NCBI GenBank assembly: GCA_018222865.1
Contig: JAAEZM010000003.1
Span: 1-64,000 of the forward strand
Direction: 5' to 3'
Source of the DNA: Alphaproteobacteria bacterium
GTDB lineage: Bacteria; Pseudomonadota; Alphaproteobacteria; Caulobacterales; Maricaulaceae
DNA length: 64,000 bases
Shown: positions 1-64,000 of the stretch, piece by piece
Position numbering within the stretch: the stretch's first letter is position 1
Layout of the letters: the number at the start of each line of letters is the position of its first letter
Made by a program: the position numbers and the translations under genes
The notes under the pieces: model-generated
The model's input: the letters and a program-made list of their open reading frames with translations, nothing else
What the model was told of the DNA's origin: nothing
Database searches by the model: none

Positions 1-530
1 GTGCCGTCAATCACATAGATTTCTTCGCCGCCCCAATGGCGATGCCGGTTGAACTCCGTACCGGGCTCCCATTTCACCAAAGCAACACTTTCCGTACCGG
101 CCTGATGCAGGGGCAGAACAGCGAGGCCGGCAACCAGGCCCGGCGAGAACTGAGCCTCACGCGTCTTGATCACCTTTTGAACGCGATCCATCGGATCGAA
201 CTGACGTAGTTTCACGAAAATCGTCGCGCCCGGATCGGTAAAAGGGGTGTGCGCGCTTCCCGGTGGATTGCGAACATATGTTCCAGCCGGGTAATCTCCT
301 GTTTCATCTGAGAAAACGCCGTCCAGGACGAAATACTCCTCGCCCAGTTCATGGCCGTGGCGGTCGAATTTTGAACCCGGTTCAAACTTCACAATGGTCG
401 TGGCCCGCGCGACTTCATCGCCGATACGATCCAACATCATACGGTTCACGCCAGATGACGGCGAACTGACCCATTCGACATCACCCGGTCGGATGACAGC
501 GCGTTTTGTGAAGTCTGCATTGATTTCCAT
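1..530 (-). CDS. Cupin-domain (ChrR-like) protein, 3' part cut off by the window edge
   Basis: Manual reverse translation from ATG at 530: MEINADFTKRAVIRPGDVEWVSSPSSGVNRMMLDRIGDEVARATTIVKFEPGSKFDRHGHELGEEYFVLDGVFSDETGDYPAGTYVRNPPGSAHTPF...; two cupin-like repeats (HGHELGEEYFVLDG, HRHWGGEEIYVIDG). Not in the ORF track because it is open at the edge. Confidence 0.85.
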   Translation of the reverse strand, partial: MEINADFTKRAVIRPGDVEWVSSPSSGVNRMMLDRIGDEVARATTIVKFEPGSKFDRHGHELGEEYFVLDGVFSDETGDYPAGTYVRNPPGSAHTPFTDPGATIFVKLRQFDPMDRVQKVIKTREAQFSPGLVAGLAVLPLHQAGTESVALVKWEPGTEFNRHRHWGGEEIYVIDG

Positions 531-664
531 GACGGCCTCCATAGCCACCTACCTATCACATGGTAGATGACATAGGCAAGGCATTATCAACTTCAAGGCC
601 TCCGAAGATATTTGCATCCAGATACCCCGCCTGGCGCATCTGATGTGCGAGAGGGGAGTTCATC

Positions 665-1738
665 ATGTTTATTGCCACACTGACCGCATTGATCCTGGGT
701 CAGCTCGACCCGGCCCAAGACATCCAGACTGGAGCACCGATACCGCCACGCTCGCATGTCGCAGAGCTTGACGGCGAACCGACCCAGATCGCCGTCCTGG
801 GCACGCTCCATCTCAGCCAGATCCAAAATTTTGATCCCGCTTGGAGCGATGCGGTGGTCGACAGGCTCGCGGACTGGGAACCGGATCTCATCCTGATTGA
901 AAGCCTGCCACCGCGGGAAATCGACATGATGCAGGCCGATCCGGCCTATTCCGAAGTTGTGGATCAATTTGCGAGCAGTTCCATCGAGCTTGCCGGCCTG
1001 GCGCAGAGCGCCCTTGGTCTCTCGCGTTTCGACGCACGCGCCGAGCTTGATCGCCACGTCACCTCGGCAGACGCGGCCATGACACGGCGAAGAGCCGCCC
1101 TTCATCTTGCCAATTATGATCGTACATCGGCCGCGATCGCATGGCTCGCCCTGCCGGCCTCGGAACGCCAGCCCTATGACGGTCTGACCGACGAAATCAT
1201 CACTGCGCTCAATACCGAAATCGACCGGACTAATGAAACCACGCTGATCGCGGCGCGCCTCGCGCATCGTCTGGGTCATGACCGCGTTTTTGCTTTTGAC
1301 AGCCATTCAGACAAGCGGGCCTTTATGGAGGATATGGATGCCTTTGTGGCAGCCTTCCAAGAAAGCCAGGTCATGGCTGAGATTCTCTCCGGTGAGCAGG
1401 CCGCCACCCTGCAGAGCATGGGATCGGGGATTGCCTCCCCGGAGGATCTGATCGCCGCTCTGCGTCAGATGAATTCGCCGGACTATGCGGCGATTGATAT
1501 CGCTGTTCAGTGGGCCTCTTTCGCACGGGCTGATATGGACGGGCTCGGCCGGACACGGATCGCATACTGGGAAGCCCGCAATCTGCGGATGGCAGCGCAT
1601 GCTCGCGAGGTGATCGCCCGGCACCCATCCAGCCGTATACTGGTCATTGTCGGGGCGGCCCATAAGCCGTTTCTTGATGATCTTTTTGCGCGTGGTCTCG
1701 ATACGGTGATCGTTGACAGTGCAAGCCTGCTGGAGTGA
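665..1738 (+). CDS. DUF5694-like protein (TraB/ChaN-like fold suspected), secreted or membrane-anchored
   Basis: 357 aa ORF with N-terminal hydrophobic segment; motifs VLGTLHLSQ, LILIESLPPREIDMM, VIVGAAHKPFLDDLF. Confidence 0.7.
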   Translation: MFIATLTALILGQLDPAQDIQTGAPIPPRSHVAELDGEPTQIAVLGTLHLSQIQNFDPAWSDAVVDRLADWEPDLILIESLPPREIDMMQADPAYSEVVDQFASSSIELAGLAQSALGLSRFDARAELDRHVTSADAAMTRRRAALHLANYDRTSAAIAWLALPASERQPYDGLTDEIITALNTEIDRTNETTLIAARLAHRLGHDRVFAFDSHSDKRAFMEDMDAFVAAFQESQVMAEILSGEQAATLQSMGSGIASPEDLIAALRQMNSPDYAAIDIAVQWASFARADMDGLGRTRIAYWEARNLRMAAHAREVIARHPSSRILVIVGAAHKPFLDDLFARGLDTVIVDSASLLE

Positions 1739-2410
1739 TCACCCCAACCGTGCCCGCATCGCCGCTGCGATCCCAAAAGGGGCCACGGCGATTGTCCCCA
1801 GCGACACAGCGCAGGTAAGCAGAAGGGTGGCAAAAGCCCGATCCATCTCGCCATCCAAGGCGGCGCGGCCGGTACCCGCTGCGAAGACCAGAACCGGCAC
1901 CATTAGGGGCATGGCAATCAGTGATATGAGTAGACCTCCGCGCTTTACTCCGGCTGAAAGCGCACCGGCAAAGCCAGCCAGCAGGGCCAGAGCAGGAATG
2001 GCCGCCAGCAGCGCGGCGCCCACAAGCAAGGCAGTGCCAAGTTCAAGACCGTACATCATCGCCCCGACAATCGCGATCAGCGGCAAGGCCCAGAGCGTGG
2101 CCGCGGCTTGTCCCAGAACCTTTGCCAAGGCCAGCAGGGGAAGCGAGACCGGAGTGAGGACGTAGAGCTCTAATGTCCCATCGCTGACATCTTCTGTGAA
2201 AAGGCGCTCGGCAGCTTGCAGGACTGAAAGCAGCGCTGCGATCGCCATCAAGCCTGGCCCAATTACTCGCAAAGTCTCATCCGCAGGGCCAATCGCCAGG
2301 GGCCCCAGAGTGATACAGGCCAGGAAAAAAGCCGTCGGGCCTGCAGCGCCACCACCACCGGCCCAGGCAAGACGGGCCTCGCGGAGAAAAATACCAGCAA
2401 GAAGCCTCAT
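1739..2410 (-). CDS. ccmB: Heme exporter protein CcmB (cytochrome c biogenesis ABC permease)
   Basis: Internal Met gives MRLLAGIFLREARLAWAGGGG...; multi-TM; 4 bp overlap (ATGA) with upstream ccmA. Confidence 0.88.
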   Translation of the reverse strand: MRLLAGIFLREARLAWAGGGGAAGPTAFFLACITLGPLAIGPADETLRVIGPGLMAIAALLSVLQAAERLFTEDVSDGTLELYVLTPVSLPLLALAKVLGQAAATLWALPLIAIVGAMMYGLELGTALLVGAALLAAIPALALLAGFAGALSAGVKRGGLLISLIAMPLMVPVLVFAAGTGRAALDGEMDRAFATLLLTCAVSLGTIAVAPFGIAAAMRARLG

Positions 2411-3039
2411 TGTCCGACCCCCAGCGTTTCTGCATCCGGCCATTCGAGACGCTGATGCGTCGCAGCGATCACCAGCCCGCCACGCGACCGGTGCCAGGCA
2501 ACCAACCGCGCCAGGCAATCGCGGCCAGCCCCATCAAGCGGTCCCGCCGGTTCATCGAGCAGCCAGAGTGGGCGATTGGTCAGGGCGACCCGGGCCATGC
2601 CCGCGCGGCGTTGCTGACCTCGCGAAAGGCGACTGGCAGGCCGATCGATTAGATGGCCGATATCAAGGGCCTTGAGCACGGGCATGATCCGCTTGGATGG
2701 CTGATGGGATTGATCGCACCAGAAGCGAAGGGCCTGACGCAAAGTTTCATTCGGCTTCAGCCCATCGCTATGTCCGAGCCATGCGATCGCATCCTCGCGC
2801 TCGGCGCTGATGTCGATCACACCGGAGTCTGGCCGGACGAAGCCAGCAATCGCGCGCAGGAGAGTGGTTTTGCCCGCTCCGTTCGCACCGACAAGAAAAA
2901 GCGCGTCGCCAGACTGCAGGGCTACAGACAGGTCGCAGATGAGGCGACGATCACCACGGCTCAAACCAAGCTCGCGAACACTCAGATTCGTATCGGAAAA
3001 ATCCGGCCAGTCGGCAGAGTTAAGAGGTAATCCCGTCAT
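2407..3039 (-). CDS. ccmA: Heme ABC exporter ATP-binding protein CcmA
   Basis: Walker A VGANGAGKTTLLR, signature LSRGQQRR, Walker B LWLLDEP. Confidence 0.92.
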   Translation of the reverse strand: MTGLPLNSADWPDFSDTNLSVRELGLSRGDRRLICDLSVALQSGDALFLVGANGAGKTTLLRAIAGFVRPDSGVIDISAEREDAIAWLGHSDGLKPNETLRQALRFWCDQSHQPSKRIMPVLKALDIGHLIDRPASRLSRGQQRRAGMARVALTNRPLWLLDEPAGPLDGAGRDCLARLVAWHRSRGGLVIAATHQRLEWPDAETLGVGQ

Positions 3040-3267
3040 GATTGTGCATGTCGCCTGAAGCCGGGTGCGACGTCAACGCACGGTCTGCGGATTGCAGCCC
3101 GGAAGGAGTGCGGCTAAAACGCACGCAATCGGTCACGACCGGATCCGTCCTCTCTGGCGGATGCGCCCGTTCCAAGTGCGGAACCCCGCGATGGCGCCGC
3201 CCAATCGACAGAAAACGCCCGCCGCGCAGCCGCGGCGCGGCTCTGATTAGGGAATTGAGGTATTCAA

Positions 3268-5943
3268 ATGGCTTCTTTGGACAGTTTTTCCTGTAAGCGC
3301 ACCCTCACCGCAGCCGGTGAAACCTACACCTATTACGACTTGAAAGTCGCAGAGGCGAACGGCCTGACGGGTGTGTCCCGCCTGCCAGCCTCCTTGAAGG
3401 TGCTGCTGGAGAATCTCCTGCGCTTTGAGGATGGCAAGACGGTCACGAAAACAGACATTGAGGCGATGTCTGAATGGTTGACGACGAAGAGTTCGACGCA
3501 CGAGATTGCCTATCGCCCAGCGCGTGTTGTGATGCAGGACTTTACCGGCGTCCCCGCCGTTGTCGATCTGGCAGCCATGCGCGATGCCGCCGGGAAACTC
3601 GGTGCTGACCCCGAGCGGATTAATCCGCAAGTCCCAGTGGACCTGGTCATCGACCACTCCGTCATGGTTGATTATTTCGGCGGCGAGAACAGTTTCGCCA
3701 AGAATGTTGAGCGCGAATACCAGCGCAATGGCGAGCGCTACAAATTCCTGAAATGGGGCGCGAAAGCCTTCGATAATTTCCGCGTCGTGCCGCCAGGAAC
3801 CGGTATTATTCACCAGGTCAATCTTGAAAACCTGGCCCAATCCGTCTGGACCAGAGAAGAAGACGGCGAAACGATTGCTTACCCCGACACGTGCGTCGGC
3901 ACTGACAGCCACACCACGATGATCAACGGCCTGGCAGTCCTGGGCTGGGGCGTTGGAGGGATCGAGGCCGAAGCTGCCATGCTCGGCCAACCGGTCTCTA
4001 TGTTGATCCCGGAAGTCATTGGCTTTGAACTGACCGGCAAATTGCCCGAAGGCGCAACTGCCACCGACCTGGTACTAAAAGTGGTCGAGATGCTTCGTGC
4101 GCGCGGCGTGGTGGGCAAGTTCGTCGAGTTTTATGGCGACGGCCTCAATAATCTCTCACTCGAAGACGAAGCCACTATCGCCAATATGGCACCGGAATAT
4201 GGCGCGACTTGCGGCTTCTTCGCCGTCGATAATGAGACGCTGGAATATCTGCGCGCCACAGGCCGCGATGACAAAAGAGTGGCTCTCGTCGAGACCTATT
4301 CCAAGGCGCAGGGCATGTTCCGCCCCGATTATGACGCCGATCCGATCTTCACCGACACCCTGCATCTCGACATGGCCACGATCGTCCCGGCCCTGTCCGG
4401 TCCGAAACGCCCGCAAGACTGGATCGAGCTGACCCGCGCCGCTCAAGGCTTCTCCGAGATCATGGAGAGCGAATATGGCAAGGGCGATGAGATGGGCAAG
4501 TCAGCCCCGGTAGAGGGTGAGGACTGGGAGTTCACCAATGGCGATGTCGCCATCGCGGCGATCACCTCCTGTACCAACACGTCTAACCCGTCTGTCTTGC
4601 TGGGAGCAGGGCTCCTCGCCCGGAACGCACTCGAGAGGGGCCTGAGCCGCAAACCCTGGGTCAAGACCTCGTTGGCCCCGGGCTCCCAAGTCGTGACCGA
4701 TTATCTTGAGAAGGCCGGCCTGCAGGATGATCTCGATGCGCTGGGCTTCAATCTGGTCGGCTATGGCTGCACCACCTGTATCGGCAATTCCGGACCTCTG
4801 CCTCCGGCGATATCCAAAACGATCAATGACAATGATCTGGTCGCGGCCTCCGTTCTTTCAGGCAATCGCAATTTCGAAGGGCGTATCTCTCCGGATGTCC
4901 GTGCCAACTATCTTGCATCGCCGCCGCTTGTCGTCGCCTACGCCATTGCAGGCACGATGACCAAGGACATCACGACCGAACCGCTTGGTCAGGATCAGGA
5001 AGGCAATGATGTCTTCCTCAAGGATATCTGGCCGAGCAATCAGGAAATCACCGACGCGGTGCGTGCGGCTGTTTCCCCGGACATGTTTGCGACCCGTTAT
5101 GCTGATGTCTTCAAAGGTGATGAAGCCTGGGCCTCCATCGAGGTCTCCGGAGGATTGACCTATCAATGGGATCACACCTCCACCTATGTCCAGAACCCGC
5201 CCTATTTCGAAGGCATGACAATGGAGCCGGAAGCGCCTGGCGATGTCATCAACGCCAAGATTATGGGCCTGTTCGGCGATAGCATCACGACCGACCACAT
5301 CTCCCCCGCTGGCTCCATAAAGGCCAGCAGCCCGGCGGGCCGCTATCTGCAGGAGCGCCAGGTTCCAGTGCTGGAGTTCAACTCCTATGGATCGCGCCGC
5401 GGCAATCACGAGGTGATGATGCGTGGCACATTCGCCAATATCCGCATCAAGAACAAAATGCTCGACGGCGTCGAAGGCGGTTATACGCTGAAGGACGGCA
5501 AGCAGGTCGATATCTATGATGCCTGCATGCAATACCAGGCCGAAGGCACGCCGCTCGTGGTCTTTGGCGGCAAGGAATACGGCACCGGATCCTCTCGCGA
5601 CTGGGCGGCCAAAGGCACGCGCCTTCTGGGCGTGAAAGCGGTCATCGCAGAGAGTTTCGAGCGCATCCACCGCTCGAATCTGATCGGTATGGGTGTCCTG
5701 CCGCTCCAGTTCGAGGACGGGCATTCATGGGATGGGCTGGGCATGACCGGCGATGAGAGCGTCACCATCACCGGCGTGTCAGAGTTGGAACCGCGCTGTG
5801 AGATGACGGTTGAGATCACCTTCCCGGATGGCACAGTGAAGAAAGCGCCTGCCAAGGCCCGTATCGATACCGAGAATGAGCTGGAGTATTTCCGCAATGG
5901 CGGCATTCTCCACTATGTTCTGCGCAATCTGGCGCGCGACTAG
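3268..5943 (+). CDS. acnA: Aconitate hydratase A
   Basis: 891 aa; aconitase motifs [74 protein letters not shown]. Confidence 0.98.
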
Positions 5944-6036
5944 GGCTTCATAGCGCCAATCGTCTCGACAGGATCTCTCGCGCGCATAACGTCCAAGTGA
6001 TTGGAAAGTGCGCGCGGGAGGCTCTATCTAGGTCTC

Positions 6037-6786
6037 ATGCAATTCTTCGCGTCCCTTCTGGCCCTCGCGCTTTTCGGCACTCCGGTTCCCGCCGGCGATC
6101 ACGATCCGCGCGTGCAGCCTGCCCCCGAGCCTGCTGCGAACAGTCGCCCGGTTCTGGTTGAGTTATTTACCAGCCAGGGCTGCGGTCTGTGCCCGGAAGC
6201 CAATCGGTATCTCGGTGAACTTGACCAGGAAGAGAATGTCTTCGTTCTCGCTTACGGGGTCGATTACTGGGATATTTATGGCTGGGAAGACACCTATGCC
6301 CGCCCGGAATATGTGAGCCGTCAGCGCGCTTATCTTCCGCGATTGGACGTGCCACGCCTGTATACGCCGCATTTCATCATCGACGGCGTGGTCGACGCGC
6401 CGGGTCAGCATCAAAACAAGGTGCGCGAAGCGGTTGATGAGCGACTGGCAGCGATGCCGGATTGGCCAGCAATCTCTATCTCGGACGGCCCCTTTGGCTC
6501 CTACCTTGTTGAGATCGACGGCGAGGCGCCTGAAGAGGATATGGACGTCTGGCTGCTCAATTACGCGCCCGGCTGGGCCAGTGTTGAGATCAGTGCCGGA
6601 GAGAATTCAGGCACAGATATGCTGCACTATAATATGGTGAAATCCATCACCCATATCGGCCGCTGGGACGGCGGCGCAGCCGAATTCATGGGCGATGCAA
6701 GTCGCCGCTACGGTACGGTAGCGATTGTGCAAGGTGCCAATGGCGGCCCGATTTACGGTTTCGCCATTGCAGACGAGGCGGGCTAG
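6037..6786 (+). CDS. DUF1223 thioredoxin-like secreted protein
   Basis: VLVELFTSQGCGLCPEANRYLGEL, signal peptide MQFFASLLALALFGTPVPA; an upstream start at 6001 is also possible. Confidence 0.85.
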   Translation: MQFFASLLALALFGTPVPAGDHDPRVQPAPEPAANSRPVLVELFTSQGCGLCPEANRYLGELDQEENVFVLAYGVDYWDIYGWEDTYARPEYVSRQRAYLPRLDVPRLYTPHFIIDGVVDAPGQHQNKVREAVDERLAAMPDWPAISISDGPFGSYLVEIDGEAPEEDMDVWLLNYAPGWASVEISAGENSGTDMLHYNMVKSITHIGRWDGGAAEFMGDASRRYGTVAIVQGANGGPIYGFAIADEAG

Positions 6787-7334
6787 CGCGGCGCGCGTTT
6801 AGCGAGGATGCGCTGTAGCGTACGACGGTGCATATTCAGTCGACGCGCCGTTTCAGAGACATTGTGATCGCACAGCTCGAAGACCCGTTGAATATGCTCC
6901 CACCGGACACGGTCGGCGGACATCGGGTTTTCCGGCGGCTCAGGCTTGTCTTCCGGATGCGCAAGAAGCGCTTTGATGATGTCGTCGGCATCAGCCGGTT
7001 TTGAGAGATAATCGACAGCGCCCGCCTTAACCGCAGCAACAGCCGTGGCGATGTTTCCATAACCGGTCAGCATCACGACCCGGCAATCGGGCCGAGAGGC
7101 GTGCAGTGCCTTGGTCACTTCAAGCCCATCGCCGTCTTCCAGACGCAAATCGAGCACCGCAAAGGCGGGCGGATTGGAGCGGGCGATCTCACGCGCTTCA
7201 TCAACTGTGCCGACGGCCGATACAATGAAACCGCGACCCGTCATGGCGCGCCCCAAACGCGTTCGGAACGGAGCGTCATCATCCAGGATCAAAAGGGATT
7301 TATCTTCCGGCAGCTCGTATTCGGTCTCGCTCAC
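6783..7334 (-). CDS. regA: Response regulator of the ActR/PrrA/RegA family
   Basis: Receiver LLILDDDAPF...AVLDLRLEDGDGLEV...VMLTGYGNIATAVAAVKAGAVDYLSKPAD and Fis-type HTH CDHNVSETARRLNMHRRTLQRILAKRAPR. Confidence 0.94.
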   Translation of the reverse strand: MSETEYELPEDKSLLILDDDAPFRTRLGRAMTGRGFIVSAVGTVDEAREIARSNPPAFAVLDLRLEDGDGLEVTKALHASRPDCRVVMLTGYGNIATAVAAVKAGAVDYLSKPADADDIIKALLAHPEDKPEPPENPMSADRVRWEHIQRVFELCDHNVSETARRLNMHRRTLQRILAKRAPR

Positions 7335-7366
7335 GCGCCTATCCTCTTGGTTGATTCCACACTGTT

Positions 7367-8701
7367 TTAGCGAAGTAGTGCGCCCGCCTCTACCCGCTCG
7401 CGCGGCCAGCGGGCTTTGACAACAGCTCCACCGTGCGGAGCAGCATTGTCAAATACGACTTCTCCGCCGGTCTTTTCAATCATCGTCTTGGCGATGAAAA
7501 CCCCCAGGCCCAGTCCGCCCTGTCCAGGCGTGCCTTGGCGTGTCGTCACATAGGGTTCGCCAATCTTGGACAGGATCTCTAGCGAAAAACCCGGGCCGTC
7601 ATCTTCGATGGCGACGGTCACAAACTCAGCATCCCAACCGCCTTCGACAACGACGCGCGTATTGGCAAAATCCACTGCGTTTTCTATGAAATTACCTACG
7701 CCATAAAGCATTTCCGGCATGCGCTTGAGCACTGGCTCGCTCGCAGGCACTGCGGAATCCGGCTGTTTGATGTGAACATTGACCACCGGCCCAAGCCCAC
7801 GCAATGGCGCAGCCGCTTCTTCCAGCGCAGCGAGGAATTCGACCCGGTCATGACGCTCATCCGAGGCGGTTTTCTCCTGGCTGAGCCGCTTCAGTATGTC
7901 GCGGCAGCGGCGCGCCTGGGTGACCAGGAGTTCTGCATCCTCCCGCAAGATCTCATCATCCTTGAGCTCACGCAACATTTCCTTCGCCGTCAGCTGGATC
8001 GTGGCGAGCGGTGTACCGAGCTCGTGCGCAGCGGCCGCTGCGAGCGCTCCAAGCGCGGAGAGACGCTGTTCGCGCGACAAGACGCTCTGCGTGGCAGCCA
8101 GAGCCGTCGCCATGGCACGGCCCTCCCGGCTGACGCGCCAGGAGTAAACCGCCGTAAAGGCGACAGCGATAAAAATGGCGGACCACAATCCCACAAGATA
8201 CATGCCGGGAAGTTCCAACCCGTCTTCGGAGCCAGACCAAGGCAGCGGCAGGCTCCAAAACCACATGGCCGCAGTCCCCATCATAGCCAGTGCGGCCAGG
8301 GCACCCGACCAGCGTGGGGGAAGTGCTGCAACTGCGATGGTAACCGGCGCAACAAGCATGACCACGAACGGGTTTTGCAAGCCGCCGGTGAGCATGAGCA
8401 AAGCACACAGCTGCACAACATCATACGCAAGCTGCAGGAAGACCTGCCAGTCTTCAGCGAATTGCTGGGGCTTAACGGACAAGGTGAGCCAGGTATTGAT
8501 CCAGGTGCTTGCGAGGATCACGCCGAGACAGAAGCCAACAGGAAGCTCAAATCCCAGAACGAAATGAACGAGTAACACCGTCGCGGTCTGACCGGCGACC
8601 GCGAGCCAACGCAACATGACCAATGTGCGCAGGCGCAATCGGCCGAAGACCGGGGTCAGGTGAGCATCACCACCATAGGGGTCCCAATCGCTATCACTCA
8701 T
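7367..8701 (-). CDS. regB: Redox sensor histidine kinase of the ActS/PrrB/RegB family
   Basis: Six-TM N-terminus, quinone-site heptapeptide GGLQNPF, H-box AHELGTPLATI, conserved QARRCRDILKRLS (redox Cys region). Confidence 0.94.
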   Translation of the reverse strand: MSDSDWDPYGGDAHLTPVFGRLRLRTLVMLRWLAVAGQTATVLLVHFVLGFELPVGFCLGVILASTWINTWLTLSVKPQQFAEDWQVFLQLAYDVVQLCALLMLTGGLQNPFVVMLVAPVTIAVAALPPRWSGALAALAMMGTAAMWFWSLPLPWSGSEDGLELPGMYLVGLWSAIFIAVAFTAVYSWRVSREGRAMATALAATQSVLSREQRLSALGALAAAAAHELGTPLATIQLTAKEMLRELKDDEILREDAELLVTQARRCRDILKRLSQEKTASDERHDRVEFLAALEEAAAPLRGLGPVVNVHIKQPDSAVPASEPVLKRMPEMLYGVGNFIENAVDFANTRVVVEGGWDAEFVTVAIEDDGPGFSLEILSKIGEPYVTTRQGTPGQGGLGLGVFIAKTMIEKTGGEVVFDNAAPHGGAVVKARWPRERVEAGALLR

Positions 8702-8837
8702 AACTTACCCCTGCACAAATTCGTCATACTTGATGGACATATCAACTCACCGCCCCTAGTTTCGCATATGCAGCATTGAGGTGGCTTATCCGCGCTTAAC
8801 ATGCTTTGCCCCGCATCGAATAGTTGGAGGAGTATCG

Positions 8838-9515
8838 ATGCCATCCCTTTGGTCCCGCATTTCCGGTGGCTTAAACCGTTTTCTTGAAGGTCGCGCCTGG
8901 GTCTGGATCCTGTTGGCTGCGCCGATGGTCATGGTTTTGACCTTCATCACCCTGATGGCCAATGAGAACGGCGATACAGTTACACGTCCCGCCGCAGTCC
9001 GTGTCTCTGGTGAGGCCGCGATTGGTGGCCCGTTCGAGCTCGTGGCTCATACCGGCGAAACGGTGACCAATGAGGATTTTGAAGGCAAGGCGATGCTGAT
9101 CTATTTCGGCTTCACCTATTGCCCGGATGTCTGCCCCTTCTCTCTACAAATCATGGCAGCGGCTCTCAATCAGCTTTCAGAGGATGAGCGCGCGCAATTC
9201 CAGCCCTTGCTCATCAGCATTGATCCGCAACGCGATACGGTTGAGCAGATGGCGCTTTATGTGGAGTCGCCGGCCTTTCCTGAAAATCTCATCGGCCTGA
9301 CAGGGTCTGAGGCACAGGTCAGTGCTGCGGCGAGCGCCTATCGGGTCGCGTATATGCGCTCGGGTGAAGGCGACGACTATCTGATGGATCATTCCTCCAT
9401 CATCTATTTCATGGATGAAAACGGGCGCTTCGTGGACATTTTCTCTCACGGCACCGAGCCGGCAACGGTTGCGGCGCGCCTTCAAGACTTCCTTGAACAA
9501 AATCGGTCATCCTGA
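8838..9515 (+). CDS. SCO1/SenC family copper chaperone
   Basis: Motif FGFTYCPDVCPFSLQ, distal His in YLMDHSSIIYFMD; upstream of and divergent from regB. Confidence 0.93.
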   Translation: MPSLWSRISGGLNRFLEGRAWVWILLAAPMVMVLTFITLMANENGDTVTRPAAVRVSGEAAIGGPFELVAHTGETVTNEDFEGKAMLIYFGFTYCPDVCPFSLQIMAAALNQLSEDERAQFQPLLISIDPQRDTVEQMALYVESPAFPENLIGLTGSEAQVSAAASAYRVAYMRSGEGDDYLMDHSSIIYFMDENGRFVDIFSHGTEPATVAARLQDFLEQNRSS

Positions 9516-9554
9516 TCGGGACATTGGCAGGACACACGCCTTTAAGGAGGCATC

Positions 9555-10823
9555 ATGCTCTACAGTATGTATGAAATGAACCGGCTGGCTATGACGCCAT
9601 GGCGCGCGGCAGCAAACGCCACGCGGCGCATGATGCGCGCCAGCTGGAACCCGATGGGAGACACCGTCGCCGGCCGGACCATGGCAGCAGCTGCTGACCT
9701 CTTTGAGTCCGTCACACGGCGTTATGGCAAGCCCGAATGGATGCTGGACGCTGTTGATATCAATGGCCATCTTGTACCCGTGCGCGAAGAAGTTGTCTGG
9801 TCTCAGCCTTGGTGTGACCTCCTTCACTTCCGCCGCGACCCGGCGGCTCTGGAGGCAGCGCGCGGCCCGGGACAGGATCGCAAAATCCTCTTCGTCGCCC
9901 CCATGTCGGGCCATTACGCGACCTTGCTGCGCGGCACAGTGGAGACCTTCCTCGCGGATGCCGAAGTCTACATCACGGACTGGCAGGATGCCCGCATGGT
10001 CTCGCTGGCTGAAGGTCGCTTCGATCTGGATGACTTCGTCGATTATGTGCGCAAGATGATCAGCGTCATCGGTCCGGACGTGCATGTTGTGGCCGTTTGC
10101 CAACCTGGCCCGCCCACCCTGGCCGCCATCGCACTCATGGCTGAGGATGATGATCCGTGTCGCCCGGCTTCGATGACCTTTATGGGCTCGCCCATTGATA
10201 CGCGAAAATCCCCGACCGTCCCCAACAAGTTGGCGGAAGAAAAGCCTTTCGACTGGTTTGCCAAAAACCTCATCCATACGGTCCCAGCGCCGAACCCGGG
10301 GGCCCTGCGCCGCGTTTATCCGGGCTTCCTGCAGCTGGCCGGCTTCATGAACATGAATCTCGACCGCCATGTCGATGCCCACTGGAACTTCTACAACCAT
10401 CTGGTTGAGGGCGATGGCGACAATGCCGAGAAACACCGTGCTTTCTACGACGAGTATCTCGCCGTGATGGATTTGTCCGAGGAGTTCTATCTTCAGACCA
10501 TCAAGGATGTCTTCCAGGAGCACAAACTCGCTCGGGGTGAGCAGATGCATCACGGCCGCCGCGTCGATCCGTCCAAGATCAAGGACGTCGCCCTGCTGAC
10601 CGTTGAAGGCGAGCGCGATGACATCTCAGGGATTGGACAGACCCAGGCCGCGCACACGCTGTGCTCGGGCCTCTCTGACAATCTGCAGAAAGACTGGATT
10701 CAGCCAGCGGTTGGTCATTATGGCGTCTTCAATGGCCGCCGTTTCCGTGAACATATCGCACCGATGATGCGGGAATTCATGGATGAGGCCGGTGGCCGCG
10801 CCCTGAAAATGCGGAAAAACTAG
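9555..10823 (+). CDS. phaZ: Intracellular polyhydroxyalkanoate depolymerase
   Basis: MLYSMYEMNRLAMTPWRAAANATRRMMRASWNPMG..., VVAVCQPGPPTLAAIALMAEDDDP, C-terminal VGHYGVFNGRRF. Confidence 0.93.
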   Translation: MLYSMYEMNRLAMTPWRAAANATRRMMRASWNPMGDTVAGRTMAAAADLFESVTRRYGKPEWMLDAVDINGHLVPVREEVVWSQPWCDLLHFRRDPAALEAARGPGQDRKILFVAPMSGHYATLLRGTVETFLADAEVYITDWQDARMVSLAEGRFDLDDFVDYVRKMISVIGPDVHVVAVCQPGPPTLAAIALMAEDDDPCRPASMTFMGSPIDTRKSPTVPNKLAEEKPFDWFAKNLIHTVPAPNPGALRRVYPGFLQLAGFMNMNLDRHVDAHWNFYNHLVEGDGDNAEKHRAFYDEYLAVMDLSEEFYLQTIKDVFQEHKLARGEQMHHGRRVDPSKIKDVALLTVEGERDDISGIGQTQAAHTLCSGLSDNLQKDWIQPAVGHYGVFNGRRFREHIAPMMREFMDEAGGRALKMRKN

Positions 10824-10840
10824 ACCCCGCCGCACGGTTT

Positions 10841-10875
10841 AAAAAAAGGGGCAGGTCGTCGACCTGCCCCTTTTT
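10841..10875. terminator. Bidirectional intrinsic terminator between convergent phaZ and the 10897-12525 gene
   Basis: aaaaaaaggggcaggtc-gtc-gacctgccccttttt: perfect 10 bp GC stem flanked by A/T tracts on both sides. Confidence 0.93.
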
Positions 10876-10896
10876 GTGTCCGCGTGTGGGGCGGGT

Positions 10897-12525
10897 CTAG
10901 TCGCTCTCATTGCTATAGCTGGCGCTAAAACCGGCAGAGCTGAGATCGATACCGCCAGTTTTTGGATCACTCTGCATCATCTCGCCAAGACTGGTTGGCG
11001 ATTGCGGTTCCAGCTCAATATCCAGACGGCCACCATTGGCAAAGAATTCGACAAGGGCGCTATTGAGTTGCAGCGCGGGCCCGGTGCCAAAGACCTGGGT
11101 CGCTCCCATGGCCATGGTCCCGGTAGTCCAGCCCAGCTGCGCGCGGACGTCCTCCTCGCTCATCTGCTGACTGGCGCTCATGTTCGCGACCACACGATCG
11201 AGAATACCCTCATCTGTAAGCGAGAGCGAAAGCCGGTGCAAGACCAGCGCACCAAGGAGTTCGGCTCCGAAAGCCTGCGTCGCTTGCGGGTCGTCCTGAT
11301 CAATCTGGGTAGAGGCTCCCATTAACTCTGCCAGACGGTCATACCCCGCCAAGTCCGCCTCGAAATCGATCCGGAAACCATCCTGCAAGCGGTAATAGTT
11401 TTCACCCTCGGTCCAGATCCGGCCGGCCTCCACATCATAGACATTGTTGAACTCTCCTGACAGGTCGAGGCGCTCATAGCCGATCTGTGCCAGCGCCGCC
11501 GAAACCATCAGACCCCGAGGGTTATCAGCGTCAGGAGAAAGACGCAGCCCGTCCAGAATGGTGCGGGACCGGTTCAGCTCACCGGCTCGCAGATTCATCA
11601 TGGACAATTCATCAAGGGAAATGATCATGCCGGAGCCAATCAGGCTGATCCCTTCAATGGCGAAATCAGAGAAAAGATCCTGGGGGCGCAGCATGCTGGT
11701 TTCGAAATAGGATTCCAGGAAACCCTGTTCATCCTCAGCTTCCAGAGCGCTTGCCCATTGGCCGATCAGCTCTGAATTCAGACCGTCGAGGCGAATTTCC
11801 TGCATCCCGATATCAATCGGGCCTGACTCCGCAGTACGACCGCTGAGCACGAGGTTTTGCATGACACCGCTACCGAGCCGGGTTGTGTCATCATAATCAA
11901 TAGCAATCCGCTCTATGAAGAAGTCCATATCAGTGAATTGTGGATCGGAGCCCGTGGCGCGCATGCCATTCATCTCAAAGCGCGCCAGCCGAATGTCTTG
12001 GCCCTCCATCATTTCTTCTGAAATATCCTCCGAGGGGCGCGTGATTGCCATAACAACCATATCGGCCAGGGCATCACTCATCCCCTCGATAAGCAATGAT
12101 TCAACTTCAAAACTCTCATTCGCTGTCGTGCTGGTCTGCACCAGCCCGCGCAAATGCACGGCTTCAACATCGAAGTCTCCGGCCTCATCAAGTCGCGGCG
12201 CGACAAACCGGGCTTCCTCAATCAGTAAGTCGCCCCCGACCAGGCCATTACCGGCAGGCGGCGGCGTCTTGGGGTCCCGATCCAGAGAAAGCGAGTCGGC
12301 ATTCACTTCAGGGCCGACGCCCGCGACGATCACGTTTTCGAAAACGATATCGCCATTGTCGAAACGCGATTCCGCGAAGGTGAATGCTGCTCCATCCGCA
12401 CCATCCAATCCGATGGACGCCATAGCGGCGAAGGCTTGCTCTCGCGTGACTTCAGTTTGGGCACTGGCGGTACCGGCAAGCAATAAAAGAATAGCGGCCG
12501 ACAGAAGCGGGTCGGAAAAACGCAC
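10897..12525 (-). CDS. Secreted hypothetical protein, 542 aa
   Basis: Signal peptide MRFSDPLLSAAILLLLAGTASAQ; acidic, repetitive beta-rich-looking body; no family recognised. Confidence 0.85.
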   Translation of the reverse strand: MRFSDPLLSAAILLLLAGTASAQTEVTREQAFAAMASIGLDGADGAAFTFAESRFDNGDIVFENVIVAGVGPEVNADSLSLDRDPKTPPPAGNGLVGGDLLIEEARFVAPRLDEAGDFDVEAVHLRGLVQTSTTANESFEVESLLIEGMSDALADMVVMAITRPSEDISEEMMEGQDIRLARFEMNGMRATGSDPQFTDMDFFIERIAIDYDDTTRLGSGVMQNLVLSGRTAESGPIDIGMQEIRLDGLNSELIGQWASALEAEDEQGFLESYFETSMLRPQDLFSDFAIEGISLIGSGMIISLDELSMMNLRAGELNRSRTILDGLRLSPDADNPRGLMVSAALAQIGYERLDLSGEFNNVYDVEAGRIWTEGENYYRLQDGFRIDFEADLAGYDRLAELMGASTQIDQDDPQATQAFGAELLGALVLHRLSLSLTDEGILDRVVANMSASQQMSEEDVRAQLGWTTGTMAMGATQVFGTGPALQLNSALVEFFANGGRLDIELEPQSPTSLGEMMQSDPKTGGIDLSSAGFSASYSNESD

Positions 12526-12615
12526 GATACTCTCCCTTATCGAGATTTTACTTCTGGATACGGCAGGGAAAAGCGAGAAACTAGAAAATTTTTTGCAACA
12601 CTCGCAGTTTTTTGC

Positions 12616-14628
12616 TTATCGCTGCTCGTTTCCGCCTAGGGAGGAAAGAAAGGCCGCAATCGGATCTTCCTCCTCAGCCTCTTCATCCGCAGTCTCTGCT
12701 GGCGTATCGACCGAGACGTCCGGGTTCGCATCAATCGTGTTATTCGCCGTTAACGGCGCCAAGCCATAGGCTTCCAGGGTCGCGCTGACCGGTTCCGCCC
12801 CCAGGCCCGAACTTGGTGCGTCAGCCATAAAGCGCGAGAAGATTGCCGCAGGCGGCCCCCCGCCTGTCGCGCGCTCGGTGGGCGCGTTATCGTCATTGCC
12901 GGTCCAGATGGCTGTGACCAACTCACCGCCAAAACCCGCGAACCAGGCATCCCGGAAATCATTCGTGGTGCCGGTTTTCCCGCCGATTTCAATCCCGGAG
13001 ACTGCGGCCTGCCGGCCCGTCCCCCAAACGATCACGCTGCGAAACAGACTTTGCATCTGCGCGTAGGTCCGCGTGTCGAGGACGACATCGCCGGCAACGG
13101 GCTGGGCTTCGTACAGAATTTCCCCGTCGGCCGTCTCAATGAGCAAAATTCCATAGCTCTCAGCGCGGCGGCCTCCGTTTGCGAAGGCGGCATAGGCAAC
13201 GGCCATCTCCAGCGGGTTGACCTCATAAGCGCCCAAAGCGAGGGAGCGATCGACCAGAAGACGGCTCTCAATCCCCAACCGCTCCGCCAGACGCGCGATA
13301 TGGCTGCGCCCGGTTTCCTCAGCAATCCGCACGGCGACCGCATTGGACGACCGCGCAAACGCTTCGCGCAGAGTCATGTCACCGCGATACTGGCCATTAT
13401 AATTGGCCGGGCTCCAATCGCCGACCTGGACCGGGCTGTCTGATCGGACATCATCCGGCCTGAGGCCGGCCTCGAATGCAGACGCATAGACGAAAGGCTT
13501 GAACGCCGAACCGGGCTGGCGTTGAGCGAGAATGGCGCGATTATACTGTGAGCGCAGATAATCCTGCCCGCCAACCATTGCGCGAACCGCCCCATCATGC
13601 GCGAGTGACACCAAGGCCGCCTCACCGGCGCCGCGCGCCAGGTCTGGATCTGAAAGCACATCAGAGACCGCACGTTCCGCGGCGCGCTGGGCATCAACAT
13701 CCAATGTGGTCGTGATGCGCAGATCACCATGCCCCGGACCCGCAAGCTCGCGAACGCGTGGCGCGATCCAGTCGATGAAATATTGTGCCCCGGGGCTCGA
13801 CGCCCCTCGGGAGACGCGGATCGGTGTGGCAGCGGCCTCAATCCGTTCAGCTGGAGAAATGCGGCCGGTTTGCTCCATCAGGTCGAGCACTACAGTCGCG
13901 CGGGCCGCCGCACGTTCGGCATCGCTGACCGGGCTATAGCGTGAGGGGGCTTTCAGCAAGCCAGCGAGCAGGGCCGCTTCACCCAGGCTGACCTCACTCG
14001 CACTCCGGCCGAAATACCGCATGGACGCAGCTTCCACACCCCAGGCGCCACCGCCGAAATAGACCCGGTTGAGATAGAGTTCGAGAATTTCATCCTTGGA
14101 GAAACGGCTTTCGAGCCAGAAGGCCAGCAGGACTTCCTGGACCTTCCGCTCCAGTGTGCGTTCCGGAGACAGGAAGAGGTTCTTCGCCAATTGCTGAGTT
14201 AGGGTCGACCCGCCTTGAACAACGCGCCCCGCGCGCAAATTCGCCAGCAAGGCGCGCCCCATACCGATAAGATCGATACCATAATGACTGTAGAAACGGC
14301 GATCCTCGACTGCCAGAACCGCATCGATCAGATAATCCGGCAGTTCATCAACGCTTGCTGCGCGACCATGCGCTGAGCCGCGACGCGCAATCAGCCGGGC
14401 ATTCTGATCGTAAAAACTCAAACTGGCTGTACGCTCAACATCACCCAGGCTTGAGACATCCGGAAGGTCCCGCGCAATCAACGCGACCCATATCGCCAGG
14501 CCCACAAAAGCAACCGAGCCTAGGACGAACAGGAATTTGGTCAGACGCCAGAAAAGAGAGGGCTGGGCAGCACGGCGGCGCCTCGCCGCTCTGCGGCGCA
14601 CACCCGGCTTTGGCGATCTGCGCGTCAT
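12616..14628 (-). CDS. PBP1A-family penicillin-binding protein (transglycosylase/transpeptidase)
   Basis: AVEDRRFYSHYGIDLIGMGRAL, GGSTLTQQLAKNLFLSPERTLERKVQE, SAFKPFVY, RSSNAVAV, KTGTTNDFRDAWFAGF; start MTRRSPKPGVRRRAARR preferred. Confidence 0.95.
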   Translation of the reverse strand: MTRRSPKPGVRRRAARRRRAAQPSLFWRLTKFLFVLGSVAFVGLAIWVALIARDLPDVSSLGDVERTASLSFYDQNARLIARRGSAHGRAASVDELPDYLIDAVLAVEDRRFYSHYGIDLIGMGRALLANLRAGRVVQGGSTLTQQLAKNLFLSPERTLERKVQEVLLAFWLESRFSKDEILELYLNRVYFGGGAWGVEAASMRYFGRSASEVSLGEAALLAGLLKAPSRYSPVSDAERAAARATVVLDLMEQTGRISPAERIEAAATPIRVSRGASSPGAQYFIDWIAPRVRELAGPGHGDLRITTTLDVDAQRAAERAVSDVLSDPDLARGAGEAALVSLAHDGAVRAMVGGQDYLRSQYNRAILAQRQPGSAFKPFVYASAFEAGLRPDDVRSDSPVQVGDWSPANYNGQYRGDMTLREAFARSSNAVAVRIAEETGRSHIARLAERLGIESRLLVDRSLALGAYEVNPLEMAVAYAAFANGGRRAESYGILLIETADGEILYEAQPVAGDVVLDTRTYAQMQSLFRSVIVWGTGRQAAVSGIEIGGKTGTTNDFRDAWFAGFGGELVTAIWTGNDDNAPTERATGGGPPAAIFSRFMADAPSSGLGAEPVSATLEAYGLAPLTANNTIDANPDVSVDTPAETADEEAEEEDPIAAFLSSLGGNEQR

Positions 14629-14759
14629 GCTGTGAAATCCTGCCTGTCTGGTAAGCTGCGAAAGTGAGGAAACAGAGTTAATTCGGGATGAATTTCGCGT
14701 TTCTTCGCTTGCCCTCTCGTGCACCGGGCGGCACGATATGGACAAACAGGGGCGTCATC

Positions 14760-14954
14760 ATGACCATCAAGCGTTCATTTCTCGTACTCGCAGCCTTGCT
14801 GGGCGCGGCCAGCCTGTCTGGTTGTGTCGCTATTTATGACGGCACGGATGCCGTCTGCCCGCATTCAGACCCGAACGGCGATAGCTGGCCCTATTGCGGC
14901 CCGGCCAATCCCGGTGGTAGCCAACCCGGCAATGATCGTCCGGATTACGGCTAG
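14760..14954 (+). CDS. Small lipoprotein, 64 aa
   Basis: MTIKRSFLVLAALLGAASLSGCVAIYDG...: signal peptide with lipobox LSGC. Confidence 0.75.
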   Translation: MTIKRSFLVLAALLGAASLSGCVAIYDGTDAVCPHSDPNGDSWPYCGPANPGGSQPGNDRPDYG

Positions 14955-16783
14955 TCCGAGCCAGCCGATGGCGGCACGAAGCGTATAAGCGTCGTGCCGG
15001 GCGTATCGGGCAAGGACACCGCACCGCTCATTACAATCTTGCCCGCCGGTGTTCGTGCGAGGATGACATCCCCCTCAGGCGCGGCCTCCTCAAGCGAGGC
15101 CAGGGTGAATTGCTCACTCAGCGTCGTTGCCTTGAAGCGCCAGCCGCGCCACCAATCCCCGGTCAGGCTCTCATATCCCCGCCCCTTGCGGATCAATGTG
15201 CGACCGCGTGCCGTATAGACGATGGCCCGAGGATCTTCGGCGCTTGTGTCGGCATCGGTTTCGGCATCTGTTCCTGACAATTGGAATACATGGCTGCGGC
15301 CCAGTTCAGGCGCATATTCCACGCAAATCAGCGCGTTATAGGCGTCATTATGGGTAGCCGCGAGCAGGACAGCGAAGCGGGACGGCTCCAATCGCCATTC
15401 AGCTGCTTCCGAGAGCACCTCACCATAATAAACCTCATGACCGGCAAGGCGTGCAGCACGAAGTCGGTCCCAGCTCGTATCGGCGATTGTGAAAGGGATA
15501 TCCGCGGTCCGCAGCGCGTCCGCGAGCCCCAGCGTCCACCGATTGGCACCGATGAGCAATATCCGCTCGGGACCGCTCTGGGAGAGCCCCAGGAGACTCG
15601 CCAAAGGCGCAACCGAGAAGCCACAGACCACAACCGTGATGAAGATGGTCGCAAAGACCAGCGGAGCGAGGATCTCCGCGTCAGCGCGCCCGGCATCCAC
15701 CAGCACAGCCGCCAAATGCCCGGCGGCCGCAGCCGCCACCACGCCACGCGGACCAATCAGGCCGATGAAGCCCATCTCTTTCAGGTTCAGCCCCGACGCG
15801 GCTGTCGCCAGCATCACGCTGAGCGGGCGGACGATAAGCATGAAAACCAGAATGAAAGCGAGATGACGCCAATCCAGAGCCAATAGATCAGAGGGCGTCA
15901 GCTGAGCTGCAAGCACGACAAAGACACTCGCAACAAGAAGAGAAGCGATCCCCTCCTTAAAGCGTCGCATCTCTTCAATCGACGCCAATCTGGAATTCGC
16001 CACAACCAATCCGAAAACGGCGACCGCGACCAGACCTGTCTCTGCCGCCAGACTATCGGCCGCCGCGAAGCAGACGAGGACGCTGGCCAGGACGATCGGG
16101 GCCTTCATGGGTTCGGGAACCAGCCCCCGACGGAAAGCCTGCGACAGACCGAACCCGAAGCTGAACCCCATGGCCGCGCCGATCCCTGCGCCAAGCGCCA
16201 AGAAACCGGCAGCCATCATCCAGTCATGCCCCAGCGCGGTCTGACGGATCGCCTCGAACATGAAAACAGCGCCCAGCGCGCCAATCGGGTCGTTGACGAT
16301 GCCTTCCCATTTGAGAACCGAGGCGATGCGGCCAGGCAATTTGGCCTGACGCAGGAGTGGCAACACCACGGTCGGGCCGGTTGTTGTCAAAAGCGCGCCG
16401 ATCATGATGGACAGGTCGAGCGCCAGCCCGGTGATAAAATGAAGCGCAAGCGCTGTGAGCGCCCAGCCAAGCGGAAAGCCGAGAAATACCATTCGGCGAA
16501 CGGGGCTGGAAGCATCGCGAAGCTCGCGGAAATTCAAAGTGATGCCGCCCTCGAACAGAATGACTGCAACCGCCAGAGCAATCATCGGGCGCAGATAGGC
16601 GCCAAAGCTGGCTTCCGGATCGAGCACCGGGGCACCGAGGAGCGCGGCGGTCAGAGGCCCCAGGATCAGGCCTGCCCCCATCATCAGTACAATGGAGGGC
16701 CAGCGCAGCCGCCAGGCGAGCCATTGAGCTGCTACACCTGAACCGGCGATGACTGCGATGGTCAGGGTAAGGTCAGGCTGCAT
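14951..16783 (-). CDS. Monovalent cation:proton antiporter (CPA1/NhaP type) with C-terminal TrkA-N-like domain
   Basis: Multi-TM; ILFEGGITLNFRELR, LLTTTGPTVVLPLLRQAKLP, EGIVNDPIGAL, LIGPRGVVAAA; C-terminal ILLIGANRWTLGLADALR. Confidence 0.92.
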   Translation of the reverse strand: MQPDLTLTIAVIAGSGVAAQWLAWRLRWPSIVLMMGAGLILGPLTAALLGAPVLDPEASFGAYLRPMIALAVAVILFEGGITLNFRELRDASSPVRRMVFLGFPLGWALTALALHFITGLALDLSIMIGALLTTTGPTVVLPLLRQAKLPGRIASVLKWEGIVNDPIGALGAVFMFEAIRQTALGHDWMMAAGFLALGAGIGAAMGFSFGFGLSQAFRRGLVPEPMKAPIVLASVLVCFAAADSLAAETGLVAVAVFGLVVANSRLASIEEMRRFKEGIASLLVASVFVVLAAQLTPSDLLALDWRHLAFILVFMLIVRPLSVMLATAASGLNLKEMGFIGLIGPRGVVAAAAAGHLAAVLVDAGRADAEILAPLVFATIFITVVVCGFSVAPLASLLGLSQSGPERILLIGANRWTLGLADALRTADIPFTIADTSWDRLRAARLAGHEVYYGEVLSEAAEWRLEPSRFAVLLAATHNDAYNALICVEYAPELGRSHVFQLSGTDAETDADTSAEDPRAIVYTARGRTLIRKGRGYESLTGDWWRGWRFKATTLSEQFTLASLEEAAPEGDVILARTPAGKIVMSGAVSLPDTPGTTLIRFVPPSAGSD

Positions 16784-16845
16784 GCGGATAATCCAGCGAC
16801 AGTAAAGCGTGCATCAATGAAGGTCAGGATTTCGGGGAGGCTAGA

Positions 16846-17091
16846 ATGAACACCCTACCGTATGAAGCACAAACTGCACTTGTTTCTTTTATCGCCGCGC
16901 TGCTCGTAGGCGGCTCTGTTTCTTTGCTGGGGACCTCTACCGTGGCAACGGTCGCGCGCCTCAGCCTGGAATTCGCCATTCGACGTCGCTTTGCCATGGC
17001 GCTCGGCCTAGGGGCACTCGGTGGTACTGGCGCCTGGTTCAGCGGACTGTTTTCTGGCGCTGCCTCACAATTGGCGACTCTGTTGGGCTAG
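16846..17091 (+). CDS. Small membrane hypothetical protein, 81 aa
   Basis: MNTLPYEAQTALVSFIAALLVGGSVSLL...; two hydrophobic segments. Confidence 0.6.
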   Translation: MNTLPYEAQTALVSFIAALLVGGSVSLLGTSTVATVARLSLEFAIRRRFAMALGLGALGGTGAWFSGLFSGAASQLATLLG

Positions 17092-17094
17092 GCG

Positions 17095-17190
17095 TTATCG
17101 GGTCTCAATCAGACCGGATATGCCTAGAAGCTGGAGGCTGACAATCACACCAACCAGCAAGAACACGGTTGCAAGACGTGCTGCATGCAT
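17095..17190 (-). CDS. Candidate 31-aa single-TM microprotein
   Basis: Manual reading of minus strand: MHAARLATVFLLVGVIVSLQLLGISGLIETR*, preceded by GGGGGC; below the ORF-track length cut-off. Confidence 0.35.
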   Translation of the reverse strand: MHAARLATVFLLVGVIVSLQLLGISGLIETR

Positions 17191-17331
17191 GCCCCCGTCG
17201 CCCGCAACCAAGGCATGGATACATAGTCTTTGTCAGGGATCTGACGAGCCCCCTTGCACTGTCATCTATTTGTCTTTCCCGCAGGCTAGAGGAAGATTTA
17301 TGTTTGCGTTGTGAGTCTTGGGGGAGAAGAA

Positions 17332-18330
17332 ATGCGCCAGATCCTAATCAGCACCCTAGCCGGCCTGGCCGTGATCGCCTGTTCATCAGAACCCGTGGCA
17401 GCCCCGTTTGAGTGGCAGACCCTGTCCGGTGAGCCAACGCAGGTGATTGCCCATCGAGGCGCCAGTGGAGAGCGGCCAGAGCACACTTTGGAGGCTTATC
17501 TTCTAGCGATCGAACAGGGCGCGGACATTATCGAACCGGACCTGGTGATGACACAAGACGGGGTTTTGGTGGCGCGCCATGACCGCTTTCTCTCAACCAC
17601 CACAAATGTCGCGGACCGGCCAGAATTCGCAGACCGGCGCCGAAATGACGATGGACGGGATGATTGGTGGGTCGAAGACTTCACCCTGGAGGAGGTTCGG
17701 ACTTTGCGCGCCCGACAGCCGCGCCCAGATCGCGATCAAAGCTTCAATGACCAGTTTTTGATCCCAACATTTGAAGAGATTCTGGATCTTGCGGCCGAAC
17801 ACGGAGTTGCGACAGAGCCAGAGGTGAAGTCGCCGGGACACTTTACGTCAATTGGCCTGGACCCTCTGCCAGAGCTGGTGCGCATCCTGCGGGAACGTGG
17901 CCTCGATAGCCAAGACGCGATGACGAGCATCCAGTGCTTTGAACCGGATTTTCTGGCGCGTCTGAATGGCGAGGTCGACACCCCGCTCCTCATGCTGGTC
18001 TTCCCGATGCAGGCGCTTGATCCGGACGTCGACCCGCGGGTTCCAACTGTCTCGCTGGACGATATGCTGGCATTTGCAGACGGTGTGGGCCCGTCCAAAG
18101 CACTGGTTATCGACGAGAATGGCAATGATACCGGCTTTATCGCAGCAGCTCATGAGCGTGGGCTCGCCGTGCACCCCTGGACATTCCGTGACGATCAGCC
18201 CGTCGGCGATGGAGCCAGCACAGAAGCGGAATTGCGCCGCATTTTTGAGCTGGGTGCCGATGGCATTTTCACGGACTTCCCGGCCTCTGCCGTCCGGGTG
18301 CGGTCAGAAATGAACGGGTCGACCCAATAA
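17332..18330 (+). CDS. Glycerophosphodiester phosphodiesterase, probable lipoprotein
   Basis: VIAHRGASGERPEHTLEAYLLAIEQGADIIEPDLVMTQDGVLVARHD; lipobox-like VIAC at N-terminus. Confidence 0.93.
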   Translation: MRQILISTLAGLAVIACSSEPVAAPFEWQTLSGEPTQVIAHRGASGERPEHTLEAYLLAIEQGADIIEPDLVMTQDGVLVARHDRFLSTTTNVADRPEFADRRRNDDGRDDWWVEDFTLEEVRTLRARQPRPDRDQSFNDQFLIPTFEEILDLAAEHGVATEPEVKSPGHFTSIGLDPLPELVRILRERGLDSQDAMTSIQCFEPDFLARLNGEVDTPLLMLVFPMQALDPDVDPRVPTVSLDDMLAFADGVGPSKALVIDENGNDTGFIAAAHERGLAVHPWTFRDDQPVGDGASTEAELRRIFELGADGIFTDFPASAVRVRSEMNGSTQ

Positions 18331-18353
18331 GAAAAGTCCCTTACGGACAAAGA

Positions 18354-18387
18354 AAAAGCGCCGCCTCCAATCGGAAGCGGCGCTTTT
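18354..18387. terminator. Bidirectional intrinsic terminator between the GDPD gene and the csp gene
   Basis: aaaaagcgccgcctccaatcggaagcggcgctttt stem-loop with A/T tracts. Confidence 0.85.
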
Positions 18388-18406
18388 CCTGTCTCGACAA
18401 GCGAGA

Positions 18407-18619
18407 TTAGTCAGCCAGCTGCAGGTTTACAGCTTTCGGACCTTTGCCACGGCGATCGGGCTCGGTTTCGAAGGACACTTTCTGACCATCGTCGAGACCC
18501 GGCAGGCCGGAGGCCTGAACCGCAGTGATGTGAACGAAGACGTCTGCGCCGCCCTCATCCGGAGTAATGAAGCCAAAGCCTTTGCTTTGGTTGAAGAATT
18601 TGACCGTACCTTGGGCCAT
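18407..18619 (-). CDS. Cold-shock domain protein
   Basis: [35 protein letters not shown]... Confidence 0.97.
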
Positions 18620-18908
18620 GGGGGGAACCTTCCCTAATCGAATTCACGCGCCGCGTCCGGGCACTCTGTATCGGCATTCACCAGCGTCCTGGCGAACGAT
18701 ACGGACGTCGTAAGTCGGGGAAGGCTGAGGTCGTCTCGAACCGGAACCAGACTAGCGAACACGCAGTCCCGGGTAGGCAATCAGTATTCCGTCCGGCCAT
18801 TAAGGCCGCCCGCGCGGGGGATATGCGCACGGATGGCGGGTGAAATCAAATGAAACTCCTGTGGCGCTCACATGAGGTATGGGCATAATCGTCCGACGGA
18901 GAGCGATT

Positions 18909-19481
18909 ATGAGCCGAAACGATCAATACCAGTACATGCTTTCCATCGCGGCCCTTGTGATGTCGGCCCTCGCGATGATCTTTGCCTTCATGGAGTTACG
19001 CTCCTCGGACAGGCAGTATGAGGCGAATGTCTGGCCCTATGTCGATCTTGATATCATCGTCAGTTCCGACAATTTTGAGATCGCAGCGTCCAATAAGGGC
19101 ATGGGCCCCGCCTTGATCCATGAATTTCGCCTTCTGCACGATGGCGAGGTTGTGCGTGTTCCCTCGGATTTGCTTGAGCGCGCAGGCTTCAGTGAAAATA
19201 CCGACCTGTCATTATCCTCCTCCACGGTCACCTCAACTGTGATGTCCACTGGCGAACGCCTCACCGCCTTGCGCATTCAGGGTGCGGGAACCGGGACAGC
19301 TATCAGCACCATCCTGCAAGAGCTCGAGATCGAGCTGTGTTACTGCTCCATCAATGGCGCATGCTGGACCAATCTCGGCGAACAGCAATTTCGAGCGGAA
19401 GTCGCGCAATGCGGCAGTCAGAGCGATAATGTTGAAGAACGTCTTCAGCTATTCTCGCCTGATCAGGAAGACAGCCCATGA
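18909..19481 (+). CDS. Membrane-anchored hypothetical protein
   Basis: MSRNDQYQYMLSIAALVMSALAMIFAFMELRSSDRQYEANVWPYVDLD...; one N-terminal TM; overlaps next gene by ATGA. Confidence 0.75.
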   Translation: MSRNDQYQYMLSIAALVMSALAMIFAFMELRSSDRQYEANVWPYVDLDIIVSSDNFEIAASNKGMGPALIHEFRLLHDGEVVRVPSDLLERAGFSENTDLSLSSSTVTSTVMSTGERLTALRIQGAGTGTAISTILQELEIELCYCSINGACWTNLGEQQFRAEVAQCGSQSDNVEERLQLFSPDQEDSP

Positions 19482-19783
19482 ACCGCCGTCGTCGCTTCCT
19501 GGATCGCTCCCGACGCATGCGTGAGGAGCGGAACCGTGAGAGCAAGGGGTTTAACCCGGCTTCCATGATCCGGCTCGCCGGGTTTGGCGCTGCCTTGATC
19601 GTCTTCGTGGCGGTTTATGTCGGCTTCAATCGCGCAGATGAAACCTTCTATGACGGTCGATGGGGTGTCATGGAACGGCTCATCCAGCCGGTTTTCCTGG
19701 GCGCGAATGCGTTGGAATGGCTGGTCCTGGTACTGGTCGGTTTCATAGCCTGGCGCATCTGGCGCAAAATGAATCCGCGTTAG
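19478..19783 (+). CDS. Membrane hypothetical protein, 101 aa
   Basis: Basic N-terminus and two TM segments; ATGA overlap with upstream ORF. Confidence 0.7.
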   Translation: MNRRRRFLDRSRRMREERNRESKGFNPASMIRLAGFGAALIVFVAVYVGFNRADETFYDGRWGVMERLIQPVFLGANALEWLVLVLVGFIAWRIWRKMNPR

Positions 19784-19898
19784 GGCCAAGACGAAAACGC
19801 CCTTGCCCTGAAATCGCCACTGGTCAGCGCGTCATTGCAGGTTTATTGCCAGCCTATCGGCTTTCCTTCCACGGGCATGACACAAGGACGAAACGAAG

Positions 19899-20915
19899 AT
19901 GGGACTGAAGCTAGCGGTCTTCGGCGCCACGGGCGCTGTCGGTAAAGAGATGCTGGAGATTCTGGCTGAGCGCTTATTCCCCGCCGACGAGGTTTATGCA
20001 CTCGCAAGCCGCAAATCGATGGGCGTCGAGCTTTCCTACGGCGAGAAGACGCTGGTCTGCAAAGACGCCGAGACTTTCGATTTTTCCAAGGTTGATCTCG
20101 TCTTGATGTCCGCCGGCGGAGATGTCTCACGCGAATGGGCGCCCAAAATCGCGGATGCCGGTGCGATCGTCGTCGACAACTCCTCAGCCTGGCGGATGGA
20201 TCCCGATGTTCCGCTCATTGTTCCGGAAGTGAATAGCGAGGCGCTGGACGAGATCAAGAAAGGCATTATTGCCAATCCGAACTGCTCAACCATCCAGCTG
20301 ATGGTTGCGCTCAAGCCGATCCATGATCGCGCTCGGATCAAGCGGGTGAATTGTGCGACCTACCAGTCTGTCTCCGGTGCCGGTCAAGCGGCCATGGACG
20401 AACTCTGGACGCAGACCAAGGGCATCTACGTCAATGACAGCGTAGAACCACAAGCCTTCACCAAGCAGATCGCCTTCAACGTCATCCCGCACATTGATGT
20501 CTTCATGGAGGATGGCGCCACCAAGGAAGAGTGGAAAATGGTGGTGGAGACGAAGAAGATTCTCGACCCCTCCATCAAATTGTTCGCGACCTGCGCGCGT
20601 GTTCCGGTGTTTGTGGGCCACTCTATCGCCGCACATCTGGAGCTTGAAGAAGAGCTGAGCGCGGACGAAGCGCGCGATCTTCTGCGCACCAGCCCAGGCC
20701 TCATGGTCATCGATAAGCACGAAGATGAGGGCTATGTGACACCGGTTGAAAGCGTTGGCGAATTTGCGACCTTTGTGTCCCGTGTGCGCGAGGATCCGAC
20801 CGTCGATAATGGTTTGGCGCTCTGGGTGGTCTCGGACAATCTGCGCAAGGGGGCAGCCCTTAATGCGGTACAGATCGCTGAAGGCCTGCTCAATCGCGGA
20901 CATTTGAAAGCGTGA
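19899..20915 (+). CDS. asd: Aspartate-semialdehyde dehydrogenase
   Basis: VFGATGAVGKEMLEIL, VDNSSAWRMDPDVPLIVPEVN, IANPNCSTIQLMVALKPI, YQSVSGAGQAAMDEL. Confidence 0.97.
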   Translation: MGLKLAVFGATGAVGKEMLEILAERLFPADEVYALASRKSMGVELSYGEKTLVCKDAETFDFSKVDLVLMSAGGDVSREWAPKIADAGAIVVDNSSAWRMDPDVPLIVPEVNSEALDEIKKGIIANPNCSTIQLMVALKPIHDRARIKRVNCATYQSVSGAGQAAMDELWTQTKGIYVNDSVEPQAFTKQIAFNVIPHIDVFMEDGATKEEWKMVVETKKILDPSIKLFATCARVPVFVGHSIAAHLELEEELSADEARDLLRTSPGLMVIDKHEDEGYVTPVESVGEFATFVSRVREDPTVDNGLALWVVSDNLRKGAALNAVQIAEGLLNRGHLKA

Positions 20916-21814
20916 GCACTCAGCCGAGCACCCCGGAACCCAAGGCGGACCAGACGGCGCTGATCGCTGGTTTGTCCGCCTATCTGATCTGGGGCGTCTC
21001 GCCACTCTACTTTCAGATCCTCAATTTCGTTGATGCGTTTGAGATCATCATCCACCGGATTCTCTGGTCAGCCCCATTCCTGCTTGGTGTACTGGCCCTG
21101 TCCGGGAAGCTGGGTGAATTGCGGCCCGTCCTGCGTGATCGTCGTTCCATGCTCACCCTGCTGGCCACATCCGTTCTGATCTCGATCAATTGGTGGGGCT
21201 TTGTCTGGGCGGTGAATAATGGCCAGGTTCTGCAAGCCTCACTGGGCTATTATATCAATCCCCTGATGAGTGTAGCCGTTGGCGTCATCGTGTTGCGCGA
21301 ACCCTTGGGGCCCTGGCGGATAGCCGCCATTGCCCTGGCGAGCCTGGGTGTGCTCAACCAGATTATCTCAGTCGGTGAAGTACCCTGGATCTCGCTGCTC
21401 CTGGCTGTCAGCTTCACAGCCTATGGCTATCTGCGCAAAGTCATCCTGGTGGATGGGCGGATCGGGCTGTTCCTGGAAACGGCTTTCCTCTTCCCCATCG
21501 CGCTTATCCTGATGATCTGGCTTGGTCAGACGGGCCAGGTTCTTCAGGCCTCAGGCATTGGTGAGTTCGCGCTTCTAGCGACTGCGGGGGCTGTCACGAT
21601 CGTGCCCTTGCTGTTCTACATCATCGGGGCAAGGGGGCTGCGCCTTACGACGATGGGGATCATGCAATTCATGGCCCCAACCCTCCAGTTCGCGATTGGA
21701 ATTTGGGGTGGAGAGACATTCACCACCGCGCATATGGTCACCTTCGGCTTGATCTGGGCCGGAGTTGCGACTTTTACTTACAGCCAACTCCGCCGCCGAC
21801 ACTCACAGTCCTAA
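20912..21814 (+). CDS. rarD: EamA-family transporter RarD
   Basis: SAYLIWGVSPLYFQIL, IIIHRILWSAPF, NWWGFVWAVNNGQVLQASLGYYINPLMSV. Confidence 0.93.
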   Translation: MSTQPSTPEPKADQTALIAGLSAYLIWGVSPLYFQILNFVDAFEIIIHRILWSAPFLLGVLALSGKLGELRPVLRDRRSMLTLLATSVLISINWWGFVWAVNNGQVLQASLGYYINPLMSVAVGVIVLREPLGPWRIAAIALASLGVLNQIISVGEVPWISLLLAVSFTAYGYLRKVILVDGRIGLFLETAFLFPIALILMIWLGQTGQVLQASGIGEFALLATAGAVTIVPLLFYIIGARGLRLTTMGIMQFMAPTLQFAIGIWGGETFTTAHMVTFGLIWAGVATFTYSQLRRRHSQS

Positions 21815-21827
21815 GAAGAGATCATTG

Positions 21828-22787
21828 ATGAGCGATTTTCCCGCCCCCCAGCGTATTCGGACCAATGGGATTGAGCTCTCTGTGCATCTGGCCGGACCGG
21901 AAACCGGGCCAGCGCTCCTCCTGGCCCATGGTTGGCCTGAGCTGGCCTATTCCTGGAAGAACCAGGTCCAACCCCTGGCAGAGGCGGGCTACAGGGTGAT
22001 CATACCGGATCTGCGCGGATTTGGTGGCTCGGATTGCCCGACCGACGTTGAATCCTACACGATGGACATCATGGTCGCGGACCTGACGGGTCTGCTCGAT
22101 ACGCTGGGCCATGAAAAGGCGGTCTTCATCGGTCATGACTGGGGCGGGATCATTATCTGGCATGCTGCCATGCTGGCGCCGGAGCGGGTCGCTGGAGCAG
22201 TCGGCGTCAATACGCCTCACTTGCCGCGCGGCGCCAACCCGCCGACCGACGCCTTCATGGAGATGGGCGGACCGGATCATTACATCCTGAAATTCCAGGA
22301 AATCGGGTATGCGGAAGAGATCTTTACCGGACGTGAGGACGATTTCTTCGCCTTCATGATGGGCAAGCCTCCCAGCGCGGAGGAGCTCGATGGTCTGTAC
22401 CCGGCCATTACGCACATCCCCAAACTGTTCCAGGAATTCACAGGGCGAGCTGAAGAGCGCATGGTGGTCGGCCCAAAAGACCGGGCCTATTATGCGCAGG
22501 CCTATCGTCAATCCGGCTATGCCGGGGGGATCAATCTTTACCGGAATTTTGATCGCAACTGGGAGCGCATGGCCGGCGTCGATCATCGTCTCGACATGCC
22601 CTGTCTGATGATTTCTGCCGATGCCGATTTCATGCTTCCCCCGAAACTGGCCATGTGGATGCCAGCGCTTTGTCAGGACCTTGAGCATCACATCATTGCC
22701 GATTGCGGGCATTGGACGATGTGGGAGAAGCCCGAGGCGCTGAACGCGCATCTCGTGGACTGGCTCAAGCGACGCTTTCCAGCCTAA
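21828..22787 (+). CDS. Alpha/beta hydrolase, epoxide-hydrolase-like
   Basis: LLAHGWPELAYSWKNQV, FIGHDWGGIIIWHAA, C-terminal DCGHWTMWEKPEALN. Confidence 0.93.
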   Translation: MSDFPAPQRIRTNGIELSVHLAGPETGPALLLAHGWPELAYSWKNQVQPLAEAGYRVIIPDLRGFGGSDCPTDVESYTMDIMVADLTGLLDTLGHEKAVFIGHDWGGIIIWHAAMLAPERVAGAVGVNTPHLPRGANPPTDAFMEMGGPDHYILKFQEIGYAEEIFTGREDDFFAFMMGKPPSAEELDGLYPAITHIPKLFQEFTGRAEERMVVGPKDRAYYAQAYRQSGYAGGINLYRNFDRNWERMAGVDHRLDMPCLMISADADFMLPPKLAMWMPALCQDLEHHIIADCGHWTMWEKPEALNAHLVDWLKRRFPA

Positions 22788-22885
22788 GCAGGAAACGACC
22801 CACCCCACCACCATTGGGTGGCATAATAATACTTTTCTTGCTTTAGGAGACCACTCTTCCTATCCTCTGGTTGAAGGGGGTAGGG

Positions 22886-23308
22886 ATGAGCGAGTATTAC
22901 ACATCGCATATAGACCCTGAGACCAATATCGCCGTGATATCAGCGCGCGGAGTGGTTACACCTGAAGGCTTTTACGATGCCCAGGACCGCCTGCTGGAAA
23001 ACGTCGACTGGCGCGGTGATACCGACCTGCTGATCGTTCTGGAAGACGACACATCGCTTGAGGCGTTGTCCTTCAATACCTTATCGAAATTCGGTGCGCT
23101 CTTCCAAAGCTGGACCGTTCGGCACCGGCTTGGTCCTAAGCCCCTGACGGCCATTGTCTGCCGCAAGACCATCTTCAAACTGGCCCGCAATTTCTGGAAC
23201 TCGATGAACCGGGACGCCTGGATTGTAGAGGTCGCACTTATGCATTCTGAAGCTGAAGCGGTAGGCTGGATCCGCAATCGGCGCGAGGCTCAACTGGCCT
23301 CTGCTTAA
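22886..23308 (+). CDS. Hypothetical protein, possible STAS/SpoIIAA-like fold
   Basis: MSEYYTSHIDPETNIAVISARGVVTPEGFYDAQDRLLENVDWRGDTDLLIVLEDD... Confidence 0.7.
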   Translation: MSEYYTSHIDPETNIAVISARGVVTPEGFYDAQDRLLENVDWRGDTDLLIVLEDDTSLEALSFNTLSKFGALFQSWTVRHRLGPKPLTAIVCRKTIFKLARNFWNSMNRDAWIVEVALMHSEAEAVGWIRNRREAQLASA

Positions 23309-23312
23309 GGCA

Positions 23313-24452
23313 TCAAAGACAGGAATAGACCGCCTCGATCAACCGAGCGGGGCGTGGGTCACCGGCGAGATAGTGCTGCTGTCGGTTCATCACATAAGCA
23401 CATGACAAAGCCGCATCCGGATCCGCCATCGCCATGGATCCACCCCAGCCGGAATGGCCAATCGTGCGGAGCTGGTCACCATAGAGTTGATCATGGGTGT
23501 TGCGCATCACTCCAGCCGCCCAGGACAAGTCGAACGGCAGGACCTTGTCAGGACCGGCGACGCGCTCTGCAACCAATTCCTCAAGCACGGCGTCGGAAAT
23601 GAAGCGTTTGCCATCAAGATGCCCTTGCATGGCATAAACAGCCATCAGGCGCGCCAGGGCGCCAGCCGTTGCATGCGCATTGGCCGCCGGGAATTCAGCC
23701 ATCCGCCACTCTTTCGCGCCCTTGCGCCCCGGCGAGGACCAGGCCTTCAAAAAGGCGAGTTCGCGGATCGGATTGATATCGCCGAGCTGTGGCATCTGTT
23801 TGGGCATGGCGTGCTCTGCCGTACGTGCATGCTCGCTCTCGGGAAGACCGACATGAAAATCAATGCCTTTGGGCCCGCAGATCTCTTCACGCAAAATCGC
23901 GCCGATGGAACGGCCATCCGTGCGGCGCGCGAGCGCGTCGGCGATAAAACCAAACGTGATCGGATGATATCCAGACCCCTCACCGAGCGGCCAGAGCGGG
24001 CGCTGGCGGGCCAGCTTGTCTTCGATCAAGCCCGCATCGAACCAGTCGGAGGCTTCCATCGGCTCTGAGATCCCAGACAGGCCAGCCTGGTGAGAGAGCG
24101 CCTGCGCAACACTCACACCGCTTTTTCCTCCGCCGGCAAATTCAGGCCAGTAGTCGGCCACCGGCGCATCATATTCCAACAGGCCCCGATCGACCAATTT
24201 GGCGATGACCAGTGCCGCGACCGCCTTTCCTGTCGAGTAAACCGGGATCAATGTCTTCTCGGTCCATTCGCGGGATTTCTTGCGGTCTGCCCAGCCCCCA
24301 TGAATGTCGACCACGCGCTCACCATTCACCCGAACAGCAAATCCGGCGCCGATCTCGTCGTGATCACGCCAATTGGACAAAAACGCCTCGCGGACCGGTT
24401 CAAAACCAGGTGCAACAAAACCATGGATCTCGGGCAAAACAGTATCACTCAT
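23313..24452 (-). CDS. Serine hydrolase, beta-lactamase/EstB class C family
   Basis: IPVYSTGKAVAALVIAKLVDRGLLEYDAPVADYWPEFA (SxxK = STGK), GSGYHPITFGFIADALARR. Confidence 0.92.
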   Translation of the reverse strand: MSDTVLPEIHGFVAPGFEPVREAFLSNWRDHDEIGAGFAVRVNGERVVDIHGGWADRKKSREWTEKTLIPVYSTGKAVAALVIAKLVDRGLLEYDAPVADYWPEFAGGGKSGVSVAQALSHQAGLSGISEPMEASDWFDAGLIEDKLARQRPLWPLGEGSGYHPITFGFIADALARRTDGRSIGAILREEICGPKGIDFHVGLPESEHARTAEHAMPKQMPQLGDINPIRELAFLKAWSSPGRKGAKEWRMAEFPAANAHATAGALARLMAVYAMQGHLDGKRFISDAVLEELVAERVAGPDKVLPFDLSWAAGVMRNTHDQLYGDQLRTIGHSGWGGSMAMADPDAALSCAYVMNRQQHYLAGDPRPARLIEAVYSCL

Positions 24453-24502
24453 GCTTCACGGGCTAACCTGTTCCGGCCCGCTCGATCAAGCGGGGAATGG
24501 GG

Positions 24503-25372
24503 CTAGAACAGCGCCTCGGCCTGAAGGTCGACCAGAGGCTCTGCCAGGACGTCCTGAGCAGCCACCAGAGGCAATTCAGGAGACCGCCACTCATTTGCTC
24601 GCATCACCACGCTAAGCGTTGCCGCAACCCCTTGTTCCAAGGCGCGTTTCGGCCCCACACCCGCCAGAATGCGCTCCACGAAACAGGCGGTCAGCAAATC
24701 TCCGGTGCCGCTGGGGGCTTTCTCGCAGCGCTCATGAGTGACCAGCCAGCCTTCATGGGCATCGACATACATCACGCCAATCTTCCCATGCCGCGGCAGA
24801 GAACTGACCAGAACCGGGCGTTCCAGTGACTGCGCCGCACGGATCATCGAACCGAAGTCCGAGAGATTGCGCCCCGTGATCTCAGCAAGCTCGAAGGCAT
24901 TAGGCGTGACAAGGTCCGCCCGTCGCACCAATTGATCCTTGATCGCCGCAGCAATGGCGGACGAAATATATAATCCGCCCGGCGCATCGCCCATTACCGG
25001 ATCCACGACCGTCAAAGGCTCGTCGGCATAGGCCTTCAGCCCGTTATGGGAGCGCGGTGCTTTGCGGACCGCGTCGATTACCTCCGCCGCTTCGAAAACC
25101 TGTCCCGCATCAGCGAAATAGCCGGTAATCACCACGTCAGTCAGATTAAGAAGGCCTTGCTCGGCTATCCCGGAGAGCATGCTCTCCATCACATCCTGCC
25201 CAACCGCATCACCACCCGGATCGCCCCAACCAGGATGACGGCCATACAAAACGGTCGGCACCAGCATGGTGTCGATTTTCGCAGCATTGAGCACGCGTTG
25301 GGTCACACCGCCGCCGACCATGGAGCCGGCGACATGACTGGTAAGCAAAAGCGCCATCGGCATGATTTTCAT
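24503..25372 (-). CDS. pdxY: Pyridoxal kinase, PfkB/ribokinase family
   Basis: LLLTSHVAGSMVGGGVTQRVL, VVDPVMGDAPGGLYIS, ADLVTPNAFELAEITGR, GTGDLLTACFVERIL. Confidence 0.9.
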   Translation of the reverse strand: MKIMPMALLLTSHVAGSMVGGGVTQRVLNAAKIDTMLVPTVLYGRHPGWGDPGGDAVGQDVMESMLSGIAEQGLLNLTDVVITGYFADAGQVFEAAEVIDAVRKAPRSHNGLKAYADEPLTVVDPVMGDAPGGLYISSAIAAAIKDQLVRRADLVTPNAFELAEITGRNLSDFGSMIRAAQSLERPVLVSSLPRHGKIGVMYVDAHEGWLVTHERCEKAPSGTGDLLTACFVERILAGVGPKRALEQGVAATLSVVMRANEWRSPELPLVAAQDVLAEPLVDLQAEALF

Positions 25373-25407
25373 GCTATATCGCTTCGTACCACTACGGAAA
25401 GCCTTTC

Positions 25408-26256
25408 ATGAGACGCCTGATCCGCTCCGCCCTTTTTGTCCCGGCAAGTAAGCCGCGCGCCATTGAAAAAGCCGCGATTCTTGGCGCGGACATGCTGATC
25501 CTTGACCTGGAAGACGCTGTCGGGCCGCAGGAAAAGGACGCCGGCCGAGAAGCCGTCGCGCAAGCATTGAAATCGTGGGAAGGGTCCGGCGCCTTGCGTG
25601 CAGTGCGGATAAACGGGCTGACCACATCTTGGGGCAGCGCCGACATCGCGGCTGCAGCCAGTGCGGATCTCGTCGTCTTGCCGAAGGTTGAACAGGTCGG
25701 CGACCTCCACGAAGCTCGCTCTGCGCTGAACGCCCAAGGATCCTCCATCCCGATCTGGGCAATGATCGAAACACCGCGCTCGCTCCTCAACCTTGCCGGT
25801 ATCGCTGCCGCTACCGGCACCGGGCTGGGCGGGTTGATCGCTGGCACCAATGATTTGTGCAAGGAGTTGCACTGCTCGCCTGATCGCGACCGTATGGCCC
25901 TGCTTGCACATCTCAGTCAGATCGTTTGCGCCGCTCGGGCTTATCAGCTTTACGCGCTCGATGGTGTCTATAATCAATTCCTCGATCCGAAAGGGTTTCG
26001 AGCCGAAGCCGAGCAGAGCCATCTGCTCGGTTTCAATGGCAAGACCTTGATCCACCCAAATCAGGTCGATCTCGCCCATCTCTATTTCGGACCCAGTGCC
26101 CATGAACTCGAACAAGCGGCTCGCATCGTGGCCGCATTTGCTGCCCCGGAGAATGCCGGCAAGGGCGTGATTTCGCTGGACGGACAGATGATTGAACGCC
26201 TGCATTTGGAGCAAGCGCGCGCGCTTTTGGCGATGGGCAGTGATAACGACGCCTGA
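25408..26256 (+). CDS. HpcH/HpaI aldolase/citrate lyase family (CitE-like CoA ester lyase)
   Basis: SALFVPASKPRAIEKAAILGADMLILDLEDAVGPQEKDAGR, FNGKTLIHPNQVD. Confidence 0.92.
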   Translation: MRRLIRSALFVPASKPRAIEKAAILGADMLILDLEDAVGPQEKDAGREAVAQALKSWEGSGALRAVRINGLTTSWGSADIAAAASADLVVLPKVEQVGDLHEARSALNAQGSSIPIWAMIETPRSLLNLAGIAAATGTGLGGLIAGTNDLCKELHCSPDRDRMALLAHLSQIVCAARAYQLYALDGVYNQFLDPKGFRAEAEQSHLLGFNGKTLIHPNQVDLAHLYFGPSAHELEQAARIVAAFAAPENAGKGVISLDGQMIERLHLEQARALLAMGSDNDA

Positions 26257-26341
26257 TTCAGGATTTCATGAAATCGCAGCTCAGCGCTTGAACCTTATGG
26301 TCAAGTTCGGCTTTGATCAGTGCCCGAAAAGGAAAAGAAGA

Positions 26342-26692
26342 ATGTCTCAGACCACTATTTGGCACAATCCGCGCTGTTCCAAGTCCCGACAGACGCTGGC
26401 ACTTCTGGAAGCACGCGGCGGCGAGCTCAATGTCCGTGAATACATGACGGACCTGCCAAGTGTCGATGAACTCAAAAATGTCGCGAAACAGCTTGGCTAT
26501 ACGTCTGCCCATGAGTGGCTGCGCAAGAATGAAGCGATCTATCGGGATCTCGGCCTCAAGGCCATTGAGGATGAAGAGACACTTTTCAAGGCGATGTCAG
26601 AAAACCCGCGCCTCATCGAGCGTCCGGTCGTTATTCATGAGGGGCGCGCCATGATCGGGCGGCCACCCGAGCAAGTTCTCGAACTCTTCTAG
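26342..26692 (+). CDS. Arsenate reductase (ArsC/YfgD family, glutaredoxin-like)
   Basis: MSQTTIWHNPRCSKSRQTLALLEARG, RPVVIHEGRAMIGRPPEQVLEL. Confidence 0.92.
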   Translation: MSQTTIWHNPRCSKSRQTLALLEARGGELNVREYMTDLPSVDELKNVAKQLGYTSAHEWLRKNEAIYRDLGLKAIEDEETLFKAMSENPRLIERPVVIHEGRAMIGRPPEQVLELF

Positions 26693-26827
26693 CGCCCGAG
26701 CAAACGTCTTTTTGACATCCCGCGCGACGAAAACCGCCAATTACTTGTGGCGTTTTCGTGACACCCGCCTATTATGGTTGCCAATCGAAACTGAGTCGCG
26801 CTCCGCGATGTTTCGAATGGGGAGATC

Positions 26828-28894
26828 ATGTCGGACGACGTGCTCGCGCATCGCTATCTCCAAACCATCGCGCTCGATCTGATCGCGACGCCGGAAGAAC
26901 ATTATCTCGAAGAATTTGTTCGGGCAGCAGGCAAGGCGTTCGAAGCCGATATGGTCCTGATCAGCCGGATCACATCAACCGATGAACCTGTTGACGCCTA
27001 CGCGATTTATGATGCCAGCGGTCAGGCTGACGCCTACAGCTATCCGCTGCGCGGCACGCCGTGCGAACTGGTGTTCCAGGACGAGAAACCCTTCGTCTGC
27101 CCTAGCGAGCTTCAAGCGTTTTTCCCGGAAGATGCTGATCTTCAAGATTTTGACCTGAATGCCTATGTCGGCCTGCCGCTCAACGATAGAAATGGCGCAT
27201 GTTTCGGCCTGATTGCGGCCCTCTGGCGGGGGACACCGCCCAATCCCGATGCCGTCCTTGATGTCTTTCGACGAGTTGAGGCCCGTCTCGTATCGGGTGT
27301 CGAGCGAATTGATCGCACCCGGAGCGAAAAACAAGCGCTGACGAACCAGCTCGACCTCCTCTCCAATCGCATGAATGTCGCGCTCGACAGTTCAGGAATC
27401 GGGGTTTGGGACTATGCATTGGAGAGCGGCGAACTGATCTGGGATTATCGGATGTGCATCCTTTATGGCGAACCGCCCGGAACCCAACCCGACGGATCAG
27501 ACCATTGGGTGCGGGCGCTGCACCCGGAGGACCGCCCTGCAGCCGAAGCCGCTTTTCAACGCTCGTTTGAAACCGGAGAAGAATTTCACGCCCAGTTCCG
27601 GATCATCCGGCGCGATGGGTGCGTGCGATGGATCCGGGCCACAGCCCAACTTGTTGAGCTCGCCTCGAGCGAGCGGCGGATGATCGGCTGTAATATCGAC
27701 ATCACGGATGATGTTCTACGCCGGCAGGAACTGGAAGAGAAGCAAGCCGCTGCCGAAGCAGCCAATATCGCTAAATCGCAATTCCTTGCGAATATGAGCC
27801 ATGAAATCCGAACGCCTCTGAATGGGGTTCTGGGCATGGCTCAACTCATGGGCCGGACGGAATTATCCGAACGTCAGCAGCGCTATATCAGCACGATCTT
27901 GTCTTCCGGTCGGACCCTTCTGGAGTTGATCGATGGCGTGCTGGACATCTCCCGGATCGAAACGGGGAATGTCCAGATTCAGGAAAGCGCATTCTCGCTG
28001 GAGGATGTTGTCGAGACCGCCATCGGATCTGTGGCGGGCACCGCCCGCGAAAAGGGGCTGACCCTGACATATGATATCGCACCGAACCTGGCAGATGGGC
28101 GACGGGGCGATGTCAAAAGACTCAATCAGGTTTTGGTCAACCTCCTCGGGAATGGCGTCAAATTCACCGATTTGGGACGTGTAAGGCTGACCGTTTTTGA
28201 AACCGATACAGCTCGCCTGCGTTTCGAAGTAAAGGACACCGGAATCGGTATTGATCCTGAACAGGCGGAAACCCTGTTTGATCGTTTTTCCCAGGCAGAC
28301 ATTTCTGATACGCGCGAATTCGGCGGGGCGGGTCTTGGCCTCGCCATCTGCAAGGAATTGATCACCCTCATGGGCGGTGAGATCAGTTTTGATAGCCAGA
28401 TTGGCGAGGGATCCACCTTCTGGTTTGAGGTCGACTTGCCGATCGACGCATCCACGGCGCACGCCGATTCACTCGACATCCCAGCAAAGACATCTGCCGA
28501 AACGCCGACACGTCCCGCAACAACCGTACTGATCGTCGAGGATGTCGAGCATAATCGTGACATCCTGGTCGATGCGCTGTCAGCAGAAGGCTATCAGGTC
28601 CGCACCGCGGAAAACGGGCTCGTGGCCCTGGATGTGTGGTCTGCTGAACCGATAGACGCCATCCTGCTCGATCTGCAAATGCCGGTCATGTCCGGAGAGG
28701 AGGTCATCACCGCCATCCGGAAGTCTGAAAGCGCGGCCGCGGCGATCCCAATCATCGCCATTACAGCCGATGCGACCCGCGAAACTCAGTCGCGCATCCA
28801 GGCGCTCGGCGCAGATGAATATTTTAGTAAACCCTTGGACTTGAGCGCCATGCTGGCGAGCTTAGACTCGCAGCTTCGAATGGCCGCTGAATAG
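26828..28894 (+). CDS. Hybrid sensor histidine kinase (GAF-PAS-HisKA-HATPase-REC)
   Basis: FLANMSHEIRTPLNGVLGMAQLM, VLVNLLGNGVKFTD, DTREFGGAGLGLAICKELITLMGGEI, receiver LIVEDVEHNRDIL...ILLDLQMPVMSG...SKPLDLSAM. Confidence 0.95.
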   Translation: MSDDVLAHRYLQTIALDLIATPEEHYLEEFVRAAGKAFEADMVLISRITSTDEPVDAYAIYDASGQADAYSYPLRGTPCELVFQDEKPFVCPSELQAFFPEDADLQDFDLNAYVGLPLNDRNGACFGLIAALWRGTPPNPDAVLDVFRRVEARLVSGVERIDRTRSEKQALTNQLDLLSNRMNVALDSSGIGVWDYALESGELIWDYRMCILYGEPPGTQPDGSDHWVRALHPEDRPAAEAAFQRSFETGEEFHAQFRIIRRDGCVRWIRATAQLVELASSERRMIGCNIDITDDVLRRQELEEKQAAAEAANIAKSQFLANMSHEIRTPLNGVLGMAQLMGRTELSERQQRYISTILSSGRTLLELIDGVLDISRIETGNVQIQESAFSLEDVVETAIGSVAGTAREKGLTLTYDIAPNLADGRRGDVKRLNQVLVNLLGNGVKFTDLGRVRLTVFETDTARLRFEVKDTGIGIDPEQAETLFDRFSQADISDTREFGGAGLGLAICKELITLMGGEISFDSQIGEGSTFWFEVDLPIDASTAHADSLDIPAKTSAETPTRPATTVLIVEDVEHNRDILVDALSAEGYQVRTAENGLVALDVWSAEPIDAILLDLQMPVMSGEEVITAIRKSESAAAAIPIIAITADATRETQSRIQALGADEYFSKPLDLSAMLASLDSQLRMAAE

Positions 28895-28908
28895 AAAGCC
28901 TTCACGAC

Positions 28909-29280
28909 ATGCCGCGAGTAGCCGTAATTGACGACGATCCTGTCGAACACCTTCTTATTACTGAAATGGGCGGCGATCTCATGCCTGAGGCAGAGTTTGA
29001 GTGCTTCACCACCCTTGACGCCTTTTTGCAGAGCGATGTGAGCACCTTCACGCACATCTTTCTCGACCGGAGGCTGCCGCCTTATAACGAGTATCAAGAA
29101 ACGCTGCCGGAAATCGCGGCGACCGGCTTTAGTGGTGATCTTGTCATGATGACGGCTCATGATCCTGGCCAGGATCTCGGAACGTTCGAATTCAAGCTCA
29201 TCGGTCCCATCGACAAGCTGGAACTCATCAGGCCGGACATTCTCACCCCAATCCTCGCGGGTGAATATCTCGCTGCCTAG
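28909..29280 (+). CDS. Stand-alone receiver-like protein, somewhat divergent
   Basis: MPRVAVIDDDPVEHLLITEMGG..., HIFLDRRLPPYNEYQ, DLVMMTAHDPGQ, GPIDKLELI; directly downstream of the hybrid kinase. Confidence 0.8.
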   Translation: MPRVAVIDDDPVEHLLITEMGGDLMPEAEFECFTTLDAFLQSDVSTFTHIFLDRRLPPYNEYQETLPEIAATGFSGDLVMMTAHDPGQDLGTFEFKLIGPIDKLELIRPDILTPILAGEYLAA

Positions 29281-30173
29281 GGCTGCAACAAGCTGCCGAT
29301 CGATTCTCCAATGGCGCGGGCTTCATCCGAGCGCGCGGATCCGCGGCGCCAGGCAATACCGATTTCGCGTCCGATCATCGGTGGATTGAAGGCTTTGAGT
29401 ACGACATCCATCTGATCGACCAATCCCGCATCTACCGCGAGCTTTGGCACAAGCGTGACGCCCAGGCCGGATTTGACCATCTGAACCAGCGTGTGAAGGC
29501 TCGTGGCGGCAAAATCAGAGCGAGCTCGCCCCGCTGAACACGCCGAAAGAACGTGGTCACGCAGACAATGCCCATCTTCAAGTAAAAGCATGGGCTCTTC
29601 GGACAAGTCGGCAATCTCGAGCGTTTCGCGCCCCGCGAAAGGATGGTCTGGTGAGCAACACAGCATGAATTCGTCCGTGCCCAGGGAATGCGTATCAATC
29701 AGTGCCGCCTCATAGGGCAGGGCGATCAATGCCGCATCCAGGCGGCGCTCACGCAGCGCATCCATCAGCCGCTCCGTGAGATCCTCGCGCAGATAGAGTT
29801 TGAGATCGGGATAGGCCGAGCGCAAAGTTGGCAAGACTTGCGGCAGCAAGAAGGGTGCGATGGTCGGGATAACACCGAGCTTGAAGGGACCACTCAGAGG
29901 CTCGCCGGCAGCCTGCGCGGCCGTCACCAGGTCCTCCGCCTCCGTCATCACGCGCCGAGCGCGTTCGAGCACTGTTTCGCCGGCCGGGGTCAGCACTGCG
30001 CCGCGCGCCCCTCGCTCGACCAGCACCACGCCCAGAATCGCTTCAAGTTCCTTTATTGCAGCACTCAAAGTGGGTTGGGTAACATGCGTCGCCTCGGCGG
30101 CGCGGCTGAAACTTCCATGATCGGCGAGCGCAATCAGGAACTGAAGCTGACGGAGTGTGGGGAGTAAAGTCAT
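29277..30173 (-). CDS. oxyR: LysR-family hydrogen-peroxide regulator OxyR
   Basis: LysR HTH FLIALADHGSFSRAAEATHVTQPTLSAAIKELE; redox cysteines in EDGHCLRDHVLSACSAG; divergent from ahpC. Confidence 0.94.
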   Translation of the reverse strand: MTLLPTLRQLQFLIALADHGSFSRAAEATHVTQPTLSAAIKELEAILGVVLVERGARGAVLTPAGETVLERARRVMTEAEDLVTAAQAAGEPLSGPFKLGVIPTIAPFLLPQVLPTLRSAYPDLKLYLREDLTERLMDALRERRLDAALIALPYEAALIDTHSLGTDEFMLCCSPDHPFAGRETLEIADLSEEPMLLLEDGHCLRDHVLSACSAGRARSDFAATSLHTLVQMVKSGLGVTLVPKLAVDAGLVDQMDVVLKAFNPPMIGREIGIAWRRGSARSDEARAIGESIGSLLQP

Positions 30174-30176
30174 GGT

Positions 30177-30191
30177 ATAGATTATAGCTAT
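30177..30191. promoter_or_regulatory. Candidate OxyR/LysR-type operator
   Basis: ATAG-ATTATAG-CTAT (ATAG-N7-CTAT, T-N11-A) next to the oxyR start codon in the oxyR/ahpC divergent region. Confidence 0.45.
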
Positions 30192-30298
30192 GCACTTCCA
30201 AAAAACAATCCATTGGATTTATCAGCAAACCACAGCATATACACCGCCGCATACAGCGCCGGAACGATGGTCGGTCCGGCAAATAACTGGAGAACACC

Positions 30299-30844
30299 AT
30301 GCTGGGTATTGGCGAAAAACTGCCTGAATTCGAAATCGTTGGCGTTAAGCCGGGCTTCAACGCACATGAAGAGAACGGTGAGTCCGCGTTCGAGGCGGTC
30401 AACCAGGACAGCTTTGAAGGCAAGTGGAAGGTTATCTTCTTCTATCCGAAAGACTTCACCTTCGTCTGCCCGACCGAGATCGTGGCTTTCGCCAATCTGG
30501 CTGAAGAATTCGCTGATCGCGACGCGGTTGTCATGGGCGGTTCTTCCGACAATGAATTCTGTAAGCTGGCTTGGCGCCGCGAGCACCCGGACCTGGACAA
30601 GCTCGGCATGTGGCAGTTCGCTGACACCACCGGCTCCCTGATCGACAGCCTGGGCATTCGCTCTGAAGAAGGCGTTGCTTACCGCGCGACCTTCATCGTC
30701 GATCCGCACAATGTCATCCAGCACGTCTACGTCACCAACCTCAATGTCGGCCGTAACCCGGAAGACACGCTGCGCGTTCTCGACGCGCTGCAGACGGACG
30801 AGCTCTGCCCGTGTAACCGTCCGGTGGGCGGCGACACGCTCTAA
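30299..30844 (+). CDS. ahpC: Peroxiredoxin (AhpC family)
   Basis: FYPKDFTFVCPTEIVAFANL and resolving Cys in DELCPCNRPVGGDTL. Confidence 0.96.
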   Translation: MLGIGEKLPEFEIVGVKPGFNAHEENGESAFEAVNQDSFEGKWKVIFFYPKDFTFVCPTEIVAFANLAEEFADRDAVVMGGSSDNEFCKLAWRREHPDLDKLGMWQFADTTGSLIDSLGIRSEEGVAYRATFIVDPHNVIQHVYVTNLNVGRNPEDTLRVLDALQTDELCPCNRPVGGDTL

Positions 30845-30961
30845 TCCCCCGACCGTTACCGTCAGACCCTGCTGACGGAACCAGAGCGCTGCAGCCTGCA
30901 AAACACGATGTAGGCTGCAGCTCTTCTGCCTGCCCCCCATTTCGCGCCTAGGAGCTATCCC

Positions 30962-31483
30962 ATGTCCCTCGATGATCTGAAAAACCGCCTTCCGGACTAC
31001 GCAAAAGACCTCAAGCTCAACCTCTCCTCGCTCGCGCGTGAAACTGAGCTGGATGATCAGAAGAAATGGGGCACTTTCCTGGCCTGCGCCCACGCTGTCG
31101 GCCAAAAGGATGTTGTCGAGGCGATCACGGCTGAAACCGATGCCGTTCTGAGCGATGAAGCCAAGAAGGCGGCCAAGGCAGCGGCAGCCATTATGGGCAT
31201 GAATAACGTCTATTATCGCTTCGCTCACCTTGTTTCCAACAAGGAATATCAAACGCTTCCGGCGAAGCTGCGGATGAATGTGATCGGCGCTCCGGGCGTT
31301 GAAAAAGCGGACTTCGAGCTTTGGTCAATGGCGGTTTCGGCCATCAATGGCTGCGGCATGTGCATGGATTCGCATGAGGCCGAATTGCGCAAGCACGGTG
31401 TCACGACGAGCCAGATCCAGGCCTCTGTTCGCATCGGCGCTGTCGTGAATGCCGTTTCTCGTGTTCTGGCTTCAGACCTTTAA
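30962..31483 (+). CDS. ahpD: AhpD-family carboxymuconolactone decarboxylase (alkylhydroperoxidase)
   Basis: [35 protein letters not shown]; downstream of ahpC. Confidence 0.94.
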
Positions 31484-31584
31484 TATAAGCATTTGCGGAT
31501 ATTCACAAAATAGTCGCAAACCGCGGATTACGTTTTAATATTTCGATTGGTTGCGAATTCTTATTTGCTCCGTATAATGAGCTT

Positions 31585-31893
31585 ATGTCGCTCATTGACC
31601 GAAGCTTTGATCCTATGCCGCGGCGCACGCCACGAACGGGCCGTGCCACCCATTCTGCTTTTGGGTGGTTCGCGAACCCGACGGTGCGCCGCGCGCGTTA
31701 TTTCCAGGATGTCGCCTGGTGGCGCTTATTGCTTCTGCCGGTATTCGGTCTGAGCCTTCTCGGGCTTATCGAACTGACCCAATGGAGCGGCAATCTTGCG
31801 GCCCTGGCTCGCATCATCGGTGCTCTGCTTGTTTTCGCCGGAAGTTACGGCGCCTTAGCCCGTCTTGCCGGTTTCCTGCGCCATGGCGATTGA
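31585..31893 (+). CDS. Small membrane hypothetical protein
   Basis: 102 aa ORF with two hydrophobic segments. Confidence 0.55.
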   Translation: MSLIDRSFDPMPRRTPRTGRATHSAFGWFANPTVRRARYFQDVAWWRLLLLPVFGLSLLGLIELTQWSGNLAALARIIGALLVFAGSYGALARLAGFLRHGD

Positions 31894-31972
31894 CCCGCAC
31901 CCCTCACCCAGTACTCTGCGCCCCACTTAACGATTGCAGTGCCGTCCGCGGAGGGCATGAAGGGGGAGTTCA

Positions 31973-33247
31973 ATGGGTTGGTGGTTCAAGATCAAGCTGT
32001 GGCAGCGCGTGCTCGTCGCCTTGCTTCTGGGGATAGTTGTCGGCCTGACATTGAGCCAGACCATGGGACAGGCTGAAGCGACAGCCTTCATCGACACATG
32101 GATCCGTCCTGTTGGCCTGGCCTTCATCCAGCTGATCCGAATGCTGATCGTACCGCTGATCTTTACGACCCTCGTCGCCGGTGTGATCGCCATGGGCGAC
32201 CCGGCAAAGCTGGGCTCTTTGGGCATCAAGACCATCGGGCTCTACCTGGCCACCACCTTCTTTGCCAATATTATCGGCCTCACCTTCGGCACGCTTTTCC
32301 AGCCCGGTGCGGGCGCCAGCCTCGCCGATGTCGAGGCGGTGCCGGTCTCAACAGACCCGCCGGACGCGGTGGAGCGTATCCTCGCCATCATTCCGGAAAA
32401 CCCGGTGGCAGCCCTTGCGGACGGCAATGTGCTGGCGATCATCTTCTTCTCATTGCTGCTCGGCATCGCCATCTTGTCCACCGGCAAGGCGGGCAAGCCG
32501 GTAGGCGATCTCTTCAACTCCGCGTCTGAAGTTGTTTTGAAGATCACGCACTATGTCATGGAAGTCGCGCCCTTTGGCGTGTTCGCACTGGTTTCTTATA
32601 CCGCCGCCAGTCAGGGTCTGGACGCGCTCGCATCCATTTTCACCCTGATCATCGCTGTTTATCTCGGCCTGATCGCCCACGCCGTCATTACTTACGGCTT
32701 CCTGGTGCGAGTGGTCTTGAATCTGCCCCTGGTCCGCTTCTTCCGCGGCCTGACCGATCCCATCGCGGTTGCCTATTCGACCGCCTCGTCATCTGCGACC
32801 CTGCCGGTCACCATTGCAGCGGCGTCGGACAATCTCGGGATCAAGAAGTCCGTTTCCGGCTCTGTCCTGCCACTCGGCGCGACCATCAACATGGACGGGA
32901 CGGCGCTCTATCTGGGTATTCTGGCGCTCTTCACTGCCCAGGCCTTTGGCTATGATCTCACCTTGATGAATTATGTGATGATCGCGGTCACAGCGGCCAT
33001 CGTCTCTATTGGCGCAGCCGGCATTCCGTCCGCTTCACTCTTCCTGCTGGCCATCGTGCTTGAGACTTTCGGCGTCACGCCCGAACACACGGCCATCATC
33101 GTCGGCTTCATCCTGCCAGTTGACCGGATTATGGACATGGCGCGCACCGCCGTGAATGTGACCGGTGATGCCGCCGTTGCGACGGCTGTGGCCAAATGGG
33201 AAGGCGAGCTCGACGAAGCCACTTTCAAGGCACCCGCGCGCGTTTAA
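31973..33247 (+). CDS. Dicarboxylate/amino acid:cation symporter (DAACS)
   Basis: YSTASSSATLPVT, SVLPLGATINMDGTALY, GIPSASLFLLAIVL. Confidence 0.95.
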   Translation: MGWWFKIKLWQRVLVALLLGIVVGLTLSQTMGQAEATAFIDTWIRPVGLAFIQLIRMLIVPLIFTTLVAGVIAMGDPAKLGSLGIKTIGLYLATTFFANIIGLTFGTLFQPGAGASLADVEAVPVSTDPPDAVERILAIIPENPVAALADGNVLAIIFFSLLLGIAILSTGKAGKPVGDLFNSASEVVLKITHYVMEVAPFGVFALVSYTAASQGLDALASIFTLIIAVYLGLIAHAVITYGFLVRVVLNLPLVRFFRGLTDPIAVAYSTASSSATLPVTIAAASDNLGIKKSVSGSVLPLGATINMDGTALYLGILALFTAQAFGYDLTLMNYVMIAVTAAIVSIGAAGIPSASLFLLAIVLETFGVTPEHTAIIVGFILPVDRIMDMARTAVNVTGDAAVATAVAKWEGELDEATFKAPARV

Positions 33248-33353
33248 TCCCGGGATTTGCTTTTTTAACGAGGCTATGCGGAGCGGCGCCGGAGTGATCC
33301 GGCGCCGCTTGAGCATCGTAGATCACCATAACCTTTTGCTTGGGAGTGGTGGG

Positions 33354-33689
33354 ATGCCCTCAGTAATCAGACTGCTATTCCTGGTTCTATCGCTGGTTCT
33401 GACCGCCCTGATCGTCTGGGCGATTAGAACCGGTGATTTTTTTGGCGCAGGCGACTTCCTGTTCAAACAGCCCTGGGGCCTGGTCACGATCTTCGACCTC
33501 TATTTCGGCTTTATCATTGTTGCAGTGGTTATCGGCTGGACAGAGCGAAAATGGCTTCCCAGCGTGTTCTGGATCACGCCGCTTTTTGTCCTCGGCAATG
33601 TATGGGCTGGTGTGTGGTTGATCCTGCGCGGCGGCAAACTCTACACGGCTCTGACACGCGGTCAGACGAAGGCCCCAAAAGACGCCTGA
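33354..33689 (+). CDS. Membrane hypothetical protein
   Basis: MPSVIRLLFLVLSLVLTALIVWAIRTGDFFGAGDFLFKQPWGLVTIFDLYFGFIIVAVVIGW...; three TM segments. Confidence 0.75.
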   Translation: MPSVIRLLFLVLSLVLTALIVWAIRTGDFFGAGDFLFKQPWGLVTIFDLYFGFIIVAVVIGWTERKWLPSVFWITPLFVLGNVWAGVWLILRGGKLYTALTRGQTKAPKDA

Positions 33690-33900
33690 CAGGCCTCGAT
33701 CACAGCAAGTCTGGGCTCCAAACGAGCCCTGCTAAGCCTGACGGGACAAGTTTCGCCCCATTCCCGCTTTTGCGGACGCGCTCGATTGCGCACATTTGGC
33801 GCGTGTTTGGAGGAAAGTCGCTCAGGCTTATTTCCGGTAGCAAGTCGTTAAGGGACTCGGCTTGGAATCAAGTGTCAGAGATCCGAGCGGGAGGCGCGTC

Positions 33901-34110
33901 ATGGCAAAATTCGCATACAGTTTTCGCAATCTCGCGAAGATCGTCTTGCTGTGGACGACGCTGATTGCCATCTCCGCCTCGCTTTACGGCGCATTGCTGG
34001 CGGGGCAGTCGGCCCCACGCTCACTTCAGTTCGCCGAAGACGCGCCCCAGGCTCATAGCGACAGCGTTGATATGGTTGCTGTGGCGGCTCGCCCGGACCC
34101 ATCTGACTAG
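33901..34110 (+). CDS. Small single-TM hypothetical protein, 69 aa
   Basis: MAKFAYSFRNLAKIVLLWTTLIAISASLYGALLAG...; stop shared with convergent neighbour. Confidence 0.55.
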   Translation: MAKFAYSFRNLAKIVLLWTTLIAISASLYGALLAGQSAPRSLQFAEDAPQAHSDSVDMVAVAARPDPSD

Positions 34111-35036
34111 TCTTCCTCCCCGCGAACAGCCCGTTGGACACGCTTATTCACGCGCAGGTCGAAAACATCCGGCCGGGCGTAGTGACCGGTCACATCAAAA
34201 TCGAACTTGCCCCGCGAAATCTCTGACAGATCCAGCTCTGCCGTGAGCACGGCCTCGCGCCCAAAGACCGGTTCGGCGAGCACTTCCCCAAGCGGCGAGA
34301 CCATGCAGGACCCGCCATTGATCAAAACGGTCTCGGCATCATCGCCTTGGATAGGGTGGAAGTCGGCAGGAGCGTCCGATCGTTTAAAAAATTGATTGGA
34401 CGACAACACGAAACACCGGCCTTCAAGCGCGATCGTTCGCATCAAGGACAGCCAGGTCTCACGGTCATCCACAGTCGGCACGCAGTGAATCACAGGCTGT
34501 TGTGCATAAAAAGCCGACCGGGCCAGGGGCATGAAATTCTCCCAGCAGATCAGTGCGCTTATCGGGCCGAAGGGGGTTTGGGTTGCCATCAGGGTCGAGC
34601 CATCGCCAAAGCCCCAGATCAACCGCTCCATGGCTGTTGGCATGAGTTTGCGGCGGCGATTGGCCAGCGCCCCATCCGGTGAAAATGTGAGGACAGAGCA
34701 ATAAAGCGTTCCGCCTTCACGCTCGATAACGCCTACGACGAGCCAGGCCTTCGCCTGTTTCGCAGCCTTTGACATCCGCTCGCACTCAGATCCCGGCACG
34801 TCTATCGCGCTCTCGAAATAGCGACGAAACCAGTCTCGTCCCTCCGGCGAGCGCGATCCGACACGCGCCCCGAAGTCATGCCCTTTGGGATATCCCCCCA
34901 CAAAGGCTTCCGGAAACAGGATGAGATCAGCCCCCGCCGCCTGCGCACAGCGCGCCTCAAGCCGATCAAGCGTGGCGGGGGTATCAAACAGAACAGATCC
35001 GGTTTGTACGATGGCGGCTTTGATAATCTGGTTCAT
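34107..35036 (-). CDS. Carbon-nitrogen hydrolase, bona fide nitrilase type
   Basis: LILFPEAFVGGYPKG, RRKLMPTAMERLIWGFGDG, ALICWENFMPLAR (Glu-Lys-Cys triad). Confidence 0.93.
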   Translation of the reverse strand: MNQIIKAAIVQTGSVLFDTPATLDRLEARCAQAAGADLILFPEAFVGGYPKGHDFGARVGSRSPEGRDWFRRYFESAIDVPGSECERMSKAAKQAKAWLVVGVIEREGGTLYCSVLTFSPDGALANRRRKLMPTAMERLIWGFGDGSTLMATQTPFGPISALICWENFMPLARSAFYAQQPVIHCVPTVDDRETWLSLMRTIALEGRCFVLSSNQFFKRSDAPADFHPIQGDDAETVLINGGSCMVSPLGEVLAEPVFGREAVLTAELDLSEISRGKFDFDVTGHYARPDVFDLRVNKRVQRAVRGEED

Positions 35037-35239
35037 AGAGGCGCCTTTCTTGACTTATCTGGACAAGAGGCGTAAACGCCCCGCTTCATCACGCAAGCTC
35101 AAAGCTTGTCTTACCTGCACAAACTCCTCGTGACTAACTACATAGGAGTGGGAGGCAGGCGAGAACCCTGCTCGGCGAAGGTTTCGCTCAGCGGGGCTGT
35201 TTTGCTTTGTGTGAATGGAAGTCATGGAGAGACGAACGC

Positions 35240-36802
35240 ATGTTCGACGCGCTTACAGAACGGCTTGGCGGTGTATTCGACAAACTCACCGGCCGCGGTG
35301 TCCTTTCGGAAAAGGACGTCGATGCTGCCCTGCGCGAAATCCGTGTCGCTCTTCTTGAAGCCGATGTCGCCCTGCCGGTCGTAAAGGCTGCCACCAAGCA
35401 GATCCGCGAAAAAGCGGTCGGCGAAGACGTGATCCGCGCCGTTGCACCGGGTCAGCAGGTGATCAAGATCGTCCATGACGCACTGGTCGATCTTCTCGGC
35501 GGTGAGGGCGAGCCGGAAGGCCTGCATCTCGATGGCGAACCACCGATCGCGATTTTAATGGCGGGTCTTCAGGGCTCCGGTAAGACCACGACTTCCGCCA
35601 AGCTCGCCAAGCGTCTGAAGGATTTTCACAAGAAGAAAGTCCTCCTGGCCTCACTCGATACACGCCGTCCCGCTGCGATGGAGCAGCTGCAGCAGCTGAG
35701 CGAACAGGTCGAGGTTGGCTTCCTTCCAATCGTCAACGGTCAGAACGCCGTCGATATTGCCAAGCGCGCCATGACCGCCGGCAAGCTGCAAGGCTATGAT
35801 GTCGTTATTCTCGACACGGCCGGCCGCACCTCCATCGATGAAGACATGATGTCTGAGGCGCAGGCCATCGCTGCAGCGACCAATCCGCACGAAACCCTGC
35901 TGGTGGCAGACAGCCTGACCGGTCAGGACGCCGTGGAAACCGCCAAGCGTTTCCATGAACGCCTGCCGCTGACCGGCCTGGTATTGACGCGTATGGATGG
36001 TGATGGCCGCGGCGGTGCAGCGCTCTCCATGCGCCACGTCACCGGCCTGCCGATCAAATTCCTCGGCGTCTCGGAGAAGCCCGACGGGCTGGATGCTTTT
36101 GATGCCAAACGCCTCGCAGGCCGGATCCTTGGCCGCGGCGACATTGTCTCTCTGGTAGAAAAAGCCGCGCAAAACCTCGATGAGGAAAAAGCCGCTCGCA
36201 TGGCCAAGAAAATGGCCAAGGGCAAGTTTGACCTCGAGGACCTTCGCGAACAATTCGGACAGCTCAAGAAGATGGGCGGCCTTGGCGGTATTATGGGCCT
36301 CCTTCCGGGCATGAACAAAGCCATGAAGGCGCAGGCTTCAGCCGCGGGCATGGACGATAAGATGCTCTCTCGTCAGGAAGCGATTATCCTGTCGATGACG
36401 AAGCAGGAGCGCTCCAAGCCGGAAATCCTCAAGGCCAGCCGCAAAAAGCGCATCGCGGCCGGCGCTGGCGTTCAGGTCTCGGACGTCAACAAGCTCATCA
36501 AAATGCATCGCCAGATGGCCGACATGATGAAAAAGGCCGGCAAGAAAGGCCGCGGCGGCCTGGCGGGCATGATGGGCGGTATGGGCGGCGGCATGCCGCC
36601 AGGCATGGGCGGTCAAATGCCCGGCATGAACCCCGCTGATCTCGGCCAGGCGACCCAGGATCTGCTGGGCGGCAAGGCACCGGGCGGCGGCAATCAACTG
36701 CCCGGCCTCGGCGGTTCCAAATCCACACCTTCGCTTCCCGGACTGGGCGGCGCTCCGCAACTCGGTCCAGACGGCCTGCCAATCGGCTTGCCGAAGAAAT
36801 AA
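35240..36802 (+). CDS. ffh: Signal recognition particle protein Ffh
   Basis: MAGLQGSGKTTTSAKLAKRLK, LDTRRPAAMEQLQQLSEQVEV, LDTAGRTSIDEDMM, LTRMDGDGRGGAALSM; Met-rich M domain. Confidence 0.97.
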   Translation: MFDALTERLGGVFDKLTGRGVLSEKDVDAALREIRVALLEADVALPVVKAATKQIREKAVGEDVIRAVAPGQQVIKIVHDALVDLLGGEGEPEGLHLDGEPPIAILMAGLQGSGKTTTSAKLAKRLKDFHKKKVLLASLDTRRPAAMEQLQQLSEQVEVGFLPIVNGQNAVDIAKRAMTAGKLQGYDVVILDTAGRTSIDEDMMSEAQAIAAATNPHETLLVADSLTGQDAVETAKRFHERLPLTGLVLTRMDGDGRGGAALSMRHVTGLPIKFLGVSEKPDGLDAFDAKRLAGRILGRGDIVSLVEKAAQNLDEEKAARMAKKMAKGKFDLEDLREQFGQLKKMGGLGGIMGLLPGMNKAMKAQASAAGMDDKMLSRQEAIILSMTKQERSKPEILKASRKKRIAAGAGVQVSDVNKLIKMHRQMADMMKKAGKKGRGGLAGMMGGMGGGMPPGMGGQMPGMNPADLGQATQDLLGGKAPGGGNQLPGLGGSKSTPSLPGLGGAPQLGPDGLPIGLPKK

Positions 36803-36842
36803 CCCACTCATTCAAAGACATTCAGACTAAGGAATATCAATC

Positions 36843-37295
36843 ATGGCACTGAAAATTCGTCTCGCCCGTGGCGGCGCAAAAAAGCGTCCTTACTACCGTA
36901 TCGTTGTTGCTGACAGCCGCATGCCGCGCGATGGCCGCTTCATCGAGAAGATCGGCACCTATAACCCGATGCTTCCGAAAGACGGCGAGCGCGTGACCCT
37001 GGATCTGGAAAAGGCCAAGGCCTGGATCGCCAAGGGCGCCAAGCCGAGCGACCGTGTTGGCCGCTTCATCCACCAGATCGAGGCAGATGCCTGGGCCTGG
37101 GAAGCATCCAACAACCCGAACAAGGCGAAGCCGGGCGTGAAAGCTCAAGAGCGCGCTGCGGAAAAGGCTGAAAAAGAAGCCGAGCGCAAGGCCGCTGAAG
37201 AAGAAGCCAAGGCGGCTGCCGCTGCTGAAGCGGAAGCTCCGGCTGAAGAAGCTCCGGCGGAAGAGGCCGCGGCTGAAGAAGAGAAGTCCGAATAG
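36843..37295 (+). CDS. rpsP: 30S ribosomal protein S16 with acidic/Ala-rich C-terminal extension
   Basis: [43 protein letters not shown]... Confidence 0.97.
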
Positions 37296-37352
37296 GATTT
37301 TTCACTCGCATACCCCCGGCTCCGGCCGGGGGTGTGGTGAGAGGGGCACGAC

Positions 37353-37901
37353 ATGTCCAAACCAGCTGACGATCTGGTATTCGTTGCGGCGATCGCCGGA
37401 GCGCATGGGATTAAGGGCGAGTGCAAGGTGAAGAGCTTCACCGGCAAGCCCGAGGCCCTGTTCGATTACGGTCCCTTTCTCAATGAGAAGGGCGAGGTGA
37501 TTTACACGCCTCAGCGCTGGCGCCTGAACAAGGACGCCTTCATCGTCTCTTTCACCCAGAAAATGACCCGTGACGACGCTCAGGCTGCTCGCGGAACAAA
37601 GCTCTACGTCCCCCGCTCCGCCTTGCCGGAGCTGGAGGAAGATGAATACTACCACTCCGATCTCATCGGATTGAAAGTCCAATTACTGGACGGCTCGCCC
37701 ATGGGCAAAGTCCGCGCCGTCCATGATTTCGGCTCCGGCGATATTCTAGAGATCGTCGATAGCCCGGATCGCCGCGGCGCCTGGATGATCCCCTTCACCC
37801 TGGAACAAGTCCCGCATGTGTCGATCAATGAGGGTGTCGTTACTATCGATCCGCTCGAAGAGATCGAAGGGGACAAGGGCCGGGATACCAACACGCTCTA
37901 A
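37353..37901 (+). CDS. rimM: Ribosome maturation factor RimM
   Basis: DLVFVAAIAGAHGIKGECKVKSFTGKPEALFDYGP..., DLIGLKVQLLDGSPMGKVRAVHDFGSGDILEIV; synteny rpsP-rimM. Confidence 0.95.
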   Translation: MSKPADDLVFVAAIAGAHGIKGECKVKSFTGKPEALFDYGPFLNEKGEVIYTPQRWRLNKDAFIVSFTQKMTRDDAQAARGTKLYVPRSALPELEEDEYYHSDLIGLKVQLLDGSPMGKVRAVHDFGSGDILEIVDSPDRRGAWMIPFTLEQVPHVSINEGVVTIDPLEEIEGDKGRDTNTL

Positions 37902-37994
37902 GTGCCAGAGATGTGATAGGCATGGACAATAGGTAATAATCATTCCAGCCACTGATCAGTTAACTCCTAACGTCAAGCGTCGTAGGAGAAAAGC

Positions 37995-38813
37995 ATGATC
38001 GCCGGGCTGGATATCGATCACATTATGATCGCGTGTGATGATCCGCGTACTGATTTCGAAACCTTCAAAGAGCTAACCGGCTATCCCGAGGCTTGGCCCT
38101 ATAATGATTTTGGCGCCATCAAGACCGGAGCGATCTGGGTTGGACAGACCGCAATTGAGTTTGCGAAGCTGGAGGGCGCAAAGTCCTACCCGCCTCGCAT
38201 CGCTGGACTGGCATTGTCGAGCAGTCTTGAGCCATGGGATTTGGCAGACGCCCTAAAAGGCCTGGGAATATCCCATGTTCCCCCCACCCATATCGCACCA
38301 GATTCGGAAGATCGCCTTTCCTGGGTAAATCTGATGATTGGCGGATTTCTGACGGGTGAGCCACGGACGCTCTGGCTCGGGCGGCGATTTGGGGGCGGAT
38401 CAGGATTTGCCCGCTGGATGTCGCGTATGGCTGAGAACATGGCCGCCAAGCCGGGCGGACTTCAGCGCCTCAATGGTGTCCTTGATAAACAAATGGCATT
38501 TTTCATCCGCTACCTGCCGGAGCAAACAGCCATTGATCAACGCGCAGCAGCTCAGCTTTCACTCTCCAGCACAATATCCGCTCGCATAGAGATCGGTCTC
38601 GGTGCAAGCGCCCTCCAAGCCGGGAACTGGTCAAGCCTGATCGGTTCGGACATCACCCCTGGCTGTGAGTGGGAAAGCCCCAGTGGCACCGTTCTCAGTT
38701 TCTTGACAACGGATCGCGCCGAGCTTCAGCGCATTGTTCTGACTGTCACTTCACCGCCACGCGCACCTCTACCCCTTCACTTGGGTGATCTGATCGAGTT
38801 TCGAGAGGCCTGA
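37995..38813 (+). CDS. VOC/glyoxalase-like domain protein inserted between rimM and trmD
   Basis: MIAGLDIDHIMIACDDPRTDFETFKELTGYPEAWPYNDFGAIKTGAIWVG... Confidence 0.8.
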   Translation: MIAGLDIDHIMIACDDPRTDFETFKELTGYPEAWPYNDFGAIKTGAIWVGQTAIEFAKLEGAKSYPPRIAGLALSSSLEPWDLADALKGLGISHVPPTHIAPDSEDRLSWVNLMIGGFLTGEPRTLWLGRRFGGGSGFARWMSRMAENMAAKPGGLQRLNGVLDKQMAFFIRYLPEQTAIDQRAAAQLSLSSTISARIEIGLGASALQAGNWSSLIGSDITPGCEWESPSGTVLSFLTTDRAELQRIVLTVTSPPRAPLPLHLGDLIEFREA

Positions 38814-38961
38814 GCTCTATTCGGCCCTCAACTCGCGCTGTTGTGGCCCGATCTTGTTTCTGCCCTGGACTGACTTTGCCCGCCCTCGCCATGACTTTGC
38901 CCGAGCATCTGATACAGGGCTTTCTCATGAAGCAGGGCGTTTTTGTTTGCACGGTCGTCTT

Positions 38962-39093
38962 CGCGGCGCCTGGATGATCCCCTTCACCCTGGAACAAGTC
39001 CCGCATGTGTCGATTTCCGACGGCATGGTGACGATTGATCCGCTTGAAGAAGTGGAAGGGGATGAGGACCGGGACGAGACGTCGGACGACTGA
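38962..39093 (+). pseudogene. Duplicated rimM 3'-end remnant
   Basis: RGAWMIPFTLEQVPHVSISDGMVTIDPLEEVEGDEDRDETSDD* matches the RimM C-terminus RGAWMIPFTLEQVPHVSINEGVVTIDPLEEIEGDKGRDTNTL*; the first 53 bp are identical to 37773-37825. Confidence 0.9.
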
Positions 39094-39108
39094 TTTTGCT
39101 GTGTACAC

Positions 39109-39537
39109 TTGCAAGAGCAGTGCGCACTGCTACCCTCCAGGGGTGTAGTTGCACTGGAGCCTTCTGTCTTGACGTTTTTAAGTTTGATTGCCGCGCTTGC
39201 GCTGCAGAGCAATGCGCAGCTTCCCGCGCAGCCTGAATACCGCATCGAGCCACAATTCCCGCCCCGAGTAGCCGAAGCTGGATTGGCGGCCAGATGCCGC
39301 GTCGACGCCCGGGTGGGCGAACAAGGCCTCCTCGTTGACATTGTCCCTCAATGTGCGACTTCGCGCCGGTCGCGCGGCCGTACGGACTATGTCGGCATGC
39401 TGGAAAGGGTCTCTCAGCGCGCTGTAGAGCGCTGGACTTTCAATGAGCGCCATATTGGCGAAGAAACCAGCACGTGTTTCACATTTCAGGTGATGGGCGG
39501 CGATCCGCTCAGCGCTATTGAAGACGCCCCGTGCTGA
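39109..39537 (+). CDS. Hypothetical protein with TonB C-terminal-like domain
   Basis: Hydrophobic N-terminal segment then YRIEPQFPPRVAEAGLAARCRVDARVGEQGLLVDI...ERWTFNERHIGE; start uncertain. Confidence 0.6.
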   Translation: MQEQCALLPSRGVVALEPSVLTFLSLIAALALQSNAQLPAQPEYRIEPQFPPRVAEAGLAARCRVDARVGEQGLLVDIVPQCATSRRSRGRTDYVGMLERVSQRAVERWTFNERHIGEETSTCFTFQVMGGDPLSAIEDAPC

Positions 39538-39608
39538 GCCAGCCTCACCCTGGCTAAGCGAAGTCAACCGCTAGCCGCGCGTCTGCATCCCTGCTAAACC
39601 CGCGCGCC

Positions 39609-40346
39609 ATGACTGACATTGCGCGCACAAATCCCTGGACGGCAAGCGTCCTCACCCTCTTCCCGGACGCCTTTCCCGGGCCTTTGGGTGTATCGATTAT
39701 TCAAACAGCTGCGAATCGTGGGCTTTGGGCGTTAGAAACTGTGGACATCCGGGATTTTTCCCGTCATAAGCACCGCTCCGTGGACGACACCCCGGCCGGC
39801 GGAGGCGCTGGTATGGTGCTCAGGCCGGATGTCGCAGCGGAAGCGATCGATGCGGTACAGTCTCGCTGGGACGGTGAGAAACGGCCGCTGATCTATTTGA
39901 CACCGCGGGGACGACCCATCACTCAAACCCGGGTTCGGGAATGGGCGGCGGGTTCCGGCGTTGTTGTATTTTGTGGACGTTTTGAGGGCCTGGACGAAAG
40001 GGTCATCGAAAGCCGCGAAATGGAAGAGGTCAGTGTTGGCGATGCCGTGCTGGCCGGGGGCGAGGCACCCGCGCAGCTTCTTATTGAAGCCTGTGTGAGA
40101 TTGCTCCCCGGCGTGCTCGGTGACCCGGCATCGGCCGAAGATGAAAGTTTCGAGGGCGATCTCCTCGAATATCCTCACTACACCCGGCCGCGGGTATGGG
40201 AGGAGAAGGAGATCCCGGAAGTGCTGTTGTCGGGGCATCATGGCCAGATCGAGGCCTGGCGTCGGGAACAGTCGGAAGAGATTACGAAGGCGCGCCGGCC
40301 GGACCTTTACGAGCGGTACCTAAGGCGCAAGGAGAATGCACGATGA
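39609..40346 (+). CDS. trmD: tRNA (guanine-N1)-methyltransferase
   Basis: [89 protein letters not shown]. Confidence 0.97.
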
Positions 40347-40741
40347 ACATGATCGAGCAGCTGGAAAAAGAAGAAGCCGCCCGCGTCCTGGGTGATAAGC
40401 AATTGCCGCAGTTCGATGCTGGCGACACTCTGCGTGTCCACGTCCGCATTAAAGAGGGCGAGCGCGAGCGTATCCAGGTTTATGAAGGCGTCTGCATCGC
40501 CAAGAATGGCGGCGGTCTCAATGAGAGCTATACCGTCCGCAAGATCTCCTTCGGTGAAGGTGTTGAGCGTGTTTTCCCGCTCTACTCCCCGATGGTTGAG
40601 CAGATCGAAGTGAAGCGCCGTGGCCGTGTCCGCCGCGCCAAGCTCTACTATCTCCGCAATCGCCGCGGTAAGTCCGCGCGTATCGCAGAGCGTACGACCG
40701 GTCACGGTATCGAACGCCGCGAGCCGAAGAAAAAGGGCTAA
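40343..40741 (+). CDS. rplS: 50S ribosomal protein L19
   Basis: [61 protein letters not shown] overlap with trmD. Confidence 0.97.
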
Positions 40742-40768
40742 GCCCTCTTCGCATTGCGAGACACAAAC

Positions 40769-40798
40769 AACCCGCTGGCGCAAGCTGGCGGGTTTTTT
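40769..40798 (+). terminator. Intrinsic terminator after rplS
   Basis: aacccgctggcgcaagctggcgggtttttt: CCCGC...GCGGG stem followed by T6. Confidence 0.85.
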
Positions 40799-40880
40799 GG
40801 TGTTGGAGCGCGTGAGATAGTCTAGCCTCGCGCCATTCGATCACAGGCTCCCTTTTCGAAATGAAACCGGTCCCAAACGC

Positions 40881-41585
40881 ATGACCCAATCTCTCGTCAT
40901 TCTCACAGGTTCCGGCATTTCGGCGGAGTCAGGCCTGGGCACTTTCCGCGACACTGATGGCATCTGGGCCAAGTTCGACTGGCAGGTATTGGCAACGCCT
41001 GAGGGTTTTCGGACCCAGCCCGAGAACGTCCATGAATTCTACAATGCCCGTCGCGCCGGTCTGAAGAAAGCCGAACCCAATGCCGCGCACTTCGCCCTCG
41101 CCGAACTGGAGAAGGCCTGGATTGCGCGGGGCGGCGATTTCCTGCTGGTGACCCAGAATATCGATAATCTGCATGACCGCGCGGGGTCGGAACGCCTCAT
41201 TCACATGCATGGCGAGCTCAACAAGATGCGCTGCGAGCATTGCGGCTATATCCATGAGGCATTCGACGAAATCACCGTGGACCTGCCCTGTCTCAATTGC
41301 CGTCAGGCCGGCGGTCTGCGTCCACATGTCGTCTGGTTCGGAGAAATGCCGCTGGAGATGGAGCTGATCTATAACCAGCTGGAAAGCTGCGATCTCTTCG
41401 TGGCCATCGGCACTTCAGGCACCGTCTATCCGGCTGCGGGCTTCAGCCAGATTGCCAAACAGGTGGGGGCCCGCTGTATCGAGATCAATCTGGACGATAC
41501 CGAGACGTCACCAATCTTCGATGAACACCGAAAAGGCATGGCTACACAGGCGGTTCCAGCCTGGGTGGCGGAAATAGTGGGCTGA
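40881..41585 (+). CDS. cobB: NAD-dependent sirtuin deacylase CobB (class III motifs)
   Basis: LTGSGISAESGLGTFRDTDGIWAKF, TQNIDNLHDRAGSERLIHMHGEL, Cys4 zinc site CEHC...CLNC, YNARR deacylase motif. Confidence 0.95.
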   Translation: MTQSLVILTGSGISAESGLGTFRDTDGIWAKFDWQVLATPEGFRTQPENVHEFYNARRAGLKKAEPNAAHFALAELEKAWIARGGDFLLVTQNIDNLHDRAGSERLIHMHGELNKMRCEHCGYIHEAFDEITVDLPCLNCRQAGGLRPHVVWFGEMPLEMELIYNQLESCDLFVAIGTSGTVYPAAGFSQIAKQVGARCIEINLDDTETSPIFDEHRKGMATQAVPAWVAEIVG

Positions 41586-41600
41586 GTCCTTAATTAAGGG

Positions 41601-42014
41601 TTAATCCGTCGCGTCCTCAATGGCGTGCATATCATCGTCCGAGAGTCCGAAATGGTGGCCAATTTCGTGTATCAGGACATGCTGGATCATGTGCGCAATC
41701 GTTTCATCACCGCGCGCCACCCATTCCGCCAGGATCGGCTTGCGATAGAGGAAGATCCTGTCGGGCTCGGTCTGGGCCCATGAGATGGATTTCTGGGTGA
41801 GATCAATCCCGTGATAAAGGCCCAAAAGGCCATAGGGATTATCAATCTCCATCATCTTCAGGACATCGGCCTCAGCGAAATCGCGAATAAAGATCGCCAC
41901 ACCCTGCGTCATCACCCGCAATTCCTGCGGCATGGCGTCATAAGCAGCGAAGGCGATACGCTCAAAATCATCGAGCGATATATCAAGCGGATGGGCGATC
42001 TGATGCGGGTACAT
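41601..42014 (-). CDS. Zincin-like metallopeptidase family protein
   Basis: MIQHVLIHEIGHHFGLSDDDMHAIE: HExGHHFG...D active-site pattern. Confidence 0.88.
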   Translation of the reverse strand: MYPHQIAHPLDISLDDFERIAFAAYDAMPQELRVMTQGVAIFIRDFAEADVLKMMEIDNPYGLLGLYHGIDLTQKSISWAQTEPDRIFLYRKPILAEWVARGDETIAHMIQHVLIHEIGHHFGLSDDDMHAIEDATD

Positions 42015-42094
42015 CCGCCATACTTAGGAAGTGCCTGTGATTGCGCCAAGGGGCCGACTTGTCATGCGAACAAATTGGGAACATAGTGCCGGAC

Positions 42095-42547
42095 ATGGAC
42101 TTGCAGGATGTCTCCTCCACCGCCAATCCGGATATAGATGACGCCCAGGCGCTGATGCGCGGCGCCGCGCGGCTCTTCTGGCAGCTGGGCTATAGCGCGA
42201 TTCCGGAATTCTCCTTGCCAGGGGGGCGACGCGCCGACCTTTTCTGTGTCGGCCGCAAGGGTGAGATCGCGATTATCGAGGTGAAATCGGGTACAGCCGA
42301 TTTCCGCGCCGACAATAAATGGGCGGAATACGGGGAGTTTTGCGACTTCTTCTACTTCGCCGTCTCACAGCGTTTTCCGCACGATCTCATCCCGCATGAT
42401 GTCGGACTGATCATCGCTGACGGTTTTGGTGGAGCGGTGGTCCGCGAGAGCCCTGAGGACAAGCTCGCCGCAGCCCGGCGCAAGGCGATCACCTTGAAAT
42501 TTGCCCGCGCGGCAGCGGACCGGGTGATGCGGCAGGGTGAGGACTAG
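42095..42547 (+). CDS. mmcB: MmcB-family DNA repair protein (PD-(D/E)XK nuclease-like)
   Basis: RADLFCVGRKGEIAIIEVKSGTADFRADNKWAEYGEFCDFFYFAV. Confidence 0.88.
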   Translation: MDLQDVSSTANPDIDDAQALMRGAARLFWQLGYSAIPEFSLPGGRRADLFCVGRKGEIAIIEVKSGTADFRADNKWAEYGEFCDFFYFAVSQRFPHDLIPHDVGLIIADGFGGAVVRESPEDKLAAARRKAITLKFARAAADRVMRQGED

Positions 42548-43233
42548 CCTGTCCCGGCCAGAACCTCATCCAGCGCATTCTGAAACGCCTCCATGCGCGG
42601 CTTGAAGCGAGACTCAACCGCCGCCTTGATCGCATCAGAGGCTTTGTCCGGTGAGCCCGCATCAACGGGCGGCAGGGGATCATATTCCAGCCCCAGCTGC
42701 ACCGCCTTGGCCAGGTCCTCTCCGGCCAGCTCTTTGAGAATGGTGAAAGCGAAATCAATTCCCGCGGTAACACCTCCCCCGGTGAAGACATTACCGTCCC
42801 GGACCACGCGCGCCTTCACCGGCTCCGCGCCGAGCTGAGCAAGCGCGTCATGATAACGCCAATGGGTCGTCGCGCGCTTACCCTTCAGCAAGCCGGCAGC
42901 CCCGAGAATGAAGGCACCGGTGCACACTGAGGTGATGTATTTCGCCTGCACGGCCTGACGCTTGAGGAAGGAAATCACCTCCTCATCACGCATGGCATCA
43001 TCGACACCAAAGCCCCCCGGGACACAGATGAGATCAAGGTACGGGCAATCCGCCAGCGTCACCGATGGCAGGATGAAGGGTGCACTGTCTGTCTGGACAG
43101 CGTCCAGCGTCTTGGCGACGACATGGATCTCCGCCCCCGGCAGACGACACAAGACCTGTAATGGTCCGGTGAAGTCGAGCTGGGTGACATTGTCGAAGAG
43201 GATGAAGCCAATACGGAAGGGTGTGTCACTCAT
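42544..43233 (-). CDS. DJ-1/PfpI family protein, isonitrile-hydratase-like
   Basis: FDNVTQLDFTGPLQVL, ICVPGGFGVDDAM, ITSVCTGAFILGAAGLLKGKRATTHW. Confidence 0.9.
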   Translation of the reverse strand: MSDTPFRIGFILFDNVTQLDFTGPLQVLCRLPGAEIHVVAKTLDAVQTDSAPFILPSVTLADCPYLDLICVPGGFGVDDAMRDEEVISFLKRQAVQAKYITSVCTGAFILGAAGLLKGKRATTHWRYHDALAQLGAEPVKARVVRDGNVFTGGGVTAGIDFAFTILKELAGEDLAKAVQLGLEYDPLPPVDAGSPDKASDAIKAAVESRFKPRMEAFQNALDEVLAGTG

Positions 43234-44231
43234 TGGAGGGTCTCCTTGGCGAAGGGGGAGCGAAAACGGGTGCGAAAACTACGCGGGGCGACACCAAGCC
43301 GGCGCGCGAAAACCTTGTCCATGCGTTGAAGAGACGAGAAGCCGGCCTGTTCGGCAATGCGCTCAAGCGGCAGATCAGTCTCTACCAGTGCCGCGCGCGC
43401 CGCATCGAGACGCAAGCGCTCGACCAGGGCGGCAGGGCTTGTGTCCAGCTCCTCCCGGCAGAGCCGGGTGAGTGTGCGTCTGGCAAGACCGAGCGTTTCC
43501 GTCATGGCCTCAACCGACCAGTCCGCATTTGGCGCCGCTCTTATGCTCTGAACCAGCCCAGCCAGGCGTTGTCCGCTCCGGGCTTGCTGTGCCAGCTCGC
43601 TGGAGTATTGAGACTGCCCGCCCGGGCGCATGCGCGGAACAACGAGATGACGTGCAATGGTCAGGGCGATATCGCGGCCATGGTCGCGCTCGACCAGCGC
43701 CAGGGCCAGGTCAATGCCCGCCGTCACACCTGCAGAACTCCAAATGCGCCCAGACTGAATAAAAATCGCGTCATTCTCGACCGCCAGGCCAGGAAAGCGC
43801 TGCATCAGCGTCTTGGCATCCCACCAGTGTGTCGTGACGCGGTGACCCTGGAGGCAACCCGCTTCTGCCAGCAAAAAGGCACCGGTACAGATTGACGCCA
43901 GACGCTCGGCTCGTCCCGCGTCTGCCCGCAGCAAATCTACCAGGCCGCCCTCATGAATGGCGCGATCAATCTCGACGATCTCGCCGCCCACAGCGATCAG
44001 CGAGTCTTCATCAGACAAGGTGTCCGAGACATCTGCAAAACGCGCCTGTGCGACAACATCAAGACCTGAAGACGAAGCAACCGGCCCAATAAGTGTCGCC
44101 ACGGCCTGGTTTTCATAGACCGTGCGCCCCAGGGCGCGGTTCGCACCGGCAAAAACCGCTAGCGGACCACTCAGATCGAGAAGCTGAAAACCCGGATATA
44201 TCAGAAAGGAGATGCGGCGCTGTGTGGACAT
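43230..44231 (-). CDS. GlxA-family transcriptional regulator (DJ-1/PfpI + AraC HTH)
   Basis: LASICTGAFLLAEAGCLQGHRVTTHWW...SVEAMTETLGLARRTLTRLCREELDTSP..., ATGA overlap with downstream DJ-1 gene. Confidence 0.93.
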   Translation of the reverse strand: MSTQRRISFLIYPGFQLLDLSGPLAVFAGANRALGRTVYENQAVATLIGPVASSSGLDVVAQARFADVSDTLSDEDSLIAVGGEIVEIDRAIHEGGLVDLLRADAGRAERLASICTGAFLLAEAGCLQGHRVTTHWWDAKTLMQRFPGLAVENDAIFIQSGRIWSSAGVTAGIDLALALVERDHGRDIALTIARHLVVPRMRPGGQSQYSSELAQQARSGQRLAGLVQSIRAAPNADWSVEAMTETLGLARRTLTRLCREELDTSPAALVERLRLDAARAALVETDLPLERIAEQAGFSSLQRMDKVFARRLGVAPRSFRTRFRSPFAKETLQ

Positions 44232-44305
44232 GTCCGCACGTTAGAACAGCGCGCCCAAGGCCTAAAGTACGAATACTTGTCGATTTGGGCCAGGCGCGCT
44301 GAGAA

Positions 44306-44680
44306 TCAGGCAGTCACGCGCCAAGGCGGATCAATCCTGTTTTTGCCCGCATGATAGATTTTGATCTTGTGCCCATCCGGGTCCTGCAAAACCGCCTCGC
44401 GCCACAGCCACCCCTTATCCTCAGCCGGCTCTTCAAACACAAAGCCACGCTCCTGCAAGCGCTCAACTTCCTTATCAACCTTGTCTGTTTCCAGATAGAT
44501 GACAGCGCCGGGAGCAACCGCCTCCTCAGACAGGTGCAAGGAAAATGTCGTATCGCCATCTGGGGCCAGGAAGCGGGTATAGTGCTCACTATCGACGAGA
44601 AGGCGAAAGCCCAGGCGCATATAGAAGGCCTTGGACCGGCCGATATTGGCTACAGGGATCGTGATCTGGTTAAGGCGCAT
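44306..44680 (-). CDS. VOC/glyoxalase family protein
   Basis: MRLNQITIPVANIGRSKAFYMRLGFRLLVDSEHYTRFLAPDG..., VLQDPDGHKIKIYHAG. Confidence 0.92.
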   Translation of the reverse strand: MRLNQITIPVANIGRSKAFYMRLGFRLLVDSEHYTRFLAPDGDTTFSLHLSEEAVAPGAVIYLETDKVDKEVERLQERGFVFEEPAEDKGWLWREAVLQDPDGHKIKIYHAGKNRIDPPWRVTA

Positions 44681-45725
44681 CGAACGTTTCCTGCGGTCGC
44701 GGGTCTGCTATTTCAGACAGGGGTCGCAGGAGCCGGTCAAGGCTGAGATCGCTCAATAAATATGCCCAATTTTCGCTTGTCATTTCGAGCGAACGCGCAT
44801 CGTCGCGCGCGTCGTCGGTCAGAGCGTTGACGCGAACCAGCGCCCAGCGGGTTTCGCCTTGAGCAATAATATCAAGCCGGACGCTCAACCCCTCAAAGGT
44901 TTCAGCCTCATGATATCCGACGAGCGCACCGGTCATTCGGTCAGCGCGGCGCACATCGCGAAACCGGATACGCGACAGGGCAGAGGCCGGGCCATTCCCC
45001 GCGCCGGCGGTTATGGGCTGCCAGCCGCTCGGCTCTCGAAGGGCGAAATTCCGAACCGAGCTGGCCGGTCGTTCCAGCAGGTATTCCGGACCGGTTTCCG
45101 GCTGGATACGGGTCCGCGCAATCGCGCTGCGGCCCAAGCTGATAAAATCAAGTGCCAACCATTCATCGGCAGGGCGGGCGATCAAGGCCGCATCAAGACC
45201 GGCAGGCAGCCGACCGGCATAGGTGCGGCTCTCTCCGGGTTGACGCAGATAGATCGTTTCTCCGCGCACAGTCCCGAATACCAGATCCGCCAGCACCTCT
45301 CCGGATGCGCCGGTGACCTGCAGGCGAACACCCGCCCCATCCGCGGCGCCCGGCTCGGCTAAACCCAGACGTCCAAACTTCTCTGGATCAGCAGTACGCG
45401 CGCCAATAAAGCTCAAACCCGCCAATAATGTATCCAGCTCCGCGACCAATTCAGGTCGCACAGGATAGCCATCGCGTTCGGGCATCACCCAGCCCGCCGC
45501 CTCACGACGCAGGGTAAAACTGCCCTCAGATTGGGTCAGGGTAATCTCGCTAACATCTGTCACGCCAGCCTGCCAGGCGGGCAGGACCGGGCCGGACACG
45601 CTCGGCGCCCAGCCCCGTGAGGCATCCAGAACGCTGACGATCACCGCCAGGGTCAAAATCAGAAGCGCGATCCCTCCGGCGATCAGGATATGGTTTTGTC
45701 GCTGGGCATCCATGGGCTGGCTCAT
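44670..45725 (-). CDS. DUF4340 domain-containing protein (ABC-cluster partner)
   Basis: MSQPMDAQRQNHILIAGGIALLILTLAV...FTLRREAAGWVMPERDGYPVRPELVAELDTLLAGL. Confidence 0.85.
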   Translation of the reverse strand: MSQPMDAQRQNHILIAGGIALLILTLAVIVSVLDASRGWAPSVSGPVLPAWQAGVTDVSEITLTQSEGSFTLRREAAGWVMPERDGYPVRPELVAELDTLLAGLSFIGARTADPEKFGRLGLAEPGAADGAGVRLQVTGASGEVLADLVFGTVRGETIYLRQPGESRTYAGRLPAGLDAALIARPADEWLALDFISLGRSAIARTRIQPETGPEYLLERPASSVRNFALREPSGWQPITAGAGNGPASALSRIRFRDVRRADRMTGALVGYHEAETFEGLSVRLDIIAQGETRWALVRVNALTDDARDDARSLEMTSENWAYLLSDLSLDRLLRPLSEIADPRPQETFDAP

Positions 45726-47572
45726 GAGCGCCCCTCCCGCCGACGCCGGACAAACACACCCGCCATGGCAATCAGGATGACAAGGAAGGGCGGCATGAAG
45801 ATCGTCCAGAATTGAAGCCAAGCATCCAAAGCATCGATATCACGGCGAAACTCCCGCTCGACCTCACGCAATCTGGCGCGCGCCTCGAGGATTTGTTCGC
45901 GCAGGGCACGCGCCTCATCGAGCGCCGAGCCACTGCCATCGGCGTAAAGGGCAGAGGCAGCACCAGAGCTTTCCAACTCATCGAGGCGCGCCTGGTTGGT
46001 AGCGATCTCCGCTTCCAACTCTGCCTGGAGCGCGAAATAGCGCGCTTCCGCGTCTGCTCGAAGCTGATCGACACGCTCCATCGGCCGATAGGACGGTGCT
46101 CGCGAGCGCAGGCCGATCAGGGCTTCATCACCGGCAGCACTGTCGATCAGATTCATTGCCAGCGCCAGATTATCCGCGACAACGAGCTCGCCGAACGCGG
46201 GATCCCGATTGACATAATAGCTATCGTCCAGCCAGTCCGCGTCGGCGATAAGGATAATCCGGGCCGGCGCCGCCCCTGTGCTTAGATGATCGGCTGGATT
46301 GAAAAGCGCTTCCTCAGCGGGCGGTCCCTCCGGAAACGCCGTCAAAGCCATACCATTCAGCCGGGCACCGAGAATGAGCGGTTGTGGCGCCGGGTAATAG
46401 CCAGCCAAAAGCTCGTCCGGCCCCGGTGAGGCGGCGGCGAGATCGGCATCTATCCGGGCCCCATCCGGGCTTGTGCGCATCAAGGGCGTCACATCAAAAG
46501 GCGTTTCCGGCAGGATGGCAAAAAGCCCGGGGGACCCGAAATTCACTCCGCGCGCCAGATCTGATGTCGCCCCGTCTGCATCGCTGAGATGTTCAGGGCC
46601 AATGGAGAACCAGAGCGGATAGGCCCGACTGGTCAAGCGCCCGTCTGAACCCGTGATTTGAACCTGAAGCCCCAGCGAACGGTCCATCACGGCCGTTTCC
46701 CGATCCCAGACCACACCCCAGGCCGCCGTCAGACCGCCAAGGTCCGACCCACGATCTGCATCGAGTGGCGGCAAGCCATCCGGGCCCGGCCGTAAAGCCA
46801 TGTGAGCGAGCGGATCGAGCATGGCAATGAGATTGCCACCCCCCAGCACGTATTGATCGATCAGATAGAGTTGCGCATCCGAGAGATCGCCGGGATGGAG
46901 GATAAGCAGGGCGTCGATATTTTCTGGCAGGGCCTCAAAGTCCCGCTCCAGCCAGTCCAGCGCGTAACTGCCCATCAGCTCTTGAATAAAACGGTTCGGT
47001 GCACCGGAGTCGGGTGAAATGGCGAGGCTTGTGATGACACCCAGGCGCGGCGCTCTGGGACGTTCAATCTCGGCAATCGTCTGGGTCAGCTCGAACTCAA
47101 GCCGGCTCTCATTTTCCTGGTAAAATTGCTCAATGATCGCGGTTTCATCCACCGCATTGCTGGCAACCAGGCCAAAGTAAATCGGCTCACCGGTCTCCGT
47201 GGGGATGGGTATAAGGCCCGCCGCCAGTGCTGCATCTTCATCCACAGAGAAGGGTTCAGGGTCGATCTCCCGCAACCGGATCGCCCCGCCGGAGGCTTCC
47301 TCATAAGCCCGCAGAAACTCCCGCACCCGACTGGCATAGCTGCGAATGGCCGGATACTGGGCTGCCAGGCTGCGCGAGTGATAGAACTCCCAGACGACCG
47401 GCTCATTGATGCGGTTGATGACCTCCAGGCTTCCAGGCGAGAGCTGATAAAGGCCGTCCTCGGTGAGGTCGATCCGTAAACTCCTGAAAACATGACTGGA
47501 GAGATGATTGCCCGCGAGGAAGATCAACAAGGCGCTGACCAGCATCAGCGGGAGATACCAGGACCGCTTCAT
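45722..47572 (-). CDS. GldG-family ABC-transporter-associated membrane protein
   Basis: LTEDGLYQLSPGSLEVINRINEPVVWEFYHSRSLAAQYPAIRSYASRVREFLRAYEEAS...; N- and C-terminal TM. Confidence 0.9.
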   Translation of the reverse strand: MKRSWYLPLMLVSALLIFLAGNHLSSHVFRSLRIDLTEDGLYQLSPGSLEVINRINEPVVWEFYHSRSLAAQYPAIRSYASRVREFLRAYEEASGGAIRLREIDPEPFSVDEDAALAAGLIPIPTETGEPIYFGLVASNAVDETAIIEQFYQENESRLEFELTQTIAEIERPRAPRLGVITSLAISPDSGAPNRFIQELMGSYALDWLERDFEALPENIDALLILHPGDLSDAQLYLIDQYVLGGGNLIAMLDPLAHMALRPGPDGLPPLDADRGSDLGGLTAAWGVVWDRETAVMDRSLGLQVQITGSDGRLTSRAYPLWFSIGPEHLSDADGATSDLARGVNFGSPGLFAILPETPFDVTPLMRTSPDGARIDADLAAASPGPDELLAGYYPAPQPLILGARLNGMALTAFPEGPPAEEALFNPADHLSTGAAPARIILIADADWLDDSYYVNRDPAFGELVVADNLALAMNLIDSAAGDEALIGLRSRAPSYRPMERVDQLRADAEARYFALQAELEAEIATNQARLDELESSGAASALYADGSGSALDEARALREQILEARARLREVEREFRRDIDALDAWLQFWTIFMPPFLVILIAMAGVFVRRRREGRS

Positions 47573-48315
47573 CGCCCACCCCCGCGTCTGTCTGCGATCA
47601 AGAGACCCGCAATCGACAGGGAGACGGCTATCAGCCCGACGAAATAAAGCAGGTCAGGCAAGCTCACCACGCCATAGCGCATGGCGTCATAATGCTCGAG
47701 CGCGCTCAGACCGGCGACGAATTCAGAGACAAAGGCCGGCGCGCCATCCCCCAGCGCGGATTGAACGATCGGCAGGCCGGCCATGGTCAGGAGGAAACAC
47801 GCCCCAGCGCCCAGAACGAAAGCAATCACCTGATTAGAAGTGGTTGCGGACAAGGCCTGCCCGACCGCCAGATAGCCTCCGGAAAGCAATAGCGCACCCA
47901 AATACCCCGTCGCGATGGCTGTGTTATCCGGACTGCCCAGATAGTTTACCGCCATCCACATCGGGAAGGTCAGCACCAAAGCTGCCGCGGCGACAGTCCA
48001 TGACGCCAGGAACTTGCCCAATGTGGCCGCCCATAACGGGATCGGCAAAGCCATCAGGAATTCGAGCGTCCCGCGATCGCGTTCTTCCGCCCAGGACCGC
48101 ATTGCGAGCGCTGGCATCAAGATAACGAGAAGCAGCGGCAGATAATCGAACAAGGGTGCGAGATCGGCTCGGTTCGTGTCGAAGAACCGGCCCGTATAGA
48201 AGGCAAAGGCCGGGGCCGCCGCAGCGAAGAACCCCAGGAAGACATAAGCCAGAGGCGTCTGGAAATAGCTGGTCAGCTCGCGGCGATAAACAGCATGGAG
48301 AGTATCGACCATCAT
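47569..48315 (-). CDS. ABC-2 type permease (GldF-like)
   Basis: AVYRRELTSYFQTPLAYVFLGFF, PALAMRSWAEERDRGTLEFLMALP. Confidence 0.92.
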   Translation of the reverse strand: MMVDTLHAVYRRELTSYFQTPLAYVFLGFFAAAAPAFAFYTGRFFDTNRADLAPLFDYLPLLLVILMPALAMRSWAEERDRGTLEFLMALPIPLWAATLGKFLASWTVAAAALVLTFPMWMAVNYLGSPDNTAIATGYLGALLLSGGYLAVGQALSATTSNQVIAFVLGAGACFLLTMAGLPIVQSALGDGAPAFVSEFVAGLSALEHYDAMRYGVVSLPDLLYFVGLIAVSLSIAGLLIADRRGGGR

Positions 48316-49037
48316 CCGCCCTCGACCTCCTGCGTCATTTGCCGGAAAGCCGCCTCGATAGAATGATCCTTGCCCCTCTGCGCCAGGGCGTTGGGCGTGC
48401 CATCAAAGAGGAGACGCCCTCCAGCGATCACAATCGCACGGCTGCACACAGCCGGCACTTCTTCAAGGATATGGGTGGAGATGATGATCGCCTTCTCCGG
48501 TGCCATCTCCCGGATCAGGTCCCGCACACCATCCTTCTGGTTCGGATCAAGCCCGTCTGTTGGTTCATCAAGGATAAGAACAGCAGGGTCGTGCGCGATC
48601 GCCGCGGCCAGGGCGGCGCGTCGTTTATAGCCTTTGGACAGCGTTCCGATCGGTTTTTCCGCCATATCGCCAAGCCGGGCTCGCTCGAGAGCCAAATCAG
48701 TGGCCCGCTTTAAGGCACCGGCCCGAAACCCACGGGCTCGCAAGCCAAAAGCGACAAAGCTGCGCGGCGTCATTGCAGGATAGGCGGGGGCGCCCTCCGG
48801 CAGATAGCCCAGACGGGCCTGTGCCTCCAGACGCGCTTGAACACAATCATGCCCGGCGATTTGCGCAACGCCCTTGTCCGGCTCCAGACAGCCTGCCAGC
48901 ATGCGCATAGTTGTGGACTTCCCGGCCCCATTCGGCCCGAGAAAGCCCAGGACTTCGCCACGCTCGACGGTGAAACTCACACCATCGACCGCTTTGAACT
49001 GTCCGAACCGCTTAACAAGAGAGTCAGCAATCAGCAT
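48312..49037 (-). CDS. ABC transporter ATP-binding protein (GldA-like)
   Basis: FLGPNGAGKSTTMRMLAGCLEPDKG, GTLSKGYKRR, AVLILDEPTDGLDPNQ; start at 49049 also possible. Confidence 0.93.
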   Translation of the reverse strand: MLIADSLVKRFGQFKAVDGVSFTVERGEVLGFLGPNGAGKSTTMRMLAGCLEPDKGVAQIAGHDCVQARLEAQARLGYLPEGAPAYPAMTPRSFVAFGLRARGFRAGALKRATDLALERARLGDMAEKPIGTLSKGYKRRAALAAAIAHDPAVLILDEPTDGLDPNQKDGVRDLIREMAPEKAIIISTHILEEVPAVCSRAIVIAGGRLLFDGTPNALAQRGKDHSIEAAFRQMTQEVEGG

Positions 49038-49333
49038 CGCAGAGCACATCCAAGGAAGCCTTAGGCCTAGCGCGCTCTGGCCGTATTGGGAAGTGCCAAA
49101 ACACCCGCTGGTTTTCAGGATGTTAGGATGGGGTGTCGACCGGTCCGCACTCCATGATCCGGGGGGCTGGGGGGGCTGTCATAAACCAGGATCGGGAGCT
49201 CAACGCGCCCGGCCGACACGTAAAACGTGACGATGGTGTGTGGCGGGATGGTGCCCGGAATGCGGCAAGTTTTGGGCAGAGCGTGAAATGTTTGTAAGCT
49301 AGACCACAGTATTCAACTGGCAGGAGAATTCGA

Positions 49334-49669
49334 TTGTTTGAGAGCACCCAGCCCGGGAAACCCCGTCCTCAGTCCGTTATGTGGCACCGTCGCGAACTCG
49401 ATGCGATCCTGAGTGTCTATGGTCGGCTGGTGGCTCAAGGGGAGTTCAAGGATTATGCAATCGACGGGCTGAAGGATTGCGCGGTCTTCTCCATTTATCG
49501 CCGCACCAGCGAGATGCCGCTCTACACAATCGTGAAAACACCCGCGGAAGCCAACCGGCAGGGGCAATACAAGGTCGTCGCAATGGGCGGGCAGATCCTC
49601 AAGCGCGGACAGGATCTCAAACAGGTCCTCCGCGTCTTCGACAAAAAACGCTTCAGCGTCATCGAATAA
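49334..49669 (+). CDS. DUF2794 domain-containing protein
   Basis: WHRRELDAILSVYGRLVAQGEFKDYAIDGLKDCAVFSIYRRTSEMPLYTIVKTPAE...; TTG start. Confidence 0.85.
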   Translation: MFESTQPGKPRPQSVMWHRRELDAILSVYGRLVAQGEFKDYAIDGLKDCAVFSIYRRTSEMPLYTIVKTPAEANRQGQYKVVAMGGQILKRGQDLKQVLRVFDKKRFSVIE

Positions 49670-49686
49670 GCGTGAAGCAAAGCGCA

Positions 49687-49722
49687 AGAAAAAACCCCGC
49701 AGCCTGGGCTGCGGGGTTTCTT
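49687..49722. terminator. Bidirectional intrinsic terminator
   Basis: aagaaaaaaccccgcagcctgggctgcggggtttcttg: 8 bp GC stem with A/T flanks between convergent genes. Confidence 0.92.
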
Positions 49723-49743
49723 GTTCAAGTGTTTCAGACTGCC

Positions 49744-50508
49744 TCAGTCGCGGCTAGCGAGAAGCGACAGGATGATCTGGAACATGTTCACAAAGGCGAT
49801 GTAGAGGTTCAACGCGCCAAAATTGGTCATTACCGCCATGGAACGCTGATCACCGGCGATTTCATTATAGGTGATCTTCAACGCCTGGGTCTGCCACGCC
49901 GTCACGCCCGCCATCAGCAGAAGAACAGCAAACTGCAGCAGCAGCTCCAACATTCCGGACTGGAAGAAGAAGACGTTCAGAAGGCCCAGCACTACCGCGC
50001 CGATAATGCCCATGAAGATGAAGGTTTGCAGCGGCATAAGGTTAGTCTTGGTCGTGTAACCAAAAACGGAAAGCCCCAAAAACGCCGCTGACGTGATTAC
50101 GAACGCCTGAGCGATCGTGCCGAAGTCAACGTTCAGGGTTTGGCCGGCATAGTTCTGAACGGTGGCATTGCCTGAAGCGATGATCACCCAGAAGCTCAAG
50201 GATGTACCGATGAGAGCAACAATGGCCCAGTACAGCAGCGCCGAACCCGTCGGGGACGGATTGCGCATGAAGAACATCGAGCCAAAGAGCAGGACCAAAG
50301 GCCCGAACTGCACGACGTAGAGAAGTGGCGTGCCGAAAACCAGAGCGGTCAGGGGCGCGATCGTCCCGACGGAATAAGCCAGCGCGGCAGAGATCAGAAG
50401 GCCGAGGCCCATTTTATTGTATACGCCCAGCATAAAGCTGCGCAGACCGGCGTCGGTCGCCATGTCCATTGACGGCGCTGCGCCGTACGTCCGGGAAAAA
50501 TCATTCAT
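49744..50508 (-). CDS. Bax inhibitor-1/YccA family membrane protein
   Basis: Seven-TM protein beginning MNDFSRTYGAAPSMDMATDAGLRSFMLGVYNKMGLGLLISAALAY. Confidence 0.93.
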   Translation of the reverse strand: MNDFSRTYGAAPSMDMATDAGLRSFMLGVYNKMGLGLLISAALAYSVGTIAPLTALVFGTPLLYVVQFGPLVLLFGSMFFMRNPSPTGSALLYWAIVALIGTSLSFWVIIASGNATVQNYAGQTLNVDFGTIAQAFVITSAAFLGLSVFGYTTKTNLMPLQTFIFMGIIGAVVLGLLNVFFFQSGMLELLLQFAVLLLMAGVTAWQTQALKITYNEIAGDQRSMAVMTNFGALNLYIAFVNMFQIILSLLASRD

Positions 50509-50711
50509 GTTTCACGTCTCACAAGTGTTGCGTCGCATGGGTTAGACACAAGGATCCGCCATACAGACGGTTTGGACAGTAATATCGTTCCACTCCTCGA
50601 AAATGGCAAGGCGGGACGCAGAGCCTGCTCGTCCCCCCTTCCCGTTTTTTTCTGGACAGGATGGCGAGACAGACTTTAAGGCAAGGCCCTAACCACGCGC
50701 TTGTTTTTCCG

Positions 50712-51248
50712 ATGCTTCGCCTCTTCGCCGCCATTCCAATCCCGCCCGCCTTCCACCGGGAGCTGACGAAGCTGCAGCGCGGATTACCCGGCGCAAAATG
50801 GCGACCCGCCGAAAATTTTCACATCACCTTGCGTTTCGCAGGCGATATTGATGATCATCTTGCTGATGATCTGGACGCTGAGCTGCGCGCGGTCCAAAGC
50901 GAAAGCTTCACCCTTCATCTCGAGGGCGCGAACTGGTTTGGAAAGTCAGAGCCGCGGGCGGTATGGATTGGCGTAGGCGCCAGTGAACCCCTGACCCAGC
51001 TGCAAGCAAGATGTGAAAAGGCTGCGCGTCGCGCCGGATTGGAAGCGGAAACCCGAAACTTCAAACCGCATATGACGCTTGCCTATTTAAACAAGACGCC
51101 TGTCGACCGACTTGCCGCCTGGTGCCGCGATCGTACACGGTTCAAAACAGAACCCTTCCAGGTCACGCACTTCTCTCTGTATCGCAGTTGGTCGCAGAAG
51201 CGCGGTGACAACATCTATGAGACGATTGCCGATTATCCGCTCGTCTAA
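50712..51248 (+). CDS. thpR: RNA 2',3'-cyclic phosphodiesterase
   Basis: MLRLFAAIPIPPAFHRELTKLQRGLPGAKWRPAENFHITLRFAGDI (HxTLxF) and FKPHMTLAYL (HxTLAY). Confidence 0.93.
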   Translation: MLRLFAAIPIPPAFHRELTKLQRGLPGAKWRPAENFHITLRFAGDIDDHLADDLDAELRAVQSESFTLHLEGANWFGKSEPRAVWIGVGASEPLTQLQARCEKAARRAGLEAETRNFKPHMTLAYLNKTPVDRLAAWCRDRTRFKTEPFQVTHFSLYRSWSQKRGDNIYETIADYPLV

Positions 51249-51264
51249 GGGATGGGCTTGGTCC

Positions 51265-52419
51265 TCAGACCTCTTCCCCGACGATCTCGGCGACTTCGGG
51301 CTCGCGCTGCACCTGCAAGCGCAAACAGGCCCGCGTACCGCCATCGAGTGGCTCAAGCAGTAAATGACCGTCCATCAGCTGGGCGATATGCCAGGAAATC
51401 GCCAGCCCCAGACCCACTTCGCCCTGATTGACTTTCGCGTCCGACTGGCTGATGCGTTCAGCGATGCCCGGGTCGACACCGACCCCGGTATCGACCACTT
51501 CAAACTCAAGCCATAAGCGCTCGGCATCACACGGAGTAAGACGTGTTTGGATCTCCACCTTGCCTGCCGGCGTATATTTGATCGCGTTTGAGACGATATT
51601 ATTAAGGGCCTGTCGAGCCAGGGCTTGATCACCGATCACATTGCGATCCGCCGCCCCATCCGCTTGGGCGGACACTTCGAGTTCCTTCTCGTTCGCGAAA
51701 GGCAGATACAAGGCTTCAACATTCGTCGCGAGTTCGGCCGGGTTAAAGCTGACCGTGCGCAGATCTCTCTGTCCGCTCTCAAGCTTGGCGAGATCAAGCA
51801 CATCACTCACCCGGTTCAGCATCGCCTTGGCAGATTGCTCCAAAGTGGTGAGCAGCCGCCGCTGATCGTCTGCCAGCCCTGTATTGGACAACAAGCTAGC
51901 CAGTCCGAGAATACCATTGAGCGGCGTGCGCAGCTCATGACTGATCGTCACCAGAAACTCAGATTTTGATCGGCTGTCTTCGCGCTGAGCCTTCGCTGTC
52001 GCGAGGAGTTCTTCTTCGGCCCGATCGCGGCTACCGATCTCTTCGCGCAGCTCCGTTTCAGATCGCGACAAGTCGGCATGCAACTCCGCCACTCGTGAAA
52101 GCAGACGTAGAAAACCGAAGGCGAGCAGCAAGGTTGCGCCCACATCGGTGAAGAAACGCAACTGGTTATGGATAAAGCTTGAAATCTGGAGAGCCGCGGC
52201 CTCTTCGAACATCAGCGAGGCGAAGACGATCACCAGCAAGTCGGTGCCGTGATAAATCGCCCAGATCGACAGCCCGCCAATGATTGCGAGGAATTCGAGA
52301 CGCGCTGATTGAAAGGCTGGCGCGCGCGCAAATCGCACGCACAGGGTTATACCCGCGACCGCTACGGCCACGATGAATATGTCAAGGACACTCGTGAACA
52401 ATAAAGGGTCCAAGTTCAT
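51265..52419 (-). CDS. Membrane sensor histidine kinase (no receiver)
   Basis: N-terminal TM segments; SEFLVTISHELRTPLNGILGLASLL, NIVSNAIKYTPAG, GEVGLGLAISWHIAQLM. Confidence 0.94.
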   Translation of the reverse strand: MNLDPLLFTSVLDIFIVAVAVAGITLCVRFARAPAFQSARLEFLAIIGGLSIWAIYHGTDLLVIVFASLMFEEAAALQISSFIHNQLRFFTDVGATLLLAFGFLRLLSRVAELHADLSRSETELREEIGSRDRAEEELLATAKAQREDSRSKSEFLVTISHELRTPLNGILGLASLLSNTGLADDQRRLLTTLEQSAKAMLNRVSDVLDLAKLESGQRDLRTVSFNPAELATNVEALYLPFANEKELEVSAQADGAADRNVIGDQALARQALNNIVSNAIKYTPAGKVEIQTRLTPCDAERLWLEFEVVDTGVGVDPGIAERISQSDAKVNQGEVGLGLAISWHIAQLMDGHLLLEPLDGGTRACLRLQVQREPEVAEIVGEEV

Positions 52420-52603
52420 CGCCTGCCTTTTCGGTCCCCCCCGAACCTCAGCTAGATTGAGCCCCCAGCGTTAACACGCTGCTAACTTCGCTTTTTTCCC
52501 AAATTCACGCTGGCCGCGCAAAAAGCCGATGTAAAGCAAGGAGAGGCCGCATGAATTTTTCATGAGTCCTCTCGACAAAAGGTTTCCTTGTCTAAAGCCG
52601 CAA

Positions 52604-53836
52604 CTAGCGGTTCAGGCCCAGCTTGCGCTTGCGCTGTGCCAGAAGCTGAAGTCTCAACGCATTCAAACGGATAAACCCTTCCGCATCCTTCTGGTCATAG
52701 ACGTCATCGTCTTCGAATGTGACGTGTTCCAACGAGTAGAGCGAATTCGGCGATGTCCGGCCGACAATATCGGCGCGGCCCTTGAACAGCTTCACGCGCA
52801 CCTCGCCAGAGACAAATTCCTGGCTCGCATCAATGGCGGCCTGGAGCATTTCACGCTCCGGGGAGAACCAGAAACCCTCATACAGGAGTTTCGCATAACG
52901 CGGCATCAGCTCATCCTTGAGATGTGCTGCCCCCCGATCGAGCGTGATCTGTTCGATCCCGCGATGGGCACTCATCAAGATCGTACCGCCAGGCGTCTCA
53001 TAAATGCCGCGAGACTTCATCCCGACAAACCGGTTTTCCACCAGGTCCAGACGTCCGATACCGTGAATCCGGCCCAGCTCATTCAGCCGGGTAAGCAAGC
53101 TTGCCGGCGACAATGCCTCACCATCAATGGACACAGCGTCTCCACGCTCGAACCCGATGGTGACATATCCGGCTTCATCTGGCGCATCCTCCGGACGGCC
53201 GGTGCGCTGATAGACAATCTCGAAAGCCTCTTCGGCCGGATCTTCGAGCATCTTGCCCTCGGATGAGGTGTGCCAGAGATTGGCATCGATAGAAAAGGGA
53301 GCCTCGCCGCGCTTGTCTGTCGGCACTTCCACACCATGGGCCTCAGCATACTCGATCAGCTTGGTCCGCGAGGTGAGATCCCATTCGCGCCAGGGCGCGA
53401 TGACTTTGAGTTCCGGGTCCAGCGCATAAACACCGAGCTCGAAGCGAACCTGGTCATTACCCTTCCCGGTAGCGCCATGCGCAACTGCATCAGCGCCTGT
53501 TTCATGGGCAATTTCAACAAGGCGCTGGGAGATAAGCGGGCGCGCGATCGACGTTCCCAAAAGGTACAGGCCTTCATATACGGCATTCGCGCGAACCATC
53601 GGATAAACGAAGTCGCGGACGAACTCCTCGCGAAGATCCTCAATAAAAATCTCCGAAACGCCGGCCGCTTCGGCCTTTCGTCGTGCCGGCTCAAGTTCCT
53701 CACCCTGCCCAAGATCTGCGGTAAAGGTCACGACCTCCGCATTATAGTGCTCTTGAAGCCATTTCAGGATGACGGACGTGTCCAGGCCACCGGAATAGGC
53801 GAGGACGATTTTCTTGATCGGACGCGACGCGGTCAT
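52604..53836 (-). CDS. argG: Argininosuccinate synthase
   Basis: [58 protein letters not shown]. Confidence 0.98.
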
Positions 53837-53982
53837 GGCATCTCTCTTTTTTCATAGCGTATCCTGACCGCCTAACGCCGGATCGCTCCTACCGCAAGGC
53901 CCCATGCTGAATTGCGGTGTGATGATCCGGCCACTGGACAAGCATCGAGCAATCGCCACTGTTGAAGGCGAAGGAGACTGCC

Positions 53983-54807
53983 ATGAGCCGAAGACTTGCC
54001 CTGATCACCGGCGCCTCATCCGGTATTGGACTCGCCCTGGCGCGCGAATATGCCGCGAACGGTTGGGACCTGGCATTGGTCGCGCGCCGGGAAGACCGGC
54101 TTCGCGCGCAAGCCGACCAGTTGCAGGATCAATATGGTATTGATGCGCTCGTCATCCCGGCAGATCTGAACGATGCCAATGCTCCGCAGGCAATCCTGAA
54201 GGCGATCGAGGCCGATGATCGGCAGGTGGACGCTCTGATCAATAATGCGGGCTTTGGCCTGCCTGGCACTTATGCCCAGACACAATGGCAGGAGCAGGCG
54301 GACTTTCTTCAACTCATGCTGACAAGCTATTGCGAGCTTGCACATCGCGTCCTTCCGGACATGCAGGCGCGTGGTTTTGGCAGGATCATCAATGTCGCCT
54401 CGGTCGCTGGCCTGGTGCCGGGAACCTATGGACACACGCTGTATTCAGCGGTGAAGTCTGCCCTGATCAAGTTTTCTGAATCGCTTCACCTGGAAAACAA
54501 ATCGACCGGTGTGCACGTAACAGCGGTTTGTCCCGGCCTGACCTATTCCGAGTTTCACGATGTCAACGGTACCCGCGACAAGGTCTCCCAGCTTCCCAAA
54601 TACTGGTGGCTCAGTGCCGAACAGGTCGCAGAAGAGAGCTATACCGCCTCGCAGGCAAACAAGGCCGTCATCGTTCCGGGATTGTGGTGGAAATTCCTGA
54701 CCGGGCTTTACAAAATCCTTCCGCATGGGCTCGCCCTGGCGATCACCGCGCGCCAGAGTGCCAAGCTGCGCAACACTGAAACGCCTGCCTCGACGGATCC
54801 AAGGTGA
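53983..54807 (+). CDS. Short-chain dehydrogenase/reductase
   Basis: ALITGASSGIGLALAREYAANG, NNAGFG, YSAVKSAL. Confidence 0.94.
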   Translation: MSRRLALITGASSGIGLALAREYAANGWDLALVARREDRLRAQADQLQDQYGIDALVIPADLNDANAPQAILKAIEADDRQVDALINNAGFGLPGTYAQTQWQEQADFLQLMLTSYCELAHRVLPDMQARGFGRIINVASVAGLVPGTYGHTLYSAVKSALIKFSESLHLENKSTGVHVTAVCPGLTYSEFHDVNGTRDKVSQLPKYWWLSAEQVAEESYTASQANKAVIVPGLWWKFLTGLYKILPHGLALAITARQSAKLRNTETPASTDPR

Positions 54808-55433
54808 TGCTGGACCCAGAGCTTTTGCCGGTATTTGTTCTTGGTGCAGCCGCACTGGCGGTGACACCTGGGCCGGACATGATGTTCACACTTGCGACTG
54901 CCGCGGCTCGAGGCCGACCAGCCGGGCTGGGCGCTGTCGCCGGCATCATCTCGGGCGGATTGATCTGGACTGTCGCGAGCGCCTTGGGACTGGCCGCGCT
55001 TGTCGCTGCGAACCCTCATAGCCTGATGATCGTACGCTATGCCGGCGCTGCTTACCTCATCTGGCTTGCCTATCGCACCTTCAGGAGCTTGAACGCCTTG
55101 CCAGAAGGCGAGGCCGCCAGCGATCTGATCAGTGCTTTCAGGCGGGGCTTTGTGACCAATCTGCTGAACCCGAAAATCGGTCTCTTTTTCCTGGCTTTTC
55201 TGCCTCAGTTCACCAATACGGAGATCGGCCCCATCTGGCTGCAAATGCTTTTATTGGGTGCGATCTTCTTCGCCATCGGCACACTCGTCCTGATCATCGT
55301 CGCGCTCGCTGCAGGTGCTGCACGCGATCACCTGGCCCGATCACCCCAATGGCGCAGGCGGCTCAACGCTTTGGCCGGCACGGCCTTCGGCGGGCTTGGA
55401 CTGCGCTTGCTATTCACCGGCAATACGCCTTAG
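54804..55433 (+). CDS. LysE-family exporter
   Basis: AALAVTPGPDMMFTLATAAARGRPAGLGAVAGI, FVTNLLNPKIGLFFLAFLPQF. Confidence 0.94.
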   Translation: MMLDPELLPVFVLGAAALAVTPGPDMMFTLATAAARGRPAGLGAVAGIISGGLIWTVASALGLAALVAANPHSLMIVRYAGAAYLIWLAYRTFRSLNALPEGEAASDLISAFRRGFVTNLLNPKIGLFFLAFLPQFTNTEIGPIWLQMLLLGAIFFAIGTLVLIIVALAAGAARDHLARSPQWRRRLNALAGTAFGGLGLRLLFTGNTP

Positions 55434-55443
55434 ACAGCGGGCC

Positions 55444-56166
55444 ATGACTGAAAACCTCACCCCGACACCGACCGTTGCAGACCCGCGCCTCATTCTCGCG
55501 CTCGACCAACCCACCATCGCCGATGCCATGGCCCTCGTGGACCGGCTGGGGGACAGTGTCAGTTTTTACAAAATCGGGCTGCAGCTCCTGCCCATCGGAG
55601 GGATGGAGCTTTGCGCCAAGCTGAAAGCGGCCGGCAAGCAGGTCTTCCTGGATTACAAACTGCACGACATTCCAGCGACCGTCGAAAAAGCGACCGTGAG
55701 CATTTGCGGTGCCGGCGCTGACCTGCTGACCGTTCACGCAGAACCCGCTGTCATGCGTGCCGCAGCACAGGGGCGCGCAAACAGCAGCCTGAAGATCCTC
55801 GGTGTCACGGTCATGACGTGTTACGACGACGCGATGCTGGCTGAGATGGGCTATGCGATGAAAGCGCGCGACCTGGTCTTCCGTCGTGTCGAGCAGAGCC
55901 TGGAAGCGGGAATTGATGGCGTTGTCGCCAGCGCCCAGGAAGCAGCTGAAATCCGTGAAAAATTCGGCGATGGCTTTCTGATCGTGACGCCTGGAATTCG
56001 CCCGGCCGGGAGTGATGCCGGTGACCAGAAGCGGATTGCGACGCCGGCTAATGCCCTGGCTGACGGCGCCACTCACCTTGTGGTGGGACGGCCGATCCAC
56101 GCTGCCGAAAATCCGGCCGCCGCTGCACGCGCGATTGCTGCGGAAATGGCGCAAGTCTCGCGCTAG
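55444..56166 (+). CDS. pyrF: Orotidine-5'-phosphate decarboxylase
   Basis: PRLILALDQPTIADAMALVDRLG, FLDYKLHDIPATVEKA, LIVTPGIRPAGSDAGDQKR, HLVVGRPIHAAENP. Confidence 0.97.
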   Translation: MTENLTPTPTVADPRLILALDQPTIADAMALVDRLGDSVSFYKIGLQLLPIGGMELCAKLKAAGKQVFLDYKLHDIPATVEKATVSICGAGADLLTVHAEPAVMRAAAQGRANSSLKILGVTVMTCYDDAMLAEMGYAMKARDLVFRRVEQSLEAGIDGVVASAQEAAEIREKFGDGFLIVTPGIRPAGSDAGDQKRIATPANALADGATHLVVGRPIHAAENPAAAARAIAAEMAQVSR

Positions 56167-56398
56167 CGCCGCGCCGCGGCTCGAGTACGCGATAGACATA
56201 GCCGTCAACATAGACCCATTGCCAGCCCATCTGCGCCTCAACGCCGCCGACGAGACCCCCGCTGAAAAATTCCGCCGGCAATTGAACCGTGCGCCGCGCG
56301 TCCGGTTCAGAGGAATACGCACCGTTGTCGGCGTGTTGAGCTGCAGCCGGCAGGCTCAGGGCCAGTGTCAGAAAGGATAGGGTCCAAAACTGTCTCAT
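56048..56398 (-). CDS. Small secreted hypothetical protein; C-terminal part antisense to pyrF
   Basis: Start MRQFWTLSFLTLALSLPAAAQHADNG (signal peptide), core GWQWVYVDGYVYRVLEPR, then about 38 codons antisense to pyrF. Confidence 0.55.
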   Translation of the reverse strand: MRQFWTLSFLTLALSLPAAAQHADNGAYSSEPDARRTVQLPAEFFSGGLVGGVEAQMGWQWVYVDGYVYRVLEPRRGASARLAPFPQQSRVQRRPDFRQRGSAVPPQGEWRRQPGH

Positions 56399-56476
56399 TC
56401 CGGCACAATAGCGGATTGCCGGATGAGCGAAAGGCTGCACAAGCCTCAGGCGAGACAAGCATCCATCGCTCGCGCC

Positions 56477-56695
56477 TCAAAAGTCGCTGATAATGCCCTT
56501 GCGTTCCCAATCGCCGAACCGGGTCGGCTCGGGGCCTTTGCGCCCGCCTTGCTCAGCGGGCAACTCGGCAGACTGTTCGGCGTCTCGGCGCGCTTGCGCT
56601 TCCTCCAGGGCTCGCCGCGCCGCCGGGCTGAGGGCTTTGTCCGGGTTCTGCCCCGGGAGCGGAGATTGATCAGATGTGTCACCGGGGACGGACAT
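56477..56695 (-). CDS. DUF1674 / succinate dehydrogenase assembly factor 4-like protein
   Basis: Short protein ending PEPTRFGDWERKGIISDF, the characteristic DUF1674 tail. Confidence 0.88.
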   Translation of the reverse strand: MSVPGDTSDQSPLPGQNPDKALSPAARRALEEAQARRDAEQSAELPAEQGGRKGPEPTRFGDWERKGIISDF

Positions 56696-56792
56696 GGCAG
56701 TAAATCCCTTCTTGAACGAACAGGCCAGGCGAACCAATTACCTAGGTCGCAACGGGCTGTAAGAGAAGCCCGCAGGCTGAATCAGGATTATC

Positions 56793-57689
56793 ATGACCGG
56801 CAATACACTCAGAACTTTCATGCTCCTCGCCGCAATGACGGCCTTGTTCATGGGCATCGGCTTCCTTCTTGGAGGTGCAGCTGGCGCCATGATCGCGCTG
56901 GTCGTGGCTGCGGGTATGAATGTCTTTGCATGGTGGAACTCCGCCGACATGGTTCTGCGCATGCATGGCGCAAGAGAGATCAGGCCGGATGAGCGCCACC
57001 CGGACCTGCGCCGGTTTGCCGAAGATACAGTGCGCTTGGCTCAGGGCGCGGGCATGCCCGTGCCGCGCATCTATGTGATTGAAACGGAACAGCCCAACGC
57101 TTTCGCAACTGGCAGAGACCCGCGCCACGCAGCGGTCGCCGCGACAACCGGGCTGCTCAATCGTCTTAATCGCGAGGAAGTCCAGGGCGTCATGGCGCAT
57201 GAGCTTGCTCATGTGAAGAACCGCGACACGCTCACCATGACAGTTACTGCCACACTGGCCGGCGCGATAGGCATGCTGGCGAATTTTGCCTTGTTTTTTG
57301 GTGGCAATAACCGCGCTGGACTGATCGGAACCATCGCCTTGATGATCTTCGCGCCGATGGCCGCGATGATGGTGCAATCCGCCATCAGCCGTTCACGCGA
57401 ATACGAAGCGGACCGGATCGGAGCAGAAATCCTCGGCAATCCTATGGCTCTTGCCTCAGCGCTTGAAAAGATCGAACGCTCGGCGCGGCAAACGATGAAC
57501 CCGGCGGCCGAGCAAAACCCCGCAACAGCGCATATGTTTATCATCAATCCGCTGAACGGGCAGCGGATGGATAATCTCTTCTCGACCCACCCTGACACCG
57601 CCAATCGCATTCACCGCCTCCGACAGATGGCGGGGGCTGCGGCACCGGTACGTTCAGGGCCATGGGGCCAGAGGGGCCCGTGGGGCTAA
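56793..57689 (+). CDS. htpX: Protease HtpX homolog (M48 membrane metalloprotease)
   Basis: [52 protein letters not shown]. Confidence 0.95.
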
Positions 57690-57741
57690 GTCACCGCATC
57701 GCGGATTAGACCTTGCCGGATGGGCATGCTAGCGGACGCAT

Positions 57742-59040
57742 ATGACCACTGGATTAGATGCTCGCCGCCTTGCCGCTGATGCGTTTTTGCGGATCAGCAA
57801 GACAGGTGTAGTGCTCGAGGTCGCGCTGGAAAACCTGCCTGGCTTTGCGGACCTTGAAACGCGCGACCGCGCCTTTGCGCGCGCGATATTGTCCACCAGC
57901 TTTCGGTATCTTGGACAGACCCAGAAAGTTCTTGATCGCTTCTTGAGCAAGCCGCTTGAGGAGACCGCACCGCCAGCCCGTGCAATTTTGATAACCGGCG
58001 CGACGCAACTGCTCTGGCTGGAAACACCCGCACATGCCGCAGTTTCCGCCTCGGTCAGTACCGCGGAAAGCTGGCCCCAGGCCCGCAAGCTCAAAGGTCT
58101 TATCAACGCGGTTTTGCGCCGTGTCGCCAAGGATGGTCCGGCCATCGCCAAAACTCTCTCTCCCCAGGATAATCTTCCGGACTGGATGCGACAGGACTGG
58201 CGCAAGCATTACGGCCCAGGCCTCGCCGCGCGCATGGCGCTTGGTATCCTACAGCCTCCGCCACTGGATCTGACGGTCAAAAATCCAGAGGAAATCGATC
58301 ATTGGCAAAGCGCGCTCGAGGCCGAGCGCTTGCCCAATAACAGCTTGCGCCTGAGCAAGGTGGGCGATGTTCAATCCCTTCCCGGCTTTGCAGAGGGGGC
58401 CTGGTGGGCACAGGATGCGGCGGCCACACTGCCTGTACAGCTCTTGCCGGTTAAAGTCGGAGACAAGGTCATAGATCTGTGCGCAGCCCCCGGCGGCAAG
58501 ACATTACAACTGGCCGCTCGCGGCGCCGAAGTGATCGCGGTCGACAACTCCGCCGGACGCCTAAAACGCCTGCGAGCAAATCTGAAGCGGACAAATCTGA
58601 ACGCTGAGATCGTCACAGCGGATGTGCGCAAATGGAAGCCCGAGCGCCAAGCCGACCATGTTTTGCTGGATGCGCCCTGTTCGGCAACGGGGACACTTCG
58701 CCGCCACCCTGAATCAAGCTGGATCAAATCCCCGGACGACATCTCTCGCTTCGCGCGGCTTCAGCGCGAACTGGCCAGAGCCGCCTCCAAGATGGTGCAT
58801 CCGGGGGGGTCTTTGATTGTTTGCACGTGTTCGCTGCAAAGAGAAGAGGGCGAGGACCTCGCAAGAGATATCGCCAAACGGGACAAAACCCTGGAAGCCG
58901 ATCCGATAAAGGCCAGTGAGCTTCCAGGGCTTGAAGATGCCCTCACACCTGACGGCTGGGTCCGCACAACTCCCGCGCTCTGGAAGGAAAGCGGGGGCAT
59001 GGACGGATTCTTCATTGCAAGATTCCGGAAATCAGGGTGA
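57742..59040 (+). CDS. rsmB: 16S rRNA (cytosine-5)-methyltransferase RsmB/NOP family
   Basis: NusB-like N-terminus; VIDLCAAPGGKTLQLAARGAEVIAVDN, LLDAPCSATGTLRRHPE, LIVCTCSLQREEGE. Confidence 0.93.
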   Translation: MTTGLDARRLAADAFLRISKTGVVLEVALENLPGFADLETRDRAFARAILSTSFRYLGQTQKVLDRFLSKPLEETAPPARAILITGATQLLWLETPAHAAVSASVSTAESWPQARKLKGLINAVLRRVAKDGPAIAKTLSPQDNLPDWMRQDWRKHYGPGLAARMALGILQPPPLDLTVKNPEEIDHWQSALEAERLPNNSLRLSKVGDVQSLPGFAEGAWWAQDAAATLPVQLLPVKVGDKVIDLCAAPGGKTLQLAARGAEVIAVDNSAGRLKRLRANLKRTNLNAEIVTADVRKWKPERQADHVLLDAPCSATGTLRRHPESSWIKSPDDISRFARLQRELARAASKMVHPGGSLIVCTCSLQREEGEDLARDIAKRDKTLEADPIKASELPGLEDALTPDGWVRTTPALWKESGGMDGFFIARFRKSG

Positions 59041-59109
59041 TCCTGCGATCCTGAACGGCACGGTTTCCCTGTCTTGAATTGACCATCCGCCACTGATATC
59101 GGGGCGCTT

Positions 59110-59769
59110 ATGACTCATGACATTCAAATCTCGCCCTCCATCCTTTCGGCCGACTTTTCCAAACTGGGGGAGGAGGTCCGGGCGATTGATACCGCCGGTG
59201 CGGACTGGATCCATATCGATGTCATGGACGGGCATTTTGTACCCAATCTGACGATCGGTCCCGGCGTCATCAAGGCATTGCGGCCACACACGGACAAGCC
59301 GTTTGACGTCCACCTCATGATAGAGCCAGTCGATCCGTATCTGGAGGCCTTTGCCGATGCCGGAGCTGACATCATCACGGCTCACCCTGAAGCGGGCCCG
59401 CATTTCCACAGAACAGTTCAGACCATTAAAGGCCTTGGCAAAAAGGCGGGAGCCGCCCTTAACCCGTCAACGCCAGTCGAGGTGATTGACTATGTGCTTG
59501 AGGAACTCGATCTCGTCCTCATCATGAGTGTCAATCCCGGATTTGGCGGCCAGAGCTTCATCACATCGCAACTCCGCAAAATCGAAACCTTGCGCGAGCG
59601 CATTGAGCGTGCAGGCCTCTCCGCCATTATTGAAGTCGATGGCGGTGTAAACCCTCAAACAGCCCGGCAATGCGTTGAGGCAGGTGCCAGCGCGCTGGTG
59701 GCCGGATCAGCAGTATTCAAAGGCGGTCCAGGCAAGTATCGCGAGAATATCGAAGCGCTCCGAGGATAG
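59110..59769 (+). CDS. rpe: Ribulose-phosphate 3-epimerase
   Basis: [62 protein letters not shown]. Confidence 0.98.
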
Positions 59770-59774
59770 GCGCC

Positions 59775-61538
59775 ATGTCTCAGGCGATCCGCCTTGGTGA
59801 TTATGCCAGCGCCTTGTGGATGAGCGCACGTCGGGAGCTTTCATCAAGCTATAATGCGCTGGGCTTGCCCCAATTCCTGAACGGAACGGGGTCGATCCCC
59901 GCCGCGCTGGCCTACGCGCCGACAGATTTCTATACCGCTGACCTCGCCCGCGGCGCGGCCATACTTGAAGGCCGGTTTCCGCTTGCAGGCGACCAAATCA
60001 TGGCGCGTGATGACCGCGATATCTGGCGTGCCGTGGCTCCCAGCCGGGCGTTTGCCGGCCAGCTCCACTCCTTTGTCTGGCTGCGTGATTGCGCAGCCTT
60101 GCCTGAGGCTGAAGGCGCCGCAGAAGCTCGCCGGCTGGTCGATAGCTGGATCAGCCGGTACAGCAACTGGAACAGCTTTGTCTGGTCCGAGAGCGTCCTG
60201 TCGAGCCGCATACTCAACTGGCTGAGATGTGGTGAGGCCCTTTTTGACCCTGAATCCAGTCCAGACAAGGCTCACACGAAGCGTTTAAAGTCCCTTCTGC
60301 GGCAAGTCCGCCATCTCCAGCGAACCTATCCTCTGGCGGAAGATGGGCTGGTAAAATTCCGAAGTGCCTGCGCGCTGGTTTTAAGCGGCCTTTGCCTTCC
60401 GCAGCAGGATAGCCTGCTCAAGACCGCCCTGGGTCAGCTCGAACAAGAAGTGACGCGCCAAATTCTGCCCGATGGTGGACATGTGTCTCGCTCACCGGGC
60501 GCGACAGCAGACGCCCTGATCGATCTGACGACCCTTGTTGAGGTCGCAGAAGCACGGTCCATCGATCTGCCCTCCAGCATCCAAAAAGCCATAGACCGAC
60601 TTCGACCAATGACCCGCTTTTTCTTGATGGATGATGGCGGTCTCGCCGCTTTCCATGGAGGAGGAGAGGGAGATCGTGGCGCGATCAAAACCGCCCTTGA
60701 GCGCGGAAAACCCTCGCGTTCTTTCGGCTTTGCGCCCCATTCTGGCTACCACCGTTATGTCGCCGGCGGGGCGACGGTCCTGTTTGATGTCGGGGACCCT
60801 CCGGGCGGCCGCCTGAGCACAAACGGGCATGCCAGTGCGCTCGCGATCGAAATGGCGACGCCCGGTGGCCGTCTCGTCGTCAATTGCGGCTGGCATGATG
60901 ACCAAAGCGCAGATTGGCGTGAAGCCGTTCGCGCCACAGCGGCGCATTCCACGCTGGTTCTGGAAGAAGCCTCCTCCTCCCGCCTGCTGCCTCCGGGCTG
61001 GCAGCGCAATCTTCTAGGCCCGCGACTGGCAAGCCGGCCCAGCCAGGTGACCGCCCGCCGAAATGAGGAGGATATGGGCGTTTGGCTGGAAGGCGTGCAG
61101 ACAGGATATCGTGAGGAGTTCGGCCTTCTGCATCGTCGGCGCATCTTCCAGGCTGCCGATGGCGGCGATATGCGCGGCGAGGATGCTCTGTTTCGGTCAG
61201 TCTCCGACGGAGCGCCCGACGATGTCGATTTGCGCTATCGCTTCGCGATCCGGTTCCATCTCCATCCAAGTGTGCGCGCCTCGCTCTCCCGGGACTCCAT
61301 GAGTGCATTATTGGTGCAGCCCAATGGCGATGGTTGGCGGTTTAGAACGGATGGTGGGCCGGTTTCTTTGGAAAGATCTGTCTATTTAGCCGCCGGTGCC
61401 CCTCCACAAAGGACGCAACAGATTGTAATACACGGAGAGGCAGAACCATTTGGTGCGGGCGATCGCCCCCCAAATCGTGTAAGATGGGCGTTTCAGCGTC
61501 TTGGCCGTATTGGCGGGACCGGAGGGGGAACTGAGTGA
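59775..61538 (+). CDS. Heparinase II/III family protein
   Basis: 587 aa; DGGHVSRSPGATADALIDL, LAIEMATPGGRLVVNCGWHDDQSADWREAVRATAAHSTLVLE. Confidence 0.92.
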   Translation: MSQAIRLGDYASALWMSARRELSSSYNALGLPQFLNGTGSIPAALAYAPTDFYTADLARGAAILEGRFPLAGDQIMARDDRDIWRAVAPSRAFAGQLHSFVWLRDCAALPEAEGAAEARRLVDSWISRYSNWNSFVWSESVLSSRILNWLRCGEALFDPESSPDKAHTKRLKSLLRQVRHLQRTYPLAEDGLVKFRSACALVLSGLCLPQQDSLLKTALGQLEQEVTRQILPDGGHVSRSPGATADALIDLTTLVEVAEARSIDLPSSIQKAIDRLRPMTRFFLMDDGGLAAFHGGGEGDRGAIKTALERGKPSRSFGFAPHSGYHRYVAGGATVLFDVGDPPGGRLSTNGHASALAIEMATPGGRLVVNCGWHDDQSADWREAVRATAAHSTLVLEEASSSRLLPPGWQRNLLGPRLASRPSQVTARRNEEDMGVWLEGVQTGYREEFGLLHRRRIFQAADGGDMRGEDALFRSVSDGAPDDVDLRYRFAIRFHLHPSVRASLSRDSMSALLVQPNGDGWRFRTDGGPVSLERSVYLAAGAPPQRTQQIVIHGEAEPFGAGDRPPNRVRWAFQRLGRIGGTGGGTE

Positions 61539-63463
61539 GTACGCCGCGTCCGACAAAGACCAGCCCGGTGGCACGGGCGAGCTGGGCCTCGATGGGTTGG
61601 GTAGCGCTGTATGACATAGCAGCGGGCGCCGCCTCTATGTGGCTGGCCGTACAAATTCGCTATTACTTCCACCCGTCAGACCCGCCCACCGGCATCATCT
61701 TTCAGTCCGTTTCTGTCTTCGCGCTCGCCTGTGCGCTGGTTTTTCTGCTCACCGGTCTTCATCGCGGTGTCTGGCGCTATACAGCGCTGAATGACGCCGC
61801 GCGGATCATTCGCGCTGTCGGCATCGCGAATTTTGTCTTTTTGCCGGTTCTTTTCCTGCTCAACAGGCTTGATGGGTTTCCGCGTACCAGCATCCTGATC
61901 GAAATTCCGATCCTAATTGCCCTCCTGCTGGGCGCTCGAGTGGCTGCAACGGCCTGGCGGACTCAAAGACTGCAGAACGCTTTCCGGCTAGAAGACCGCA
62001 ACAAGCCAGCGGCGATACTGGTGGGAAGCGAGGCTGAGCTCGACGAGGCCCTGCGGGACTTGTCCCGTCGCAATGGCTCTGTGCCCTTCCGCCCCAAAGG
62101 GCTTGTTGTCCCCGAGGGACAATTGACCGGTCGCGCCATTCGCGGAGTGCCCGTCTATGGTGATATCGATGCCCTGCCAGGACTGCTCAACAGGCTTTCC
62201 GCAGCAGAGACTCTGGCGCCGCGCCTCGTCATAGCCGGTCAGAATACGCGTCCCGAAATCGTCAATGTTCTCATCCGCATGGCATCTGTGACCGGGGCGA
62301 AACTCTCTCGCGCTCGCCCGGCGCATGGTCCAGGGGCCTTCTCGCCCGTTGAAACCGCCGACCTGTTGAACAGACCCCCGCGCTCTCCTGACCTGGAAAG
62401 CGCGCGTCCCTTGATTGAAGGGCGCCGCGTACTCGTTACAGGTGCTGGCGGTACAATTGGCTCCGAGCTTGTCCGCCTGGCTGCCTTCCTGAAACCGCAA
62501 AAACTCATTCTGGTCGATTCTTCAGAAGCCAATCTCTATGAGATCGACATGCAGCTGAAGCGGCTGAAACCGGCTCTGGAATGGCGGGCTGTCCTGGCGG
62601 ATATTCGCGATGAAGGCCGCCTCGACAAGGTTTTTGAAGAAGAGAAGCCTGAAGTCGTGCTTCACGCCGCGGCGTTGAAGCATGTGCCGATGAGCGAAAT
62701 GAATCCCGGCGAGGCGGTGCGCACCAATGTGCTCGGCACCTCCATCGTTGTTGAGACATCACAGCGACATCATGTGAAAGTCATGGCCCTGATCTCAACC
62801 GATAAGGCTGTTGAGCCGGGCAATGTCATGGGGACGACCAAGCGAGCCGCCGAATTGCTGGTGCAATCCCACGCCAAGGATCCGCACGAAAAAACCCGTA
62901 TATGCGTAGTCCGCTTCGGTAATGTGCTCGGCTCAACAGGATCGGTCGTGCCACTGTTTGAGCAACAGATTGCAGACGGCCTTTCCGTCACCGTTACGGA
63001 TGCCGAGGTAACCCGATATTTCATGACAGTTGCTGAGGCCTCAGGTCTGGTTCTTGCCGCTGCCGCACAAACGGACGCGGACCCTGATCAAAACGGTGCA
63101 CTCTACGTTTTCGATATGGGCGAGCCGGTGTCGATCATGCGGCTGGCCCGCCAGCTTCTTCGTCTGCGCGGTCTTGATCCTGATGCCCCTGGAGCCATCG
63201 AAGTTATCGGATTGCGACCGGGCGAAAAACTGCACGAAAGCCTCGTTTATTCCTTCGAGGATACCCGTGCCAGCGCTGTCGATAGTGTCTGGAATGTCGC
63301 CGCGCCTCCGCTGGACCCGGAGGAAGTGGCATCCATACTGTCCGATCTCCTGCGCGCCGCGCGTGAGAATGATACGCCCCAGATGATTGCGACCCTCGAC
63401 CGGGTCGCCCGGCTTGCACCGCGTACGGACTCAGCGCTTTCCCCGTCTGCTGCCTCGTGCTAA
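61535..63463 (+). CDS. Membrane NDP-sugar epimerase/4,6-dehydratase, CapD/WbpM-like
   Basis: N-terminal TM domain; VLVTGAGGTIGSELVRLAAFLKPQKLILVDSSEANLYEID, LHAAALKHVPMSEMNPGEAVRTNVLGT, MALISTDKAVEPGNVMGTTKRAAEL. Confidence 0.95.
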   Translation: MSTPRPTKTSPVARASWASMGWVALYDIAAGAASMWLAVQIRYYFHPSDPPTGIIFQSVSVFALACALVFLLTGLHRGVWRYTALNDAARIIRAVGIANFVFLPVLFLLNRLDGFPRTSILIEIPILIALLLGARVAATAWRTQRLQNAFRLEDRNKPAAILVGSEAELDEALRDLSRRNGSVPFRPKGLVVPEGQLTGRAIRGVPVYGDIDALPGLLNRLSAAETLAPRLVIAGQNTRPEIVNVLIRMASVTGAKLSRARPAHGPGAFSPVETADLLNRPPRSPDLESARPLIEGRRVLVTGAGGTIGSELVRLAAFLKPQKLILVDSSEANLYEIDMQLKRLKPALEWRAVLADIRDEGRLDKVFEEEKPEVVLHAAALKHVPMSEMNPGEAVRTNVLGTSIVVETSQRHHVKVMALISTDKAVEPGNVMGTTKRAAELLVQSHAKDPHEKTRICVVRFGNVLGSTGSVVPLFEQQIADGLSVTVTDAEVTRYFMTVAEASGLVLAAAAQTDADPDQNGALYVFDMGEPVSIMRLARQLLRLRGLDPDAPGAIEVIGLRPGEKLHESLVYSFEDTRASAVDSVWNVAAPPLDPEEVASILSDLLRAARENDTPQMIATLDRVARLAPRTDSALSPSAASC

Positions 63464-63504
63464 CCCCCCGCCTTTCTTAACACTAGCCTCGACTGGAGCT
63501 CAGC

Positions 63505-64000
63505 ATGTCCGACATGGATCTCGTCCCGCTGCGCCGCGCCCTTATTTCCGTTTCTGACAAGACAGGCCTTGTCGAACGCGCCCGCGCACTCGCCGATGCC
63601 GATATTGAAATCCTGTCTACCGGCGGTACGCTTCGCGCCCTGAATGACGCAGGGATCGCAGCGCGCGATGTCTCTGAGGTAACCGAATTTCCTGAAATGA
63701 TGGACGGTCGGCTCAAGACCCTGCATCCGCGGGTTCATGGCGGACTGCTCGGCCGACGCGATAATCATGACGACCGTGATGCCATGAGCGCCCACGGCAT
63801 TCCGCAGATCGATCTGCTCTACGTCAATCTCTATCCGTTCGAGGACACGGTCGCACGCGGTGCCGACCAGGCCACCTGTGTTGAGAATATCGATATTGGT
63901 GGACCGGCCATGATCCGCGCCGCCGCGAAAAACCATGCCTGGGTTTCTGTCTGCGTTGATGGCACGGACATGGATGCGGTCCTGGCGTCTTTGAAAGCCA
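63505..64000 (+). CDS. purH: Bifunctional AICAR transformylase/IMP cyclohydrolase (5' part, cut by window end)
   Basis: Manual translation [89 protein letters not shown]... Confidence 0.97.

Follow-up and report, generated by a model that had tools for sequence, protein, structure and literature searches.

The window analysed here, a stretch of 64,000 nucleotides, comes from the genome of a Maricaulis sp. whose assembly comprises 31 contigs (100% complete, 0.18% contamination). Its rimM-trmD interval harbors two genes, ORF272 and a small TonB_C-like gene, the latter located between a second RimM tail and trmD (Table 1). The product of the small gene, as read by eye, probably carries a signal peptide. 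The end of rimM and the truncated remnant downstream share an exact 53-bp direct repeat, which opens a longer direct repeat of 113 bp (84% identity, spacing of 1189 bp), the sole direct repeat of at least 30 nt in the 64-kb window (seed 16). The two copies display 18 differences, all within the last 60 bp and none in the first 53 bp, and each RimM tail possesses its own stop codon, with the 272-codon ORF in between. The stretch 38800-38975, in which the left edge of the remnant lies, occurs once in the genome. The rimM-trmD interval is devoid of integrase genes and of genes of any other mobile element. The preliminary description of this DNA had reported the exact repeat, the diverged tails with separate stops, and the lack of an integrase, all of which are confirmed; it had also counted a single gene in the interval, which is correct between the repeat copies and has to be completed with the second gene preceding trmD.

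Table 1. Features of the rimM-trmD interval (window coordinates).
Feature	Position	Strand	Remarks
rimM, intact, 182 aa, bears tail 1	37353..37901	+	TIGR02273 140 bits above cut-off; Pfam RimM, PRC_RimM
Repeat copy 1, 53 bp	37773..37825	+	Identical to 38962-39014
RimM tail 1, SINEGVVTIDPLEEIEGDKGRDTNTL	37826..37901	+	Farther than tail 2 from each of the 13 relatives
ORF272, 272 aa	37995..38813	+	Orphan, save for a 43% homologue at another place in a second Maricaulis genome
Nonhomologous junction	38961..38962		Intergenic sequence meets rimM 3'-end interior; alignment stops abruptly
5'-truncated rimM remnant	38962..39093	+	Repeat copy 2 (53 bp), tail 2 SISDGMVTIDPLEEVEGDEDRDETSDD and stop
Small gene, weak TonB_C similarity (below Pfam cut-off)	39109..39537	+	Of a kind common in the rimM-trmD slot
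Conserved promoter-like sequence CATCCCTGCTAAACCCGCGCGCCATG abutting the trmD start	39586..39612	+	In Maricaulis, restricted to genomes whose rimM and trmD are separated by a gap
trmD	39609..40346	+	NCBIfam equivalogs above cut-off

Among Maricaulis rimM orthologues, variation rises toward the gene end, and the repeat copies were therefore compared with orthologue pairs. Each of the 91 pairs differs within the first 53 bp, with a minimum of 1 and a median of 11 differences; in the 51 pairs whose last 60 bp contain 12-26 differences, comparable to the 18 seen here, the first 53 bp accumulate 3-16. Using the orthologue rate ratio, the probability that none of the 18 differences of the repeat copies falls in the first 53 bp is ~5e-4. 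Hence the 53-bp identity is recent and the break that follows it is real; the abrupt switch from identity to divergence is not a product of rate variation along rimM.

ORF272 is nearly an orphan. Its single homologue among 137 genomes of the family (43% identity) belongs to genome G018, where it is found on a contig other than that of rimM. A search of 387 class genomes retrieved nothing beyond ORF272 itself, nor did searches of plasmid, phage, and viral-contig sequences, and no family match was obtained in Pfam, NCBIfam, PDB sequences, PHROGs, or PADLOC. Its GC3 of 0.575, against 0.62-0.72 in the neighbouring genes, is consistent with a foreign origin without proving it. The fold prediction (mean pLDDT of 38) was too poor to enter the fold search; the low-confidence model exhibits a VOC-like start (strand-helix-strand-strand), which does not count as evidence. 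The preliminary description had placed a VOC/glyoxalase gene between the repeat copies: an ORF is indeed located there, whereas its VOC identity finds no profile or structure match in Pfam, NCBIfam, or PDB, nor any support in PHROGs or PADLOC.

In many sister genomes rimM is directly followed by trmD, and in nine Maricaulis loci the end of rimM overlaps trmD by a few bases. In four other Maricaulis loci the two genes are separated by 772-1505 bp containing small, mostly orphan genes, and the gap and no-gap states are interspersed. Elsewhere in the family the gap reaches up to 4.2 kb and is filled with small secreted-type genes, many of them interrelated. This range of gaps, together with the interspersed states, identifies the rimM-trmD interval as a variable slot. 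The arrangement with both tails is common to none of the relatives compared, and an old vertical inheritance is not borne out.

Some recurrent elements have been observed in these slots. A family of small secreted-type proteins, with weak or no TonB_C similarity and a CPDD...ALQ motif, recurs in rimM-trmD slots across the family, often as several diverged copies (loci L041, L051, L054, L056, L144, L162, and L169). The sequence CTGCTAAACCCGCGCGCCATG adjoins the trmD start with 0-1 mismatches in all five gapped Maricaulis loci (the window, L036, L038, L041, and L043) and with 2 mismatches in the Oceanicaulis-group loci L144 and L049; it is missing (at least 8 mismatches) in the nine Maricaulis loci in which rimM and trmD overlap. 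It looks like the promoter of a leaderless trmD transcript, putatively moving together with the gap. An imported trmD-rplS tract in the window, to which a BLAST segment 87.6% identical to L036 could have pointed, was discarded, sliding-window comparison revealing roughly equal conservation of trmD toward every relative.

Two further rimM-tail scars were found across several hundred genomes, in L144 (genome G120) and L233 (genome G602), by a protein search in 137 genomes of the family and a tail-profile (A1) search in overlapping sets drawn from the order (398 genomes), family f5 (63), and the class (387), a survey that older or shorter rimM remnants could escape. The remaining double matches of the order-wide survey are weak, unlinked matches or represent a full second rimM-like copy (G061), the two matches of G733 aside. 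In G061 (contigs C25 and C17) and G733 (C1 and C65), the two RimM-type genes or tails reside on separate contigs and may be true paralogues or contamination. G120, from the genus of the Oceanicaulis records, gave in the protein search a second RimM-tail match shortly downstream of rimM. In this L144 locus, rimM positions 2116-2219 are repeated at 3442-3545 (103 of 104 identical), beyond which the tails diverge, each with its own stop. A gene of 313 aa, unrelated to ORF272 and without an integrase match, lies between the copies and is followed by more slot genes before trmD.

L233, from the same order and more distant than the Oceanicaulis-group case, makes both parental types readable, these being represented by the relatives L241 and L245, not by the actual parents. 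Across rimM and its upstream flank, L233 shares 80.8% identity with L241, against 69.7% with L245. From position ~1783, 19 bp past the stop of the intact rimM, to ~3660, the sequence matches L245 (~81-97% per 150-bp step) and has no counterpart in L241; this imported piece starts inside an L245-type rimM and includes LysR-like and azoR-like genes. From ~3660, just before trmD, identity is 93.3% to L241 versus ~84-86% to L245, and the switch to the L241 type on this side takes place at a point common to both parental types. The RimM tails tell the same: the intact gene ends like that of L241 (...DVDLDAMRQEDS) and the remnant like that of L245 (AFTRDNIPAVDLEDGSITVRRA). Between the L233 remnant and its intact rimM, identity is just 70%, a pattern unlike that of the window and a point against carrying the reading of L233 over to it. 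Taken together, tail types and segment identities indicate that a strain of one type received a chromosomal piece of the other type, joined without homology behind its native rimM.

From L233 we infer the same process in the window, as it has the same elements: intact rimM, slot content, nonhomologous join into a rimM 3' end, further slot content, and trmD. The window arrangement probably (about 70%) arose by recombination between strains whose slots differed in content, in which one boundary was nonhomologous and two slot alleles became joined. Slot content would be swapped between strains, with the flanking housekeeping genes serving as homology. The two alleles would now stand head to tail, rimM with tail 1 and ORF272 being followed by the rimM 3' remnant with tail 2, the TonB-like gene, and trmD. 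One end of the exchange would have been homologous, and the 53-bp identity block is compatible with such an end. The other end would be an illegitimate join into the interior of the rimM 3' end, and nonhomologous joins are found at 38961/38962 in the window and at ~1782/1783 in L233. As this join would have fallen inside the rimM 3' end, a 132-bp piece of rimM would have been duplicated. The identical 53 bp would represent sequence common to both alleles, identity stopping where the tails differ by descent. Each tail would have arrived with its own neighbour genes, the intact rimM presumably still working and the remnant being a scar.

As to the direction of transfer, tail 1 and ORF272 may have entered a strain possessing tail 2 and the TonB-like gene, or, in the reverse, the remnant side may have been imported, as in L233. 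Tail 2 is nearer than tail 1 to 13 of 13 relatives, in comparisons that are not independent, which favours tail 1 and ORF272 as the import, although either direction may hold. The preliminary description had favoured recombination over a simple tandem duplication, and the identity break, the orthologue pairs, and the probability given above bear this out, as well as the different ancestry it assigned to the two tails. Its further proposal that one tail is native and the other imported agrees with this ancestry, with either tail a candidate for the import, as it is the remnant that came in in L233.

Other routes to the same anatomy have to be weighed. In a Campbell-type single crossover, a circular DNA carrying a rimM 3' end and ORF272 would integrate into rimM, and the predicted order is that of the window: an intact rimM with an imported tail, the cargo, and a native truncated copy, in line with the proximity of tail 2 to the relatives. 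Nothing, however, points to a circle, which is also unnecessary because a linear exchange with one nonhomologous end yields the same anatomy. In addition, the stretch from the left edge to the crossover should differ as the tails do, one copy being native and the other foreign, and yet it is identical, while both flanks of L233 are of one type with the foreign piece in between. This route is improbable; of the integration proposed earlier, homologous recombination is retained and the circle is not, the L233 import lying between a native-type rimM and trmD. Alternatively, the rimM end could have been duplicated in tandem, an ORF inserted between its two copies, and 53 bp homogenised by gene conversion after the tails had diverged. 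Such a course would need local events only, and conversion between close repeats is common. It requires, however, several independent steps and a conversion tract stopping exactly at the tail divergence twice (in the window and in L144), and leaves L233 unexplained, for which reason it is given the same small weight as the circle.

A restored 3' end accompanied by a truncated remnant is also the classic anatomy of site-specific integration, in which an element would provide the replacement tail (attL in rimM, attR being the remnant) through an integrase acting in trans or since lost. On the left, the three remnants begin 9, 13, and ~28 nt before the same conserved RimM Trp codon position, within ~20 nt of each other, tighter than random ends would predict and a point against the exchange of slot alleles. 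Against this stand inserts without a visible integrase (ORF272 alone between the window copies), unrelated cargo with nothing shared outside the remnants and no phage or plasmid relative, and a remnant in L233 made of donor rimM plus resident gap genes, i.e., of ordinary chromosome; such an integration appears still less probable than the two routes above. The flanks of the three remnants display no obvious shared sequence. The phage collection contained no rimM-tail-bearing phage of related hosts; its RimM matches, considered as carriers of att sites, were set aside, as they cover most of the protein at 26-32% identity and are mostly unannotated records. There is also a slight chance that the rimM 3' end is, in this order, a preferred entry for accessory genes, incoming DNA joining at a defined place ~10-30 nt upstream of the conserved Trp. 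The essential operon would then act as a cassette slot that needs no integrase, where arrivals would bring their own RimM tail and leave the other tail downstream. An assembly or binning artefact is the least probable explanation of all: some comparison genomes are MAGs, but the window contig is continuous in its assembly, the repeat is shorter than usual reads, and the same kind of scar is found in two other independent genomes.

The exchange between slot alleles has counterparts in described systems. Homology-facilitated illegitimate recombination (HFIR) is established in transformation of Acinetobacter, Streptococcus, and Pseudomonas stutzeri. It is further characterised by uptake of linear DNA, dependence on RecA, and a short microhomology at the illegitimate joint. 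The exchange proposed for the window would resemble it in having one homologous end, a nonhomologous join at the other, and added foreign DNA; HFIR has been described experimentally, whereas the window case is read from genomes and its duplicated piece is the end of a housekeeping gene. HFIR in E. coli conjugation is reported in PMC3240628. In V. cholerae, T6SS effector-immunity arrays arise by sequential displacement, for which HFIR has been proposed in a study that refers to an equivalent proposal for Rhs C-terminal displacement (PMC5361080). These arrays similarly receive a new module behind a conserved anchor, older 3' ends and genes being pushed downstream as remnants; the anchor is here rimM, a ribosome maturation gene, the cargo is no known effector-immunity pair, and the arrays are short. 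Rhs and CdiA displacement likewise combines a constant 5' part with swapped 3' ends, the displaced ones being kept as orphans, whereas at rimM only ~25 residues of variable tail change and no toxin function is involved. Hotspots of horizontal transfer between core genes, as presented in PMC5635113, also show variable accessory content between two core genes without the need of a mobile-element gene; the rimM-trmD slot differs in interrupting an essential operon that is usually tight. Integrase-dependent 3'-end islands possess an intact gene with a replaced 3' end and a truncated remnant, but no integrase or common element arms are found here and the donor piece of L233 is chromosomal.

The open-access literature yielded no paper describing rimM as a site of insertion. 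The finding is best seen as a natural instance, in an unusual location, of a process already known. It illustrates how a mobile element can be dispensable for the entry of accessory genes into one of the most conserved bacterial operons, the duplicated tail recording the event, so that such scars may be used to find similar exchanges beside other core genes. Hotspots that work without an integrase are a known phenomenon; L233, L241, and L245, with both parental types, make the boundaries readable.

Other features of rimM were observed besides the duplicated end. The window RimM shares 71-75% identity with the four Maricaulis relatives nearest to it, and those four share 79-83% across their own lineages; the divergence of RpsP and TrmD of the window, unlike that of RimM, is not unusual. 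The portion of rimM upstream of the repeat may thus also have been exchanged. In L035, a Maricaulis MAG, rimM (5457-6008) harbors an in-frame TGA at the conserved Trp codon (GA*MIPF), which may reflect an error of sequencing.
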